Source of the DNA: an uncultured Pelagibacteraceae bacterium
GTDB taxonomy: Bacteria; Pseudomonadota; Alphaproteobacteria; Pelagibacterales; Pelagibacteraceae
DNA length: 48,180 nucleotides
Assembly (NCBI GenBank): GCA_902634325.1
Contig: CACPJP010000005.1
Span: 1 to 48,180 of the forward strand
Direction: 5' to 3'
Below the pieces are notes generated by a model, which saw only the letters and a list, made by a program, of their open reading frames with translations, made no database searches and was not told the DNA's origin. This document shows positions 1 through 48,180 of this stretch, piece by piece. The first letter of the stretch is position 1; each line of letters opens with the position of its first letter. A program made the position numbers and the translations under genes.

Positions 1-213
1 AACTATAATAGAATTAAGAGAATGGCTCCGGGAAAATTTATAATTCTAGGATTTGGAATCACAGAAAAAACCATTGGTAAATTTAAAAAATCTGATGCTA
101 TTGTTGTGGGATCGGCCTGTTGCAAAGCAATTGCTGATTCGATAAAGAAAAAACATAGTCCTGCCATAAAGGTCGGTAAAATGGTAAAAAGATTGAAGGA
201 AAAAATTTTATAA
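1..213 (+). CDS. trpA: Tryptophan synthase alpha subunit, C-terminal fragment
   Basis: This is the end of an open frame that enters from outside the window; the first in-frame ATG at 22 is internal. The readable 70 residues contain GFGI followed by DAIVVGSACCKAI, which matches the last beta-strand and phosphate-binding segment of TrpA (canonical GFGI...ADGVVVGSA). The enzyme cleaves indole-3-glycerol phosphate to indole and glyceraldehyde 3-phosphate and passes indole to TrpB. The gene stops 4 bp before the accD start, and trpA-accD-folC is a common alphaproteobacterial order, which supports the call. Only the C-terminal quarter is visible, so active-site residues cannot be judged. Confidence 0.85.
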   Translation, partial: NYNRIKRMAPGKFIILGFGITEKTIGKFKKSDAIVVGSACCKAIADSIKKKHSPAIKVGKMVKRLKEKIL

Positions 214-217
214 GCTT

Positions 218-1159
218 ATGAATTGGATCAGAAACTTTCTAAAACCAAAAATTAAATCTTTGTTCAGAAAAAAATCCTCGATGAAAGGTGCACCAGAACT
301 TTGGTCTACTTGTGAGTGTAAGCAACTTATTTATCGAGAAGATCTTTTTAAAAATCTTTCGGTTTGCCCTAATTGTGGTAGCCATCATAAAATTGATGCC
401 CGTTCTAGATTTTCTATTTTTTTTGACCATTCTCAATTTGAAATTTTGCCTACGCCTCTTTCTAGATTAGATGATCCTCTTAATTTTCAGGCTAAAAAAA
501 AATATTCAGATCAACTAAAAGATGCTAGAAGAAAAACAAATCAATCTGACTCGATTTTAGTGGCCTACGGTAAATTAAATGGAATGGAAGTAACTTGTGC
601 TGCCATGTCATTTGACTTTATTGGTGGGTCACTTTCACAAAATTCTGGGGAGGCATTCATAGCTGGAATTAGTAGAGCTATCGAATTTAAAACACCCTTT
701 GTAGTATTCACGGCTTCGGGAGGAGCTAGGATGCAAGAAAATCTTATGAGCTTGGTTCAAATGTCAAGGACAGTACTTGCTGTAAACGAACTTAAAAAAG
801 CTAATCTGCCCTATTTCGTGGTAATGACAAATCCTACAGCAGGAGGCGTGACGGCCTCATTTGCTGGTCTTGGCGATATAGCTATAGCAGAGCCCGGCGC
901 GACGGTGGCATTTGCTGGCGCGAGAGTTATAAAAGATACTGTAAAAGAAGAGCTACCACCGAATTTCCAACTCAGTTCTTGGATTCTTGAACACGGAGGG
1001 TTGGACATGGTTGTAGAAAGAAAATATTTGAGAGGAACGATCTCTACATTATTACAAATTCTATTGAAGAAAAAAGAAAGTCAGGTTATATCAGAAACTG
1101 AAACTGACGATGTCGAAAGCCAAATCAATCCAAAAACTTCTAAAAGTCAATCAGCATAA
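218..1159 (+). CDS. accD: Acetyl-CoA carboxylase carboxyltransferase subunit beta
   Basis: AccD pairs with AccA to transfer the carboxyl group from carboxybiotin to acetyl-CoA, making malonyl-CoA for fatty acid synthesis. The 313-aa length is normal. The N-terminus holds the zinc ribbon and the rest is the crotonase-like carboxyltransferase fold, with the conserved FTASGGARMQE segment near residues 165-175 and a glycine-rich NPTAGGVTASFA stretch near 206-217. The ribbon reads C32-E-C34 and C50-P-N-C53, so the first knuckle is CxC rather than the usual CxxC. The ATG lies 4 bp after trpA. The 3' end overlaps folC by 50 bp, indicating one transcription unit. Confidence 0.95.
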   Translation: MNWIRNFLKPKIKSLFRKKSSMKGAPELWSTCECKQLIYREDLFKNLSVCPNCGSHHKIDARSRFSIFFDHSQFEILPTPLSRLDDPLNFQAKKKYSDQLKDARRKTNQSDSILVAYGKLNGMEVTCAAMSFDFIGGSLSQNSGEAFIAGISRAIEFKTPFVVFTASGGARMQENLMSLVQMSRTVLAVNELKKANLPYFVVMTNPTAGGVTASFAGLGDIAIAEPGATVAFAGARVIKDTVKEELPPNFQLSSWILEHGGLDMVVERKYLRGTISTLLQILLKKKESQVISETETDDVESQINPKTSKSQSA

Positions 1160-2366
1160 AAAAATTTTACTTGGATTATCCCGAACCAAGAAAGCACTTC
1201 ATCATATTAACTGGAATCAAAAAACAAAATCAAAAATAGTAACTATCGGAGGCACATCTGCTAAGTTTACTATTATAAATATTTTTAAAAAAATACTTAT
1301 TAAAAACAAAAATTCTTTTGCGGCAACTTATTCTCCTCACATCAAATCGATCGCAGAGCGTATGGAGGTTAATTCAAAATTTATTAGTCTAAATCAATTA
1401 AAAAAAATTCTTAATAAAATTTATAAAATACCGGTGCGGTTGACAGAATTTGAAATGCTTTGTGTCGCTTTTGCTGAGTACATAAAGAATAAAAAGATTG
1501 AATACACATTAGGAGAATTTGGTCTTTTCGGAAGAAAAGATGCGATTCGAGCACTGTTTCCGACTCCAGATATCCATGTCATAAGTCCAATCTCGTTTGA
1601 TCATTTGCATTGGTTAAAAAATAAGAAAAGAAACCTTAAGACCTTAAAAGAAATTGTTTACGAAAAAACTTCTTTTTTAAAGGCAAAAAGAATCTATATA
1701 GCAAAACAGGATTCGGATTCCTTAAAATTTATTAAATATTATTTAAAAAATAAAAAATGTTTTTATTATGGAAGAGATTTTTGGTTGAAGAAAAAAAAAG
1801 GAAAGTATTTTTATCAAGATAGAAAACAAAGCTTTATTATAAATTCTAACCTTTTAGGAGACTTTATGTATGAAAATGCTGTGTTAGCCATAAAAATTGC
1901 AATTGATGAAGGTATTTCGCCATCAATTATCAAGAAGTCTCTAAAAAACATAACAATGCCTGGTCGAATGCAGGAAATAAAATCTGGAAGATTAAGAAAA
2001 GGTTTGCCTAAATCTACTTTGATTTTTGCTGATGGGGGGCACAATTCATTAAGTTCAAAATCTGTATGTACTGCTTTGTCGAGTAAATATAAAAATAAGG
2101 ATCTTTATGCTATTATTTCAATGATATCATCTAAAGATCCCTCTTCGTTTTTAAAACCATTTAAAAGTTTTAAAAAAATATTTTTTGTGAATATGAAACA
2201 AAGTAATATCTATCCAAAAGAATCTTTAAATAAGATTTCAAAAAAGTTAAATATTCCTAGCGCTGTTTCTAAAGATTGTTATGAGGCCATCAAAACTGTT
2301 AGTGAGAAGAAAAATGCAATTTTTCTTATCACGGGATCTTTTTATTATTTACAGGAAATAATTTGA
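1110..2366 (+). CDS. folC: FolC-like dihydrofolate/folylpolyglutamate synthase, divergent P-loop
   Basis: By position (after accD, convergent with trxA) and architecture this is FolC, a Mur-ligase-fold enzyme that adds glutamate to dihydropteroate and folates. Supporting blocks are VTIGGTSAKFT (canonical VAGTNGKGST), YSPHIKSIAERM (canonical TSPHL...ER), EFGLFGRKDA (canonical EVGLGGRLDATN), SFDHLHWL and the C-terminal ADGGHN (canonical DGAHNP). The P-loop has lost both inner glycines (A51 and F53 replace G) but keeps K52. The region is very Lys/Ile rich. The start was chosen because IQKLLKVNQHKK aligns with the usual FolC N-terminus, even though it overlaps accD by 50 bp. It could be a diverged functional FolC or a decaying copy; an intact 418-aa frame argues for function. 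Confidence 0.8.
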   Translation: MSKAKSIQKLLKVNQHKKILLGLSRTKKALHHINWNQKTKSKIVTIGGTSAKFTIINIFKKILIKNKNSFAATYSPHIKSIAERMEVNSKFISLNQLKKILNKIYKIPVRLTEFEMLCVAFAEYIKNKKIEYTLGEFGLFGRKDAIRALFPTPDIHVISPISFDHLHWLKNKKRNLKTLKEIVYEKTSFLKAKRIYIAKQDSDSLKFIKYYLKNKKCFYYGRDFWLKKKKGKYFYQDRKQSFIINSNLLGDFMYENAVLAIKIAIDEGISPSIIKKSLKNITMPGRMQEIKSGRLRKGLPKSTLIFADGGHNSLSSKSVCTALSSKYKNKDLYAIISMISSKDPSSFLKPFKSFKKIFFVNMKQSNIYPKESLNKISKKLNIPSAVSKDCYEAIKTVSEKKNAIFLITGSFYYLQEII

Positions 2367-2374
2367 AATATTAT

Positions 2375-2689
2375 TTAAAGGTGTTTTTTTATTACGCTCG
2401 AAATTTTAGAATGTTCTTGAAAACCAACAATAGTTTCAACATGTTTTCCATCTTTATAAAGATATAGGGTTGGAATTGATCTGATACCCTCGGCGGTTGG
2501 AATATTAGGCTGTGAATCCAAATCGTGCTTGAGAATTTTACATTCTTTTATTTCGTCAGAAATACTTTCAAGAACAGGTGCTAAGGCCTTACAAGGTGAG
2601 CACCATGACGCCCAGAAATCTACCAGAACTAATTTATTTTCGCTTATTAATTTTTTAAACGTTTCATCTGTTGAAGTTATTGTAGCCAT
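2375..2689 (-). CDS. trxA: Thioredoxin
   Basis: A 104-aa cytoplasmic thioredoxin, the dithiol reductant for ribonucleotide reductase, Msr enzymes and others. VDFWASWCSPCK contains the redox pair C30/C33, and IRSIPTLYLYKDG carries the cis-proline that closes the active site. The pair is CSPC rather than the standard CGPC, a variant seen in some thioredoxins that may shift redox potential. It converges with folC (8 bp apart), the normal alphaproteobacterial arrangement. In many relatives addA and addB lie directly upstream of trxA; here a DNA-processing island starts instead. A promoter places the transcript start close to the ATG, so this mRNA may be leaderless. Confidence 0.96.
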   Translation of the reverse strand: MATITSTDETFKKLISENKLVLVDFWASWCSPCKALAPVLESISDEIKECKILKHDLDSQPNIPTAEGIRSIPTLYLYKDGKHVETIVGFQEHSKISSVIKKHL

Positions 2690-2696
2690 AACATTC

Positions 2697-2724
2697 TAAA
2701 TAAGGTTTTTTTTCAAAAAGTCAA
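2697..2724 (-). promoter_or_regulatory. Predicted sigma70-type promoter of trxA
   Basis: Read on the minus strand, TTGACT (2719-2724) and TATTTA (2697-2702) are separated by 16 bp. Transcription would start near 2690, next to the trxA ATG at 2689. No Shine-Dalgarno sequence precedes the ATG, so a leaderless message fits. This is prediction from consensus only. Confidence 0.4.
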
Positions 2725-2762
2725 TTCATCATTTAACTTTTAAACAGAAATTAATTTTCATT

Positions 2763-2788
2763 TTGACATGAGGAAAGATTAATATAAT
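2763..2788 (+). promoter_or_regulatory. Possible promoter of the exonuclease gene
   Basis: A consensus -10 box TATAAT sits at 2783-2788, 13 bp before the ATG. A TTGACA occurs at 2763-2768, but the 14-bp spacer is too short for a standard promoter, so the -10 may act alone or with a shifted -35. The expected leader is about 5-8 nt with no clear ribosome binding site. Confidence 0.35.
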
Positions 2789-2801
2789 TTAGTCCACTCT
2801 T

Positions 2802-3458
2802 ATGAAGTGGAAGAAAAAATTTCAATATCCAGAATCGACCAAAACATTACAAAAAAGCTTTAAATCAAAGATTCCTTCGGTTTCTTTAATTCTGAAAGAG
2901 ACAATGCCAGAAGAAAAAAAAATCGCTCTTAAAAATTGGATAGAACGAGTAGGAAAGACAGAAGCCGATAAAATTAAGATTGATGCTTCTAAAAGAGGAG
3001 ATTTAATGCACGGTTATATTGAAAAATTTCTTAAAAAAGAAAACTTAAAAACTCAAGAAGGAACAGACAAAGCCTATGAGATGGCTAAAGTTATTATAAA
3101 AAACGGTTTAGAGAACAATCTGGAGGAAATTTGGAAAACGGAGGCTGTTCTATATTTTCCAGATCGCTACCTAGGGATCACTGATTTAGTTGGAATTATG
3201 AATTCAAAAACCACAATCATTGATTACAAGCAAAGTAATAATCCCAAACAAGAGAAGTATTGTGACGATTATTTTCTACAATTAGCAGCCTATATTTTGG
3301 CACACGATAAGGTTTACAATACAAAAATTTCTCAAGGTATCATCCTCTTGGCAACGGAAAGTTTCATGTTTCAAAGATTTGTTTTGGACGGGGAAAAATT
3401 AGAAAAATATAAAAACCTGTTTTTGGAAAGGATTGATCAATATTATAAAAAATTATAG
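2802..3458 (+). CDS. PD-(D/E)XK exonuclease, MGME1/phage type
   Basis: This 218-aa protein has the layout of the RecB-like PD-(D/E)XK exonucleases found in MGME1 and in marine tailed phages. PSVSLIL near residues 25-31 resembles their N-terminal PSVTTIL motif. RGDLMH (65-70) matches the conserved RGxxxH. The catalytic core is E114, D128 in GITDLVG, D141/K143 in IIDYKQS, and Q160 in LQLAAY. Such enzymes degrade DNA from free ends. It opens the DNA-processing block and converges with rmuC, overlapping its stop by 6 bp. It sits where addA would be expected in many alphaproteobacteria. The fold is well supported; the biological substrate is unknown. Phage ancestry is inference from the motif resemblance. 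Confidence 0.8.
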   Translation: MKWKKKFQYPESTKTLQKSFKSKIPSVSLILKETMPEEKKIALKNWIERVGKTEADKIKIDASKRGDLMHGYIEKFLKKENLKTQEGTDKAYEMAKVIIKNGLENNLEEIWKTEAVLYFPDRYLGITDLVGIMNSKTTIIDYKQSNNPKQEKYCDDYFLQLAAYILAHDKVYNTKISQGIILLATESFMFQRFVLDGEKLEKYKNLFLERIDQYYKKL

Positions 3459-4592
3459 CTTAACTACTTTTTTAACTTCTGGGTCTTCTAATTCATGAAC
3501 TTCGGCTTCCTCGTCTAATATTTCAGTAATATCTTTTCCTGTAACACCGTGATCATGAAGTTTTTTGACTTTGTTCTCAAAGCTTTGAGGACTTCCAAAA
3601 AGATTATTAATTAAATTTTTCAAGCTCTTCTGGTGAGTATTATAACTTGTAATGGCACTTTTAACATTCGATTTAATCCCAGCATATTTATCTAGAATTT
3701 CTTCTGCAAGTTTAGTGATTTTTCCAACTTCCTTAACCTGTTTGATCTGGTTTTTAGTTTCTTGAATATTGCTTAAAATGGCAAGCATCGTTAAGGGTCC
3801 TGCTAACAAAATTCTTTTCTTAATACAAAAATCTAAAATTTCTTCATCGTTCTCGAGTACTGATAAATAAACCTGATCGAAAGGCATAAAACAAATTACA
3901 TATTTAAATGCTTCTTTCTTAATACTGTGAATTTTTGTGTACTCTTTTTTTGACAAGTCTTGAATGTGTTTTCTAACAGAAGAAATATGAGCTTTTAGAT
4001 GTTTGGCTCTCATATTTGGGTCTTTTTCGTTACAATAGCTTTTGAAGTTGGTTAGGCTAACTTTACAATCTGCCACAACTTTTTGTTCATTAGGAAGTGA
4101 AATGATGTAATCTGGAATTTGTATTTTTATATCACCTTCTGGATCCGAGCTTTTTTCTCCTTTACTCTTTTGAAAACCATTTTTTCCTTCTGGGAAACCA
4201 GATTTCAAAAGTAGATCGTTCAATTTTTTTTCGTTATAATTTCCTTGAAATTTGAAATCCCCTATTAGTTTGTCATGAAAATCCTTGTAATCGTTAACAA
4301 CTTCTTTGTAATTTGAAATAGATTCTTCGCTTATTTTTCGATATGCGTTTACATCTCCGATTAATTTCAGCTGATCTTTTTTATCCGTTTCTAAAGAATC
4401 AATTCGACCTTTAGCAGTGTTTAATTGTTCGGACAAAGATCTCACTTCTGCATCGGATTTTATAAAATCTGGGTGATTTTTAATTTCTTCAATCTCATTG
4501 TCTTTTTTTTTAAATTTTAAAAAATAAAGAACTAGTGCAACAATAATTATTGCCTGTATGACTGATAATAAAATTAAATAACTATTTTCCAT
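3453..4592 (-). CDS. rmuC: RmuC family DNA recombination protein
   Basis: RmuC proteins are inner-membrane-anchored putative nucleases linked to DNA recombination and rearrangement control. The 379-aa protein begins with one hydrophobic helix (about residues 5-25), followed by a coiled-coil region (about 30-110). It then has the PD-(D/E)XK-type domain with D161 in IPDYII and D175-C-K177 in VADCKVSL (canonical DSKVSL). The C-terminal blocks IKKEAFKYVICFMPFD and ILLAGPLTMLAIL are typical. It is the last gene of the leftward operon, 8 bp after the 198-aa gene. Housekeeping RmuC exists in many proteobacteria, so it could be a resident gene captured by the operon rather than a dedicated component. 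Confidence 0.88.
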   Translation of the reverse strand: MENSYLILLSVIQAIIIVALVLYFLKFKKKDNEIEEIKNHPDFIKSDAEVRSLSEQLNTAKGRIDSLETDKKDQLKLIGDVNAYRKISEESISNYKEVVNDYKDFHDKLIGDFKFQGNYNEKKLNDLLLKSGFPEGKNGFQKSKGEKSSDPEGDIKIQIPDYIISLPNEQKVVADCKVSLTNFKSYCNEKDPNMRAKHLKAHISSVRKHIQDLSKKEYTKIHSIKKEAFKYVICFMPFDQVYLSVLENDEEILDFCIKKRILLAGPLTMLAILSNIQETKNQIKQVKEVGKITKLAEEILDKYAGIKSNVKSAITSYNTHQKSLKNLINNLFGSPQSFENKVKKLHDHGVTGKDITEILDEEAEVHELEDPEVKKVVKL

Positions 4593-4600
4593 TTTTTAAT

Positions 4601-5197
4601 TTAATTTTTTTGAAAAACCCCTTTTTTTAATTTTTCATTTACTTCAGATTTAGATTTTTCTTTATCTAAAACTGATCGTACTAATTTTCTATTGGTATAA
4701 ACCCCTGTATTTTCTGCAACTTTTTCAGCTATTGAAGTTTTGGTTTCTTCTTTTTTGTCTGCTTGATTAAATACTTTAATAATTTCTCTTTTCTTTTCCT
4801 TAAGAGCTTTTCGTCCGGGAAGAGAGTTATTATTATTTCTTAAATTCTCAATAATTTCCTTAACTTTTTCAGAACTAGGTTTGTAAAAATAATTTGGGTC
4901 GCATCCAAAACTTCCAACCCTACCAAAAGTTTTCATCTTTATACCATTGTTTTTTGCAAACCTTACCAGATTTCTGGTTTCTTCATCTATAGCCGCTCCT
5001 TTTTCTTTTAAAAAACTTATAAGCTGATCAAAATTAAGAAGGCCGCTTTCTCTAATTTCTTTTTCAATTAATTTTTTTCTATGTGCCGGCCAAAGTTTTC
5101 TTAATTCTCTATATGTATAATTTTTGCCAACCACATTTAATTCTTTTTCCAAAGACTTTTTGTTTAATGTTTGAGGGTTTTCTGATATTTCCTTCAT
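4601..5197 (-). CDS. Hypothetical protein, 198 aa, Lys/Glu-rich
   Basis: I do not recognise this family. It is charged, soluble and mostly helical in appearance, with no signal peptide or membrane segment. One distinctive conserved-looking stretch, FGRVGSFGCDPNYFYKP, lies around residues 92-108, between an N-terminal half with YRELRKLWPAHRKKL and a very charged C-terminal half. It starts 3 bp after the stop of the metallopeptidase fusion gene and ends 8 bp before rmuC, so it is almost certainly co-transcribed and probably made in proportion. A role as substrate, adaptor or nucleic-acid-binding partner is possible but unproven. Confidence 0.7.
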   Translation of the reverse strand: MKEISENPQTLNKKSLEKELNVVGKNYTYRELRKLWPAHRKKLIEKEIRESGLLNFDQLISFLKEKGAAIDEETRNLVRFAKNNGIKMKTFGRVGSFGCDPNYFYKPSSEKVKEIIENLRNNNNSLPGRKALKEKKREIIKVFNQADKKEETKTSIAEKVAENTGVYTNRKLVRSVLDKEKSKSEVNEKLKKGVFQKN

Positions 5198-5200
5198 ATT

Positions 5201-6805
5201 TTAATGTATTCTATGTCTATTTTCCCATTCTTTTGAAAATCTACCAACCTTTGAATTTTTATCAAGTGCTTGTTCCAGCATCCAAGTCAGAAGGTCTGAG
5301 AAATTTCTCTCTCCGTCTCTACTTCCAGTAGCATGACCTAATTCATGCATAAACGTTGATAACATTTTTCCAAAAGAAGATTTGAAGAGGCTCTCGTGTA
5401 AATAAACGAGCTTATTATTGTAGGTGCCTGAATCATCCTTCAATTGTCCTAGCAAATCTTTGCATTTGATGCTTTTGAACTTAACTTCGTAAAGATTTTC
5501 GTCTTCGCTAGTATCAAATAGTTGTGAAAAGCTCGGAGAAATTTCCTTAATAGCTTTAAAACAAAAATCTACAGATGCTCTTTGTTTTTTGGACAAATCT
5601 TTCGTTTTTGTATTTTTAATTCTCTTTTCAGAGTTTGCTTTATTTCTTATAAAAGCGTCTAGTGAGCTTTCCACGCCAAATGCAGAAAAATAGCTAGGAA
5701 GCATAATTTTGTTCTTCTTTTTTTTCTTATCTCTTTTTAGAATATAACCCTGTGTTGATGTACTGTACCAATCGGACCAGGATATTGAAGATGAATACCT
5801 GAACTTAGACTCAGAGATGTATTCTTTTCCAAAAATTTTCTGCATTTCTGGGTCATCCTTTAAGCGAGAGTAGCTGTGAGATGCAATTGAAGAAAGAAGA
5901 GGATGACCCTTTTTCCAAACAGCTTTTGATTTACGAAGTATATAATAAATAGCATCATTACCTTCCATGGAATAAAAACCAGATCTTGAAAAAATACTAA
6001 AAAATGTACTTTGAACCTTATCTGAAAAGGCGTTTCTGTCTCGATCACTCTTGGTTCTTTTTTCCAAAGCTGCATAAGGTTTTTTTATGTTTATTACAAC
6101 GGGTATGTCTTTTATGTCTACACGTTTTAGACCCCTATAGAAGCCAAAACCATTCTTGGTTTTTGATTCATACACTTCAATCTCATTATATTCATGAAGT
6201 TTTTTTCCTAATAATTTGTTTTGGTTGTGAAAAAAATTTAACATTCCAAATTCAAAAGCTTTTTTTAGTTTTTTTGAAATGGTTTTTACTATAAAAAAGC
6301 AGCCTGGTTGCTTGTTTATTTTAAAGTAGTGGTAAATTAGTGGTCTTAATTTTGTTTCCGGATCTTCATTGCCAATTCCAATAATTAGTGCATCCTCACC
6401 AGAGATGTTGACTGGGTTTTGGATTCCCCTTTTGTAAAGGTCTGAATAGCATTTTTTTGCTCCCTCACCCATTTTCCCAATTAAATCATTCTCTGATTCT
6501 TGTTTTGTTGAACCAATATAATATAATTTTTTTAGAGAAAAAAACGTTGGAGAAAATACGGTTATAAGATCATTCTTAATTTCAATTTTAATTTTATCAA
6601 TTTTTACTTTTGCTTCAACGCATGAGTCTCGGAAATTTTGCAAGATATCTCTAGAAATTTGTTCTTCTGTCCAAGGTTCACTTCCCCAAGAATTTGTAAC
6701 TGCTGACTCCATGGATTTTAAGTATGTTGCTTTTGAAATTCCATCAATCTCTAAGAGCAGATCTTTGTATTGCTCGATAGTTTTTTGATTTATAAGTTCG
6801 CTCAT
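5201..6805 (-). CDS. GHKL-ATPase-like domain fused to a HELGH zinc metallopeptidase
   Basis: A 534-aa two-part protein. The N-terminal 150 residues resemble the GHKL (Hsp90/MutL/MORC) fold. ISRDILQNFRD (50-60) fits the ATP-binding N-box with N57, and LIGKMGEGAKKC (108-119) fits the glycine-rich lid box of paraMORC-type proteins. The usual DxGxG box is not evident (VFSPTFF occupies that place), so nucleotide binding is uncertain. The middle is unrecognised. The C-terminus carries HELGHATG with H487, E488, H491 and a downstream D497/F502 pattern resembling minigluzincin-type peptidases. No signal peptide, so it is cytoplasmic. It sits between 180-aa and 198-aa unknown genes with 3-8 bp spacing. 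The metallopeptidase call is firm; the GHKL call is moderate; the substrate is unknown. Confidence 0.75.
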   Translation of the reverse strand: MSELINQKTIEQYKDLLLEIDGISKATYLKSMESAVTNSWGSEPWTEEQISRDILQNFRDSCVEAKVKIDKIKIEIKNDLITVFSPTFFSLKKLYYIGSTKQESENDLIGKMGEGAKKCYSDLYKRGIQNPVNISGEDALIIGIGNEDPETKLRPLIYHYFKINKQPGCFFIVKTISKKLKKAFEFGMLNFFHNQNKLLGKKLHEYNEIEVYESKTKNGFGFYRGLKRVDIKDIPVVINIKKPYAALEKRTKSDRDRNAFSDKVQSTFFSIFSRSGFYSMEGNDAIYYILRKSKAVWKKGHPLLSSIASHSYSRLKDDPEMQKIFGKEYISESKFRYSSSISWSDWYSTSTQGYILKRDKKKKKNKIMLPSYFSAFGVESSLDAFIRNKANSEKRIKNTKTKDLSKKQRASVDFCFKAIKEISPSFSQLFDTSEDENLYEVKFKSIKCKDLLGQLKDDSGTYNNKLVYLHESLFKSSFGKMLSTFMHELGHATGSRDGERNFSDLLTWMLEQALDKNSKVGRFSKEWENRHRIH

Positions 6806-6813
6806 TTTATCTC

Positions 6814-7356
6814 CTAATGTATTGTTTTTTCTTTTTTATCTTTTTCTTCTTTGGTAATAGTTTTATTGTCCTCTCTCCATTCAGGGCAGTTCTCAGCTAA
6901 AAATTCTTTATGATTTGAGATGATTTGTTTCTCGACTTCTGCTACAGCAGTTCGATAACTAAAATAAGGTAGGCTGTAGATCATTCGTTGCTGAATGTAG
7001 AATAACAAATAATACCAAGGATAAAATCCGTAGCATCCTGCCGAATCAGCTGTTTTCTCAAAATTTTTTGCGATTTGCTTTGCTATACGTTCCACTCTTT
7101 TCTTCTCATCATAGTCATTAGCTAATTTTCTTGTTTTTAGAGGTATAACATTGCTTGGTAAGATGCCGTTTCCAACGTGAGTGTTTTCTGTGCTGTTAAA
7201 GTTAAAAAGGCTATAATTAATAGGTCCACCCTGTTCTTCCTTTTCTTCTGCTTTTGTTGTTGAAGCAGCTTGCCTGGCTAATCGCTCATTAAGAGACAGC
7301 TTTTTTTTCTTGAATAGCCTATTCATCAACATCTTTATCCCAATTTTTATATCCAT
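6814..7356 (-). CDS. Hypothetical protein, 180 aa
   Basis: I do not recognise this protein. The N-terminal third is basic and low in complexity (LFKKKKLSLNERLARQAA). The middle contains GNGILPSNVIPLKTRK. An aromatic segment with GCYGFYPWYYLLFYIQQ near residues 108-124 could be a buried helix or a weak membrane-associated helix. The tail is Lys/Glu-rich. It ends 8 bp before the metallopeptidase fusion and its start overlaps a 48-aa reading frame by 10 bp, typical of translational coupling. It may be a partner of the downstream fusion, but the sequence gives no function. Confidence 0.65.
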   Translation of the reverse strand: MDIKIGIKMLMNRLFKKKKLSLNERLARQAASTTKAEEKEEQGGPINYSLFNFNSTENTHVGNGILPSNVIPLKTRKLANDYDEKKRVERIAKQIAKNFEKTADSAGCYGFYPWYYLLFYIQQRMIYSLPYFSYRTAVAEVEKQIISNHKEFLAENCPEWREDNKTITKEEKDKKEKTIH

Positions 7357-7493
7357 AATTTTTTTAATCTGGACTCTACCGGATTAAATATAGGAATTTC
7401 GTTTTTGTGCAATTCCTTGTACTTAACCCTTAGAGTTTCAAGTTGTTTTTCAACTCCGATAAGAGCTTTGTTAATTATTTTTTCTACTCTCAT
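7347..7493 (-). CDS. Possible 48-aa protein in the leftward operon
   Basis: A short frame beginning ATG AGA GTA GAA encodes 48 residues, ending KKLWI. It fills the gap between the ribbon-helix-helix gene (23-bp overlap at its start) and the 180-aa gene (10-bp overlap at its end), which is how translationally coupled genes are packed elsewhere in this window. The product is charged, helical, with KQLETLRVKYKELHK resembling a short coiled coil. There is no separate Shine-Dalgarno sequence. It is too short to assign and might be non-coding. Confidence 0.45.
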   Translation of the reverse strand: MRVEKIINKALIGVEKQLETLRVKYKELHKNEIPIFNPVESRLKKLWI

Positions 7494-7710
7494 TTATGAG
7501 TTGTGTTTTAAAATGTTGATATGCTGGTGAACCTACTAAAGGTTTTACCCACTTCGGATCTTCTATAATGCTTTGAAGGACATTTGAAGCCAGCTCAACA
7601 GTTTTGCTAATGCTTAAATCTACATCAGTAACTATTTTGCTTTGTTTCTTAAGTTGCTCATAAGCTTCTTTACTTAATGAAACATTCTTATATTTAGTTA
7701 TGTCGGTCAT
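7471..7710 (-). CDS. Small ribbon-helix-helix-like DNA-binding protein
   Basis: 79 aa. The N-terminal 45 residues, a short strand YKNVSLSKEAYEQLKKQS followed by two predicted helices ending SISKTVELASNVLQSII, have the pattern of RHH/CopG-type antitoxins and plasmid repressors. The remaining tail is unassigned. It is the first gene of the leftward operon, preceded by a strong consensus promoter and AAGGAGG (7724-7730, 13 nt before the ATG). First-gene position suggests autoregulation through the palindrome over the -35 box. It could alternatively be an antitoxin, but no toxin family is recognisable next to it. Confidence 0.6.
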   Translation of the reverse strand: MTDITKYKNVSLSKEAYEQLKKQSKIVTDVDLSISKTVELASNVLQSIIEDPKWVKPLVGSPAYQHFKTQLINESRKNN

Positions 7711-7735
7711 TTGTTTTTATTTGCCTCCTTGTGCA

Positions 7736-7765
7736 TTTATACCAAGATAATATAGATGTTGTCAA
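7736..7765 (-). promoter_or_regulatory. Strong consensus promoter of the leftward operon
   Basis: On the minus strand, TTGACA (7760-7765) and TATAAA (7736-7741) are separated by 18 bp. The expected start is near 7729, at the very beginning of the AAGGAGG ribosome binding site, leaving a leader of about 20 nt. This is the clearest sigma70-type promoter in the island. Confidence 0.6.
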
Positions 7766-7767
7766 CA
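7757..7767. promoter_or_regulatory. Operator-like palindrome TGTTG-T-CAACA
   Basis: A perfect 5-1-5 inverted repeat covering the -35 box of the leftward promoter. It is one of the few G/C-containing palindromes in a very AT-rich spacer, and its position would let a bound dimer block RNA polymerase. The binder could be the RHH protein or the S24-like protein; neither is shown. Confidence 0.35.
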
Positions 7768-7803
7768 GTTAATTTTAATAAAATTATCTTAAATTTAAAG
7801 CTA

Positions 7804-7831
7804 TTGACATTATATATATAAAGTATTAAAA
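7804..7831 (+). promoter_or_regulatory. Possible promoter of the rightward operon
   Basis: TTGACA at 7804-7809 is followed after 16 bp by TTAAAA (7826-7831), a weak -10. Initiation would fall near 7838-7840, 2-4 nt before the ATG at 7842. No Shine-Dalgarno sequence precedes that ATG, consistent with a leaderless message. Confidence 0.35.
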
Positions 7832-7837
7832 ATACTT
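7821..7837. promoter_or_regulatory. Inverted repeat over the rightward start region
   Basis: AAGTATT-AAA-AATACTT is a perfect 7-3-7 inverted repeat ending 4 bp before the start codon and spanning the predicted -10. A second 7-3-7 repeat, TAATTTT-AAT-AAAATTA, lies at 7770-7786, about five helical turns away. The two differ in sequence, and in AT-rich DNA such repeats can arise by chance, so operator function is only a suggestion. Confidence 0.3.
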
Positions 7838-7841
7838 AATT

Positions 7842-9278
7842 ATGTCAGATAAAAAAGGATTTATTACCGATTTAGAGCTAAAAGAGCTGATTCAAGGGAT
7901 AGACGATAAATATATAAATCAGCTACAAAATTGTAGGTCTGCAGAGCATGGCCGTCTGGTAAGGGATAGGATACTAGCCCAAATAGACGGCAAAAGCCAA
8001 AATAGGATTCTTCTAGAAGAAATATTAAAGGCAACAAAAGTTACTAAACGCCAATGTTCAGAACTGCTATGGGATCACCACCATAGTTTAGATGGTTATT
8101 TGTATCGTTTTAATGGAAAAGTATTTCCTAGTAGTTTTGCATATTTTTTCCTAAATTCAATACATTATTACACTTCTTTAAAAAGCAAATCGAGACCGCA
8201 CAATATAAAATTTTATAAAACACTTTCCTATGCCAGAGAGATTGATGCTGAAAAAAAATTAATTATACCAGCTTTAGAGTACCATATGATTATGTTGTCT
8301 AGGTCATATATTGATTTTTCATTAGACGATTATGATCCGGGATATATTAATGCGGTTGTGCCTGGAGCAGAAGAACACATTACAGATCCTGTACGAGCAG
8401 AAGATCCGAAAAATGAAAAAATTGGTGGTGCAGCAGAAGAATTAACAAATAAAACAGAAAAAGAAAAACTTTCACAATCTCAAAAAATGATTGATTCCAT
8501 AAGAAAATTTAAGCCTGCTTTAGAATTTTTTAGAAATAAATATATGAAAAAATTTATACCTCCTGATCAAATTGCCGATATTGAAGGTAACGATAAAGAA
8601 ATCGGCACTTTTTTTACAAAAAAATTCCTTAGAAAAGAATTTGATATTGGAGATGGAGATAAAGTTATATTGCATAAAGTTCGAGATAACCTAATGGCAC
8701 CAGCTCTTAATAAAAATGATTTTGTATTAATTCAAGAATATCCTACAGTATTTGAGCCTCATTTAGATACATTCAAGGATGGATTATATGCAATTAAAAG
8801 AGGTGTTGATGATTTCAATGAGGAAATCCAAATAAGAAAAATTGCTTTTGGAAGTACCTGTTTAGTCTATTCTGATTTTGAAAAAATTCAATCCGCTGAA
8901 AAAATAGAATATCGTGATTTAATTAAAGGAAAAAAAATATGGGATAAAAGAGATGATGATATTTATATGATTAAAGAGATTGATCAGTACATTGCTAAAG
9001 GTAAAATTTCAGATATTGATTATATTATTAATAAATACAGAGGCTCTGTATATCTACAAAAAAAATTAAAACATGATCCTGTTATAAAAAAATTGTTTGG
9101 TGATGATGGATTAGATGTAGGCGCAACGTTTGAGTTTAAGCTTTATGGCAAAGTGCTTTGGAGTATGTCTAATCATATAAAGAGCCAAGTGGATATTCAT
9201 TCTCTAGAACCAAAAAAATCTATATTTGAAAACTTAGAAGATATTTATGAACAAAAAGAAATAAAAAAAATAGCATGA
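7842..9278 (+). CDS. Large protein with a catalytically dead S24/LexA-like domain
   Basis: 478 aa. Residues about 273-445 read like an S24 (LexA/CI) C-terminal domain: VRDNLMAPALNKNDFVLI (canonical VxGDSMxPxLxxGDxVLI), then DGLYAIKRG, IQIRKIAFG (canonical VKRI) and a closing FKLYGKVLWS (canonical IlGrVvw). The nucleophile serine is L284 and the general-base lysine aligns with R332, so self-cleavage should be impossible. The N-terminal 180 residues may hold a helix-turn-helix (LLEEILKATKVTKRQCSELL) but no family is clear. A linker near 180-215 is charged. First gene of the rightward operon, overlapping the next by ATGA. A repressor or effector sensor is the natural reading; this is inference. 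Confidence 0.6.
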   Translation: MSDKKGFITDLELKELIQGIDDKYINQLQNCRSAEHGRLVRDRILAQIDGKSQNRILLEEILKATKVTKRQCSELLWDHHHSLDGYLYRFNGKVFPSSFAYFFLNSIHYYTSLKSKSRPHNIKFYKTLSYAREIDAEKKLIIPALEYHMIMLSRSYIDFSLDDYDPGYINAVVPGAEEHITDPVRAEDPKNEKIGGAAEELTNKTEKEKLSQSQKMIDSIRKFKPALEFFRNKYMKKFIPPDQIADIEGNDKEIGTFFTKKFLRKEFDIGDGDKVILHKVRDNLMAPALNKNDFVLIQEYPTVFEPHLDTFKDGLYAIKRGVDDFNEEIQIRKIAFGSTCLVYSDFEKIQSAEKIEYRDLIKGKKIWDKRDDDIYMIKEIDQYIAKGKISDIDYIINKYRGSVYLQKKLKHDPVIKKLFGDDGLDVGATFEFKLYGKVLWSMSNHIKSQVDIHSLEPKKSIFENLEDIYEQKEIKKIA

Positions 9279-10744
9279 CAAATTTAAATAAACTGTACTT
9301 TGATATTGAAGGAACGACGGGATCTCATCTGACTTGTGATGTCCTATCTCTTTCGTTTATTAATACTTCCCATAACGATAAAGAGCTGGAAACGAAGACT
9401 TATTACGTTCGCCCTAGAAAATCGAGAATTTATCAGGTCGACGCTTTGATGGTCAACAAATTCAACCCTTTTGATGCTGATAAACACGAACACTCTTCTT
9501 TCTCATTTACAAAAGTAATTAACAAAAAATTTACCGAGATAGGTAATAAGGGCTGTTACTTTGTAACCTGGAGTGGGCATTCATATGATTATATGGCAAT
9601 CTCGCATCATCTTTATTGCAATTTATTTACTTGGCCTTGGATTTTTTCTACTGGACAAGCTCGACAACTTGATGCGTTACCCATAGCACACAATTTAGAT
9701 TATTATGAGCCAAATAAAATTGCGACCGAACTTAACAACAAAAATAATAAAGTTTACAAACTCGAATCGCTTTGTCGCATGAACGGATTCCCAATTGGTC
9801 CTGAGGCTCACTCATCTTTGGCTGATACGAAGGGATTAAAAAAAATGACCGAACATCTACAAGAAAAATTTCCTAATTTATTCAAAGAATGTTTAAAAAA
9901 TACTGATAAACAACAAATATTACCTAGTATTAAAAACAAAGATGTTTTTATATTTCCAGAGACTTTTTTTGCTAAAACTAGAAATTTTGCCGGATCCTTT
10001 GTAACAGAACATCAACATTACAGAGGTTATTACATTGTGGCCGACCTGAAACATGATTGGGAGCTTATTAATAAGAAAAAGGGTCAAGAATTCTCGGATA
10101 TAATTTTGAAAGCGCCGAAAAAAATCAGACAAATTAAAAGCAACAGAAATCCACTAATTCGAGACACGAGCGTTTTAAACACTTTAAGTGATCAATACTC
10201 TGAAGAGTTGAAAAAAATTGGTTTACCAGAGCTAGAAAAGCGAGCTAAATTTATTCAAAAAAACAGAGAGGAACTTGCTGAGAAAATTAATCTTGCGATA
10301 GAAGATGACTTGGATAAGAAAAATCAAGATCAATCCGAAAAAGAGATCGAAGAGCAAATTTTTGATATCAAACCCTCAAGAGATGAGAAAGATATGATGC
10401 AAAAATTTGTAGAAGAAAAAACTTCGATGGAAGAACAAAAAAAAATTGTAAAAGCGTTTAAACAACCTGGTCTTAAATATTTAGGTGAAAACATACTGCT
10501 TGATGAATATGGACAAGAAGCGTTTGATAAAAAGGATTATACTAAAATTAGAAAACGAATTGCAAAAAGGTTGTTATCAACAAATACAGAAAAATTTCCC
10601 ACAATTCCAGAACAGTTTGCGCGTGTGGATTCATTAAGAGTAGAAATGGAAGAAGAGGGAGCAGACAAAAAGAAGGTCGATCAAGTTTCAACCATCAATA
10701 AACACTTAGAAGAAAAATCAAAGGAACATGAAAAATACCTATGA
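9275..10744 (+). CDS. sbcB: Exodeoxyribonuclease I, SbcB family
   Basis: 489 aa, close to the 475 aa of E. coli exonuclease I, which digests single-stranded DNA 3' to 5'. All five catalytic residues of the DnaQ-like (DEDDh) domain are visible: D10 and E12 in LYFDIEGT, D105 in GHSYDYMAI, and H179 and D184 in EAHSSLADTKGL. The match continues through the family-specific C-terminal part: the counterparts of ExoI GMFGAWRG (ETFFAKTRNFAGSF), NKCPVL (NRNPLIRD), SDADRAAM (SRDEKDMM) and the final LDYAEQQRW segment (FPTIPEQFARVDSLR). It overlaps both neighbours by 4 bp. SbcB is mainly gammaproteobacterial, so lateral transfer is likely. Confidence 0.85.
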   Translation: MTNLNKLYFDIEGTTGSHLTCDVLSLSFINTSHNDKELETKTYYVRPRKSRIYQVDALMVNKFNPFDADKHEHSSFSFTKVINKKFTEIGNKGCYFVTWSGHSYDYMAISHHLYCNLFTWPWIFSTGQARQLDALPIAHNLDYYEPNKIATELNNKNNKVYKLESLCRMNGFPIGPEAHSSLADTKGLKKMTEHLQEKFPNLFKECLKNTDKQQILPSIKNKDVFIFPETFFAKTRNFAGSFVTEHQHYRGYYIVADLKHDWELINKKKGQEFSDIILKAPKKIRQIKSNRNPLIRDTSVLNTLSDQYSEELKKIGLPELEKRAKFIQKNREELAEKINLAIEDDLDKKNQDQSEKEIEEQIFDIKPSRDEKDMMQKFVEEKTSMEEQKKIVKAFKQPGLKYLGENILLDEYGQEAFDKKDYTKIRKRIAKRLLSTNTEKFPTIPEQFARVDSLRVEMEEEGADKKKVDQVSTINKHLEEKSKEHEKYL

Positions 10745-11025
10745 TGTATAACTTTAAAAAAAGCCTGGAAGACAGGCTCGAAAATCGGAAATTTTGGTTA
10801 AACTATTATTCCCATTGTTTAAGACATGGTTCGATAAGTGAAATTACAAAAAAAGAATTTTACAAAGATAGAATACTTTTAAAGATCTTTTTTAATTTTT
10901 ATTATCTCCCCTACAATATTTACAAATTCCTTTCTAAAATAATAATGATTCACAGATACGAAAAGATAAAAAAAGAAATTGAAATTTTGAAAAAAACAAT
11001 CGAATATGAATCAAAAAGTATTTGA
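10741..11025 (+). CDS. Hypothetical protein, 94 aa
   Basis: A basic, helical protein of unknown family. It starts in an ATGA overlap with the exonuclease stop and its end overlaps the helicase gene by 20 bp, so it is translated in the middle of the operon. Residues about 52-70 (FFNFYYLPYNIYKFLSK) are aromatic and could form an amphipathic helix, but I see no certain membrane segment. The C-terminal 25 residues look like a coiled coil (KIKKEIEILKKTIEYE). It may be a partner of the exonuclease or helicase, but nothing in the sequence shows this. Confidence 0.6.
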   Translation: MMYNFKKSLEDRLENRKFWLNYYSHCLRHGSISEITKKEFYKDRILLKIFFNFYYLPYNIYKFLSKIIMIHRYEKIKKEIEILKKTIEYESKSI

Positions 11026-12532
11026 TACAGGAACTACCCTTCCTGAAAAATTTGTACTTACCAATGAGTTTAAGAAAATTTTTAAACTTGTCGACAACAA
11101 AAATTCTAATATATTTATTACAGGAAAGGCTGGGACAGGAAAATCAACTTTCTTGGAATACTTCAGGCAGAATACAAAAAAAAATCATGCAATCTTAGCT
11201 CCGACTGGTATTACAGCTATTAAAGCCAAAGGTAAAACCATACATTCTTTTTTTAAATTTCCGCCAAGATTTATCGTAAAAGAAGATGTTAAATTGTTAA
11301 AAGATAAAAAATTGCTTCAAAGATTAGAAACTTTATTAATTGATGAAAGTTCAATGATAAGAGCTGATATTTTTGATGGCATTGACTATTCGCTCAAAAT
11401 AAACAGAAAAAATAACAGACCCTTTGGTGGTGTTCAAATTATTCTACTTGGCGACTTATTTCAGTTGCCTCCTGTAGTTTCGAGTAATGACAAAGAAGTG
11501 ATTGATAAATTTTATCCTAAAGGTGAATATTTTTTTAATGCCAAATCTTTTCCTGAAGGTAATTTTTTGGTTAAAGAACTGACCAAAATTTTTAGACAAT
11601 CAGATGCTGATTTTATAAATTTACTTAATAAGTTTAGGCTTGCAAAAATTGAGTCGTCTGACTTAAAAATTATAAACAAAAGAAAAGTTGCAGAAGATTT
11701 TAGGGCTCCCAAAGGAGCGATTATTTTATCTCCAAGAAATAAAAAGGTAGATGAGATTAACAATACAAAACTTGATGAGATAAAGTCGAAAGTTTTCTCT
11801 TATACAGCAATGGTTAAAGACATTTTTAAAGAAAGTGAATATCCCGTAAAAAAAGTTTTAAATTTAAAGGTAGGTGCTCAAGTGATGATAACAAAAAATG
11901 ATGTTAGTGAACAAAAGAAATATGTTAATGGAACATTGGCAATTATTGAGCAACTAGCAGACGATGAGGTAAAACTAAAAATTAAAGATAAGATAATTAA
12001 TTTACCAAAATCTAGGTGGGAAAAAATAGATTATAGATTAAATGGAAACAGTATAAATCCAAAAGTTATAGGTACATTTGTTCAATATCCATTAAAATTA
12101 GCCTGGGCAGCCACAATTCACAAATGCCAGGGCCAAACGTTTGATGAGGTAGCAATTGATTTAGACGAGGGTGCATTTACACATGGGCAAACCTATGTGG
12201 CCTTGAGTAGGGCTAAAACAATGAATGGGATTCATTTGTTAAAAGAAATTAAATTTTCAGATTTGTTTTTTGATAAGAATGTATTTAATTTTTTAGGACA
12301 TGAGTTGCAGAAAAAATATGTAAAAGAACTAAAAACAACTAAAACAATTGAAGAAAAAAATAGACCAAATACAACCAATGAAATTCAATCAAATAATTGG
12401 TCTGATAAAAGTGATAGAATGCTCATGGCTCTTTTTAAAAGGAAAGTTCCAGAAAAAGCGTTATCAAAAATTTTTAAAAGAAAAATTACCGAGATTAGAG
12501 AGAGAACACTTTATTTAATGGAAAAAAAATGA
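11006..12532 (+). CDS. Pif1-like SF1B DNA helicase
   Basis: 508 aa. Walker A is GKAGTGKST (40-48), followed by APTGITAI (motif Ia), LLIDESSMI (Walker B, D113/E114), LLGDLFQLPPV (motif III, 148-157) and ELTKIFRQS (motif IV). Late motifs are AATIHKCQGQTFDEV and YVALSRAK (motifs V-VI). This is the Pif1/RecD2 branch, 5'-3' helicases that unwind forks, R-loops and G-quadruplexes. After the helicase core a short basic tail (residues about 460-508, LMALFKRKVPEKALSKIF) may be an extra DNA-binding helix pair. The start lies inside the 94-aa gene and the stop overlaps the DUF3047 gene by ATGA. Confidence 0.9.
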   Translation: MNQKVFDTGTTLPEKFVLTNEFKKIFKLVDNKNSNIFITGKAGTGKSTFLEYFRQNTKKNHAILAPTGITAIKAKGKTIHSFFKFPPRFIVKEDVKLLKDKKLLQRLETLLIDESSMIRADIFDGIDYSLKINRKNNRPFGGVQIILLGDLFQLPPVVSSNDKEVIDKFYPKGEYFFNAKSFPEGNFLVKELTKIFRQSDADFINLLNKFRLAKIESSDLKIINKRKVAEDFRAPKGAIILSPRNKKVDEINNTKLDEIKSKVFSYTAMVKDIFKESEYPVKKVLNLKVGAQVMITKNDVSEQKKYVNGTLAIIEQLADDEVKLKIKDKIINLPKSRWEKIDYRLNGNSINPKVIGTFVQYPLKLAWAATIHKCQGQTFDEVAIDLDEGAFTHGQTYVALSRAKTMNGIHLLKEIKFSDLFFDKNVFNFLGHELQKKYVKELKTTKTIEEKNRPNTTNEIQSNNWSDKSDRMLMALFKRKVPEKALSKIFKRKITEIRERTLYLMEKK

Positions 12533-13158
12533 AATTTTTTTTAGTTGTTTTAATATCTATTCTTTTCTTTGGTGTTTCAAATGCTGAGGAATATCGAATT
12601 GATTTAAGCCCAGAGGGATTTAAAAAATTTTCTAAACGTGGATTTGGTAAAAAAACAATTTTTGAGTCAGGAAAGGATGAGAAAGGATATTTTATTAAAG
12701 CAACTGCTGACTCTTCAGCAACAGGAATCGGATTAAAAATTGAGGATAAAAACTTGCTTGGCAAATATCCTTACATAAATTTTAACATTCAGGTATTAAA
12801 AGATTTTAGCAACGACCCTGGGCAAAAAGAAAAGGGGGGTCATGATTTCGTCTGTCGCTTGATGACTGGGGTTGGCAAAAAAATTGGATCTAAAGTCATA
12901 TCTCTTTCACATAGTAGTTGGCTTGAAAAAGGATATAGTCAAAAATCGCCATGGTCGGGCGGGGCGAAAGATATCATAGTAGCTACGGATAATTCGGGTG
13001 AACCAATACAAGTAAAAGTTAATGTTTTGGAAATTCTTGAAGAACATCATCCAAGCTTAAAAGGAACCATCAATTTTCTAGCTCTATTTACAGATAGTAA
13101 TAATAGTAAAGAAAAAGTAGAATGTATGTATCGTGATATTTACTTTTCTAAACAATGA
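12529..13158 (+). CDS. Exported DUF3047 family protein
   Basis: 209 aa with a Sec signal peptide (MKFFLVVLISILFFGVSNA, cleavage before EEY). The mature part has the DUF3047 pattern: a ligand-like beta-sandwich with KATADSSATGIGLKIE, then LGKYPYINFNIQV, VATDNSGE and a C-terminal LALFTDSNNS...YRDIYF. Proteins of this family are exported and of unknown function, probably lipid- or carbohydrate-binding by fold. The gene begins in an ATGA overlap with the helicase and ends overlapping the dioxygenase, so it shares the rightward transcript although its product acts outside the cytoplasm. Confidence 0.75.
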   Translation: MKFFLVVLISILFFGVSNAEEYRIDLSPEGFKKFSKRGFGKKTIFESGKDEKGYFIKATADSSATGIGLKIEDKNLLGKYPYINFNIQVLKDFSNDPGQKEKGGHDFVCRLMTGVGKKIGSKVISLSHSSWLEKGYSQKSPWSGGAKDIIVATDNSGEPIQVKVNVLEILEEHHPSLKGTINFLALFTDSNNSKEKVECMYRDIYFSKQ

Positions 13159-13943
13159 AAATTGAACCCAACAAAGTTGGAGCGTTTGTAAAATGCAATT
13201 TAAAAACTGCTTCTAAAGAGGAAATTTCTGAGATTAAAACCGCCTTAGAGAAATTTGGTGTATTATTTTTTAGAAATCAAGATTTAGACTCCAAATCATA
13301 TATTAATTTAGCAAAAAACTTTGGCAATTTAGCGGATTACCCTATGCTTAAGGGTTTAGAAGGATTTCCTGAAATTACCGTGGTTGAGAGAAAGAAGTCT
13401 GATAAAGGGGCTAATTTTGGGGGAATTTTTTACCATTCTGACTCCAGCTATACTGATCATCCCCCCAGATTCACTATGTTGCTAGCAAGATTAGTTCCTC
13501 CAAGAGGCCAGGGAAATACCGAATTTGCCTCTCAATATCTAGCTTATGAAAAACTACCTGAGGATTACAAAAAAAAGATTGAAAATTTAAAGGGAATTTT
13601 TTCTAGTTCTGGAAAAATTAGTATTACACGCTTGGACCGAGAAAAAGAGAAAGGTACAGGAAAAGCGAAAGATTTTGAAGCTGTTCACCCAATTGTAAAA
13701 ACAATAAACGGTCAAAAAACTATTTATTGTTCTCCTGGTCATGTTGTTGGATTTAAAGATCTTGACGGAAACGAGGCAGAAAAATTGCAAAACTTCTTAT
13801 TCAATCATCAGGTGAAGGAGGAATATAATTATTCCTTTGAGTGGGGCAAAAATGATCTTGTTTGCTGGGATAACAGATCAATTTTGCACAAAGCTAATTC
13901 TTTTAATGGCGATAGAATTATGCACCGAATTACAATTCAATAG
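13155..13943 (+). CDS. TauD/TfdA-family 2-oxoglutarate-dependent dioxygenase
   Basis: 262 aa. The iron-binding facial triad is H94 and D96 in YHSDSSY and H245 in SILHKANSF; R258 in MHRITIQ is placed to bind 2-oxoglutarate. FFRNQDLD and RGQGNTEFAS are further family blocks. Such enzymes hydroxylate small molecules such as taurine, sulfonates or aryloxyalkanoates and release CO2 and succinate. Substrate cannot be told from sequence. It overlaps the DUF3047 gene by 4 bp and closes the rightward run. Confidence 0.85.
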   Translation: MKIEPNKVGAFVKCNLKTASKEEISEIKTALEKFGVLFFRNQDLDSKSYINLAKNFGNLADYPMLKGLEGFPEITVVERKKSDKGANFGGIFYHSDSSYTDHPPRFTMLLARLVPPRGQGNTEFASQYLAYEKLPEDYKKKIENLKGIFSSSGKISITRLDREKEKGTGKAKDFEAVHPIVKTINGQKTIYCSPGHVVGFKDLDGNEAEKLQNFLFNHQVKEEYNYSFEWGKNDLVCWDNRSILHKANSFNGDRIMHRITIQ

Positions 13944-14007
13944 TTGTCCAAATCTAAACATTTTTTAAACCTTCTTTAGTCACTTAGTAAAACTAAATAG
14001 TGCCTAT

Positions 14008-14223
14008 ATGAAAAATATTTTAATAATCTTAGTATGTTCAATTTTGCTTACGAACTGTAGCAATCGTTACGTTCTAGGTGAGCGTTGTACGCAAGCTGAT
14101 CCAACAACAAAAATGTTTGAAAGATCTTGGATCTGGGCGGTTGATCGAGGAATGAGTAAAGATGACTTTGACTCGAGAATTAATAGAAAAAACTGTCCTC
14201 AAAAAGTAGTTAAAAAACCCTAA
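14008..14223 (+). CDS. Small lipoprotein
   Basis: 71 aa. A lipoprotein signal ends in the lipobox LLTNC (Cys17), so a mature peptide of about 55 residues would be membrane-anchored. The mature part has three further cysteines/tryptophans in CTQADPTTKMFERSWIW and RKNCPQ, suggesting a disulfide. No family recognised. It is followed after 14 bp by a 33-aa membrane micro-ORF and then the metallo-beta-lactamase gene, probably one operon. Confidence 0.7.
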   Translation: MKNILIILVCSILLTNCSNRYVLGERCTQADPTTKMFERSWIWAVDRGMSKDDFDSRINRKNCPQKVVKKP

Positions 14224-14237
14224 TTTTTTAAGAAATT

Positions 14238-14339
14238 ATGGTTTTAATTGGTCTTACACTGATCACGTTAGCTGTCTTTTTTGTCGCAATAATAATCATG
14301 AATTATGATTATAAACGCGATAAAAAAGACGGTAGATGA
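14238..14339 (+). CDS. Possible 33-aa single-span membrane protein
   Basis: ATG GTT TTA ATT starts a frame of one hydrophobic segment (about 20 residues, IGLTLITLAVFFVAIIIM) and a short charged tail DYKRDKKDGR. Its TGA overlaps the next ATG in an ATGA arrangement, which supports translation and coupling to the metallo-beta-lactamase-fold gene. Topology would be N-out/C-in by the positive-inside rule. Confidence 0.5.
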   Translation: MVLIGLTLITLAVFFVAIIIMNYDYKRDKKDGR

Positions 14340-15424
14340 AATTTTTCCTATTTATAATTTTTCTTTTTTCTTTTAGTAGTGTAGCTGCCATGGATAAAAA
14401 AATCCCTTATCACCACGTATATGATGAAAATGGAAATTTTCTTAAGTTCCGAAATGGTCCAGGCATTCCTGAGTTTGATAGAAAAAGAAAATGGCCATGG
14501 AGAAAATTTAGTGAGGAAAGAAAAAAAATTCAGGTAAAAATTCCTAAAGATTTTGTCATTAAAAGAGAAGATGTTTTAAAAAAAATGGAGGCAAATAAAT
14601 CAAATGATTATTTGCTATGGATAGGACATAATACATATCTTCTTCACATAGAAAATACATATATACTTTTTGACCCCTGGTTTGAAAAACGAGCTGGTTT
14701 TTTTGGACTGTTTGGTCCAAAACGTTTTCTGGACGCGGCTATAAAAATTTCTGACTTACCTAAGATTGATCTTATTTTGATTAGTCATTCTCATCTAGAA
14801 CACTTCTCTCGAGATTTTAGAGGACGGTACAAAGATAAAAGGAATACTAAAGTAATTGTCCCACTAAGAATGGGTCCTTACTATACAAGGTATGGCTATA
14901 AAAATGTTCAGGAACTAGATTGGAGAGAATCTACAACAATAAAAGATAATATTAAGATAACTGCTGTTGAAGCTATTCATTGGTCACGTTCGTTTATTAA
15001 CGATTTAAATCAGACGGGTTGGCAAAGCTACTTGATTACCTTGCCCTCTGGAAAAACAATTCTGCTGGGATGTGACACTGGAATTTATAAAGATACTTAC
15101 AAAAGAATAGGGGAAGAAATTGGACGGAAAATTAATCTTGTAACACTAAATATTGGAAGTTGGGATTTTAGAAAAATTTTTCCCAACCAGAAAATTTCAA
15201 CTATATATCATGCAAAACCATCTGAAGCCTTGGAAATAGGACAACAATTAGGTGCTGAAAAAGTAAAAGCAAGTCATACTGGAAATATTGTGCTCTCCTT
15301 GGAAGATCCTTTCTTAAATTTCGAATTGTTTAAATCTGCGGCACCTAAGTATGGTTATAATGATAAAACAGCTATAACCTTCAAGCACGGAGAATTGAGA
15401 ACACTAGAAGACCTACTTAACTAG
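14336..15424 (+). CDS. Exported NAPE-PLD-like metallo-beta-lactamase-fold hydrolase
   Basis: 362 aa with an N-terminal signal peptide (about 18 residues). The NAPE-PLD/UlaG-like fold is shown by YLLWIGHNTYLL, LFDPWFEKRAG, LILISHSHLEHFS, AIHWSR, LLGCDTGIY and HAKPSEALEIGQQLGAEK with a late H in KASHTGN. The family metal motif HxHxDH appears here as H151-S-H153-L-E155-H156, with Glu in place of the Asp that usually binds the second metal. The family hydrolyses phospholipid-like phosphodiesters; exact substrate is unknown. Its 3' end overlaps the convergent coiled-coil gene by 8 bp. Confidence 0.8.
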   Translation: MKFFLFIIFLFSFSSVAAMDKKIPYHHVYDENGNFLKFRNGPGIPEFDRKRKWPWRKFSEERKKIQVKIPKDFVIKREDVLKKMEANKSNDYLLWIGHNTYLLHIENTYILFDPWFEKRAGFFGLFGPKRFLDAAIKISDLPKIDLILISHSHLEHFSRDFRGRYKDKRNTKVIVPLRMGPYYTRYGYKNVQELDWRESTTIKDNIKITAVEAIHWSRSFINDLNQTGWQSYLITLPSGKTILLGCDTGIYKDTYKRIGEEIGRKINLVTLNIGSWDFRKIFPNQKISTIYHAKPSEALEIGQQLGAEKVKASHTGNIVLSLEDPFLNFELFKSAAPKYGYNDKTAITFKHGELRTLEDLLN

Positions 15425-16502
15425 CCTTTTTCATTCCTTCTCTTAATTTTTCTAAATATCTTATCATTGTATCTGTGAGTTCATCACCAAATTTAAAAAT
15501 TTGAGTTTTATCATATTCTCGAGTGCTTTGAGTTATTTTATCCTCAACTACAATCAAGCCTTTTTCAAAATCTTGATTTTTTAAATAAATTAGAACGAGA
15601 TAATCCGATAGTGGTGCCTGGTCTGATTTAATTATGATCTCTGAATCCTCGTAGACCCTGTCCACGACTCGAAGTAAATCTGCATTTTTAGGAAGATAAC
15701 GTTTTGAAATTTGATAAATTAGGCTGGTTGCTGATCTTCGGAAACTTTCTAAACTTACAGAAATTAGTTCTCTTCTTTCAATATATTTTTTTTCTTGCTC
15801 TCTTATTTCCTTAACGCTTGCCTGGTCAGCAAGAGTTACACCTAGTTCTTCTACCCTTTTTCTTAGACGTTCGTTTCTAAGAGCTTTATACTTTTCTCTA
15901 ACCTCATCAATTCTTTGTTGAAAAGCTCTGTAGTCTTCTTTTTCGATATTTAATGTATATTTTTCGATAGCTTTAATTTCTTCCAGCTCACGAGCTCTGA
16001 AACGCTCCAAGGTCTTTTCCAGCTTCACTTCTTCTAAGAACTTTCTTTGTTTTTCTTTTTCCTTCTCTCTAATAGATTTTTGCTCTTCCTTTAAAAAAGA
16101 TTTCAATTCTGCCGCTCTAGTTTTGGCAAGAGCGCGTTCCTCTTTTATCTCTCTTTCTAAAAGTTCTTTTCTTAAAGATGATTGTATTTTTATTTGTTTG
16201 TCAGATTCTTCTTTCTTTTTAAGTTCTAACCGTTCTCTACTTTTCTTATAATTTTTAATTCCTTTAATTAATGGTGATATAATTTTTTTTAATAAGTCTT
16301 TAAAACTGAATTTAATTCTTGGTTTGATAGCTTCTACAAAAACTCCCACATCTAGTTTTTTGGAAAATATTTTTACTTTTTTTCTCTTTTTTGATTTTTT
16401 GCTTATTTTATAAGACTTTTTGAGTTTTCGAGATATTCGACTTTTTCTTCTCTTGACCCTAGTTTTTTTTCTAACTTTTCTTTTTTTTTTCCTTTTTTTC
16501 AT
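15417..16502 (-). CDS. Highly basic-tailed coiled-coil protein, 361 aa
   Basis: I do not recognise a family. The first 49 residues are about two-thirds Lys/Arg (32 of 49 by my count), reminiscent of histone H1-like or nucleoid-associated tails. Residues about 90-245 form long, charged coiled coils (for example ERLELKKKEESDKQ and ELEEIKAIEKY). The last 110 residues look like a compact globular domain (YQISKRYLPKNADLLRVVD, PLSDYLVLIYL). There is no signal peptide or membrane segment. It is monocistronic, between a convergent hydrolase gene and a CFA-type methyltransferase. Confidence 0.65.
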   Translation of the reverse strand: MKKRKKKRKVRKKTRVKRRKSRISRKLKKSYKISKKSKKRKKVKIFSKKLDVGVFVEAIKPRIKFSFKDLLKKIISPLIKGIKNYKKSRERLELKKKEESDKQIKIQSSLRKELLEREIKEERALAKTRAAELKSFLKEEQKSIREKEKEKQRKFLEEVKLEKTLERFRARELEEIKAIEKYTLNIEKEDYRAFQQRIDEVREKYKALRNERLRKRVEELGVTLADQASVKEIREQEKKYIERRELISVSLESFRRSATSLIYQISKRYLPKNADLLRVVDRVYEDSEIIIKSDQAPLSDYLVLIYLKNQDFEKGLIVVEDKITQSTREYDKTQIFKFGDELTDTMIRYLEKLREGMKKAS

Positions 16503-16533
16503 TAATTTTGTTGATGTGAATCATATCAAAAAA

Positions 16534-17751
16534 TCAATGATAACTAAAATTAATTGGTGGTAGTGCATCTTTTTGCTTTGCTATTAAAAGTTGCACAACG
16601 TTTTGGTCACTATATGGCTGAAAACTAGACATCGATCCTGTTAGGTATATCTCATAACATCTATAAAGATTTGCACCAAATTTTTTAACTATTTCATACT
16701 TATTTTTTCGTAAATTTGAAAGCCATGCATTCAAAGTTTTTACATAATCTAATCTTAAAATTTGGGCATCAATTAACTCAAGATTTGCTTTCGAAATAGG
16801 GCTAATAAGAGTTTCTAGGTCAACGATTTCCCCGCCTGGAAAAATTTTTTCTTGGATATATCTTGATTTTGTTCTTAATTCGTTTGGAACGGAAGAATAA
16901 ATTGAATGAATAAGTGCTCTTCCTGTTTTTTCTCTAAGTATTGAATCAAGTTTTTTAAAAAACTTCAAACCATTTTTCTTCATTTGAAAATGTTCCGCGG
17001 CCCCTATTGAAAACACAGCATCGAATTTTCCTTTCAAATTTCTCCAATCCATTAATTCAAACTTAACCTGATTATCTAAATTAAGATCTTTTGCTTTCTT
17101 TCTTGCATAATCCAATTGGTTTTGTGAAAGTGTAATACCAAGACATTCGGCTTTAGTAAGCCTTGCTGCTGAGAGTATTCCGAATCCCCAGCCAGATCCT
17201 ATTTCACAGATTTTTTCACCTTCTTTAATATTAAGTTTATCTAAAACTAATTTTATTTTCCTCTCCTGTGCTTTCTCCAAATCATCGCCTACTTTCCAGA
17301 CTCCACAGGAATAAACCAGATTCGAGCAGAGAAATAACTTGTAAAGTTCGTTTCCATCTCTGCGGCTATTGACGTCGTAGTGCCTTTGGATCTGCTTCTT
17401 CGCTCTGTTGATTGTTGCAACCTTAGTAAGTCTTGACCAAAAGGAAAATAACTTATCAATAAAATGTGAAACTCCTCTTAGATTTCCTTTTTCAATGTTC
17501 CGATAAAAGAGGTCCACTACTTCAGTTATTGAACCATTCTTGATTTCTATGTTTCCTAATTCGTAGTTCAAAGGAAAATACCACTGGGGATAAAGTAAAA
17601 GCTGAAAGTGAAGTTTTTTCTTTAAAAGTTTTACTGTCAAAGGTTTTTCTGTTGAAGGAACATCGCCGATTGAATGTTTTTTACCATTAGCGTCTTCAAG
17701 AACAAACCCACCAACTTTAAATATTTTGTTTAGAAAATTTGCAAGTATCAT
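16534..17751 (-). CDS. cfa: Cyclopropane-fatty-acyl-phospholipid synthase-family methyltransferase
   Basis: 405 aa. The SAM-binding motif is CEIGSGWGFG, with GITLSQNQLDYARKKA following, as in CFA synthases. YSCGVWK carries the conserved cysteine that helps hold bicarbonate in E. coli Cfa, and AAEHF and LIHSIY are at the expected places. The enzyme adds a methylene or methyl group from SAM to unsaturated membrane lipid chains. The final TGSMSSFQPYSDQNVVQLL differs from classical Cfa, so it may be a related mycolic/methyl-branching methyltransferase. It lies 5 bp after the DapA-like gene on the same strand. Confidence 0.85.
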   Translation of the reverse strand: MILANFLNKIFKVGGFVLEDANGKKHSIGDVPSTEKPLTVKLLKKKLHFQLLLYPQWYFPLNYELGNIEIKNGSITEVVDLFYRNIEKGNLRGVSHFIDKLFSFWSRLTKVATINRAKKQIQRHYDVNSRRDGNELYKLFLCSNLVYSCGVWKVGDDLEKAQERKIKLVLDKLNIKEGEKICEIGSGWGFGILSAARLTKAECLGITLSQNQLDYARKKAKDLNLDNQVKFELMDWRNLKGKFDAVFSIGAAEHFQMKKNGLKFFKKLDSILREKTGRALIHSIYSSVPNELRTKSRYIQEKIFPGGEIVDLETLISPISKANLELIDAQILRLDYVKTLNAWLSNLRKNKYEIVKKFGANLYRCYEIYLTGSMSSFQPYSDQNVVQLLIAKQKDALPPINFSYH

Positions 17752-17756
17752 TTTAT

Positions 17757-18647
17757 TTATGCGGCTATATTTTTATTATTCAGAACTCCAAGTCCTTTTA
17801 ATTTTTTAATTAATTCATCTTTTTTATTTTCACTTAACAATGCTAAAGGTGGAGGAAGATTTGCATAAGCTTTGTTTTCTATACTTTTCAGAGTATGTAA
17901 GGCAGAAATTAAGTTTCCAGTTTCATCAAAAGCTGTTCTAATATCTTGAAGTTTTTTATTTTCAGGTGATGACCCATTTTTAATACAATCATCGTAAACT
18001 TTTTTTGCCAACGAGCCTGAAAAATTTAATGTAGCACTAACTGTGCCAGCGCCACCAATCCTAAGATTTGCTGCCAATTTTTTTTCACTTCCCACAAACA
18101 TTGAAAAATTTTCAGCTTTAAAGTTGTTCCATAAATTTCCGCTAGAATCTTTCATTCCGATTATTGATGAAAAATCATTTATTAATCTCTTAGTTACCTC
18201 GGGAGAGAAAGCATAACCACCATTCAATTTAGAAAAATTATATAATATAATTTTAGACTCTGGCACAGAATGAATTATTTTGCTGTACCAATTATAAACA
18301 GTTTCGTCTGTATTCTGGAAATAACAACACGGCATTATTAAAAAATTAACCTGATTAAACTCGATCGCGTGTTTCATTAAACTTATTGTATCTTTTAAGC
18401 TTGTAAGAGCCGTTCCTATTAATATCTGTTCTTTAAATTTATGTTTTGATAAAGCTCTTATTAATTCTTTTTTTTCATCAAAAGAAATCAAAGCACCAGC
18501 TCCGGTGGATCCCATAAATGCTGTTGATACACCTAAATCATCTAAATTCTCTTTGGCATGTTGTATTGTTCCCTCAATATCTAAAGTTAGATCAGCTTTA
18601 AACACCGACATTGATGCTGCAAATACTCCCTTTAATTTTCCTGCCAT
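17757..18647 (-). CDS. DapA/N-acetylneuraminate lyase family aldolase
   Basis: 296 aa, the usual size of the class I aldolase family. The carboxylate-binding motif reads GSTGAGA (46-52; GTTGE in DapA), the conserved tyrosine is Y136 in ILYNF and the Schiff-base lysine is K166 in GMKDSSG. Members include dihydrodipicolinate synthase, sialic acid lyase and 2-keto-3-deoxy sugar aldolases. The replaced Glu in the loop and neighbours argue against the housekeeping DapA, so the substrate is open. It pairs with the CFA-type gene and diverges from a glycosyltransferase gene across 47 bp. Confidence 0.8.
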   Translation of the reverse strand: MAGKLKGVFAASMSVFKADLTLDIEGTIQHAKENLDDLGVSTAFMGSTGAGALISFDEKKELIRALSKHKFKEQILIGTALTSLKDTISLMKHAIEFNQVNFLIMPCCYFQNTDETVYNWYSKIIHSVPESKIILYNFSKLNGGYAFSPEVTKRLINDFSSIIGMKDSSGNLWNNFKAENFSMFVGSEKKLAANLRIGGAGTVSATLNFSGSLAKKVYDDCIKNGSSPENKKLQDIRTAFDETGNLISALHTLKSIENKAYANLPPPLALLSENKKDELIKKLKGLGVLNNKNIAA

Positions 18648-18694
18648 ATTTTTTTCCTAATTTTTTATATAAATTTACTATAAAATAAAAAAGA

Positions 18695-19615
18695 ATGAAA
18701 ATTCTTATAATTCAACAAAGACGTGGCATTGGGGACCTAATTATTTTTCTCCCTTATATCCATGCAATTTCAAAAAAATTTAACACACGGGTAAGTCTTT
18801 TAGTTAAGGAAAGTTCAAAGGCATCGGATTTATTGGCTGATGATGATCACATAGATGAAATAATTATATTAGATAAAGAAAAAGATGGCTTAGGTGGATT
18901 TTTCAAATTATCGAATGAACTAAAAAAAAGAAAGTTTGATAAAGTTTTTATTTTTAACAGTTCATTAAGGTATAGCTTAGTTGCAAGAGTAGCTGCTATA
19001 AAATCAATTCATCAATATCCATTATTCAGATCTAAAGATAATATCGTTCATAGTGCTAAAATTTTTACTGAAAATGTAATTGATGAAATTGTTTCAACAG
19101 AAGCAAATTTAAAAATATCTGATACTAATAATAATTTTGATAAAAGCATAAAACACATTTGTTTAGCTATTGCAGCTTCGGGGCCAACCAAAATTTGGCC
19201 AATACAAAATTTTATAAAACTTAGTGAAGAACTGTCAAAAAAATATAAATGTAAGTTTTATCTAGCAGCTGGAAAAAATGATATTGATTTAATTAATAAA
19301 TTTAAAAATTCTAGTGTTGGAAAAAACTGTGAATCCTTTGAAGATCTGAGTATTAAAAAAACTTTGCCAATTATTAAAAATTGTAATTTAACAATTGGAA
19401 ATGATACAGGTTTTTCTCACATCTCCGCAGCTCTTTCTGTAAAAACTTTAACTGTGTGGTCGGATAGCCCTATACTTAGCTATGGTCGCTACACGTCTAG
19501 GATGACAACAGTTGAGCCCGAGGGAGAAAAAGATAGTACTCGACATAATACGCTTGGCAAGAACAGAATACCTTTTAGTGAGGTTCTGTCTAAAGCTTTA
19601 AAATTACTTAACTAA
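18695..19615 (+). CDS. Glycosyltransferase family 9 (heptosyltransferase-like)
   Basis: 306 aa. RRGIGDLIIFLPYIHAI is the N-terminal GT9 signature (canonical GDxxxxxP), CLAIAASGPTKIWPI matches the donor-domain entry, and IGNDTGFSHISAAL is the C-terminal nucleotide-sugar motif (GxDTGxxHxAAA). GT9 enzymes add heptose or related sugars to the lipopolysaccharide core from the cytoplasmic side. A single GT9 gene away from other LPS genes means the acceptor is unknown. It converges with the J-protein gene, overlapping its end by 4 bp. Confidence 0.85.
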   Translation: MKILIIQQRRGIGDLIIFLPYIHAISKKFNTRVSLLVKESSKASDLLADDDHIDEIIILDKEKDGLGGFFKLSNELKKRKFDKVFIFNSSLRYSLVARVAAIKSIHQYPLFRSKDNIVHSAKIFTENVIDEIVSTEANLKISDTNNNFDKSIKHICLAIAASGPTKIWPIQNFIKLSEELSKKYKCKFYLAAGKNDIDLINKFKNSSVGKNCESFEDLSIKKTLPIIKNCNLTIGNDTGFSHISAALSVKTLTVWSDSPILSYGRYTSRMTTVEPEGEKDSTRHNTLGKNRIPFSEVLSKALKLLN

Positions 19616-20124
19616 CTAAAATCATTTTTTAAAATAGTTTCTTTTGCTTCAGAAACCATTTGTGCAAGCTTTGTTGTGTCAGTATCGTTTCTATCAGGGT
19701 GAAGTTTAGCCATTATTTTTTTGTATTTTGCAAGAACCTCAGATTTTGTACATCCCTTTTTACAGCCTAAAATATTATATGCATCATCAATTGAAATATT
19801 TGATGAGGCTTTTGAATAGTTTGCTCCTGATCTAAACGAATACCTTCCTGTTTGACGAAGGTAGCTTATTAATCTCCAAAGTTGAATGAGCTGAAAAATT
19901 CCACCAATACCTTTTAATTTTAGTAACGGGAGTAAAAAGATTAAGATTGGAATACTAAAAGCATATCTTCCGACAATAAATAAAGCTATGGCTAATAGAA
20001 TTCCAACTGTAAAGATTATATACCTAATACCTTTGGCGATTTTTTTGCTACTTGCTTTAGCGAAAAAATTCAATAAAAGATATAGTGCTACTAGTGAAAT
20101 TCCTATTAGTAAAAACAAATTCAT
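19612..20124 (-). CDS. Membrane-anchored J-domain protein
   Basis: 170 aa from the start I chose (MNLFLLIG); a longer frame reaches 20223 but would overlap the divergent peptidase gene. The N-terminus has two to three hydrophobic segments (about residues 1-15, 28-70). The C-terminal J-domain has NILGCKKGCTKSEVLAKYKK and the invariant HPDRNDTD. It resembles Tim14/Pam18-like and DjlA-like proteins that recruit DnaK to the membrane. The start codon abuts that of the next gene: the shared CATATG contains both ATGs. Confidence 0.8.
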   Translation of the reverse strand: MNLFLLIGISLVALYLLLNFFAKASSKKIAKGIRYIIFTVGILLAIALFIVGRYAFSIPILIFLLPLLKLKGIGGIFQLIQLWRLISYLRQTGRYSFRSGANYSKASSNISIDDAYNILGCKKGCTKSEVLAKYKKIMAKLHPDRNDTDTTKLAQMVSEAKETILKNDFS

Positions 20125-22227
20125 ATGAACAATATAACAAAACTTAAAAAAATAGAGAATGTTAAAACTTATCACGGTGACATAGTTCATAAAGACGAAT
20201 ATGCTTACGTTGACCAACCTCATAATATCCTAGAAGTTCTAAAAGACCCTACAAAAGTGATTCCTGAAGTAAGAAAATATATAGATGAAAATAATGATAG
20301 AACAAAAAGCTATTTTAAAGACGTTGAGGATCTTCAAAAAAAACTATTTTCTGAAATTAAGGGAAAAATTAAGCTAGATGATACATCGCTTAAATTTAAA
20401 GACAGAAAGTTCTACTATTGGGCTAAAACTGAAAAAAAAGGTGATTACGGCAAAAGAGTACGACAATTAATTGATGGTACTAAACCAGAAGAAGTTTTTT
20501 GGGATGGCGATGTAGAAAAGAAAAGGTTAAAAGCTGATTTTTTCTCAACTGGATCTACATCGGTTTCCCATTGTGACAAATACCTTGCTTATAGTTTAGA
20601 TTTACAAGGATCAGAATATTACACTATTTATTTAAGAAATCTGGAAACCGGTAAAGAGTTAAGTGATATCATTCCAAACACTGCTGGATCGATTACATGG
20701 AGTTTGAACTCTAAAAGTTTTTTTTATTCTAAACTTGATAAATTTCACAGGCCTAAAAGTATTTATAAACACACGCTTGGACAAAATATAAAAGATGATC
20801 AATTAATTTATGAGGAAAAAAAAGACGACTCTTTTACTTGTTCGATTAGTTTAAGTTCTGATGAAAAGTATTTTGTTATTTCAACTGGAGACCATATGAC
20901 ATACGAAGAACACTTTTTTTCATGTGGAGAAGAAAATCCAAAGCCTGTTTTGTTTCAAAAAAGAAAGAATGAAATTAGATACTCAATAGATTTTTGGAAA
21001 GATGGATATGTTTACATTCATACCAATGAGCATGCTGAGGATTATAAGATTTTAAGATGTAAAATTGACAATATCAAAAAAAAGGAAGAATTTATTCCTG
21101 CAAAAAAAGGAACTATTATTGGAGGTTTAGAGTTTTTAGATAATTATATTTTACGTGGTGAAAAATCAAATGCCATCTCTAAATTATATGTCAGAAATAT
21201 AAAAACGAATGTTGAGGAAGAAATTAAAATATCGGAAGATGAAGTTGGATGCATTGGAATATCTTTATTACAAAGAGATACAAATACATCTAAAATAAGA
21301 GTTTCTTGGGAGTCTATGAAAACTCCTGATCAAATTTATGAATATGATATTGAAAAAAAGTCAAAAAAATTAGTTAAAGAAATTCAGATTCCATCTGGGC
21401 ATGATCCAGAAAAATATGTCGTTGAAAGATTAACCGCAAAATCCCATGACGGTGCTAGTGTACCAATAAGTTTAGTGAGAAGAAAAGATACTAAGCTCGA
21501 TGGTAAAAGTAAGTTAATTTTATATTTTTATGGAGCTTATGGACATTCAATCGAACCTGGGTTTGGAAGTTCAAAATTTTGTTTGGTTGATAGGGGTTTT
21601 ATCTACGCAATTGCGCATGTGAGAGGAGGAAAAGAATTGGGTGAAGCACATCATACCGAAGCGATAAGATTAAAGAAAAAAAATACATTTCATGATGTGA
21701 TTGCGGTTTGTAAACATCTGATTAATAAAAAATATACCTTTAAAGGTGGAATCTGTACAATTTCTGGAAGTGCCGGTGGGACAACTGGAGCTGCCGTAGC
21801 TAACATGGCTCCAGAATTATTTTTCTCAATGCTGTTATTGGTGCCTTTCTGTTGCGTCCTTGATACAATGAGTAATAGAGATCTTCCATTAACTCCATCA
21901 GAAGAACCTCTCTGGTCTAGTCCGCTAGAGAGTAAAGAAAACTTCGAATACATAAAAAGTTATAGTCCCTACGAAAATATACGAACAGATGTTGCTTACC
22001 CAAACATGTTTATTACAAGTTCTTTATTTGATACACGGGTACTCTATAGTGAGGCTGTAAAATATTTTGCTCGCCTTCAAGACAGAACAGTGGATAAAAA
22101 TATACATCTTTTAAAATGCAGAACTGAACCAAGTTCACATAGTGGACTCACTGGCCGGGACAATTCCATTAAGGAACTAGCAGAAGAATTTAGCTTCATC
22201 TTAAAAACTGCAGGTATTACGAGCTAA
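20125..22227 (+). CDS. ptrB: Oligopeptidase B (S9A serine peptidase)
   Basis: 700 aa, the expected length. An N-terminal helix and seven-bladed propeller precede the alpha/beta-hydrolase domain. The nucleophile is S549 in ISGSAGGTTG, the acid is D636 in LFDTRVLYSEA and the base is H672 in EPSSHSGLTGR; YGAYGHSIEP and HVRGGKELG are family blocks. PtrB cuts short peptides after Arg/Lys in the cytoplasm or periplasm; no signal peptide is present here. The SSHSG context replaces the more usual GHGG. Its ATG touches that of the divergent J-protein gene, so any promoter lies within that gene. Confidence 0.9.
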   Translation: MNNITKLKKIENVKTYHGDIVHKDEYAYVDQPHNILEVLKDPTKVIPEVRKYIDENNDRTKSYFKDVEDLQKKLFSEIKGKIKLDDTSLKFKDRKFYYWAKTEKKGDYGKRVRQLIDGTKPEEVFWDGDVEKKRLKADFFSTGSTSVSHCDKYLAYSLDLQGSEYYTIYLRNLETGKELSDIIPNTAGSITWSLNSKSFFYSKLDKFHRPKSIYKHTLGQNIKDDQLIYEEKKDDSFTCSISLSSDEKYFVISTGDHMTYEEHFFSCGEENPKPVLFQKRKNEIRYSIDFWKDGYVYIHTNEHAEDYKILRCKIDNIKKKEEFIPAKKGTIIGGLEFLDNYILRGEKSNAISKLYVRNIKTNVEEEIKISEDEVGCIGISLLQRDTNTSKIRVSWESMKTPDQIYEYDIEKKSKKLVKEIQIPSGHDPEKYVVERLTAKSHDGASVPISLVRRKDTKLDGKSKLILYFYGAYGHSIEPGFGSSKFCLVDRGFIYAIAHVRGGKELGEAHHTEAIRLKKKNTFHDVIAVCKHLINKKYTFKGGICTISGSAGGTTGAAVANMAPELFFSMLLLVPFCCVLDTMSNRDLPLTPSEEPLWSSPLESKENFEYIKSYSPYENIRTDVAYPNMFITSSLFDTRVLYSEAVKYFARLQDRTVDKNIHLLKCRTEPSSHSGLTGRDNSIKELAEEFSFILKTAGITS

Positions 22228-22270
22228 ATTCACCGTTCCAGAACTATCATTTTAGTATTACTATTTCTCT

Positions 22271-22486
22271 ATGAAGAAATATTACGAGTATAAAGATGCG
22301 GCTTCCAATGCTAGTAAATTTTGGGAGATCGGTTTGAAAGCAAAAAAAGTGATTGTAACCTATGGGCGTATAGGTATTGAAAATCCTGCTTCCAATGAAA
22401 AATCGTTTAAAAGCGTGGGGGAAGCTAAAGCCTATGCTGAAAAAAAAATTAGAGAAAAAACGAACAAAGGTTACGTAGAAAAATAA
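22271..22486 (+). CDS. Stand-alone WGR-domain protein
   Basis: 71 aa, almost exactly one WGR domain: KFWEIGLKAKKVIVTYGRIG (the WGR triplet appears as YGR), then KSFKSVGEAKAYAEKKI and the terminal EKTNKGYVEK. WGR domains in PARPs and MolR-like proteins bind nucleic acid ends. Bacterial solo WGR proteins are known but not functionally defined. It ends directly at the stop of the convergent lipoprotein gene. Confidence 0.8.
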   Translation: MKKYYEYKDAASNASKFWEIGLKAKKVIVTYGRIGIENPASNEKSFKSVGEAKAYAEKKIREKTNKGYVEK

Positions 22487-22780
22487 TTACCAACAGCCTT
22501 TAGATGTAAAGGATATAACTTTGGTATTCTTGATCTGAAAGCGCCTCTCACACTTAACCTTCAGTTTACTATCATAATAAACCAAAATCTTTTTACCGTC
22601 TGAATTTAAAATTTCTTCATCTGGTATACCGAGTTCGATCTTTAAGAACTCCTCAGATTTGTTTAAAAATTTTTCAAGCTTCTTGGTTTCTGCATCTGTA
22701 GCTGAGTCGACTCGCTTTTGGATCTGATTACAACCTGAGATTAAAATTAAAGCTAAACAGATAACAAGTATTTTTTTCAT
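22487..22780 (-). CDS. Small lipoprotein
   Basis: 97 aa from the ATG that begins MKKILVICLALILISGC, a classical lipoprotein signal with lipobox LISGC (Cys17); a 14-residue longer frame lacks that property. The mature domain (about 80 aa) begins with a coiled-coil-like stretch and contains IPDEEILNSDGKKILVYYDS, with two further cysteines that may pair. This resembles small outer-membrane-assembly-like (SmpA/BamE-type) lipoproteins in size and IPxxE... layout but I would not claim membership. Confidence 0.65.
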   Translation of the reverse strand: MKKILVICLALILISGCNQIQKRVDSATDAETKKLEKFLNKSEEFLKIELGIPDEEILNSDGKKILVYYDSKLKVKCERRFQIKNTKVISFTSKGCW

Positions 22781-22950
22781 AAAAAAATCTTCTACTTTAT
22801 TTAATCTTAGCAAAAAATGCATAGCAGTTCTCTATTAGTTATAAACATTTTACAACTTTCAATTTAAAGTAAACCCATTTTGAACTTTTTATTGTAAAAA
22901 AAAACACTAATATTCAACAATCTTTAATTAAAGAAAAACGAAAGGAAAAA

Positions 22951-24267
22951 ATGGAATCTTTTTTTAAACTAAAGGAATTACGTACAACGGTCTCTAGGGA
23001 ACTAACGGCTTCGCTGACTACTTTCTTATTGACAGCCTATGTGATCTTCTTGAATCCCCTTATCCTAAGTGGAGAGTTCGCCGGCCCAGAAAAAGGGTTT
23101 TTTGACTTTAACTTTGTTTTCGTGGCCACAATTATTTCTGCGAGTGCCGCGTGCTTCGTTATGGGCTTGTTTGCTAATCAGCCCGTCGCGCTGGCCAGTG
23201 GTATGGGGCTAAATTCTTATTGTGCATTTTATATTTGTGCTCAACTTGGATTTACTCCTGAACAATGTTTGGGTGCGATTACGGTAAGTGGAGTGTTATT
23301 CGTATTTCTATCAGTCAGTCCAATTAGGAAATACTTAGTCAACGCAGTACCTATGTCACTCAAAAATGGGGTGGCTGCAGGGATTGGTGCTTTCCTCTTT
23401 GTGATCGGCCTGAGCATCATGCAGGTCATTAAGGACCATCCTGTAACATTAGTTCAGCTTGGAGATCTTACAAATCCGATTGTAATACTGGCGTGTATTG
23501 CATTAATTTTTATGGTTGTTTTACAAAAACTTGATTTAGGCTGGTTTAGTAGAGCTTCTATAATTTTGGGAATCATATTGTTTTCTGCGGTCGCTTGGAT
23601 TAGCGGTTTGGCTAAGTTCAACGGTGTATTCGGAACTGTTCCAGAAATGGGCTACTTCATGCAGTTTGATTTTTCAGCAATCATGACAGCTAGTGGGGCA
23701 ACAGCGGTATTTTCTTTGTTCTTTGTGGACGTCTTAGATACCAATTCGACTCTTACAGCAATTGCGAAAGAAACTGGAAAAATAGATAAGAAAGGCAATA
23801 TCAAAAATGTAGATCGTGCTCTTCTTGCAGATTCATTTGGCACAGTAGTTGGAGGAATTACCGGGACTAGTAACGTTACTAGCTACATTGAATCTGCGGG
23901 AGGCGTCTCTGTAGGAGGTCGCAGCGGACTCGTAGCAGTAGGTTGTGGAGTTTTATTCTTGCTATGTTTGTTTATTGCTCCTCTGGCGACTTCGATTCCT
24001 GCTCCGATTGACGGTGCCGCCTTGGTGATCATTTCAGCGATGTTTATGAAAAATCTGCGAGACCTAAATTGGAAGGATATAACTGAGTATCTGCCAGCCA
24101 CAATAGCTTGTTTGGCGATGCCATTGACCTATTCAATATCGGCCGGACTGGCGCTCGGATTTATTTCTTATGCGCTTATTAAATTATTTACAGGACAAGG
24201 AAACAAAGTTTCAGCAGCTGTATATATTATAGCTATTGCAAGCGTTGTTTACTTCGCCATTAAATAA
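22951..24267 (+). CDS. AzgA-type NCS2 purine permease
   Basis: 438 aa with about 12-14 membrane segments. ELTASLTTFLLTAYVIFLNP and ALASGMGLNSYCAF are the first conserved blocks of the AzgA (adenine/guanine/hypoxanthine) branch, and ATAVFSLFFVDVLDTNSTL and the GTSNVTSYIESAGGVSVGGR repeat-half follow. It moves purines into the cell with protons. The base composition is clearly higher in G+C than its neighbours (for example 31 of 60 at 23161-23220 against 19 of 60 at 21001-21060), suggesting recent transfer. RBS AAAGGA at 22941-22946. A strong terminator follows. Confidence 0.9.
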   Translation: MESFFKLKELRTTVSRELTASLTTFLLTAYVIFLNPLILSGEFAGPEKGFFDFNFVFVATIISASAACFVMGLFANQPVALASGMGLNSYCAFYICAQLGFTPEQCLGAITVSGVLFVFLSVSPIRKYLVNAVPMSLKNGVAAGIGAFLFVIGLSIMQVIKDHPVTLVQLGDLTNPIVILACIALIFMVVLQKLDLGWFSRASIILGIILFSAVAWISGLAKFNGVFGTVPEMGYFMQFDFSAIMTASGATAVFSLFFVDVLDTNSTLTAIAKETGKIDKKGNIKNVDRALLADSFGTVVGGITGTSNVTSYIESAGGVSVGGRSGLVAVGCGVLFLLCLFIAPLATSIPAPIDGAALVIISAMFMKNLRDLNWKDITEYLPATIACLAMPLTYSISAGLALGFISYALIKLFTGQGNKVSAAVYIIAIASVVYFAIK

Positions 24268-24280
24268 TAAAAAGTTATAG

Positions 24281-24320
24281 AACTAAAGGCTAGTTTAATT
24301 GCTAGCCTTTAGTTTTTTTT
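24281..24320 (+). terminator. Rho-independent terminator after the purine permease
   Basis: A 13-bp perfect stem AACTAAAGGCTAG / CTAGCCTTTAGTT (24281-24293 and 24302-24314) with an 8-nt loop, followed by a run of eight T. It is the clearest terminator in the window. The stem also overlaps the stop codon of the convergent phosphoribosyltransferase gene. Confidence 0.85.
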
Positions 24321-24848
24321 ATATTTTTTCTTTAGATCTGAAATTGAAATTAATTCAAATTCTTCGTAGTGGTACACAAGCCAGTCATTGGTAGACATTT
24401 TTTCAACCACGTAATCAGGTGTTACTTTGCTTGATGGTTTTTGATGTAAAACAGCTGTTTTAAAATTAATATTTTTGCCTTTGAAAGGTTCGTAGTTTAA
24501 TAAAAATTTTTTTGTAAATATTAAAGAGTTTCCCGAGTCAACTAGGTCATCACAGATCAGGATGGAATTTCCGTAGTCCTGTGTAGTAGATGAAATATCA
24601 CGTGAAAAAATTACTTCATTTTTTTGTTTATCAGACACCTTTCCTTTTTCTGCAATGTCATAACTCTCCACACCTAAGTATGATGAACGCACACGAAATA
24701 GCCTTGAAAGTATATCGCCTATCCTAAGCCCCCCCCTGGCTATAGATATAATATGACTGGGTTTAAAACCAGATTCGTCAACCATGATGGCTAATTTTTC
24801 TACTGATTCTAAATATTCTTTAGGTGAGATTCTTCGTTTTTCTGCCAT
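24309..24848 (-). CDS. Purine-type phosphoribosyltransferase
   Basis: 179 aa from the ATG of MAEKRRISPKEY (a seven-residue longer start at 24869 is less likely). IISIARGGLRIGDIL is a PRPP-binding loop and SILICDDLVDSGNSL is the diagnostic PRPP motif of type I phosphoribosyltransferases; the C-terminal WLVYHYEEFE is like the xanthine/hypoxanthine branch. It would convert an imported purine base to its nucleotide. It is convergent with the AzgA-type permease and shares its terminator, so together they look like a salvage pair. Confidence 0.8.
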   Translation of the reverse strand: MAEKRRISPKEYLESVEKLAIMVDESGFKPSHIISIARGGLRIGDILSRLFRVRSSYLGVESYDIAEKGKVSDKQKNEVIFSRDISSTTQDYGNSILICDDLVDSGNSLIFTKKFLLNYEPFKGKNINFKTAVLHQKPSSKVTPDYVVEKMSTNDWLVYHYEEFELISISDLKKKYKKN

Positions 24849-24896
24849 TACAATTTGATAGCATATCAATTAAAAAAATAAAGGAGAATAAAAAAA

Positions 24897-25196
24897 ATGA
24901 CAAAGGGATATTGGATAAGTTTGTATACAAAAATAAAATCGCCTGATAATCAAAAAAAATACGCTGAAACTGTAACTCCCATTATCAAGAGTTATGGTGG
25001 TGTACCTCTTGTAAGGGGAGGCAAAAGTAAAGTTTATTCGGGAGATAATTTTCCACGAACAGTGATTTGGGAATTTCCCAGCTTCGAAAAAGCAGTCGAA
25101 TGCCACAACTCAAAAGAATATCAAGCTGGTTGGGCAATAACCAAAGAAACTAGCGCAAGACACATGCAAATAGTTGAAGGGTTCAATATTGAATAG
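24897..25196 (+). CDS. DUF1330 family protein
   Basis: 99 aa. The DUF1330 dimeric alpha/beta-barrel pattern is shown by GYWISLYTKI, PIIKSYGGVPLVRGG, VIWEFPSFEKAVECHNS and EYQAGWAI. Family members are small cytoplasmic proteins without a firm function. The gene has an unusually good Shine-Dalgarno sequence AAGGAGA (24881-24887), suggesting higher expression than its neighbours. Confidence 0.85.
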   Translation: MTKGYWISLYTKIKSPDNQKKYAETVTPIIKSYGGVPLVRGGKSKVYSGDNFPRTVIWEFPSFEKAVECHNSKEYQAGWAITKETSARHMQIVEGFNIE

Positions 25197-25824
25197 GTGA
25201 ATTCTCAGGATCAATACTTCTCCAGAGGAACCAGGTCGCCATAGTACAATAGGGTGAAAATTTCTTTTGAAGTTGTATCGTAAATGATTTTGGTGGAAGA
25301 TATTTTTTTTTATAATTTATGCTAATTGCTCTCAACAAACCTATATCCAATGTATTTTTTTTGTAGTAGGTGGGCCAAATGTTTGGTCTATTATAAACGA
25401 ATCCCAAAATCATCATCGAAGTCCATACCCCAACCTGTCTCAAGCTAACTAAATAACTTATTGCTTCATCATCGCTCATAAATTTAATTCTTTTTGGGTC
25501 AAAAGATTTATCTAAAATTTTAGTGGCTAGGCTTTTTATACCAAGAGCTTTATTCCTGCTTAAACCACAACTTCTTAAATTAGATAAAGTAAGTTTAGAG
25601 ACTACTTTAGGATTGATTTTTCCACTGCACTTCTTTTCAAATCTTGAAAATATAGCATCCCCGCTTTTTGTACTGACCTGTTGGCTGCATATACTGCGCG
25701 TTAAAGAATAAAAAAAATTCGATCTTGTTGTTAAGTGACCTTTGTAGGTTCTTATGAGTTTGGCCATAACTCTGTCCCTTTTGGAAAGATATCTTTTCCC
25801 CTTATTCCACCACTTAGGCTTCAT
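25183..25824 (-). CDS. alkA: AlkA-type DNA-3-methyladenine glycosylase (HhH-GPD)
   Basis: 213 aa, lacking the extra N-terminal domain of E. coli AlkA. SICSQQVSTKSGDAI (44-58) is the entry of the HhH-GPD fold, the hairpin is LRQVGVWTS (128-136) and the catalytic aspartate is D160 in TLDIGLLRA. The enzyme flips out alkylated purines and breaks the glycosidic bond in base excision repair. It overlaps the DMT transporter gene upstream by 4 bp and DUF1330 by 14 bp at its 3' end. Confidence 0.85.
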   Translation of the reverse strand: MKPKWWNKGKRYLSKRDRVMAKLIRTYKGHLTTRSNFFYSLTRSICSQQVSTKSGDAIFSRFEKKCSGKINPKVVSKLTLSNLRSCGLSRNKALGIKSLATKILDKSFDPKRIKFMSDDEAISYLVSLRQVGVWTSMMILGFVYNRPNIWPTYYKKNTLDIGLLRAISINYKKKYLPPKSFTIQLQKKFSPYCTMATWFLWRSIDPENSPIQY

Positions 25825-26723
25825 ACTCTTGGTGCCACAACTTGTTTTTTGAGTGTTGCTTCTCTTCTAAAGATTATAAATGAACTTATAACAATTAGGC
25901 CAGCACCAAATAAAGTCATTGTTTTTGGTACTTCGCTGAAAATTAAATAACCTGCCACAACCGCAACTACTAAAGATAAATATTTAATAGGAGAAACAAG
26001 ACTTGCATCTGCCAGTCTATAACTTTGTGTAAGCAGTAAGTTTGCTACACCTCCGGATAAACCAAGTATCGCAAATAAAAGAGCCTCGTAAGGTGTCGGC
26101 CAAATCCAACCATTTACAATAGTGCTAAGACCAACCAACAGGGCTAACAGAGAAAAATAGAATGCTATTAAATAATTCGGTTCAGTTTTTGACAAACTTC
26201 TTATGCTTATTGCCACGTTTGCAAAACCCAGTGAAAATATAATTGGAAAGATATAATAAAGGTTCATCTCTTGAAAAGCAGGACGAACTATAAATAACAT
26301 TCCTATAAAACCGATTAGAACAGCAGACCATCTTCTTATACCGACTTTTTCTGAAAGAAAAATTACAGACATTATTGTTACAAATAAAGGCCCGGTAAAG
26401 GTTAAACTGATTACTGAAGCCAAAGGCAAATTTCTTAAAGCAATAAATAAAGCAATAATGCTTATAGTTCCGCTTACAGCTCTGAAGGCATGAAGCATCG
26501 GTCTTTTGGTTTTATAGAAGGTAAAAATTTTATCTCTAGGTATTAAAAAGAAGATCGGTATCATCCCAAAAAAAAATCTCATAAATAAAACTTGCCCAAA
26601 TGGAACGTCATCTAAGTATTTAACTATTAAATCCATGCTGCTGAAGCAGATAACAGATCCAATCATGTATAAAACCGCTTTTTGAGGTTTTGTGAGCAAA
26701 TTTACCGCCTTTAAATTAATCAA
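25821..26723 (-). CDS. DMT/EamA superfamily transporter
   Basis: 300 aa with ten predicted membrane segments arranged as two EamA repeats: the first around SVICFSSMDLIVKYL to LFIVRP, the second around IIFSLGFANVAISI to SSFIIFRRE. Conserved motifs include LPLASVISLTFTGPLFV and LADASLVSPIKYLSLV. Members export or import amino acids, nucleotide-sugars or SAM; this one is closest in feel to the SAM/riboflavin-type RhaT-like permeases but the substrate cannot be named. It diverges from msrA across 25 bp. Confidence 0.85.
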   Translation of the reverse strand: MINLKAVNLLTKPQKAVLYMIGSVICFSSMDLIVKYLDDVPFGQVLFMRFFFGMIPIFFLIPRDKIFTFYKTKRPMLHAFRAVSGTISIIALFIALRNLPLASVISLTFTGPLFVTIMSVIFLSEKVGIRRWSAVLIGFIGMLFIVRPAFQEMNLYYIFPIIFSLGFANVAISIRSLSKTEPNYLIAFYFSLLALLVGLSTIVNGWIWPTPYEALLFAILGLSGGVANLLLTQSYRLADASLVSPIKYLSLVVAVVAGYLIFSEVPKTMTLFGAGLIVISSFIIFRREATLKKQVVAPRV

Positions 26724-26748
26724 GTATCATAATAAAATTTAAATTAAT

Positions 26749-27198
26749 ATGAAAACTTTAGTTTGCGGAATTGGGTGTTTTTGGATTGAAAATAGATTTA
26801 AAAATCTAGATGGTGTAATATCAACAGAAGTAGGCTACTGCGGCGGAAAAACTAGTGAGACAAACTATGAGAAAGTTTGTAGTGGAGTTTGCGATTCCGC
26901 AGAGGTTGTAAAAATTAATTTTGATGAAAAAAAATTAAGCTACGAAGACTTGTTAAGGTTTGTTTTTTCGATCCACGATCCAACAACCCTTAATAGACAA
27001 GGTGTTGATATAGGCAGACAATATCGTAGTGAAATTTTCTATTCTGATGACGAACAAAGAAAAAGTGCTGAAAAAATCAGAGATGAGATAAATAAAAAAC
27101 TTAATGGTAAAGTTGTTACTAAAATTTCAAAAGTATCGAATTACAAAAAAGCAGAGAAAATACATCAAAAATATTATGACAAAAAAGCTTACATATGA
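26749..27198 (+). CDS. msrA: Peptide methionine-S-sulfoxide reductase
   Basis: 149 aa. GIGCFWIENRF contains the catalytic C10 in the GCFW motif; GYCGG and HDPTTLNRQGVDIGRQYRS are the other MsrA signatures. It reduces methionine-S-sulfoxide in proteins using thioredoxin. The usual GCFWG reads GCFWI here. The stop overlaps the sulfurtransferase start by 4 bp, so both are co-transcribed and both depend on thiol chemistry. Confidence 0.95.
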   Translation: MKTLVCGIGCFWIENRFKNLDGVISTEVGYCGGKTSETNYEKVCSGVCDSAEVVKINFDEKKLSYEDLLRFVFSIHDPTTLNRQGVDIGRQYRSEIFYSDDEQRKSAEKIRDEINKKLNGKVVTKISKVSNYKKAEKIHQKYYDKKAYI

Positions 27199-28034
27199 AT
27201 TTAGTGAATACTGATTGGCTTGAAAAAAATTTAAATAAAGTAAAAATATTTGATGCTAGTTGGCATATGCCTTCCACAAAACGTAACGCTAAAAAAGAGT
27301 ATGATGAAAAACATATTAAGGGCGCCATGTTTTGGGACGTTAACGAACATAGTGACAAGGACTCGCCTTTCCCTCATATGATGAGCAACTCGGACTATTG
27401 GACGCGAATGCTTTGGTCTTTTGGAATTCAAAATGATGATCACATTATTGTTTATGATCACAGCGATGTATATAGCTCATGCAGATTATGGTTTGCTTTA
27501 AAATATTTTGGTCATCAAAAAGTTTCTGTTTTGGATGGAGGTATGAAAAAGTGGTTAAAGGAAAATAGACCTACTAGCAAGGAAGTGAATGAGGATTTTG
27601 GAAAATTTAGTAAAATAGAAAAATTAAACCCTAAAAGTAGATACAAAGTGAATGAAAACGCTGGGTGGATTAAAAATAAAAAAGAAATCGATGAAAATAT
27701 AAAAACCCTTTCTTTTCAAACTGTTGATGCTAGAAGTCGTGAACGTTTTGAAGGAAAGGCAGATGAGCCTCGTCCCGGATTAAAAAGGGGCTGCATCACA
27801 GGCTCAAGAAACATTCCTTTTAAAGATTGTATCGATTCTGAATCAAACACTTTTAAGAAAAAATCTGAATTAATTAAGATTTTTAATCAAAATAATGTAG
27901 ACCCATCTAAGCCCATCGTTTTTACTTGCGGTTCTGGAATAACAGCTTGCGTTTTAGGTGTGGTATATTCTTTGATAAGTGGTAAAAATGCTGTGATTTA
28001 TGATGGTTCTTGGTCTGAATATGGAGAGAAATGA
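27195..28034 (+). CDS. sseA: Two-domain thiosulfate/3-mercaptopyruvate sulfurtransferase
   Basis: 279 aa, two rhodanese domains. The N-terminal inactive domain begins LVNTDWLEKNLNKVKIFDASW; the C-terminal active domain has DARSRERFEG and the catalytic C239 in the loop FTCGSGITACVLG (the loop CGSGITA is typical of mercaptopyruvate sulfurtransferases). It transfers sulfur from mercaptopyruvate or thiosulfate to acceptors. It overlaps msrA and the periplasmic adaptor gene by 4 bp on either side. Confidence 0.92.
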   Translation: MNLVNTDWLEKNLNKVKIFDASWHMPSTKRNAKKEYDEKHIKGAMFWDVNEHSDKDSPFPHMMSNSDYWTRMLWSFGIQNDDHIIVYDHSDVYSSCRLWFALKYFGHQKVSVLDGGMKKWLKENRPTSKEVNEDFGKFSKIEKLNPKSRYKVNENAGWIKNKKEIDENIKTLSFQTVDARSRERFEGKADEPRPGLKRGCITGSRNIPFKDCIDSESNTFKKKSELIKIFNQNNVDPSKPIVFTCGSGITACVLGVVYSLISGKNAVIYDGSWSEYGEK

Positions 28035-28897
28035 AAAGATCTAAGAAAGTAACTATAGGAATTATAATATTCTTTATCATCGTTGCGACTGTAATTGGTG
28101 GCAGAACAGCGATGGGTATTTATTTTAAAAAAAAATTTGGTAAACGTCCTCCTCCGGGAGTTGTAGTAGAAATAGTCTCTGAAAAAGAATTCAGTCAAAC
28201 TATCGAGAGTTATTGTACTGCTTTAAGTAGCAAAACTACTTCTTTTAAAATTAAAAAAAGCGATTTATTGGAGCCAATAAAATTACAAAAAAAAGTTAAA
28301 AAAGGTGGTGTAATTGCTAAACTACAAAATAAAACCATAACAGCACCCTTCACAGGAAGAATTGGTACTCGTGGCATAAGTTCTTCTATTTTAGGCACTG
28401 ACTCCATAATAGTAACTTTGGATGATGCTAATAGAATACTTTGTGATCTGCAGATTCCTGAGGTGTTTGCTGCCGTTTTAAAAAAAGGCTTAAAAGTTAA
28501 TGCAAAATTTTTAGCTTATAAAAACAAATCATATGATGGAATAATTGTTTCTCATGCATCAAGGATAGATGCACAAACACGTAGTATTTTAGCTAGAGCA
28601 CAAATAAATAATGAAAACCTTGAGATACTTCCTGGTTCTTTGCTCGATATTGAAGTGTTTTACAATGATAACGAAGCACTTTCTGTGGCAGACACAAGTA
28701 TCATTTTTGAAGATGAAAAGAAGTTTGTTTATAAAATTTTAGACAATAATAAAATTCAAAAGACAGAAGTTGTAACTGGAATAAGAAAAGATGGAAATCT
28801 TCAAATTTTAGAAGGTTTAAACGCTGATGATCGTATAGTTAAAGAAGGGCTATCCAGACTTAGCGAGGGAATGCTTGTTAGACCTATAGTAAAATAA
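28031..28897 (+). CDS. RND efflux periplasmic adaptor lacking the alpha-hairpin
   Basis: 288 aa, short for a membrane fusion protein (usually 350-400). An N-terminal membrane anchor (about residues 8-28) is followed by the two halves of the lipoyl domain, beta-barrel (CDLQIPEVFAAVLKKGLKV) and membrane-proximal domain (SIIFEDEKKFVYKI). The two lipoyl halves are joined directly, KKGGVIAKLQNKTITAPFTG, where other adaptors have a 60-120-residue coiled-coil hairpin that docks onto TolC. The gene is 1 bp from the RND pump gene. No outer membrane channel gene is nearby. Confidence 0.85.
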   Translation: MKRSKKVTIGIIIFFIIVATVIGGRTAMGIYFKKKFGKRPPPGVVVEIVSEKEFSQTIESYCTALSSKTTSFKIKKSDLLEPIKLQKKVKKGGVIAKLQNKTITAPFTGRIGTRGISSSILGTDSIIVTLDDANRILCDLQIPEVFAAVLKKGLKVNAKFLAYKNKSYDGIIVSHASRIDAQTRSILARAQINNENLEILPGSLLDIEVFYNDNEALSVADTSIIFEDEKKFVYKILDNNKIQKTEVVTGIRKDGNLQILEGLNADDRIVKEGLSRLSEGMLVRPIVK

Positions 28898-28898
28898 A

Positions 28899-31800
28899 AT
28901 GCATAATTTTTGTCTCCTTAATATAAAAAGACCAGTTTTAAGTTTTGTTTTTTCTTTATTACTTGTGGTTTTTGGTCTTTATACATTTTTTGAACTTAGT
29001 ACTAGGGAGTTACCAAAAAATCTTCAACCGCCTGAGGTGGTCATTTCAACTAAATACACGGGTGCAAGCCCTTCCATAATCGCATCTGAAATATCTGAAA
29101 AAATTGAGCTCGCGGTGGGCGGCGCAGAAGGAATAAAATCGATCGATACATTGTCAGAAATTGGAAGAAGTACTATAAAAATTGAGTTTTTTACCAACAT
29201 TGATGTGGATGACGCTGCAAACGATATTAGAGAAAGAATAGCTAGAATTGTAGATAACTTACCTGAAGACAGTAAAGCTCCTGAAATTAGAAAAGCTTCC
29301 GCTTCATTTTCTACTAGTATGTGGCTTTCTGTAAGCAGCACGTCATGGACTTCACTCGATATTGGTGCTTATGTAAAAACAACTTTAGTTGATGCTTTCA
29401 GTTCTGTGAACGGCACGGGTCGCGTTATTATAGGCGGAATAAACGAAAAGGCTGTGAGAGTTTATCTTAATCCAATCAAGCTGAGTGCAAATGATTTGGA
29501 TATTAGAGAAGTAGAAAGTTCCATCAGAAAAAATAATGTTGCGGTACCAGCAGGAACAATCGAGGCTAGCAATGTAGATCTTACACTTGATCTTGAAAAA
29601 ACCTATACAGACATTAATTCTATTAAAAAACTACCGATAAAAAAAATTAAAGGAAAAATTATAACTTTAGGAGATTTGGGAGAAATTAAGTATGGCCCGG
29701 TATCGGAAAAAACTTTATTCAAAGCACAGAGTCCGGATGCATTAAACGAAAATACCGTTGGAATAGGTATCTATGCAAGAACAAACGAAAGTACCGTTAC
29801 TCTTTCAAATAATATAAGAAAAAAAATTGAAGAAGTACAAAGAACGCTCCCTGATGGTCTTAAATTGTCAGTAAGTTTCGATAGAGCAACCTATATTAAA
29901 GAAGCCATTCAAATGTGTTACCAGTCAATAATTTTAGCTTTGGCTTTAGTTGTGGGAATCATTTATCTTTTTTTAGGAAACACAAGGGCTACGATTGTTC
30001 CAGCTGTAACGCTGCCTGTTAGTTTGATTGGTGCTTGCCTTGGTTTGTGGATTTTTGGCCTTACTATTAATGTATTTACCCTGCTTGCTATCATATTAAG
30101 CGTGGCCATTGTTACCGACGATAGTGTTGTTATGACGGAGTCGATCTATCATAGAATAGAACAAGGAGATTCTCCGCTTTCAGCGGCAGCTACTGGATCT
30201 AAAAATGTTATTTTTGCAATTCTATCTACTAGCATTATACTTTTAGCAACTTTTGCCCCTCTATTATTTATTGGAGGAATTAGCGGAACTTTATTCAGAG
30301 AAATGGCAATAACACTTTCAATTACAATTGTCATTAGTACTTTTACAGCTCTTTCTATAGCTCCAATGTTGGGATCAAAATTATTGAACAAACAAAAATC
30401 TAAATCAAAGATAGTTTTAAAATTTGAAAGATTGTTTGATTCTTTTGGGCACTTTTATTCTGAAACTTTAAATTATTGGATAAAAAAACCCAAAACCATA
30501 GTTTGGTTTATGATTTTTGTAGTTGCCCTTGCTACCCTTCTTTTTAAATTTACTCCTAAAACTTTACTGGAAAGAGATCCAGATAGAGGGGTTTATTTGG
30601 TTTTTGGAAAAACTGATGAATCTTCTTCTTTTGAATATACGGTTGATAAAGCTGAAAAAGTTGAAAAAAGATTATTGCCACTTTTACAAGACGAGAAAGA
30701 ACCTTATCAAAAACTAATTATGAGGGTTCCTGGATTCGGTAGATCTTCACAATCATATAATAGCTTTATAATAATAGCCTTATTAGACAACTGGAAAGAC
30801 AGAAAAGATAGTGCGCAAAAAATTGTTAGGAAGGCTATAGGAAAAATTGTTACCGTTCCAGGTACAATGGCCTTTCCCCTCACGCCGAATTCTGTTCGTG
30901 TAAGTAATTATCAAAAACCAGTTGTGGTAACTATGACGGGACCTTCCTATGAGAGTTTATACAAATGGCAAAATTCTGTAATGACAGAATTAAGAAAGAA
31001 CAGAGGTTTGGCTGATATAACTTCTGATTATTCTAAAAATAAACCAGAAGTTCAGCTGGTAATAGATGAAAATAAAGCAAAAGACCTAGGTCTTTCTACT
31101 CAAGCAATTGGAAAATCTATAGAAACTTTATTCTCAGGAAAAAGTGTAACAACCCTTAATGAAGATGGAAAAGAATATCCTATAATTTTACAAGCAGATA
31201 TTAAGGACAGAAGAAAAACTGAAAGTCTAAGCAAGATATTTGTACGTTCTGAAACTACAGGTAAGTTAATATCTTTAGCCAATGTAGTTAGTTTTGAGGA
31301 GAGAGGTTCTGCAAAACTACTAACACGCTACCAAAGGTCTAAATCAGTAACCCTTACTGCGCGATTAGTAGGTGGATATACTTTAAATGAAGCGCTAAAT
31401 TTTATTGAAAAAACAATTGATAATGAGGCACCTACAGCTGGAATTTTTTATAAAGGAAAATCTCTAGATTTGAAAGAGTCCTCAAGTGAGTTAATGGTAA
31501 TTTTTGCTTTGGCCTTAGTAAGTGCCTATCTAGTAATGGCTGGTACTTTCAATGCTTGGCGACAGCCTTTTGTAGTTATGTTGACAGTGCCTTTGGCAGC
31601 TTTAGGAGGTTTAATTTTTATTCTTTTATTCAACAGTACAATAAATATCTTTTCTCAAATTGCTTTGGTTGTACTGATTGGTATTGCTACTAAAAATAGT
31701 ATTTTGATAGTTGATTGGGCAAACCAACTTAGGGTTAAAGGAAAGAGTGTTGAAAATGCTATAGTTGAGTCTTGTATGAGAAGGTTTAGACCAATCATGA

Positions 31801-32030
31801 TGACAAGTTTATCTACGCTTATTGCAATGGTTCCTCTAATAGTTGGAAACATTGGTCCAGGAGCTGGTGAAGGAATAAGATTAGCTGTTGGCGCGACAAT
31901 TTTTGGTGGGATGCTAATTAGTACTTTTCTAACTCTATTTACCACTCCAGTGTTTTATTTACTACTTTGTAAAAACTCTAAAAGAATGGATGAAGTCGAT
32001 ATTCAATTAAGTAAAGAGTTTAGTAAATAA
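28899..32030 (+). CDS. RND family inner-membrane efflux pump
   Basis: 1043 aa, standard length for AcrB/HAE1-type pumps with twelve membrane segments and two large periplasmic loops. N-terminal block LLNIKRPVLSFVFSLLLVVFG, TM4 proton-relay aspartates in VTDDSVVMTES (canonical VDDAIVVVE), and the repeat-half blocks PAVTLPVSLIGACLG and VMLTVPLAALGG are visible. It exports hydrophobic compounds with proton antiport together with the adaptor upstream. Its stop overlaps the convergent transglycosylase gene by 11 bp. Confidence 0.93.
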   Translation: MHNFCLLNIKRPVLSFVFSLLLVVFGLYTFFELSTRELPKNLQPPEVVISTKYTGASPSIIASEISEKIELAVGGAEGIKSIDTLSEIGRSTIKIEFFTNIDVDDAANDIRERIARIVDNLPEDSKAPEIRKASASFSTSMWLSVSSTSWTSLDIGAYVKTTLVDAFSSVNGTGRVIIGGINEKAVRVYLNPIKLSANDLDIREVESSIRKNNVAVPAGTIEASNVDLTLDLEKTYTDINSIKKLPIKKIKGKIITLGDLGEIKYGPVSEKTLFKAQSPDALNENTVGIGIYARTNESTVTLSNNIRKKIEEVQRTLPDGLKLSVSFDRATYIKEAIQMCYQSIILALALVVGIIYLFLGNTRATIVPAVTLPVSLIGACLGLWIFGLTINVFTLLAIILSVAIVTDDSVVMTESIYHRIEQGDSPLSAAATGSKNVIFAILSTSIILLATFAPLLFIGGISGTLFREMAITLSITIVISTFTALSIAPMLGSKLLNKQKSKSKIVLKFERLFDSFGHFYSETLNYWIKKPKTIVWFMIFVVALATLLFKFTPKTLLERDPDRGVYLVFGKTDESSSFEYTVDKAEKVEKRLLPLLQDEKEPYQKLIMRVPGFGRSSQSYNSFIIIALLDNWKDRKDSAQKIVRKAIGKIVTVPGTMAFPLTPNSVRVSNYQKPVVVTMTGPSYESLYKWQNSVMTELRKNRGLADITSDYSKNKPEVQLVIDENKAKDLGLSTQAIGKSIETLFSGKSVTTLNEDGKEYPIILQADIKDRRKTESLSKIFVRSETTGKLISLANVVSFEERGSAKLLTRYQRSKSVTLTARLVGGYTLNEALNFIEKTIDNEAPTAGIFYKGKSLDLKESSSELMVIFALALVSAYLVMAGTFNAWRQPFVVMLTVPLAALGGLIFILLFNSTINIFSQIALVVLIGIATKNSILIVDWANQLRVKGKSVENAIVESCMRRFRPIMMTSLSTLIAMVPLIVGNIGPGAGEGIRLAVGATIFGGMLISTFLTLFTTPVFYLLLCKNSKRMDEVDIQLSKEFSK

Positions 32031-32619
32031 TATATTTTTTTCTATTTAACTTATCTCTACACATCGTGAGCTGTTTTCTATAAGTGGAAGCAATATCCTT
32101 TACAGATTTTGCGTATATGATTGCTTTTTTGTCTTTTGAATAGTTTTTATAATCCCCCCAGCCTTTGTAATAAGCTAGATATTGTCGGTAAGCATCATTC
32201 TTGGGTATCTTCAATAATTTATGAGTTTTATTTACATAATAACCAATAAAATCGACTGAGTCTTTAAATCTTGCTCTGGTCGCTAATTTATTGCCAGTTT
32301 CTCTTTTATACTGTTCCCACGTACCCTTAACGGCTTGAGAATAACCAAAAGAACTTGATTTACGCTTATAAGGAATAACTTTAAATAATTTATACCTAGG
32401 TGGTTTTGCAAGCCAATTAAAATCACTTTCCTTTTTTACAAATGCTAGCTGAATGTAAATAGGAACACCCCATTTCTCTTCAACCTTTTTGGTGTGCTTG
32501 TACCATAAGTATCGATCCTGAAAGATCGCACAGCTATTTTTAGTATTTTTAGGAACAGAGGAACAGGCAGCAACAAAGAATAATAAAATTAATAAATAAA
32601 AATTTGTTTTTCGAATCAC
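32020..32619 (-). CDS. Lytic transglycosylase-like lipoprotein
   Basis: 199 aa. The lipoprotein signal ends in FVAAC (Cys19). The SLT domain shows the catalytic glutamate in FVKKESDFNW, then SSFGYSQAVKGTWEQYK and YLAYYKGWGDYKN, matching the ES...GLMQ...TA...YN order in modified form. The protein would be anchored in the outer membrane and cut glycan strands between MurNAc and GlcNAc. Confidence 0.85.
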   Translation of the reverse strand: MIRKTNFYLLILLFFVAACSSVPKNTKNSCAIFQDRYLWYKHTKKVEEKWGVPIYIQLAFVKKESDFNWLAKPPRYKLFKVIPYKRKSSSFGYSQAVKGTWEQYKRETGNKLATRARFKDSVDFIGYYVNKTHKLLKIPKNDAYRQYLAYYKGWGDYKNYSKDKKAIIYAKSVKDIASTYRKQLTMCRDKLNRKKYIIY

Positions 32620-32654
32620 TCAATGATTATAAATCATCTATTTTCTTCAAACTA

Positions 32655-33134
32655 TTAAGAAATTTTTTTTTTTGATTTGTTTTTTCTAAAATCCCACGGA
32701 AATTCAAATTGCATAATCCACATGCCAATCTTATTTTTTTTGGCATATTCTTCGTCCTTAACAAATTTTTTTGAATATTTTCTATAGGCAAACGCATAGC
32801 CATGTCTAACTAAAAAAGATGATAGGCTTTCTCCATTAACAAAACACTCGGCTAATGTTCTGCCATAACGATCTTTTCCCTCGCTAATACATTTAGGTGT
32901 TTCTTTGCCTATTTTTTTTTTGAGAAGAACCGTGGAGAATACTCCACAAAATACTTTTTCGTCACCATTAATACAGTCTTGATCATATTCGGGAGCATCG
33001 ATGCCTGCAAAACGAATTTTCTCTCCGTTAAGAACAATGGTGTCTCCATCGATAACTCTTAGGCTATCTGCAAACCCAACATTACAAAACAATAAACATA
33101 GAACGCTAAATAAAATCAGACTTAGCTTTTTCAT
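32655..33134 (-). CDS. Exported thermonuclease-like nuclease (SNase family)
   Basis: 159 aa from MKKLSLILFSV, with a Sec signal peptide ending at GFA. A further Met one codon earlier (33137) is possible. The staphylococcal nuclease motifs are complete: VIDGDTIVLNGEKIRFAGID with the catalytic Arg and the E of APEYDQ, plus the second Arg in DRYGRTLA. It should degrade DNA and RNA in the periplasm or outside, with calcium. Four cysteines suggest disulfides. Its start overlaps the DUF1476 gene by about 30 bp. Confidence 0.9.
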   Translation of the reverse strand: MKKLSLILFSVLCLLFCNVGFADSLRVIDGDTIVLNGEKIRFAGIDAPEYDQDCINGDEKVFCGVFSTVLLKKKIGKETPKCISEGKDRYGRTLAECFVNGESLSSFLVRHGYAFAYRKYSKKFVKDEEYAKKNKIGMWIMQFEFPWDFRKNKSKKKIS

Positions 33135-33414
33135 CAAATTCTTTCATTTTTTTTCTGATGTCTTCATCTGAGATATTGTGACCTTTTAGATCTGCTTGAA
33201 TTTTTCTGAAAACATCTTCATCCCCTGCTTCTTGAAAATCAGCTTTAATTACAGATTGAATATATTCTTTTTCCTTTTCTGAATCATATCCAAGTTTTTG
33301 GGAAGCCCACTGGCCAAGATATTTATTTCTTTTTGCAGCAACTTTGAATTTTAATTCTTCGTCGTGTGCAAATTTTTTCTCAAAGGATTTCTTTCGTTCG
33401 TCAAATTTTTCCAT
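33106..33414 (-). CDS. DUF1476 F1-ATPase inhibitor (zeta subunit) homologue
   Basis: 102 aa. The whole length matches DUF1476, the alphaproteobacterial zeta subunit that blocks ATP hydrolysis by F1Fo ATP synthase: MEKFDERKKSFEKKFAHDEE, then RNKYLGQWASQKLG and GDEDVFRKIQADL. The N-terminal helix is the inhibitory part. The family is nearly confined to Alphaproteobacteria, which supports the taxonomic assignment. It overlaps the VanZ-like gene by 14 bp. Confidence 0.93.
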   Translation of the reverse strand: MEKFDERKKSFEKKFAHDEELKFKVAAKRNKYLGQWASQKLGYDSEKEKEYIQSVIKADFQEAGDEDVFRKIQADLKGHNISDEDIRKKMKEFDEKAKSDFI

Positions 33415-33799
33415 TTTTCCACTTTCTATAAATAAATATTATAACAATGGCCAATAATGTTCCAAGTAAATTTGCAAAAAGATCTAAAGATTCAAAAGAT
33501 CTATTGGGTATAATTAAATGAGATAATTCTAATAGCAATGATAAAGCTATTAGAAAAATTGAGGTTTGCTTAAAACCGACTCCTCTCATGTAGCTAGTTA
33601 AACCAAGTATTGATAAATAAAAAAAAGCTAGCGTATGGTTGATTGATGTTCCGATAGGATTTGGAATCATGTCTGGTTGTTGGCTAAAATCTCCGTAAAG
33701 AAAATATCCAATTAGACTGCCTGGAAAAAGGTACAAAACTAATAAACCTATAAAAGAAAAATAATATAAATAACGAACTATACTGATTTTATAATCCAT
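33401..33799 (-). CDS. VanZ-like membrane protein
   Basis: 132 aa with four membrane segments; INHTLAFFYLSILGL and the block LLLELSHLIIPNRSFESLDLFANLLGTLL fit the VanZ-like family (conserved E...R...D..N..G). Function is unknown beyond a link to teicoplanin resistance in one member. It overlaps cutA by 22 bp and DUF1476 by 14 bp. Confidence 0.8.
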   Translation of the reverse strand: MDYKISIVRYLYYFSFIGLLVLYLFPGSLIGYFLYGDFSQQPDMIPNPIGTSINHTLAFFYLSILGLTSYMRGVGFKQTSIFLIALSLLLELSHLIIPNRSFESLDLFANLLGTLLAIVIIFIYRKWKNGKI

Positions 33800-34092
33800 T
33801 TTAAAAAATCTGGGTTGCCGTTTTTAATATCAAAAAAAATAACGCATGGAACTTCATGGCTATGTAATTTCTTAACGCTCTTAATAATTTTTTGAACATT
33901 TTTGTTCATTGTCTTGCCAACAACTAAAATTTCTTTTGCTTTTGTTACTTTTCCTTTCCAAGTAAATACTGAATCAACATTGTGAATAATGTTTGCACAA
34001 GCTACTAATTTCTTTTTTACAAGAAATGCAGCTATTTTGTGTGCTTCCTTTTTTTTCGGACAGGTAATATAAAAGAATTTAATACCCTTCAT
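33778..34092 (-). CDS. cutA: CutA1-like divalent cation tolerance protein
   Basis: 104 aa. LVACANIIHNVDSVFTWKGK and the final FDIKNGNPDFLKWI match the trimeric CutA1 fold, related to PII proteins. Role is putatively in copper and other metal tolerance. It diverges from gpmA across 35 bp of pure A/T except at the ends, which must hold both promoters. Confidence 0.92.
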   Translation of the reverse strand: MKGIKFFYITCPKKKEAHKIAAFLVKKKLVACANIIHNVDSVFTWKGKVTKAKEILVVGKTMNKNVQKIIKSVKKLHSHEVPCVIFFDIKNGNPDFLKWIIKSV

Positions 34093-34100
34093 ATTAATAA

Positions 34101-34114
34101 TTTAATATATTAAA
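34101..34114. promoter_or_regulatory. AT-only palindrome in the cutA/gpmA divergent spacer
   Basis: TTTAATATATTAAA is a perfect 14-bp palindrome in the centre of the spacer 34093-34127. It may be a pair of overlapping -10 boxes for the two divergent genes rather than an operator; AT-rich composition makes chance occurrence likely. Confidence 0.25.
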
Positions 34115-34127
34115 TATATTATATTCA

Positions 34128-34841
34128 ATGAGTAAACTCATAGCAATTAGACACGGACAGAGTACTTGGAATGCAGAGAATCGTTTCACGGGCTGGGTTG
34201 ATGTCGATCTATCAGAAAAAGGTGTGCAAGAAGCCGAAAAATCTGGAAAATTATTACAGGAGTTAAATATAAATTTTGATATCTCCTTTACCTCCTATCT
34301 TAAACGAGCAATAAACACATTAGAGATAGTGTTGAAAATTCTTGGAAAAGATAGCAAGTACACGAAAGCTTGGGAGCTTAACGAAAGACATTATGGAGCT
34401 CTAACAGGTTTAAATAAAGCCGAAACGAAAAAAAAACTAGGGGAAGAACAGTTTAAAAAATATAGAAGGTCCTGGGACATTCCTCCGCCGAATCTAGATA
34501 TGGATTCTAAATACAGTTCATACAAAGACCCCTTATATAAAGATCTAAAAAATATACCTAACACCGAATCTTTGAAAAATACTTATGACCGTGTTGTACC
34601 CTATTTCGAGAAACATATAGAAAAACATCTCAAACAAAACAAGAATATTATGCTTTCAGCGCATGGAAACACGATTAGAGCTCTAGGGAAAAAAATTTTT
34701 AATATATCTGACAAAAGTATTAATTTACTTGAAATACCAACGGGAAACCCTTTGGTAATTGATTTTGATAATTCAGGTAAGTTTTTAAACGCAAAATATT
34801 TAGACGAATCTAGAAAAACCAAAATAATATCTAATCAATAA
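34128..34841 (+). CDS. gpmA: 2,3-bisphosphoglycerate-dependent phosphoglycerate mutase
   Basis: 237 aa. The catalytic histidine is H9 in AIRHGQSTWNAENRFTGWVD, the second is in MLSAHGNTIRAL, and WELNERHYGALTGLNKAE carries the substrate-binding residues. It interconverts 3- and 2-phosphoglycerate in glycolysis and gluconeogenesis. It sits immediately downstream of murU (convergent, 11-bp overlap), where addB is expected in many alphaproteobacteria. Confidence 0.95.
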   Translation: MSKLIAIRHGQSTWNAENRFTGWVDVDLSEKGVQEAEKSGKLLQELNINFDISFTSYLKRAINTLEIVLKILGKDSKYTKAWELNERHYGALTGLNKAETKKKLGEEQFKKYRRSWDIPPPNLDMDSKYSSYKDPLYKDLKNIPNTESLKNTYDRVVPYFEKHIEKHLKQNKNIMLSAHGNTIRALGKKIFNISDKSINLLEIPTGNPLVIDFDNSGKFLNAKYLDESRKTKIISNQ

Positions 34842-35529
34842 TTTTTTTATTTAGTTTTTTATATATTTTGTAGCTATTTATATGAAAAAATTTTTGCCTA
34901 CTAGTAACGCCGAAAAGTTCTTTGTTCTTTATTAAATCATCCCAAACTTTATTTATGGAAAAAGGTTTAATTTTTCTTTTTTTGAAAACTGATCTATCAA
35001 TAATTTGAGCTCCAGTAAAAATAAATTTGTTGTTTTTTTGTCTTAAAATTTGATTTTTAGAATTTAGGTTAAAATCACCCTTGAATGACCTGTCGTAACT
35101 TTTATTTTTTGACACCAAAAGCATAGTTGGTTTTTTATTTTTCAAATAAACTTTCTCAAGCTTTCTAAATTCCTTCTTGTATCCCTTTCTCCAAATAGTA
35201 TCTGGATTTAAAACAAGAAATATTTGTTTTTTAAATTTTTTTGATGCATTTAAAATTCCTCCGCCTGTATCTAAAATTTTGCCCTTCTCAACAATCACGT
35301 TTACTCTTGAAGTAAATTTCTTTCTTCTTATAAAGCTAACCATTTCTTTGTGAAGATGGTGAGCATTAACTACAACATGTTTAACACCTAAAGAGTTTAA
35401 AAATTTAATACTATTTTCTAATAAAGTTACACCTTTAATCTTAACAAGCGGTTTTGGAATTTTTTTCGTAATAGGACGCATTCTTTTTCCAAAACCTGCC
35501 CCCAAAATTATTGCTTTTTTTATTTTCAT
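34831..35529 (-). CDS. murU: MurU-like nucleotidyltransferase
   Basis: 232 aa. ILGAGFGKRMRPITKKIPKP is the NTP-binding loop of the sugar nucleotidyltransferase fold, with VVVNAHHLHKEM and LDTGGGILNASK following as in MurU. It makes UDP-N-acetylmuramate (or a related nucleotide-sugar) in the cell-wall recycling bypass with AmgK, whose gene overlaps by 4 bp. The trio tsaE-amgK-murU is conserved in Alphaproteobacteria. Confidence 0.88.
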   Translation of the reverse strand: MKIKKAIILGAGFGKRMRPITKKIPKPLVKIKGVTLLENSIKFLNSLGVKHVVVNAHHLHKEMVSFIRRKKFTSRVNVIVEKGKILDTGGGILNASKKFKKQIFLVLNPDTIWRKGYKKEFRKLEKVYLKNKKPTMLLVSKNKSYDRSFKGDFNLNSKNQILRQKNNKFIFTGAQIIDRSVFKKRKIKPFSINKVWDDLIKNKELFGVTSRQKFFHINSYKIYKKLNKKIID

Positions 35530-36518
35530 CTAAAATTTCTTTTTTTTCTTATTTTTTTATTTACAACTTTTTTAAGTATTATTTCTAAATTTTTAAAAAT
35601 TTTATTTTTCATTCTTAACTCAATTAAGTTCCATGTGTAAGGTAAATATTTTAAGTATTGTGGTTTATTATCTCTTTTAAAAAGTCTATAAAATATTCCT
35701 AGAATTTTTAAATTTCTCTGAATAGATAAAATATCAAAATCATTTTTTAATAAAATGATTTGTTTTTTTTTAATGGAACAATTTTTTAAATAATATTCAA
35801 ATGTTTTACTTTTTACTTGAGAAGGAACTTTAACCCTGACATCATCCACCAATGATACAAGATCATACATAGGATTGCCCAAAATAGCATCTTGAGTATC
35901 AATAACACCTAATTTTTTATTAGTCTGCATAATATTAGATACATGAAAATCTCTATGAACAATAAATTGATTTTTAAAAAAAATTTTTTTGTATAGTTTA
36001 TGCAATTCTTGTTTTATTATTTTTTTATATTTTAAAGATTTTTTTTTACCCAAAACTCCTGGGAGGTACCAATCGAAAAACAAATTTGATTCTTTGTGTA
36101 AGTTTGCTGTATTATAAGTTTTTAAACTGAAATATTTACTCGAACTAAATTTAATTTTTTTTACTGGCTTTATTTTTTGGATTTTTAATATTACATCAAT
36201 ACATTTCTTGTAAAGATTCAATTTATTTTTAGATTTTTTTATATGGTATAGAAGTGTATTATTCCCAAAGTCCTCTATTTCCATAATTCCTTCATTGAAA
36301 TGCTGGCTAATTAATTTTGGAGTATAAATTCCTTTTTTTCTTAAAAATCTATTGATTGCTGAATAAACTATAAGATTTTTAAAACGTTCCTTTTTAGCTG
36401 TTACAATAATTGAGGTTTTTTTTCCTTTATGAAGCCTAAAAAACTCTCTAAAGGAAGCATCGCTTCTAATTTTTTTAAGTTTAAATTGCATTGAATTTAA
36501 AATTTTTCCATTTTCCAA
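35526..36518 (-). CDS. amgK: AmgK-like anomeric sugar kinase
   Basis: 330 aa, aminoglycoside-phosphotransferase fold. FIVHRDFHVSNIM contains the catalytic Asp and Asn (HxDxxxxN), and GVIDTQDAILGNPMYDLVSL the metal-binding Asp. It phosphorylates N-acetylmuramate at C1 for MurU. The C-terminus is very Lys/Ile-rich, as is common in this genome. Its start overlaps tsaE by 38 bp. Confidence 0.85.
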   Translation of the reverse strand: MENGKILNSMQFKLKKIRSDASFREFFRLHKGKKTSIIVTAKKERFKNLIVYSAINRFLRKKGIYTPKLISQHFNEGIMEIEDFGNNTLLYHIKKSKNKLNLYKKCIDVILKIQKIKPVKKIKFSSSKYFSLKTYNTANLHKESNLFFDWYLPGVLGKKKSLKYKKIIKQELHKLYKKIFFKNQFIVHRDFHVSNIMQTNKKLGVIDTQDAILGNPMYDLVSLVDDVRVKVPSQVKSKTFEYYLKNCSIKKKQIILLKNDFDILSIQRNLKILGIFYRLFKRDNKPQYLKYLPYTWNLIELRMKNKIFKNLEIILKKVVNKKIRKKRNFR

Positions 36519-36936
36519 AACCTTGAAATTTTAACTTTCTACTTTCTTCACCAGTTTCGTAATAAAATGTAATTTCAAGCCTATTCTCAACTTTTTTTTT
36601 TATTTTCTCTGGCCATTCAACTATTGTTATTACATTTTCAGAGTTTTCAAAAATACCAAGCTGATCTACTTCTTTTGTAACTTCTAATCTATACAAATCA
36701 TAATGCATAACTTTAAGTGATTTTATTTCATACTCGTAGAGCAAATTAAATGTTGGGCTAAGAACTTCGGTTTTATTAACTTTATTTTTTTCCTGAAGTC
36801 CATTAATTAGACTTCTGGTAAAAGTTGTTTTTCCACTACCTAATTCTCCAAAAAGAAAAATGCAGTCTGTATTAGATAGATTTGACAAAATTTTTTTAGA
36901 AATAGTATCTATCTGAGATAAGTTATATTTTAACAT
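36481..36936 (-). CDS. tsaE: tRNA threonylcarbamoyladenosine biosynthesis ATPase
   Basis: 151 aa. CIFLFGELGSGKTTFTRSLI is the Walker A loop and EVLSPTFNLLYEYE and MHYDLYRLE are the other TsaE signatures. TsaE couples ATP hydrolysis to the TsaB-TsaD complex that makes the t6A base next to the anticodon of ANN-decoding tRNAs. It is followed by amgK and murU in an overlapping set and lies 10 bp after ahcY. Confidence 0.95.
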   Translation of the reverse strand: MLKYNLSQIDTISKKILSNLSNTDCIFLFGELGSGKTTFTRSLINGLQEKNKVNKTEVLSPTFNLLYEYEIKSLKVMHYDLYRLEVTKEVDQLGIFENSENVITIVEWPEKIKKKVENRLEITFYYETGEESRKLKFQGFGKWKNFKFNAI

Positions 36937-36946
36937 TGGCTACTTT

Positions 36947-38236
36947 TTAGTAGCGATAGCTGTCAGATTTAAACGGCCCCTTAGCGTCTACACTTATATA
37001 ATCTGCTTGATTCTTTGTAAGTTTAGTTAGTTTGGCTCCAACTTTGCCTAAATGAAGCATCGCAACCTTTTCATCTAAATGTTTGGGCAAAACATAAACT
37101 TTTTTTTCATAGTTTTTATAGTTATTCCAAAGCTCTATTTGGGCCATAACTTGATTAGTAAAAGATGCACTCATTACAAAACTAGGATGACCAGTTGCAC
37201 ATCCAAGATTTACCAATCTTCCTTCTGCTAAAAGAATAATTCGCTTTTTGTCTGGAAATTCTATTTCGTGTACCTGGGGTTTAATTTCAGTCCATTTATA
37301 GTTTTTTAATGCTTCTACCTGAATCTCATTATCAAAATGTCCTATATTACAAAGTATCGAGCGATCTTTCATTTTTCTCATATGGTCCGCAGTAACAATA
37401 TCTCTGTTGCCAGTTGCTGTAACAACTATATCCGCATCGCCTATAGCCTCATCCATTAATACTACTTCGTAACCTTCCATAGCAGCTTGTAAAGCACAAA
37501 TAGGGTCTGCTTCTGTTACCATTACCCTTGCACCACTTTGTCTCAAAGAGGCAGCACTTCCTTTGCCTACATCACCGAATCCCGCAACAATAGCTGTCTT
37601 ACCCGACATCATAACGTCGGTTGCCCTTTTTATTCCATCTACCAAGCTTTCTCTACAACCATATAAATTATCAAACTTAGATTTAGTTACCGAATCGTTA
37701 ACGTTGATTGCTGGAACTAAAAGTTTCTTTTGTGATTCCATTTTTTTCAATGCTTTAATTCCTGTTGTGGTTTCTTCTGACAATCCCTTAACCGATTTTA
37801 AAAGGTCTTTATAATCTTTGTGCATTAAAGCGGTAAGATCACCACCATCATCTAACAACATATTTGGTATCCAACCTTTTTTGCCTTCAATAGTTTTTTT
37901 AATACACCACCAATACTCTTCTTCGGTTTCACCTTTCCAAGCATAAACTGGAATTCCTGATTTTGCTATAGCGGCGGCGGCATGATCTTGAGTTGAAAAA
38001 ATATTACAAGAAGACCATCTTACATCAGCTCCTAACTCAACTAGAGTTTCAATTAAAACAGCGGTTTGAATTGTCATGTGCAGACATCCTAAAATTTTTG
38101 CTCCTTTTAAAGGTTTTTTTCCTTTATATTCTTTACGAAGTGCCATCAAACCTGGCATTTCTGACTCTGCTATTGAAATTTCTTTTCTACCAAATTCAGC
38201 TAAATTTATATCTTTAACCTTAAAATCTTCACTCAT
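36947..38236 (-). CDS. ahcY: S-adenosylhomocysteine hydrolase
   Basis: 429 aa. [20 protein letters not shown] and [18 protein letters not shown] form the substrate domain, [20 protein letters not shown] the NAD-binding Rossmann loop, and the C-terminal KSDSYRY the dimer tail reaching the neighbouring active site. It splits SAH to adenosine and homocysteine and so keeps SAM-dependent methylation running. In many relatives hprK and PTS genes lie between chvG and ahcY; here only 52 bp do. Confidence 0.97.
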
Positions 38237-38288
38237 AAATAAAATCTTTTAACAATTTAATTTGTAGCAATCAAGGAATTGGTTCTTT

Positions 38289-39827
38289 CTACCCTCTTTT
38301 TGGAAGTTGTAATTCAATTTCAGCTCCACTTTTGACATCCGATCTATTAAAGGCTCTTACATTACCGCCGTGCATTTCAACTATACTTTTAACAATGTTT
38401 AGGCCTAAACCAGAATGTTCTCCAAATTTTTCAGGTCTATTACTGTAAAACCTTTTAAAAATTTTCTCAGTATTAATTTCACTAAAACCTGGGCCTATAT
38501 CTTTAATTTTGACAAATACAACTTCTTTATCATTTTCAATATCAATTACTATATTGCTATTTTTTGGACTGAAAGATACGGCGTTATCTAATAAGTTGGC
38601 TAGTACTTGTTGCAGTCTATTTTCTATCCCAAAAATCTCAACCTTATGTCCATTTAATTTTTTTCTATTAACTATAAACTTAATATTTTTTTCTGTTACA
38701 GAACTTGTATTGTTAAATTCATCTACAACATCTTTTATTAAACTGTCCATATGTAAAACTTTCATTTTCTCTCTAGATAAGGATGCTTCATCCTTAAGCA
38801 TCTTAGAATAATCTGTGATTAATCTTTCAATTCTTTGTACATCATGGATTAGAATTTTAATTAATTTAACTCTTTCTACTTTATCGGTTGTACCATCAAG
38901 TAACTCCGAAGCTCCTTTTAATGAAGCCAACGGATTTCTAATTTCATGAGCCAAATCAGCTGAAGAATTTTCTGCTCTTTGTGTTCTCTGTTGCAAATCA
39001 TTTGTCATATCATTTAATGATCTTGATAAAACACCCAATTCATCACTTCTATATAAAAACTTTTCGATTTTCCCCATTGATTCATCTTTTGCCTTAATGC
39101 TTTCTGCATATGCAACTAAACCTTCGATAGGTTTAAGAATGTAACGGTTTAAAAAAATTAAAAATATAAATATTACGACCGCTATTGCCAAAACAGTTCT
39201 CACAATAAAATTTTTTCTTTCCTCAACAGCAATCAAAATTTCATTTGCCTGTTCTGTAACCATAATATAACCCAAAACTTCTCCGCCAACATTTACGTCA
39301 TCTAAAGTTTTTACATAAAAATTGTCTCCCTCTTTACGCTCAAAGAATAAGGGATCATTGCTTTTTATATTCTTTATTAAATTTTTTATAGATATAGATT
39401 CGTCTAAAACTGTATCTGTATTAAATAAATTTTCTTTTTTTTCTTCGGATAAATTTTTTTCAATTTTATCCTCAACTACCGTTTCGGTTTTGGCAAAAAC
39501 ATTCTGATCTAAATCTAATACATTTGTATCCGCAACCAAGTTGCCTTTCAGATTATAAAATTGTACTCTTTCAAGATTCTGAAATAAAAATCTAGTTGAT
39601 AAAAGAAAATTCTTTAAACTTTCTTTTTCAAAAGCCAACTTAAGTCTCTCTATATGGTTTGATGTGTTATTTATAATCACAGAATGTTTTTCTGTTCGTT
39701 GTTTAACCAAATTTGGTTGGACTCCTTTCAAATAAAAAAAGGTAATCAATCCTAAAATTGTAAAAGCAAAAAAATTAAATAATAAGAATTTTCTTAAAAT
39801 CGAAGATGAATTTTTTACTAGCTTCAT
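38289..39827 (-). CDS. chvG: ChvG-type sensor histidine kinase
   Basis: 512 aa. Two membrane segments (about residues 13-30 and 210-225) flank a periplasmic sensor, followed by HAMP, dimerisation helix with the phospho-accepting His in DLAHEIRNPLASLKG, and the ATPase domain (N-box LLDNAVSFSPKN, GPGFSE, GLGLNIVKSIVE). It overlaps chvI by 1 bp. ChvG/ChvI pairs control envelope and acid-stress genes in Alphaproteobacteria. The sensor is shorter and more charged than in rhizobia, so the signal may differ. Confidence 0.88.
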   Translation of the reverse strand: MKLVKNSSSILRKFLLFNFFAFTILGLITFFYLKGVQPNLVKQRTEKHSVIINNTSNHIERLKLAFEKESLKNFLLSTRFLFQNLERVQFYNLKGNLVADTNVLDLDQNVFAKTETVVEDKIEKNLSEEKKENLFNTDTVLDESISIKNLIKNIKSNDPLFFERKEGDNFYVKTLDDVNVGGEVLGYIMVTEQANEILIAVEERKNFIVRTVLAIAVVIFIFLIFLNRYILKPIEGLVAYAESIKAKDESMGKIEKFLYRSDELGVLSRSLNDMTNDLQQRTQRAENSSADLAHEIRNPLASLKGASELLDGTTDKVERVKLIKILIHDVQRIERLITDYSKMLKDEASLSREKMKVLHMDSLIKDVVDEFNNTSSVTEKNIKFIVNRKKLNGHKVEIFGIENRLQQVLANLLDNAVSFSPKNSNIVIDIENDKEVVFVKIKDIGPGFSEINTEKIFKRFYSNRPEKFGEHSGLGLNIVKSIVEMHGGNVRAFNRSDVKSGAEIELQLPKRG

Positions 39828-40525
39828 TAATTAACATTCCACCTGTAACCACTACCATAACGAGTTTCTATTGATGAAAATTTTTCATCAATTTTCTTGA
39901 ATTTTTTTCTAATTCTTTTTATATGACTATCAATAGTTCGATCTTCGATGTCAGTATTTTCTTTATAAGCTATATCCATTAAATGTGCTCTTTCTTTAAT
40001 AACTCCAGGTCTTTTTGCCAACTCTTTAACAATTAAAAATTCTGTAGTTGTAAGTTTTTCTGGTAAAGATTTTCCACCCCATTCACATTCAAGTTGATTA
40101 GGATCTAGCTTCAGTTTGCCGTGAACTATTAAATTTTTAGAATCGTCAGTCATATTTGTTTTTTTTCTGAGTTGTAACCTGATTCTTTCTATTAAAACTT
40201 TGATCGAGAAGCCGCCTGATTTTTTTATATAATCATCTGCACCTAATTTTAAACCTAGTAATTCATCTACCTCTTCATCCTTTGAAGTTAAAAATATAAT
40301 TGGAATAGATAGTTTTTTTCTTATTCTTTGAAGCAATTCTTCGCCTGTTAATTTAGGCATTTTTAAATCAACTACTGCAAGGTCTGGTGGATTTCTTGAT
40401 AGCCCAACTAAAGCACTTTGCCCATCTATATAGGTCTGTACTTTATAACCTTCTCGTTCAAGTGCCATACTAATACTTGTGAGGATATTTCTGTCATCAT
40501 CAACAAGCGCAATAGTTTTCGACAT
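39827..40525 (-). CDS. chvI: ChvI-type OmpR-family response regulator
   Basis: 232 aa. The receiver has the acidic pocket at D9-D11 and phospho-acceptor D53 in AVVDLKMPKLTGEE, with T79/K101-equivalents in FLTSKDE and DDYIKKSG. The C-terminal winged helix includes LTTTEFLIVKELAKRPG and RTIDSHIKRIRKKFKKID. It is first of the chvI-chvG pair. It has its own consensus promoter in the short spacer after polA. Confidence 0.92.
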   Translation of the reverse strand: MSKTIALVDDDRNILTSISMALEREGYKVQTYIDGQSALVGLSRNPPDLAVVDLKMPKLTGEELLQRIRKKLSIPIIFLTSKDEEVDELLGLKLGADDYIKKSGGFSIKVLIERIRLQLRKKTNMTDDSKNLIVHGKLKLDPNQLECEWGGKSLPEKLTTTEFLIVKELAKRPGVIKERAHLMDIAYKENTDIEDRTIDSHIKRIRKKFKKIDEKFSSIETRYGSGYRWNVN

Positions 40526-40541
40526 AGTTAGTCCCAGTTAA

Positions 40542-40569
40542 TTTATAATAGTTTAAAATAAATTGTCAA
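40542..40569 (-). promoter_or_regulatory. Predicted promoter of chvI-chvG
   Basis: On the minus strand, TTGACA (40564-40569) and TATAAA (40542-40547) are spaced 16 bp. Initiation near 40535 would give a leader of about 10 nt before the chvI ATG at 40525. This is among the best consensus matches in the window. Confidence 0.5.
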
Positions 40570-40579
40570 AATTTAGGCA

Positions 40580-43345
40580 TCAGTGTGCCTCATCCCAATT
40601 ATTACCTGAATTAATGTTCACATCCAATGGAATTGTAAACATATGATGCTCTGAGCTTGAAATTGATTCCATTGTTTTTTTGACAACTGCCCCAACCTGA
40701 CCCTGATTGCTTTTTAAACATTCAAAAACTAACTCGTCATGTATTTGTAAAAGCATTTTTGCATTATGTGTTTTTTTTGATTTTGTTAGTTCGTACAGTT
40801 TAATCATAGCAAGTCTTATGATATCAGCTGCGGAACTTTGTATTGGAGCATTTATGGCTGCTCTTTCTTGAAAACTTCTAACACTAAAATTTTTATCATT
40901 TATACTTCTGAGATGAATTTTTCTTCCAAATATATTATTAACATATCCATTTTCTCGACAAAATTTAACCGTTGATTGCATATAATCCTTTATTTCAGGA
41001 AATTTTTTAAAATAAGAATTAATAAATTCTAACGCTTCATTATTTGATACAGAGATTTGTTTTGCAAGACCGTACTGGGTTATTCCATAAATTATACCAA
41101 AATTAATTGCTTTTGCTTTCCTTCTTAAGTTTTGATCAACTTTATTAATTGAAACATCAAAAACCTGACTTGCGGTAATGCTGTGAATATCATCATTATT
41201 AGTGAACGCTTTTTTTAATTCCTTAACGTCAGCTAAGTCAGCTAATATTCTCATCTCTACTTGATTGTAATCAGCAGAAATTAAAACATTATTTTTTTCA
41301 GCAATAAATGCCTTTCTTATTTCCCTGCCATCTTCTGTTTTTATCGGTATATTTTGTAAATTAGGATCACTGGAAGCCAATCTCCCAGTATTTGTTGCTG
41401 CTAATAAAAATGATGTGTGCACTCTGTTTGTATTTGAATTTATATGATCCTGTAGAGCATCTGTATAAGTATTTTTCAGTTTGGACAACTGTCTCCAATC
41501 TAAAACTAAACTTGGAAATTTATGTCCCTTAAAAGCTAAATCTTCTAAAATTTTTGCACTAGTAGCTAAACTTCCTTTTTTCGTTTTTTTTAAATTTGCA
41601 ATTTTAAGATCATTATAAATTATTTCACCAAGCTGTTTTGGCGAACCTATATTAAATTCTTTTTTGGCTAAAAAGTAAATTTCTTTTTCAATTTTTAATA
41701 TTTTATCTGCAAATTTTTTAGACAGTTTTTTTAAATACTCTTTGTCAACTTTAACACCATTTATTTCGATCTCTGCAAGTAACTCCGGCATGGGTTTTTC
41801 AAAAATTTCATAAATTTTAGTAAGCTTTTCCTTGTCCAGTCTTTCTCTCAATAATTGAAATAATCTAAAAGTTACATCTGCATCCTCTCCCGCATACTGT
41901 GTAGCTTTTTTTAAATCAACATCAGCAAAAGTAATTTTCTTTTTTCCGCTACCCACCAAATCTTTAAAAGAAATCGTTTTATGACCTAAATGAGTTTCAG
42001 ACAGTGTATCAAGATTGTGACGATTCAGACCGGCATCTAAAGTATAGGAGGCTAACATTGTATCCTCTATTGGATTGAGATTGATTTTATTTTTTTTGAA
42101 AATTATGTAATCAAATTTTATGTTTTGACCAATTTTTTTTATACTTTTATCTTCAAGTATTGGTTTGATTTTTTTAAGTATTATATCGGCATTTAAACAT
42201 TTTTCTTTTTGGTTTTTCAATGGTATGTAGCATGCTTTGCCCTGTTTGTAGCAAAACGAAATTCCTATTAAATCAGCTTCGACAGGATTAAGAGAAGAGG
42301 TCTCCGTATCTACAGAAATCAAACTTTGATTTTTAAGAATATTAATCCAATTCTCAAATTGCTTTTCAGTAACGATAGTCTCATACTTGGTTAAGTCAAT
42401 TTTTTCTTTTTTTGTTTCTCTGGTTTCTGTTTTTTTGTCTGGCTCTCCATAAAATTTTATAGCTTGGCTTAATAGCCTGTTAAATTCCATCTCTCTGAGA
42501 AAGCCATAAAGTTTTTCTTTTTTTACTTCTTTTATTAGAAAATTTTCTATTTTATCCTTAACTGGAACGTCGTCTTTTAAAGTTACAAGTTTTTTGCTGA
42601 TCAAAGCAGACTCTTTATTTTCGATTAGCGTTTGTTTTCTTTTTTTTTGTGGAATTTCTTCTGCCTTTTTTAATAAAGCTTCAAGATTTTTATACTTATT
42701 AATTAATTCGGCTGCTGTTTTAATTCCTATACCGGGAACTCCTGGTATATTATCCGAAGGATCCCCGGCCAAAGACTGTACATCGATGACTTGCTCTGGT
42801 TTCACACCAAATTTTTCATGCACCTCCTTTTCTCCAATAACTCTACTTTTCATTGGATCAAACAGTCTTATTTCTTTAGAAACTAGCTGCATCAAATCTT
42901 TATCGGAAGAAATTATTGTAACTTTGGCGCCTGCATTAATTATTTGTTTTGCGTAGGTTGCTATCAGATCATCTGCTTCGTAGTTTAGTTGCTCGATTGA
43001 AGGTACATTAAAAGCCTCAACGGCCTTTCTTATATATTCGAATTGAGGAGCAAGATCGTCCGGAGGGTCAGATCTGTTAGCTTTATAATCTTTATAAATT
43101 TCATTTCTAAAATTTTTTCTAGCAGAGTCAAAAATAACGGCAAAATGTGTTGGTTTATTTTTTGAATCATCAGATCTTGAATCTTCTAATAACTTAAAAA
43201 GCATACTGCTAAACCCACTTACTGCGCCTGTGGGTAGACCATCACTTTTTCGAGATAGAGGAGGCAACGCGTAATAGGCTCTAAAGATATATCCGGACCC
43301 ATCTACCAAATAGAAATGATCAGTTTTTTTTATCGCATTCATCAA
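40580..43345 (-). CDS. polA: DNA polymerase I with all three domains
   Basis: 921 aa, the expected length. The 5'-3' exonuclease occupies the first 290 residues (FHLVDGSGYIFRAYYALPP-like start, DADDLIAT-type motif as YEADDLIATYA). The 3'-5' exonuclease has the intact DxE in LISVDTETSSLNP and the late D in YAGEDADVTFRL. The polymerase has LISADYNQVEMRILA (motif A), RRKAKAINFGIIYGI (motif B) and LLQIHDELVFE (motif C). It fills gaps in repair and removes Okazaki primers. It diverges from the ABC gene across 44 bp. Confidence 0.96.
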   Translation of the reverse strand: MMNAIKKTDHFYLVDGSGYIFRAYYALPPLSRKSDGLPTGAVSGFSSMLFKLLEDSRSDDSKNKPTHFAVIFDSARKNFRNEIYKDYKANRSDPPDDLAPQFEYIRKAVEAFNVPSIEQLNYEADDLIATYAKQIINAGAKVTIISSDKDLMQLVSKEIRLFDPMKSRVIGEKEVHEKFGVKPEQVIDVQSLAGDPSDNIPGVPGIGIKTAAELINKYKNLEALLKKAEEIPQKKRKQTLIENKESALISKKLVTLKDDVPVKDKIENFLIKEVKKEKLYGFLREMEFNRLLSQAIKFYGEPDKKTETRETKKEKIDLTKYETIVTEKQFENWINILKNQSLISVDTETSSLNPVEADLIGISFCYKQGKACYIPLKNQKEKCLNADIILKKIKPILEDKSIKKIGQNIKFDYIIFKKNKINLNPIEDTMLASYTLDAGLNRHNLDTLSETHLGHKTISFKDLVGSGKKKITFADVDLKKATQYAGEDADVTFRLFQLLRERLDKEKLTKIYEIFEKPMPELLAEIEINGVKVDKEYLKKLSKKFADKILKIEKEIYFLAKKEFNIGSPKQLGEIIYNDLKIANLKKTKKGSLATSAKILEDLAFKGHKFPSLVLDWRQLSKLKNTYTDALQDHINSNTNRVHTSFLLAATNTGRLASSDPNLQNIPIKTEDGREIRKAFIAEKNNVLISADYNQVEMRILADLADVKELKKAFTNNDDIHSITASQVFDVSINKVDQNLRRKAKAINFGIIYGITQYGLAKQISVSNNEALEFINSYFKKFPEIKDYMQSTVKFCRENGYVNNIFGRKIHLRSINDKNFSVRSFQERAAINAPIQSSAADIIRLAMIKLYELTKSKKTHNAKMLLQIHDELVFECLKSNQGQVGAVVKKTMESISSSEHHMFTIPLDVNINSGNNWDEAH

Positions 43346-43369
43346 TTAATGATATCTTAATTTTTTTCG

Positions 43370-43378
43370 TGGTATAAT
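43370..43378 (+). promoter_or_regulatory. Extended -10 promoter of the ABC ATPase gene
   Basis: TGG-TATAAT (43370-43378) is a perfect extended -10 box; no good -35 is present. Transcription would begin near 43385, about 5 nt before the ATG at 43390, leaving no room for a ribosome binding site. Confidence 0.45.
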
Positions 43379-43389
43379 AATATTAAATT

Positions 43390-44316
43390 ATGGACAAAAT
43401 TGCATTATCTGCTGAAAATCTAACCAAAATTTATTCAAAAAATAATAATGCGAATAAATCTGTTTTAGCCCTCAACAAATTAAACCTAGAAGTGAAGAAA
43501 GGTGAAATTTTTGGTCTTCTTGGCCCTAATGGAGCCGGAAAAACAACGTTCATAAATATTCTTGGTGGGACAGTAATGAAAACCTCTGGGAAAGTTCAGT
43601 TATGGGGTTTTGATTTAGACAAAAACCCAAGACAAGTAAGAGCATCAATAGGTATTGTGCCACAAGAAGTCAACTTAGATGCTTTTTTTAGTCCCAAAAA
43701 ATTACTTGAACTTCAAGCGGGTTTATATGGTGTTAAAAAAGAAGACAGAATTACAGATTTAATTTTGAAAATGGTTGCTTTGGATAAACAGGCTAACTCA
43801 TATGCAAGAAGTCTGTCAGGTGGAATGAAAAGGAGACTGTTAATCGCAAAGGCTATGGTCCACCAACCTCCAATTCTGGTTTTGGATGAGCCAACTGCGG
43901 GAGTAGATGTAGAACTAAGACAAAATTTGTGGGGGAACGTTAGAGAATTGAATGAACTTGGTGTAACCATTATCTTAACAACACATTATCTTTACGAAGC
44001 TCAAGAAATGTGTAATCGAATCGCAATAATTAACAAAGGTAATTTGGTAGCCCTGGATACCACAGAAAAATTATTGAGTCGTATTGAGAGTAAAAAAATT
44101 AAATTTAAAGTAAATGATATAAGCCAATTCGAAAAAATCAAACTTGATGGAGTAAAATTTTCAAAAACTGATTCTGAAATTACTGCCACTTATGACAAAA
44201 ATAAGCTAAGATTTGATCAAGTTATAGATGTTGTAAAAAATAATGCTGAAATACTTGATATTTCTACTGATGATGGAGATCTGGAGGATATCTTTTTGGA
44301 AGTAACAAATAAGTAG
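43390..44316 (+). CDS. ABC transporter ATPase, YadG-like
   Basis: 308 aa, the length of E. coli YadG. Walker A is GPNGAGKTT, signature SLSGGMKRR, Walker B ILVLDEPTAGVD, with LTTHYLYEAQEM for the switch His. The C-terminal 80 residues match the extension of ABC-2 type exporters. No ABC-2 permease gene follows, as YadH would in E. coli; bioY follows instead after 33 bp. The partner must be elsewhere, or the protein works alone. Confidence 0.9.
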   Translation: MDKIALSAENLTKIYSKNNNANKSVLALNKLNLEVKKGEIFGLLGPNGAGKTTFINILGGTVMKTSGKVQLWGFDLDKNPRQVRASIGIVPQEVNLDAFFSPKKLLELQAGLYGVKKEDRITDLILKMVALDKQANSYARSLSGGMKRRLLIAKAMVHQPPILVLDEPTAGVDVELRQNLWGNVRELNELGVTIILTTHYLYEAQEMCNRIAIINKGNLVALDTTEKLLSRIESKKIKFKVNDISQFEKIKLDGVKFSKTDSEITATYDKNKLRFDQVIDVVKNNAEILDISTDDGDLEDIFLEVTNK

Positions 44317-44349
44317 ATTTTTCTTTAAATAAAAAGTAAGAATCAAGAT

Positions 44350-44895
44350 ATGGAGTTAATTAAGAATTTAAAAGAAATTTCTGTAATAAAAAACTTATTT
44401 TTAGCAATTTTAGGTACTATTCTATTGGCCGTATCAGCAAAAATAAAAATTCCCTTTTGGCCAGTACCAATGACTATGCAGACCTTTGTGGTTCTTTTAA
44501 TAGGAGTTTTATACGGTTGGAAACTTGGTTTGTTCACCGTTTCATTATATTTGCTTGAAGGAATAGTAGGTCTTCCGGTTTTTGCCGGAACTCCAGAAAA
44601 AGGTATAGGTTTGGTTTATTTCACTGGACCAACTATGGGTTATTTGATTGGTTTTTTAGTGGGAGTCTTTTTAACAGGATTTTTTACTTTTAATAATAAT
44701 TTTTTTGAGAATTTTATAAAACTAATATTCTCAGTAAGTTTTATATATCTTTTTGGGTTACTTTGGTTGGGATCAATAATCGGTTGGGACAAGCCAGTAT
44801 TTGAGTTGGGCGCACAGCCCTTTCTTTTAGCTGAACTATTTAAGATTCTTATATTAAGCGTTTTAATTCCAAAAATTTCAAAATTTAGAAGCTAA
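44350..44895 (+). CDS. bioY: Biotin ECF transporter substrate-binding protein
   Basis: 181 aa with six membrane segments. IKIPFWPVPMTMQTFVVLLI and SLYLLEGIVGLPVFAG are the BioY signatures, GPTMGYLIGFLVGV follows, and the C-terminal PFLLAELFKILI is also typical. It takes up biotin, alone at high expression or with the general ECF module. A biotin auxotroph would need it, a common state in streamlined marine bacteria. It shares the promoter region of the ABC gene; its stop overlaps the regulator gene by 4 bp. Confidence 0.92.
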   Translation: MELIKNLKEISVIKNLFLAILGTILLAVSAKIKIPFWPVPMTMQTFVVLLIGVLYGWKLGLFTVSLYLLEGIVGLPVFAGTPEKGIGLVYFTGPTMGYLIGFLVGVFLTGFFTFNNNFFENFIKLIFSVSFIYLFGLLWLGSIIGWDKPVFELGAQPFLLAELFKILILSVLIPKISKFRS

Positions 44896-45500
44896 CGAGG
44901 GGACCTCTTTGAGAGAATCCTTTGTAGGGTTCTTCGGTGCATTTTAAGTCTTCTTGCAGTTTCTGAAACATTTCTGTTACAGAGCTCAAACACCCTCTGA
45001 ATATGCTCCCATTTGACCCTGTCTGCAGACATTGGGTTTTCAGGCGGTTTAGCCTTAGAATCTGGCTCTGCTAGAAGGGCAGATTCGACGTCATCTGCAT
45101 CCACTGGTTTAGTCATATAGTCTATGGCCCCAGCCTTTACAGCAGCAACAGCAGTAGGCAAATTCCCATATCCAGTGAGCATGACTATTCTGCTATCTTT
45201 TTTGACCTTATTAATCTCCTTAACCACATCTAGACCATTACCATTTTCCAATCTAAGATCTACTAGAGCGAACTTCGGAGGGTGAGATTTGACCAATTTT
45301 ATAGCATTTTCAATGGTTTTTGCATCTTTAACTTGAAATCCCTTCTTCTCCATGGCCCTTGCCAGTCTAATTCTGAGAGGATCGTCGTCATCAACGATCA
45401 AGAGAGACTTATCCTCAAAATCGGAAATCTTTAAACCTACAGGTGTTTCTCTCATTTTGTTCATGTCCGTCATCCTAAACCATGTAGTGATGATTGTCAT
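44892..45500 (-). CDS. regA: RegA/ActR/PrrA-type response regulator
   Basis: 202 aa as the longest frame. The receiver begins SLLIVDDDDPLRIRLARAME with the acidic pocket, phospho-acceptor D81 in FALVDLRLENGNGLDVV and MLTGYGNLPTAV. The C-terminus is a Fis-type helix-turn-helix, RNVSETARRLKMHRRTLQRI, exact for the RegA family. Likely starts are internal: 45473 or 45464, the latter with AGGA eight bases upstream; RegA proteins usually begin close to there. RegA governs redox-responsive genes with the kinase RegB, which is not next to it here. Confidence 0.9.
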   Translation of the reverse strand: MTIITTWFRMTDMNKMRETPVGLKISDFEDKSLLIVDDDDPLRIRLARAMEKKGFQVKDAKTIENAIKLVKSHPPKFALVDLRLENGNGLDVVKEINKVKKDSRIVMLTGYGNLPTAVAAVKAGAIDYMTKPVDADDVESALLAEPDSKAKPPENPMSADRVKWEHIQRVFELCNRNVSETARRLKMHRRTLQRILSKRSPR

Positions 45501-45630
45501 ATTTCAAATGCGACAAAGGTGCATTATTTCCTTTACATAAAGATCAAAAACCTTATAAGCGAAATTAAATAAGCTTTTTTATGTAATTTTTTAGAAGCTT
45601 TATTGTGTAATTAAACGGGGAACACATGCG

Positions 45631-46809
45631 ATGCGAAAATTTACTAGCGTTAACGAATTAGTTAACACTTTGAAACCTGAAGATCCGGTCTACTGTATAA
45701 GGCCTAACTCAGTTAAGAAATCTGTAGAACTTTTTAAAAATAACTTTCCTGGGAAGGTTCTTTATGCTGTAAAAACTAACCCCAATGAAAAAATTATTAA
45801 AATCATTATTGATAATGGAATTGAAAATTTTGATGTTGCTTCAATTAACGAGGTAAAATTAATAAGAAAAATCGATAGTAAAGCCAAAATATATTTCATG
45901 CATACTATAAAGGGCAGAGAAAGTATTAAAGAAGCATACTATCAATACAATGTTAAAGACTTTGCTTTGGATACCAAGGATGAGTTACTTAAAATCCTTG
46001 AATCTACAAATAATGCAAAAGATCTAAATTTATATGTAAGAGTAAGCATTTCAAATGAACACGCTGAGATTGATTTGTCCAGAAAGTTTGGTGCTTCACC
46101 AAGTGAAGCTCTGGGCTTACTGAGGTTATGTAAAGAGCATGGCAAAAAGGTTGGTCTAAGCTTTCATGTAGGATCACAATGTATGCATAAAATTTCCTTT
46201 TCAAAAGGAATAGCTGAAATTGGTAAAATAATTAAAAAAACAAAAATTGTGCCGGATGTAATTAATGTGGGTGGAGGATTTCCAGCTATATATCCGGATT
46301 TAACTCCTGAGCCTTTAGAAAACTATTTAGAGGAAATTAAAAAATCTCTAAAAAACTTAAAATTGGAAAAAATGCCAGAAATATTTTGTGAGCCAGGTAG
46401 AGCACTTGTAGCAGAATCTGGTTCTACCATTGTAAAAGTTCTATTAAAGAAAAAACAAAAACTTTACATTAATGATGGAACCTATGGCTCTTTATTTGAT
46501 GCAGGGGTACCGAATTTTGTCTTACCTACGAAAATGATAACAAATGGAAGGGTTGTTTCTAAAAAACTCACCACTTTTAATTTCTATGGCCCAACTTGTG
46601 ACAGTTTAGATTATATGAAGGGGCCTTTCTTGCTACCAAACAATATCAAAGAGGGGGATTACATAGAAATTGGACAACTTGGGGCATACGGAACTACATT
46701 TAGAACAAAATTTAATGGCTTTTATTCAGATAACATCTGCCAAGTAGATGACAAGCCTATTCTTTCAATGTACGATCGGAAAGATAAGTTTGATTACTTG
46801 GTTGCGTAA
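45631..46809 (+). CDS. Ornithine decarboxylase-like PLP enzyme (fold III)
   Basis: 392 aa. The PLP lysine is K48 in YAVKTN; SFHVGSQC, INVGGGFPAIYPD and CEPGRALVAESG line the phosphate site; GPTCDSLDYMKG has the CDSLD form of ornithine/arginine-type decarboxylases rather than the CES of meso-diaminopimelate decarboxylase. It makes putrescine from ornithine. It is followed after an ATGA overlap by the deoxyhypusine-synthase-like gene and then an agmatinase-like gene. The 130-bp spacer upstream has no convincing riboswitch. Confidence 0.88.
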   Translation: MRKFTSVNELVNTLKPEDPVYCIRPNSVKKSVELFKNNFPGKVLYAVKTNPNEKIIKIIIDNGIENFDVASINEVKLIRKIDSKAKIYFMHTIKGRESIKEAYYQYNVKDFALDTKDELLKILESTNNAKDLNLYVRVSISNEHAEIDLSRKFGASPSEALGLLRLCKEHGKKVGLSFHVGSQCMHKISFSKGIAEIGKIIKKTKIVPDVINVGGGFPAIYPDLTPEPLENYLEEIKKSLKNLKLEKMPEIFCEPGRALVAESGSTIVKVLLKKKQKLYINDGTYGSLFDAGVPNFVLPTKMITNGRVVSKKLTTFNFYGPTCDSLDYMKGPFLLPNNIKEGDYIEIGQLGAYGTTFRTKFNGFYSDNICQVDDKPILSMYDRKDKFDYLVA

Positions 46810-47855
46810 TGAATAAAAAAAACGGTCCAACTATAGGACACAACAAAAAATCCCTATTAAAATCAGAAGTAGAACACATCGATATAACGTCTTTTGATTC
46901 CCGTAAAATTATCGAATCTATGAAAAAAATGTCCTTTACATCAAGAGATACTGCAAATGCTGCTGAGATTTATAATGATATGATCAAAGATAAAAATTGT
47001 TCAATTTTTTTGACAATTGCTGGTTCAACCTCTGCTGCAGGATGTATGAAGTTATACTCTGACCTAGTTAAGTATAATATGGTTGACGCTATAGTAGCTA
47101 CTGGAGCGTCAATAATTGACATGGATTTTTTTGAAGCTTTAGGATTTAAACACTATCAGGGCAGTCAATTTCAAGATGATAAGGTTTTGAGAGAAAACTA
47201 TATAGACAGAATATACGATACCTATATTGACGAAGAACAGCTGCAAGCTTGTGATAAAACTATATGTGAAATAGCCAATCAGTTAAAACCTAAGGCTTAT
47301 ACTTCCAGAGAATTTATCAAAGAGATTGGTAAGTATTTAAAAAAAAATGCAAAGAAAAAAGGTTCTTTGATTGAAGTTGCTTATGATCACAATGTACCGA
47401 TATTTTGTCCAGCTTTTACCGACAGTTCTGCGGGCTTTGGTTTGGTAATGCACCAAGAACAAAACCCTAATAAGCATATTACGATAGATTCTGTAAGAGA
47501 ATTTAGGGAATTGACGGAAATTAAACTAAAATCCAAGGCCTCTGGTTTGTTAATGGTTGGGGGAGGAGTTCCAAAAAATTTTGTTCAAGATACAGTAGTT
47601 TGCGCTGAACTTTTGGGTAAAAAAGTTGACATGCATAAATATGCTGTACAAATAACTGTTGCGGATACAAGAGATGGTGCTTGTAGCAGTTCTACACTAA
47701 AAGAAGCAAGTTCTTGGGGGAAAGTTGATACTTCGAAAGAACAAATGGTTTTTGCAGAAGCAACCAGTGTGCTGCCATTAATTGCAAGCGATGTTTACCA
47801 CAATAAGTTTTGGGAAAACAGAGAAAGAAAAAATTTTTCAAATCTATTCGGATAA
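46809..47855 (+). CDS. Deoxyhypusine synthase-like protein, probable homospermidine synthase
   Basis: 348 aa. The deoxyhypusine synthase fold is shown by FLTIAGSTSAAGCMKLYSDL, VDAIVATGASIIDMD, SGLLMVGGGVPKNF, and the diagnostic ADTRDGACSSSTLKEASSWG ending in SWGK with the catalytic lysine. Bacteria lack eIF5A, the substrate of the eukaryotic enzyme, and bacterial homologues make homospermidine-type polyamines from putrescine or spermidine. Position directly after the decarboxylase fits that role. Precise product is inference. Confidence 0.88.
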   Translation: MNKKNGPTIGHNKKSLLKSEVEHIDITSFDSRKIIESMKKMSFTSRDTANAAEIYNDMIKDKNCSIFLTIAGSTSAAGCMKLYSDLVKYNMVDAIVATGASIIDMDFFEALGFKHYQGSQFQDDKVLRENYIDRIYDTYIDEEQLQACDKTICEIANQLKPKAYTSREFIKEIGKYLKKNAKKKGSLIEVAYDHNVPIFCPAFTDSSAGFGLVMHQEQNPNKHITIDSVREFRELTEIKLKSKASGLLMVGGGVPKNFVQDTVVCAELLGKKVDMHKYAVQITVADTRDGACSSSTLKEASSWGKVDTSKEQMVFAEATSVLPLIASDVYHNKFWENRERKNFSNLFG

Positions 47856-47858
47856 AAA

Positions 47859-48180
47859 TTGAATTATCTATCTAACAAACAAGGTTTTTTAGGAATTGAC
47901 AATAAATTCAAAATAAAAGAGAAGGCTGTCATTGTTCCATTCGGATTAGAAAAAACTGTCAGCTATGGCGGAGGAACAAGAAATGGACCCAAAGAAATAA
48001 TCAAAGCATCCCACCAAGTTGAGCTGTTTGATGAAGACTTAAGTTGTGATCCATATAAAAAAATTGGTATTAGAACAATAAAACCCTTTCCAATTAAAAA
48101 AAGAATGGATGAAGCGCTAAAACAAATTGAAAAAATCAATGAATCTTTATTAAAAAAAAATATATTTCCTATGATACTGG
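47859..48180 (+). CDS. Agmatinase/arginase-family ureohydrolase, N-terminal part
   Basis: Open to the end of the window with no stop; about 107 codons visible. The TTG at 47859 is the best start (3 bp after the preceding stop; no ATG before codon 83). SYGGGTRNGPKEIIKASHQV is the ureohydrolase N-terminal signature (GxxxGP..IR.a). The manganese ligands GDHS.. lie beyond the window. Third gene of the polyamine operon; it would yield putrescine from agmatine or act on a related guanidine. Confidence 0.85.
   Translation, partial: MNYLSNKQGFLGIDNKFKIKEKAVIVPFGLEKTVSYGGGTRNGPKEIIKASHQVELFDEDLSCDPYKKIGIRTIKPFPIKKRMDEALKQIEKINESLLKKNIFPMIL

What the first reader, a model, noticed from the sequence alone, without database searches (positions are those of the whole stretch)
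5201..6805. GHKL-like module fused to a HELGH zinc peptidase
The N-terminal third fits the N-box and GxxGEGxK box of GHKL ATPases (Hsp90/MutL/paraMORC), though the DxGxG box is absent; the C-terminus has a complete HEXXH motif (H487, E488, H491). A nucleotide-gated or conformationally switched protease is suggested. GHKL modules joined to effectors recur in prokaryotic conflict systems, but I know of no characterised protein with this pair.
Basis: partly seen in the sequence, partly recalled or inferred. Interest (0 to 1): 0.78.

Follow-up and report, generated by a model that had tools for sequence, protein, structure and literature searches.

The report
Predicted ATPase fused to zinc protease
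A rare gene in ocean SAR11 bacteria joins an Hsp90-type ATPase module to a zinc-protease-like domain, the same combination turns up in some large bacterial viruses, and it sits in a gene cluster for DNA-cutting enzymes, so it may be an ATP-controlled protease used in the conflict between bacteria and viruses.

Summary
The gene is on the minus strand (6805 to 5201, 534 aa). N-box, GxxGEG box, HExxH and the absence of DxGxG are as described; the three motifs are invariant in 10 of 10 full-length SAR11 homologues. The N-terminus is a GHKL-S5 (Hsp90/MutL-type) module: homologues match phage family phrog_6077, whose members are annotated in some phages as RIIA or histidine kinase-like ATPase. The C-terminus is homologous to a zincin-like domain joined to the same module in 5 of 80 related viral loci in one scan and 15 of 41 in a targeted one. 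Each half matches separately, far above controls. An AlphaFold model of a phage homologue (pLDDT 90) matches Hsp90, TRAP1 and topoisomerases over residues 5-331; the zincin half got no fold match. The target itself did not model well. The gene is rare (10 of 397 SAR11 genomes), under strong purifying selection, and upstream of rmuC on the same strand in 11 of 11 loci, in an rmuC-exoI-trxA-folC hotspot. Most likely it is an ATP-gated zinc protease for phage conflict or DNA processing, a protease counterpart of GHKL-nuclease Shedu. ATPase, protease and defence activity are untested.

The parts
5201..6805 (-). Target gene, 534 aa: GHKL-S5 module plus C-terminal zincin-like domain
   Evidence: homologues; dN/dS
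5966..6805 (-). N-terminal GHKL-S5 module, residues 1-280 (phrog_6077-like)
   Evidence: hhalign to phage proteins: E 5.3e-11 over residues 45-276; N-half alone score 65.8 (aligned over residues 38-128) against a control maximum of 17.4; PHROG_6077 hits of three homologues, not of the target itself; fold of a phage homologue
6626..6652 (-). N-box, residues 52-60 (RDILQNFRD)
6455..6478 (-). GxxGEG box, residues 110-117
6035..6046 (-). DRDR motif of the S5-like part, residues 254-257, shared with phage homologues
5201..5614 (-). C-terminal zincin-like domain, residues 398-534
   Evidence: hhalign of this part alone: E 5.6e-10, score 59.2 against a control maximum of 14.9; sub-threshold Pfam DUF4344 putative metallopeptidase, E 0.013
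5333..5347 (-). HExxH, residues 487-491
   Evidence: Invariant in 10 of 10
5294..5317 (-). Residues 497-504 (DGERNFSD); D497 or D504 is a candidate third metal ligand, where 14 of 15 phage fusions have DGxxxH
   Evidence: choice of ligand is inference
4601..5197 (-). F8, 198 aa partner of unknown function
   Evidence: 3-nt gap to target; strong hits in 7 of 10 target genomes and 5 of 387 others, Fisher P 3e-10
3453..4592 (-). RmuC-family protein with an N-terminal hydrophobic segment (by eye)
   Evidence: PF02646 E 1.4e-48; PADLOC RTasRmuC E 7.8e-37
6814..7356 (-). 180 aa protein (F12), nearest gene upstream of target
   Evidence: 8-nt gap; family also found without target
7471..7710 (-). 79 aa protein, possible Arc-like repressor
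   Evidence: PHROG_3180 E 0.021, weak
7842..9278 (+). 478 aa conserved protein (F9), function unknown
   Evidence: only a weak CI-like PHROG hit, E 0.039
9275..10744 (+). ExoI/SbcB-like DEDDh exonuclease
   Evidence: NCBIfam exodeoxyribonuclease I model E 7.5e-16, below its cut-off; PADLOC RTasSbcB E 1.2e-24; D10, E12, D105, D184 invariant in 9 rows
11006..12532 (+). Pif1/Dda-like helicase
   Evidence: PF05970 E 5.7e-28; phrog_325 E 1.2e-73
2802..3458 (+). PD-(D/E)XK exonuclease
   Evidence: PF12705 E 1.8e-6; phrog_298 E 3.4e-36
218..2689 (.). accD, folC, trxA (named by recall from sequence): fixed flank of the hotspot
   Evidence: Same neighbours in other SAR11 loci

Best explanation
The protein is an ATP-controlled zinc protease. 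SHOWN by sequence and by the fold of a phage homologue: an Hsp90/MutL-type GHKL domain, an S5-like domain carrying DRDR, a middle region, and a C-terminal HExxH domain. INFERRED: two copies dimerise through the GHKL part when nucleotide binds, the S5 arginines sense the phosphate, and closure of the clamp around a DNA or protein substrate exposes or aligns the zinc site, which then cuts a bound protein. INFERRED from gene context: it works with its neighbours, a probably membrane-anchored RmuC, the small F8 protein and the ExoI-like nuclease, in handling invading or damaged DNA, most likely against phages. It would be a protease counterpart of GHKL-nuclease Shedu (VcSduA).
For: Motifs invariant in 10 of 10 homologues. 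Full-length profile match to 15 phage GHKL-HExxH proteins, E 4.5e-11 over residues 38-513; each half matches alone far above controls. A phage homologue models at pLDDT 90 and matches the Hsp90 N-domain (Z 11.3, 133 residues, 2.8 A) and TRAP1 N plus middle domains (Z 10.8, 286 residues, 7.4 A). Gaps to neighbours of 8, 3 and 8 nt. RmuC downstream on the same strand, within 0-2 genes, in 11 of 11 target loci. In the RmuC tree the window and G011 join six target-bearing g3 loci (99/97), while in the folC tree they join two loci without the target (100/100), which suggests that target and RmuC are inherited together. Flanks of some loci hold restriction or MORC-like genes. Weak PADLOC matches: candidate PDC-S05 to the C-terminal part of one SAR11 homologue (E 0.0025) and TmtA to the GHKL part of a phage homologue (E 1e-5). 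VcSduA: a GHKL fused to a nuclease, ATPase and nuclease mutants both lose defence (PMC12137116, section 12). Shield pairs an RmuC nuclease with a metallopeptidase-like partner (PMC10270631, section 11).
Against: The DxGxG Asp is absent from target and relatives, so ATP binding may be altered or lost. The N-box Glu is Asp in 9 of 10 SAR11 copies. No assay of any activity. The target's own model was poor (pLDDT 43). The zincin half got no independent fold match, and the third metal ligand is unsettled. RmuC and the ExoI-like gene are core SAR11 genes: RmuC is in 357 of 397 genomes, far more than the target, so nearness to them is no proof of a joint defence system. The target itself matches no PADLOC model up to E 1. 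The folC tree also clusters the six g3 target loci, so only the window and G011 carry the tree argument.
Confidence: 0.5

Rival explanations
1. DNA-repair protease, not immunity. The GHKL clamp loads on DNA and the zinc domain removes proteins stuck or crosslinked to DNA, in the manner of SPRTN or Wss1, so that the ExoI-like enzyme, RmuC and helicase can finish the job.
For: The neighbours that have a named family are DNA-processing enzymes, and the locus is core in SAR11. SprT-like Pfam is a sub-threshold match for one SAR11 homologue (E 0.062) and one phage homologue (E 0.072). The phage HExxH...DGxxxH pattern resembles SprT (recalled).
Against: Rare, patchy presence (10 of 397) is unlike a repair gene. 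SprT matches are below cut-off. No DNA-binding evidence.
Confidence: 0.2
2. Regulator of RmuC. The protease trims or degrades its RmuC neighbour, as ShdB is thought to do to ShdA in Shield, and the GHKL module senses the trigger.
For: RmuC is the constant downstream partner in 11 of 11 loci. Shared inheritance suggested by trees. ShdB interacts with ShdA and lowers its level (PMC10270631).
Against: ShdB is M15-like by that paper's own model, not a GHKL fusion. RmuC exists without the target in most SAR11 genomes.
Confidence: 0.15
3. Captured phage gene. An RIIA-like phage protein with a zincin tail was domesticated, and it interferes with other phages or with host defences, without needing ATP.
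For: phrog_6077 homology, Foldseek matches to many RIIA proteins, the same fusion in phages, missing DxGxG.
Against: 13-18% identity to the phage fusions in one alignment means the split is old; direction of transfer not tested. SAR11 copies are at a fixed locus under strong purifying selection.
Confidence: 0.15

Closest known systems
phrog_6077 phage proteins (annotated histidine kinase-like ATPase or RIIA lysis inhibitor in some phages)
   Same: N-terminal GHKL-S5 module, RExxQN in most, GKFGEG in most, (D/E)RDR, no DxGxG
   Different: 0 of the 6 aligned have HExxH; 75 of 80 viral relatives have none. The target has a zincin-like C-terminus and is chromosomal
Unannotated GHKL-HExxH proteins of uncultured phages (15 of 41 loci, contigs 31-398 kb)
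   Same: Same two halves in the same order; HExxH followed by DGxxxH in 14 of 15
   Different: Target is longer (534 against 459 aa in L167; DRDR to HExxH 233 against 197 residues) and has FSD where the phages have H; 13-18% identity in A9
VcSduA, Shedu type I-D / paraMORC3
   Same: GHKL module in front of a hydrolase effector on a bacterial chromosome (PMC12137116)
   Different: Effector is a PD-(D/E)XK nuclease; VcSduA keeps motifs I-IV
Shield (ShdA RmuC + ShdB metallopeptidase-like)
   Same: RmuC-family protein encoded with a metallopeptidase-like protein (PMC10270631)
   Different: No GHKL is mentioned in that paper (0 occurrences); ShdB is M15-like; Shield reported only from Pseudomonas
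Hsp90/TRAP1, topoisomerase VI-B, MutL
   Same: Bergerat fold and S5 domain in the phage homologue's model
   Different: No protease domain and canonical DxGxG present (recalled)

Membership tests
GHKL ATPase superfamily | N-box with Asn and Asp | tested here: met
   N57 and D60 invariant in 10 of 10
GHKL ATPase superfamily | DxGxG adenine-binding box | tested here: not met
   Absent in 10 SAR11, 6 phage and 15 phage fusion rows. Fold and the other boxes are met, so I call it a divergent relative with an altered nucleotide site, not a canonical GHKL ATPase
GHKL ATPase superfamily | GxxGxG box | tested here: met
   G110, G113, E114, G115 invariant
GHKL ATPase superfamily | Bergerat fold | tested here: met
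   Met for the phage homologue L167, to which the target's N-half aligns; the target's own model was too poor to search
GHKL ATPase superfamily | ATP binding and hydrolysis | not testable with these tools
   Needs protein
Zincin metallopeptidases | HExxH | tested here: met
   Invariant in 10 of 10; in 15 of 41 viral loci
Zincin metallopeptidases | Third metal ligand after HExxH | tested here: inconclusive
   D497 and D504 invariant; 14 of 15 phage fusions have H at the F502 position
Zincin metallopeptidases | Zincin fold | tested here: inconclusive
   Order of helices and strands in the L167 model fits, but no library match covers it
SprT/SPRTN | Match to PF10263 above cut-off | tested here: not met
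   Best E 0.062 and 0.072, 13.4 bits against a cut-off of 25.6
RIIA (T4-like) | GHKL plus variable C-terminus, phage-encoded | tested here: inconclusive
   The phage homologue's model matches named RIIA proteins at TM 0.3-0.4 of the query, and phrog_6077 is matched, but the target is on a bacterial chromosome and T4 rIIA itself was not compared
Shedu type I-D | DUF4263 nuclease domain | tested here: not met
   No such Pfam or PADLOC match
Shield | ShdA RmuC with partner ShdB/C/D/E | tested here: inconclusive
   RmuC is present, but its PADLOC match is RTasRmuC and RmuC is core in SAR11; ShdB not compared
DRT (defence-associated reverse transcriptase) | Reverse transcriptase | tested here: inconclusive
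   RmuC and ExoI-like proteins match RTas models; no RVT_1 in the window's genome, but that genome is only 61% complete

The most novel reading that the evidence does not exclude
A new class of immune or counter-immune enzyme: an ATP-driven GHKL clamp that closes on DNA or on a phage complex and delivers a zinc protease, exchanged between large phages and SAR11, with an RmuC/ExoI nuclease set as its partner in one of the ocean's most abundant bacterial groups.
Probability: 0.3. Interest if true: 0.82.

Novelty: new variant of a known kind. Interest (0 to 1): 0.6.

Why it matters
GHKL modules that switch an attached effector are known with nucleases (Shedu type I-D, paraMORC3), but my paper searches (listings only, partly capped) showed no report of one with a protease. 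If the gating is real, Hsp90-like clamps can be wired directly to proteolysis. It would also give SAR11, where few defence systems are described (my recollection), a testable candidate, and give the uncharacterised phage family phrog_6077 a functional lead.

Tried and rejected
Single-sequence searches with the target found nothing in named phages or viral contigs, nor did A2 and two homologues in viral contigs or one homologue in plasmids. The phage link appeared only through the divergent homologue L026 (48 records, 15 shown). In plasmids a phage fusion finds 5 records, none covering 80% of it.

First idea, that RmuC marks a target-specific system, was wrong: RmuC is in 357 of 397 SAR11 genomes, one match in each genome listed, and at the trxA/folC locus in 12 of 13 target-free loci read (the 13 were chosen by me, not drawn at random). 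F8, F9, F10, F12 and the 1,120-aa helicase-nuclease also occur without the target.

AlphaFold of the target from three sequences was poor (pLDDT 43) and was not searched.

The class-level hit G572 is a separate zinc-peptidase-like membrane protein without GHKL motifs by eye. PDB sequence search gave two weak rows, one a metalloproteinase at the HExxH (E 0.4). A second phage GHKL-HExxH family (3 of 19 viral loci) is not a close relative: hhalign probability 3.9 against A2. Absence of a zincin row in the VIA list is not evidence of absence, as the GHKL part filled the list.

The phylum search with A10 gave 5 of 299: own genome, two 379-383-aa frames without HExxH, and two (G884, G1016) that my script's filter did not print and that I did not read. 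In the viral count, L179 and L207 were left out because my start choice gave a broken or short frame; L202 (HExxH, no DRDR) and L192 (HExxH at residue 176) were not counted.

Full report
WHERE IT IS. The window lies in a 727 kb, 61%-complete genome; homologues in the same genus and order are in records titled uncultured Pelagibacteraceae, so I take it as SAR11. The gene runs on the minus strand from 6805 to 5201 and encodes 534 aa. It is part of a tight run: 180-aa gene, target, 198-aa gene (F8), rmuC, with gaps of 8, 3 and 8 nt.

THE OBSERVATION. Ten full-length SAR11 sequences, the most distant at 39% identity, keep N57, D60, GxxGEG, a DRDR motif, HExxH, G494, D497, G498 and D504 without exception. 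DxGxG is missing in all ten. The N-box acid is Asp in nine and Glu in one. dN/dS is 0.03-0.09 in five comparisons of target copies, against 0.12 for folC between the window and G011, so the gene is in use.

WHAT THE N-TERMINUS IS. Pfam and PHROGs see nothing there in the target itself. The divergent homologue L026 led to phage proteins, some annotated histidine kinase-like ATPase or RIIA lysis inhibitor (48 records, best E about 1e-3 among the 15 shown). Three homologues match PHROG_6077 (E 2.6e-10, 1.3e-9, 4e-7). NCBIfam's sacsin ATP-binding-like domain is a sub-threshold match to two SAR11 homologues and two phage proteins, not to the target. Profile comparison with six phage proteins gives E 5.3e-11 over residues 45-276, including DRDR. 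Those phage proteins also lack DxGxG, so its loss is a family trait and not decay of this gene.

WHAT THE C-TERMINUS IS. Pfam's only hint in the target is DUF4344, a putative metallopeptidase, at E 0.013, below its cut-off; 5 of 10 homologues give it at E up to 1. A scan of viral contigs with the phage family found 183 relatives and kept 80, of which 5 carry HExxH behind the GHKL-S5 module. A second scan, made with those five, gave 41 loci, of which 15 carry it (contigs 31-398 kb; the five contigs are among them). These align with the target over residues 38-513, E 4.5e-11. Taken alone, the target's C-terminal part matches theirs with score 59.2 (E 5.6e-10); 22 unrelated pieces reached at most 14.9 and 6 column-shuffled versions at most 12.2. 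The N-terminal part alone scores 65.8, over residues 38-128, against at most 17.4 for 6 controls. The phage pattern is HExxH followed by DGxxxH in 14 of 15; the SAR11 pattern is HExxHxxGx(x)DGxRxFSD. The phage fusion L111 matches 110 named phage records, none over 80% of its length, and none of the 60 rows shown reaches its HExxH.

FOLD. With three sequences the target modelled poorly (pLDDT 43), though the order of helices and strands in residues 1-190 fits a Bergerat fold. The phage homologue L167, with 32 rows, modelled at pLDDT 90.2, pTM 0.77. Foldseek in the PDB returns Hsp90, a viral topoisomerase ATPase domain and topoisomerase VI-B at E below 1e-3, and MutL and GyrB slightly above. VIA-align gives Hsp90 N-domain Z 11.3 (133 residues, 2.8 A) and TRAP1 N plus middle Z 10.8 (286 residues, 7.4 A). 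Among viral models many named RIIA proteins appear at low TM-score. HExxH (417-421) lies at the end of one helix, H431 in the next, and three strands precede them, as in small zincins (recalled), but no library match covers this part. These statements are about the phage homologue; they carry to the target through.

DISTRIBUTION. A match at E 1e-3 is found in 10 of 397 genomes of the order and 3 of 101 relatives: 11 different genomes in all, the window's included. In 385 genomes of the class 2 match: the window's gene and a zinc-peptidase-like protein without GHKL. In 299 genomes of the phylum searched with the phage fusion profile 5 match: the window's gene (E 2.3e-5), two without HExxH, two not read.

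THE LOCUS. In all 11 target loci rmuC is downstream on the same strand within 0-2 genes. In 12 of 13 target-free loci that I chose and read, rmuC and an ExoI-like exonuclease sit beside trxA-folC-accD without the target, and RmuC is found in 357 of 397 genomes. So the target is an optional part of a core nuclease locus. F8 is tied to it: strong hits (over 170 bits) in 7 of 10 target genomes and 5 of 387 others, P 3e-10; 52 further F8 rows, all under 26 bits and in much longer frames, were not counted. The RmuC tree groups the window and G011 with six other target loci (99/97), while folC groups them with two target-free loci (100/100). The label needs 3 changes in the RmuC tree, against 8.2 on average in shuffles (0 of 500 as low), 4 against 8.2 (0 of 500) in the ExoI tree and 4 against 7.5 (7 of 500) in the folC tree. 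Against a simple story: L025, L026 and the long-branched L005 lie elsewhere in the RmuC tree, the folC tree also groups the six g3 target loci, and one target-free locus lies inside the ExoI group. Flanks of some loci hold restriction or conflict genes: an AspBHI-like endonuclease with an MZB protein and helicase in target-free L072, and a HATPase_c_3 (MORC-type, recalled) gene in target locus L024. PADLOC matches RmuC and the ExoI-like protein to reverse-transcriptase-associated models, but no reverse transcriptase was found in the incomplete genome. PADLOC gives no match to the target, a weak one of candidate PDC-S05 to the C-terminal part of homologue L025 (E 0.0025, residues 454-518) and one of TmtA to the GHKL part of L167 (E 1e-5).

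HOW IT MAY WORK. GHKL-S5 proteins dimerise on ATP and close a clamp over DNA or protein (established for Hsp90, MutL and topoisomerases; recalled). VcSduA shows that such a module can control a C-terminal effector: mutants of the ATPase and of the nuclease both lose defence (PMC12137116, section 12 read; other passages). I propose the same logic with a protease as effector. Shown: homology of both halves, fold of the first half in a relative, conservation, gene order. Inferred: ATP use, dimer, zinc, cleavage, substrate, defence. The missing adenine Asp is the strongest point against ordinary ATP use.

KNOWN OR NEW. [quoted passage not shown] it names no peptidase there in the passages I saw. 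The MORC paper (PMC2292703, passages) has no occurrence of peptidase or protease. Searches (9 of 9 papers listed; 10 of 32; 12 of 17; 12 of 90) showed no title or abstract start reporting a GHKL-zinc peptidase fusion; apart from passages of the papers named here I did not read those texts, and many subscription papers are not held. I therefore call it a new variant of GHKL-gated effectors. Its rarity, its presence in both SAR11 and large phages, and the nuclease context make it worth a test; lack of any activity data keeps the score moderate.

Noticed in passing
L167:8468-9985, L174:11114-12679, L189:3380-4861: A second, distantly related GHKL-HExxH protein lies near the first in 3 of 19 viral loci; it has a DDxPxGF-like motif and a relative in a 485 kb uncultured phage record without annotation, LR745208.1.
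   Followed up: partly
window 3453-4592 and 9275-10744: RmuC and the ExoI-like exonuclease match PADLOC's reverse-transcriptase-associated models RTasRmuC and RTasSbcB; RmuC is near-universal in SAR11 and the two lie together in the loci read.
   Followed up: partly
window 7842-9278: A 478-aa protein family (F9) beside the ExoI-like gene, in 8 of 11 target loci and one target-free locus, no clear family.
   Followed up: no
L072:12199-17872, L024:15889-17079, L071:10016-16136: The rmuC-exo locus of SAR11 looks like a hotspot: AspBHI-like endonuclease with MZB protein and helicase, HATPase_c_3 gene, and a methyltransferase-like gene (named by eye).
   Followed up: partly
L025:2176-3126, L026:11210-12187: In two loci a protein of one family, ARPP-1 (PF20208, E 2.3e-57 for the L025 copy), follows the target and precedes rmuC.
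   Followed up: no
G107:C1:1088345-1088806: A genome without the target carries an F8 copy with one internal TAA, possibly a relic of a lost module.
   Followed up: no
L019:3128-6502: A 1,124-aa protein with Cas4-like, RNase H and helicase parts recurs in five target loci and one without (L072).
   Followed up: no
L025:602-2179 and L167:6001-7380: Weak PADLOC matches to two candidate or known defence models, PDC-S05 (C-terminal part, E 0.0025) and TmtA (GHKL part, E 1e-5); what these systems are was not looked up.
   Followed up: no
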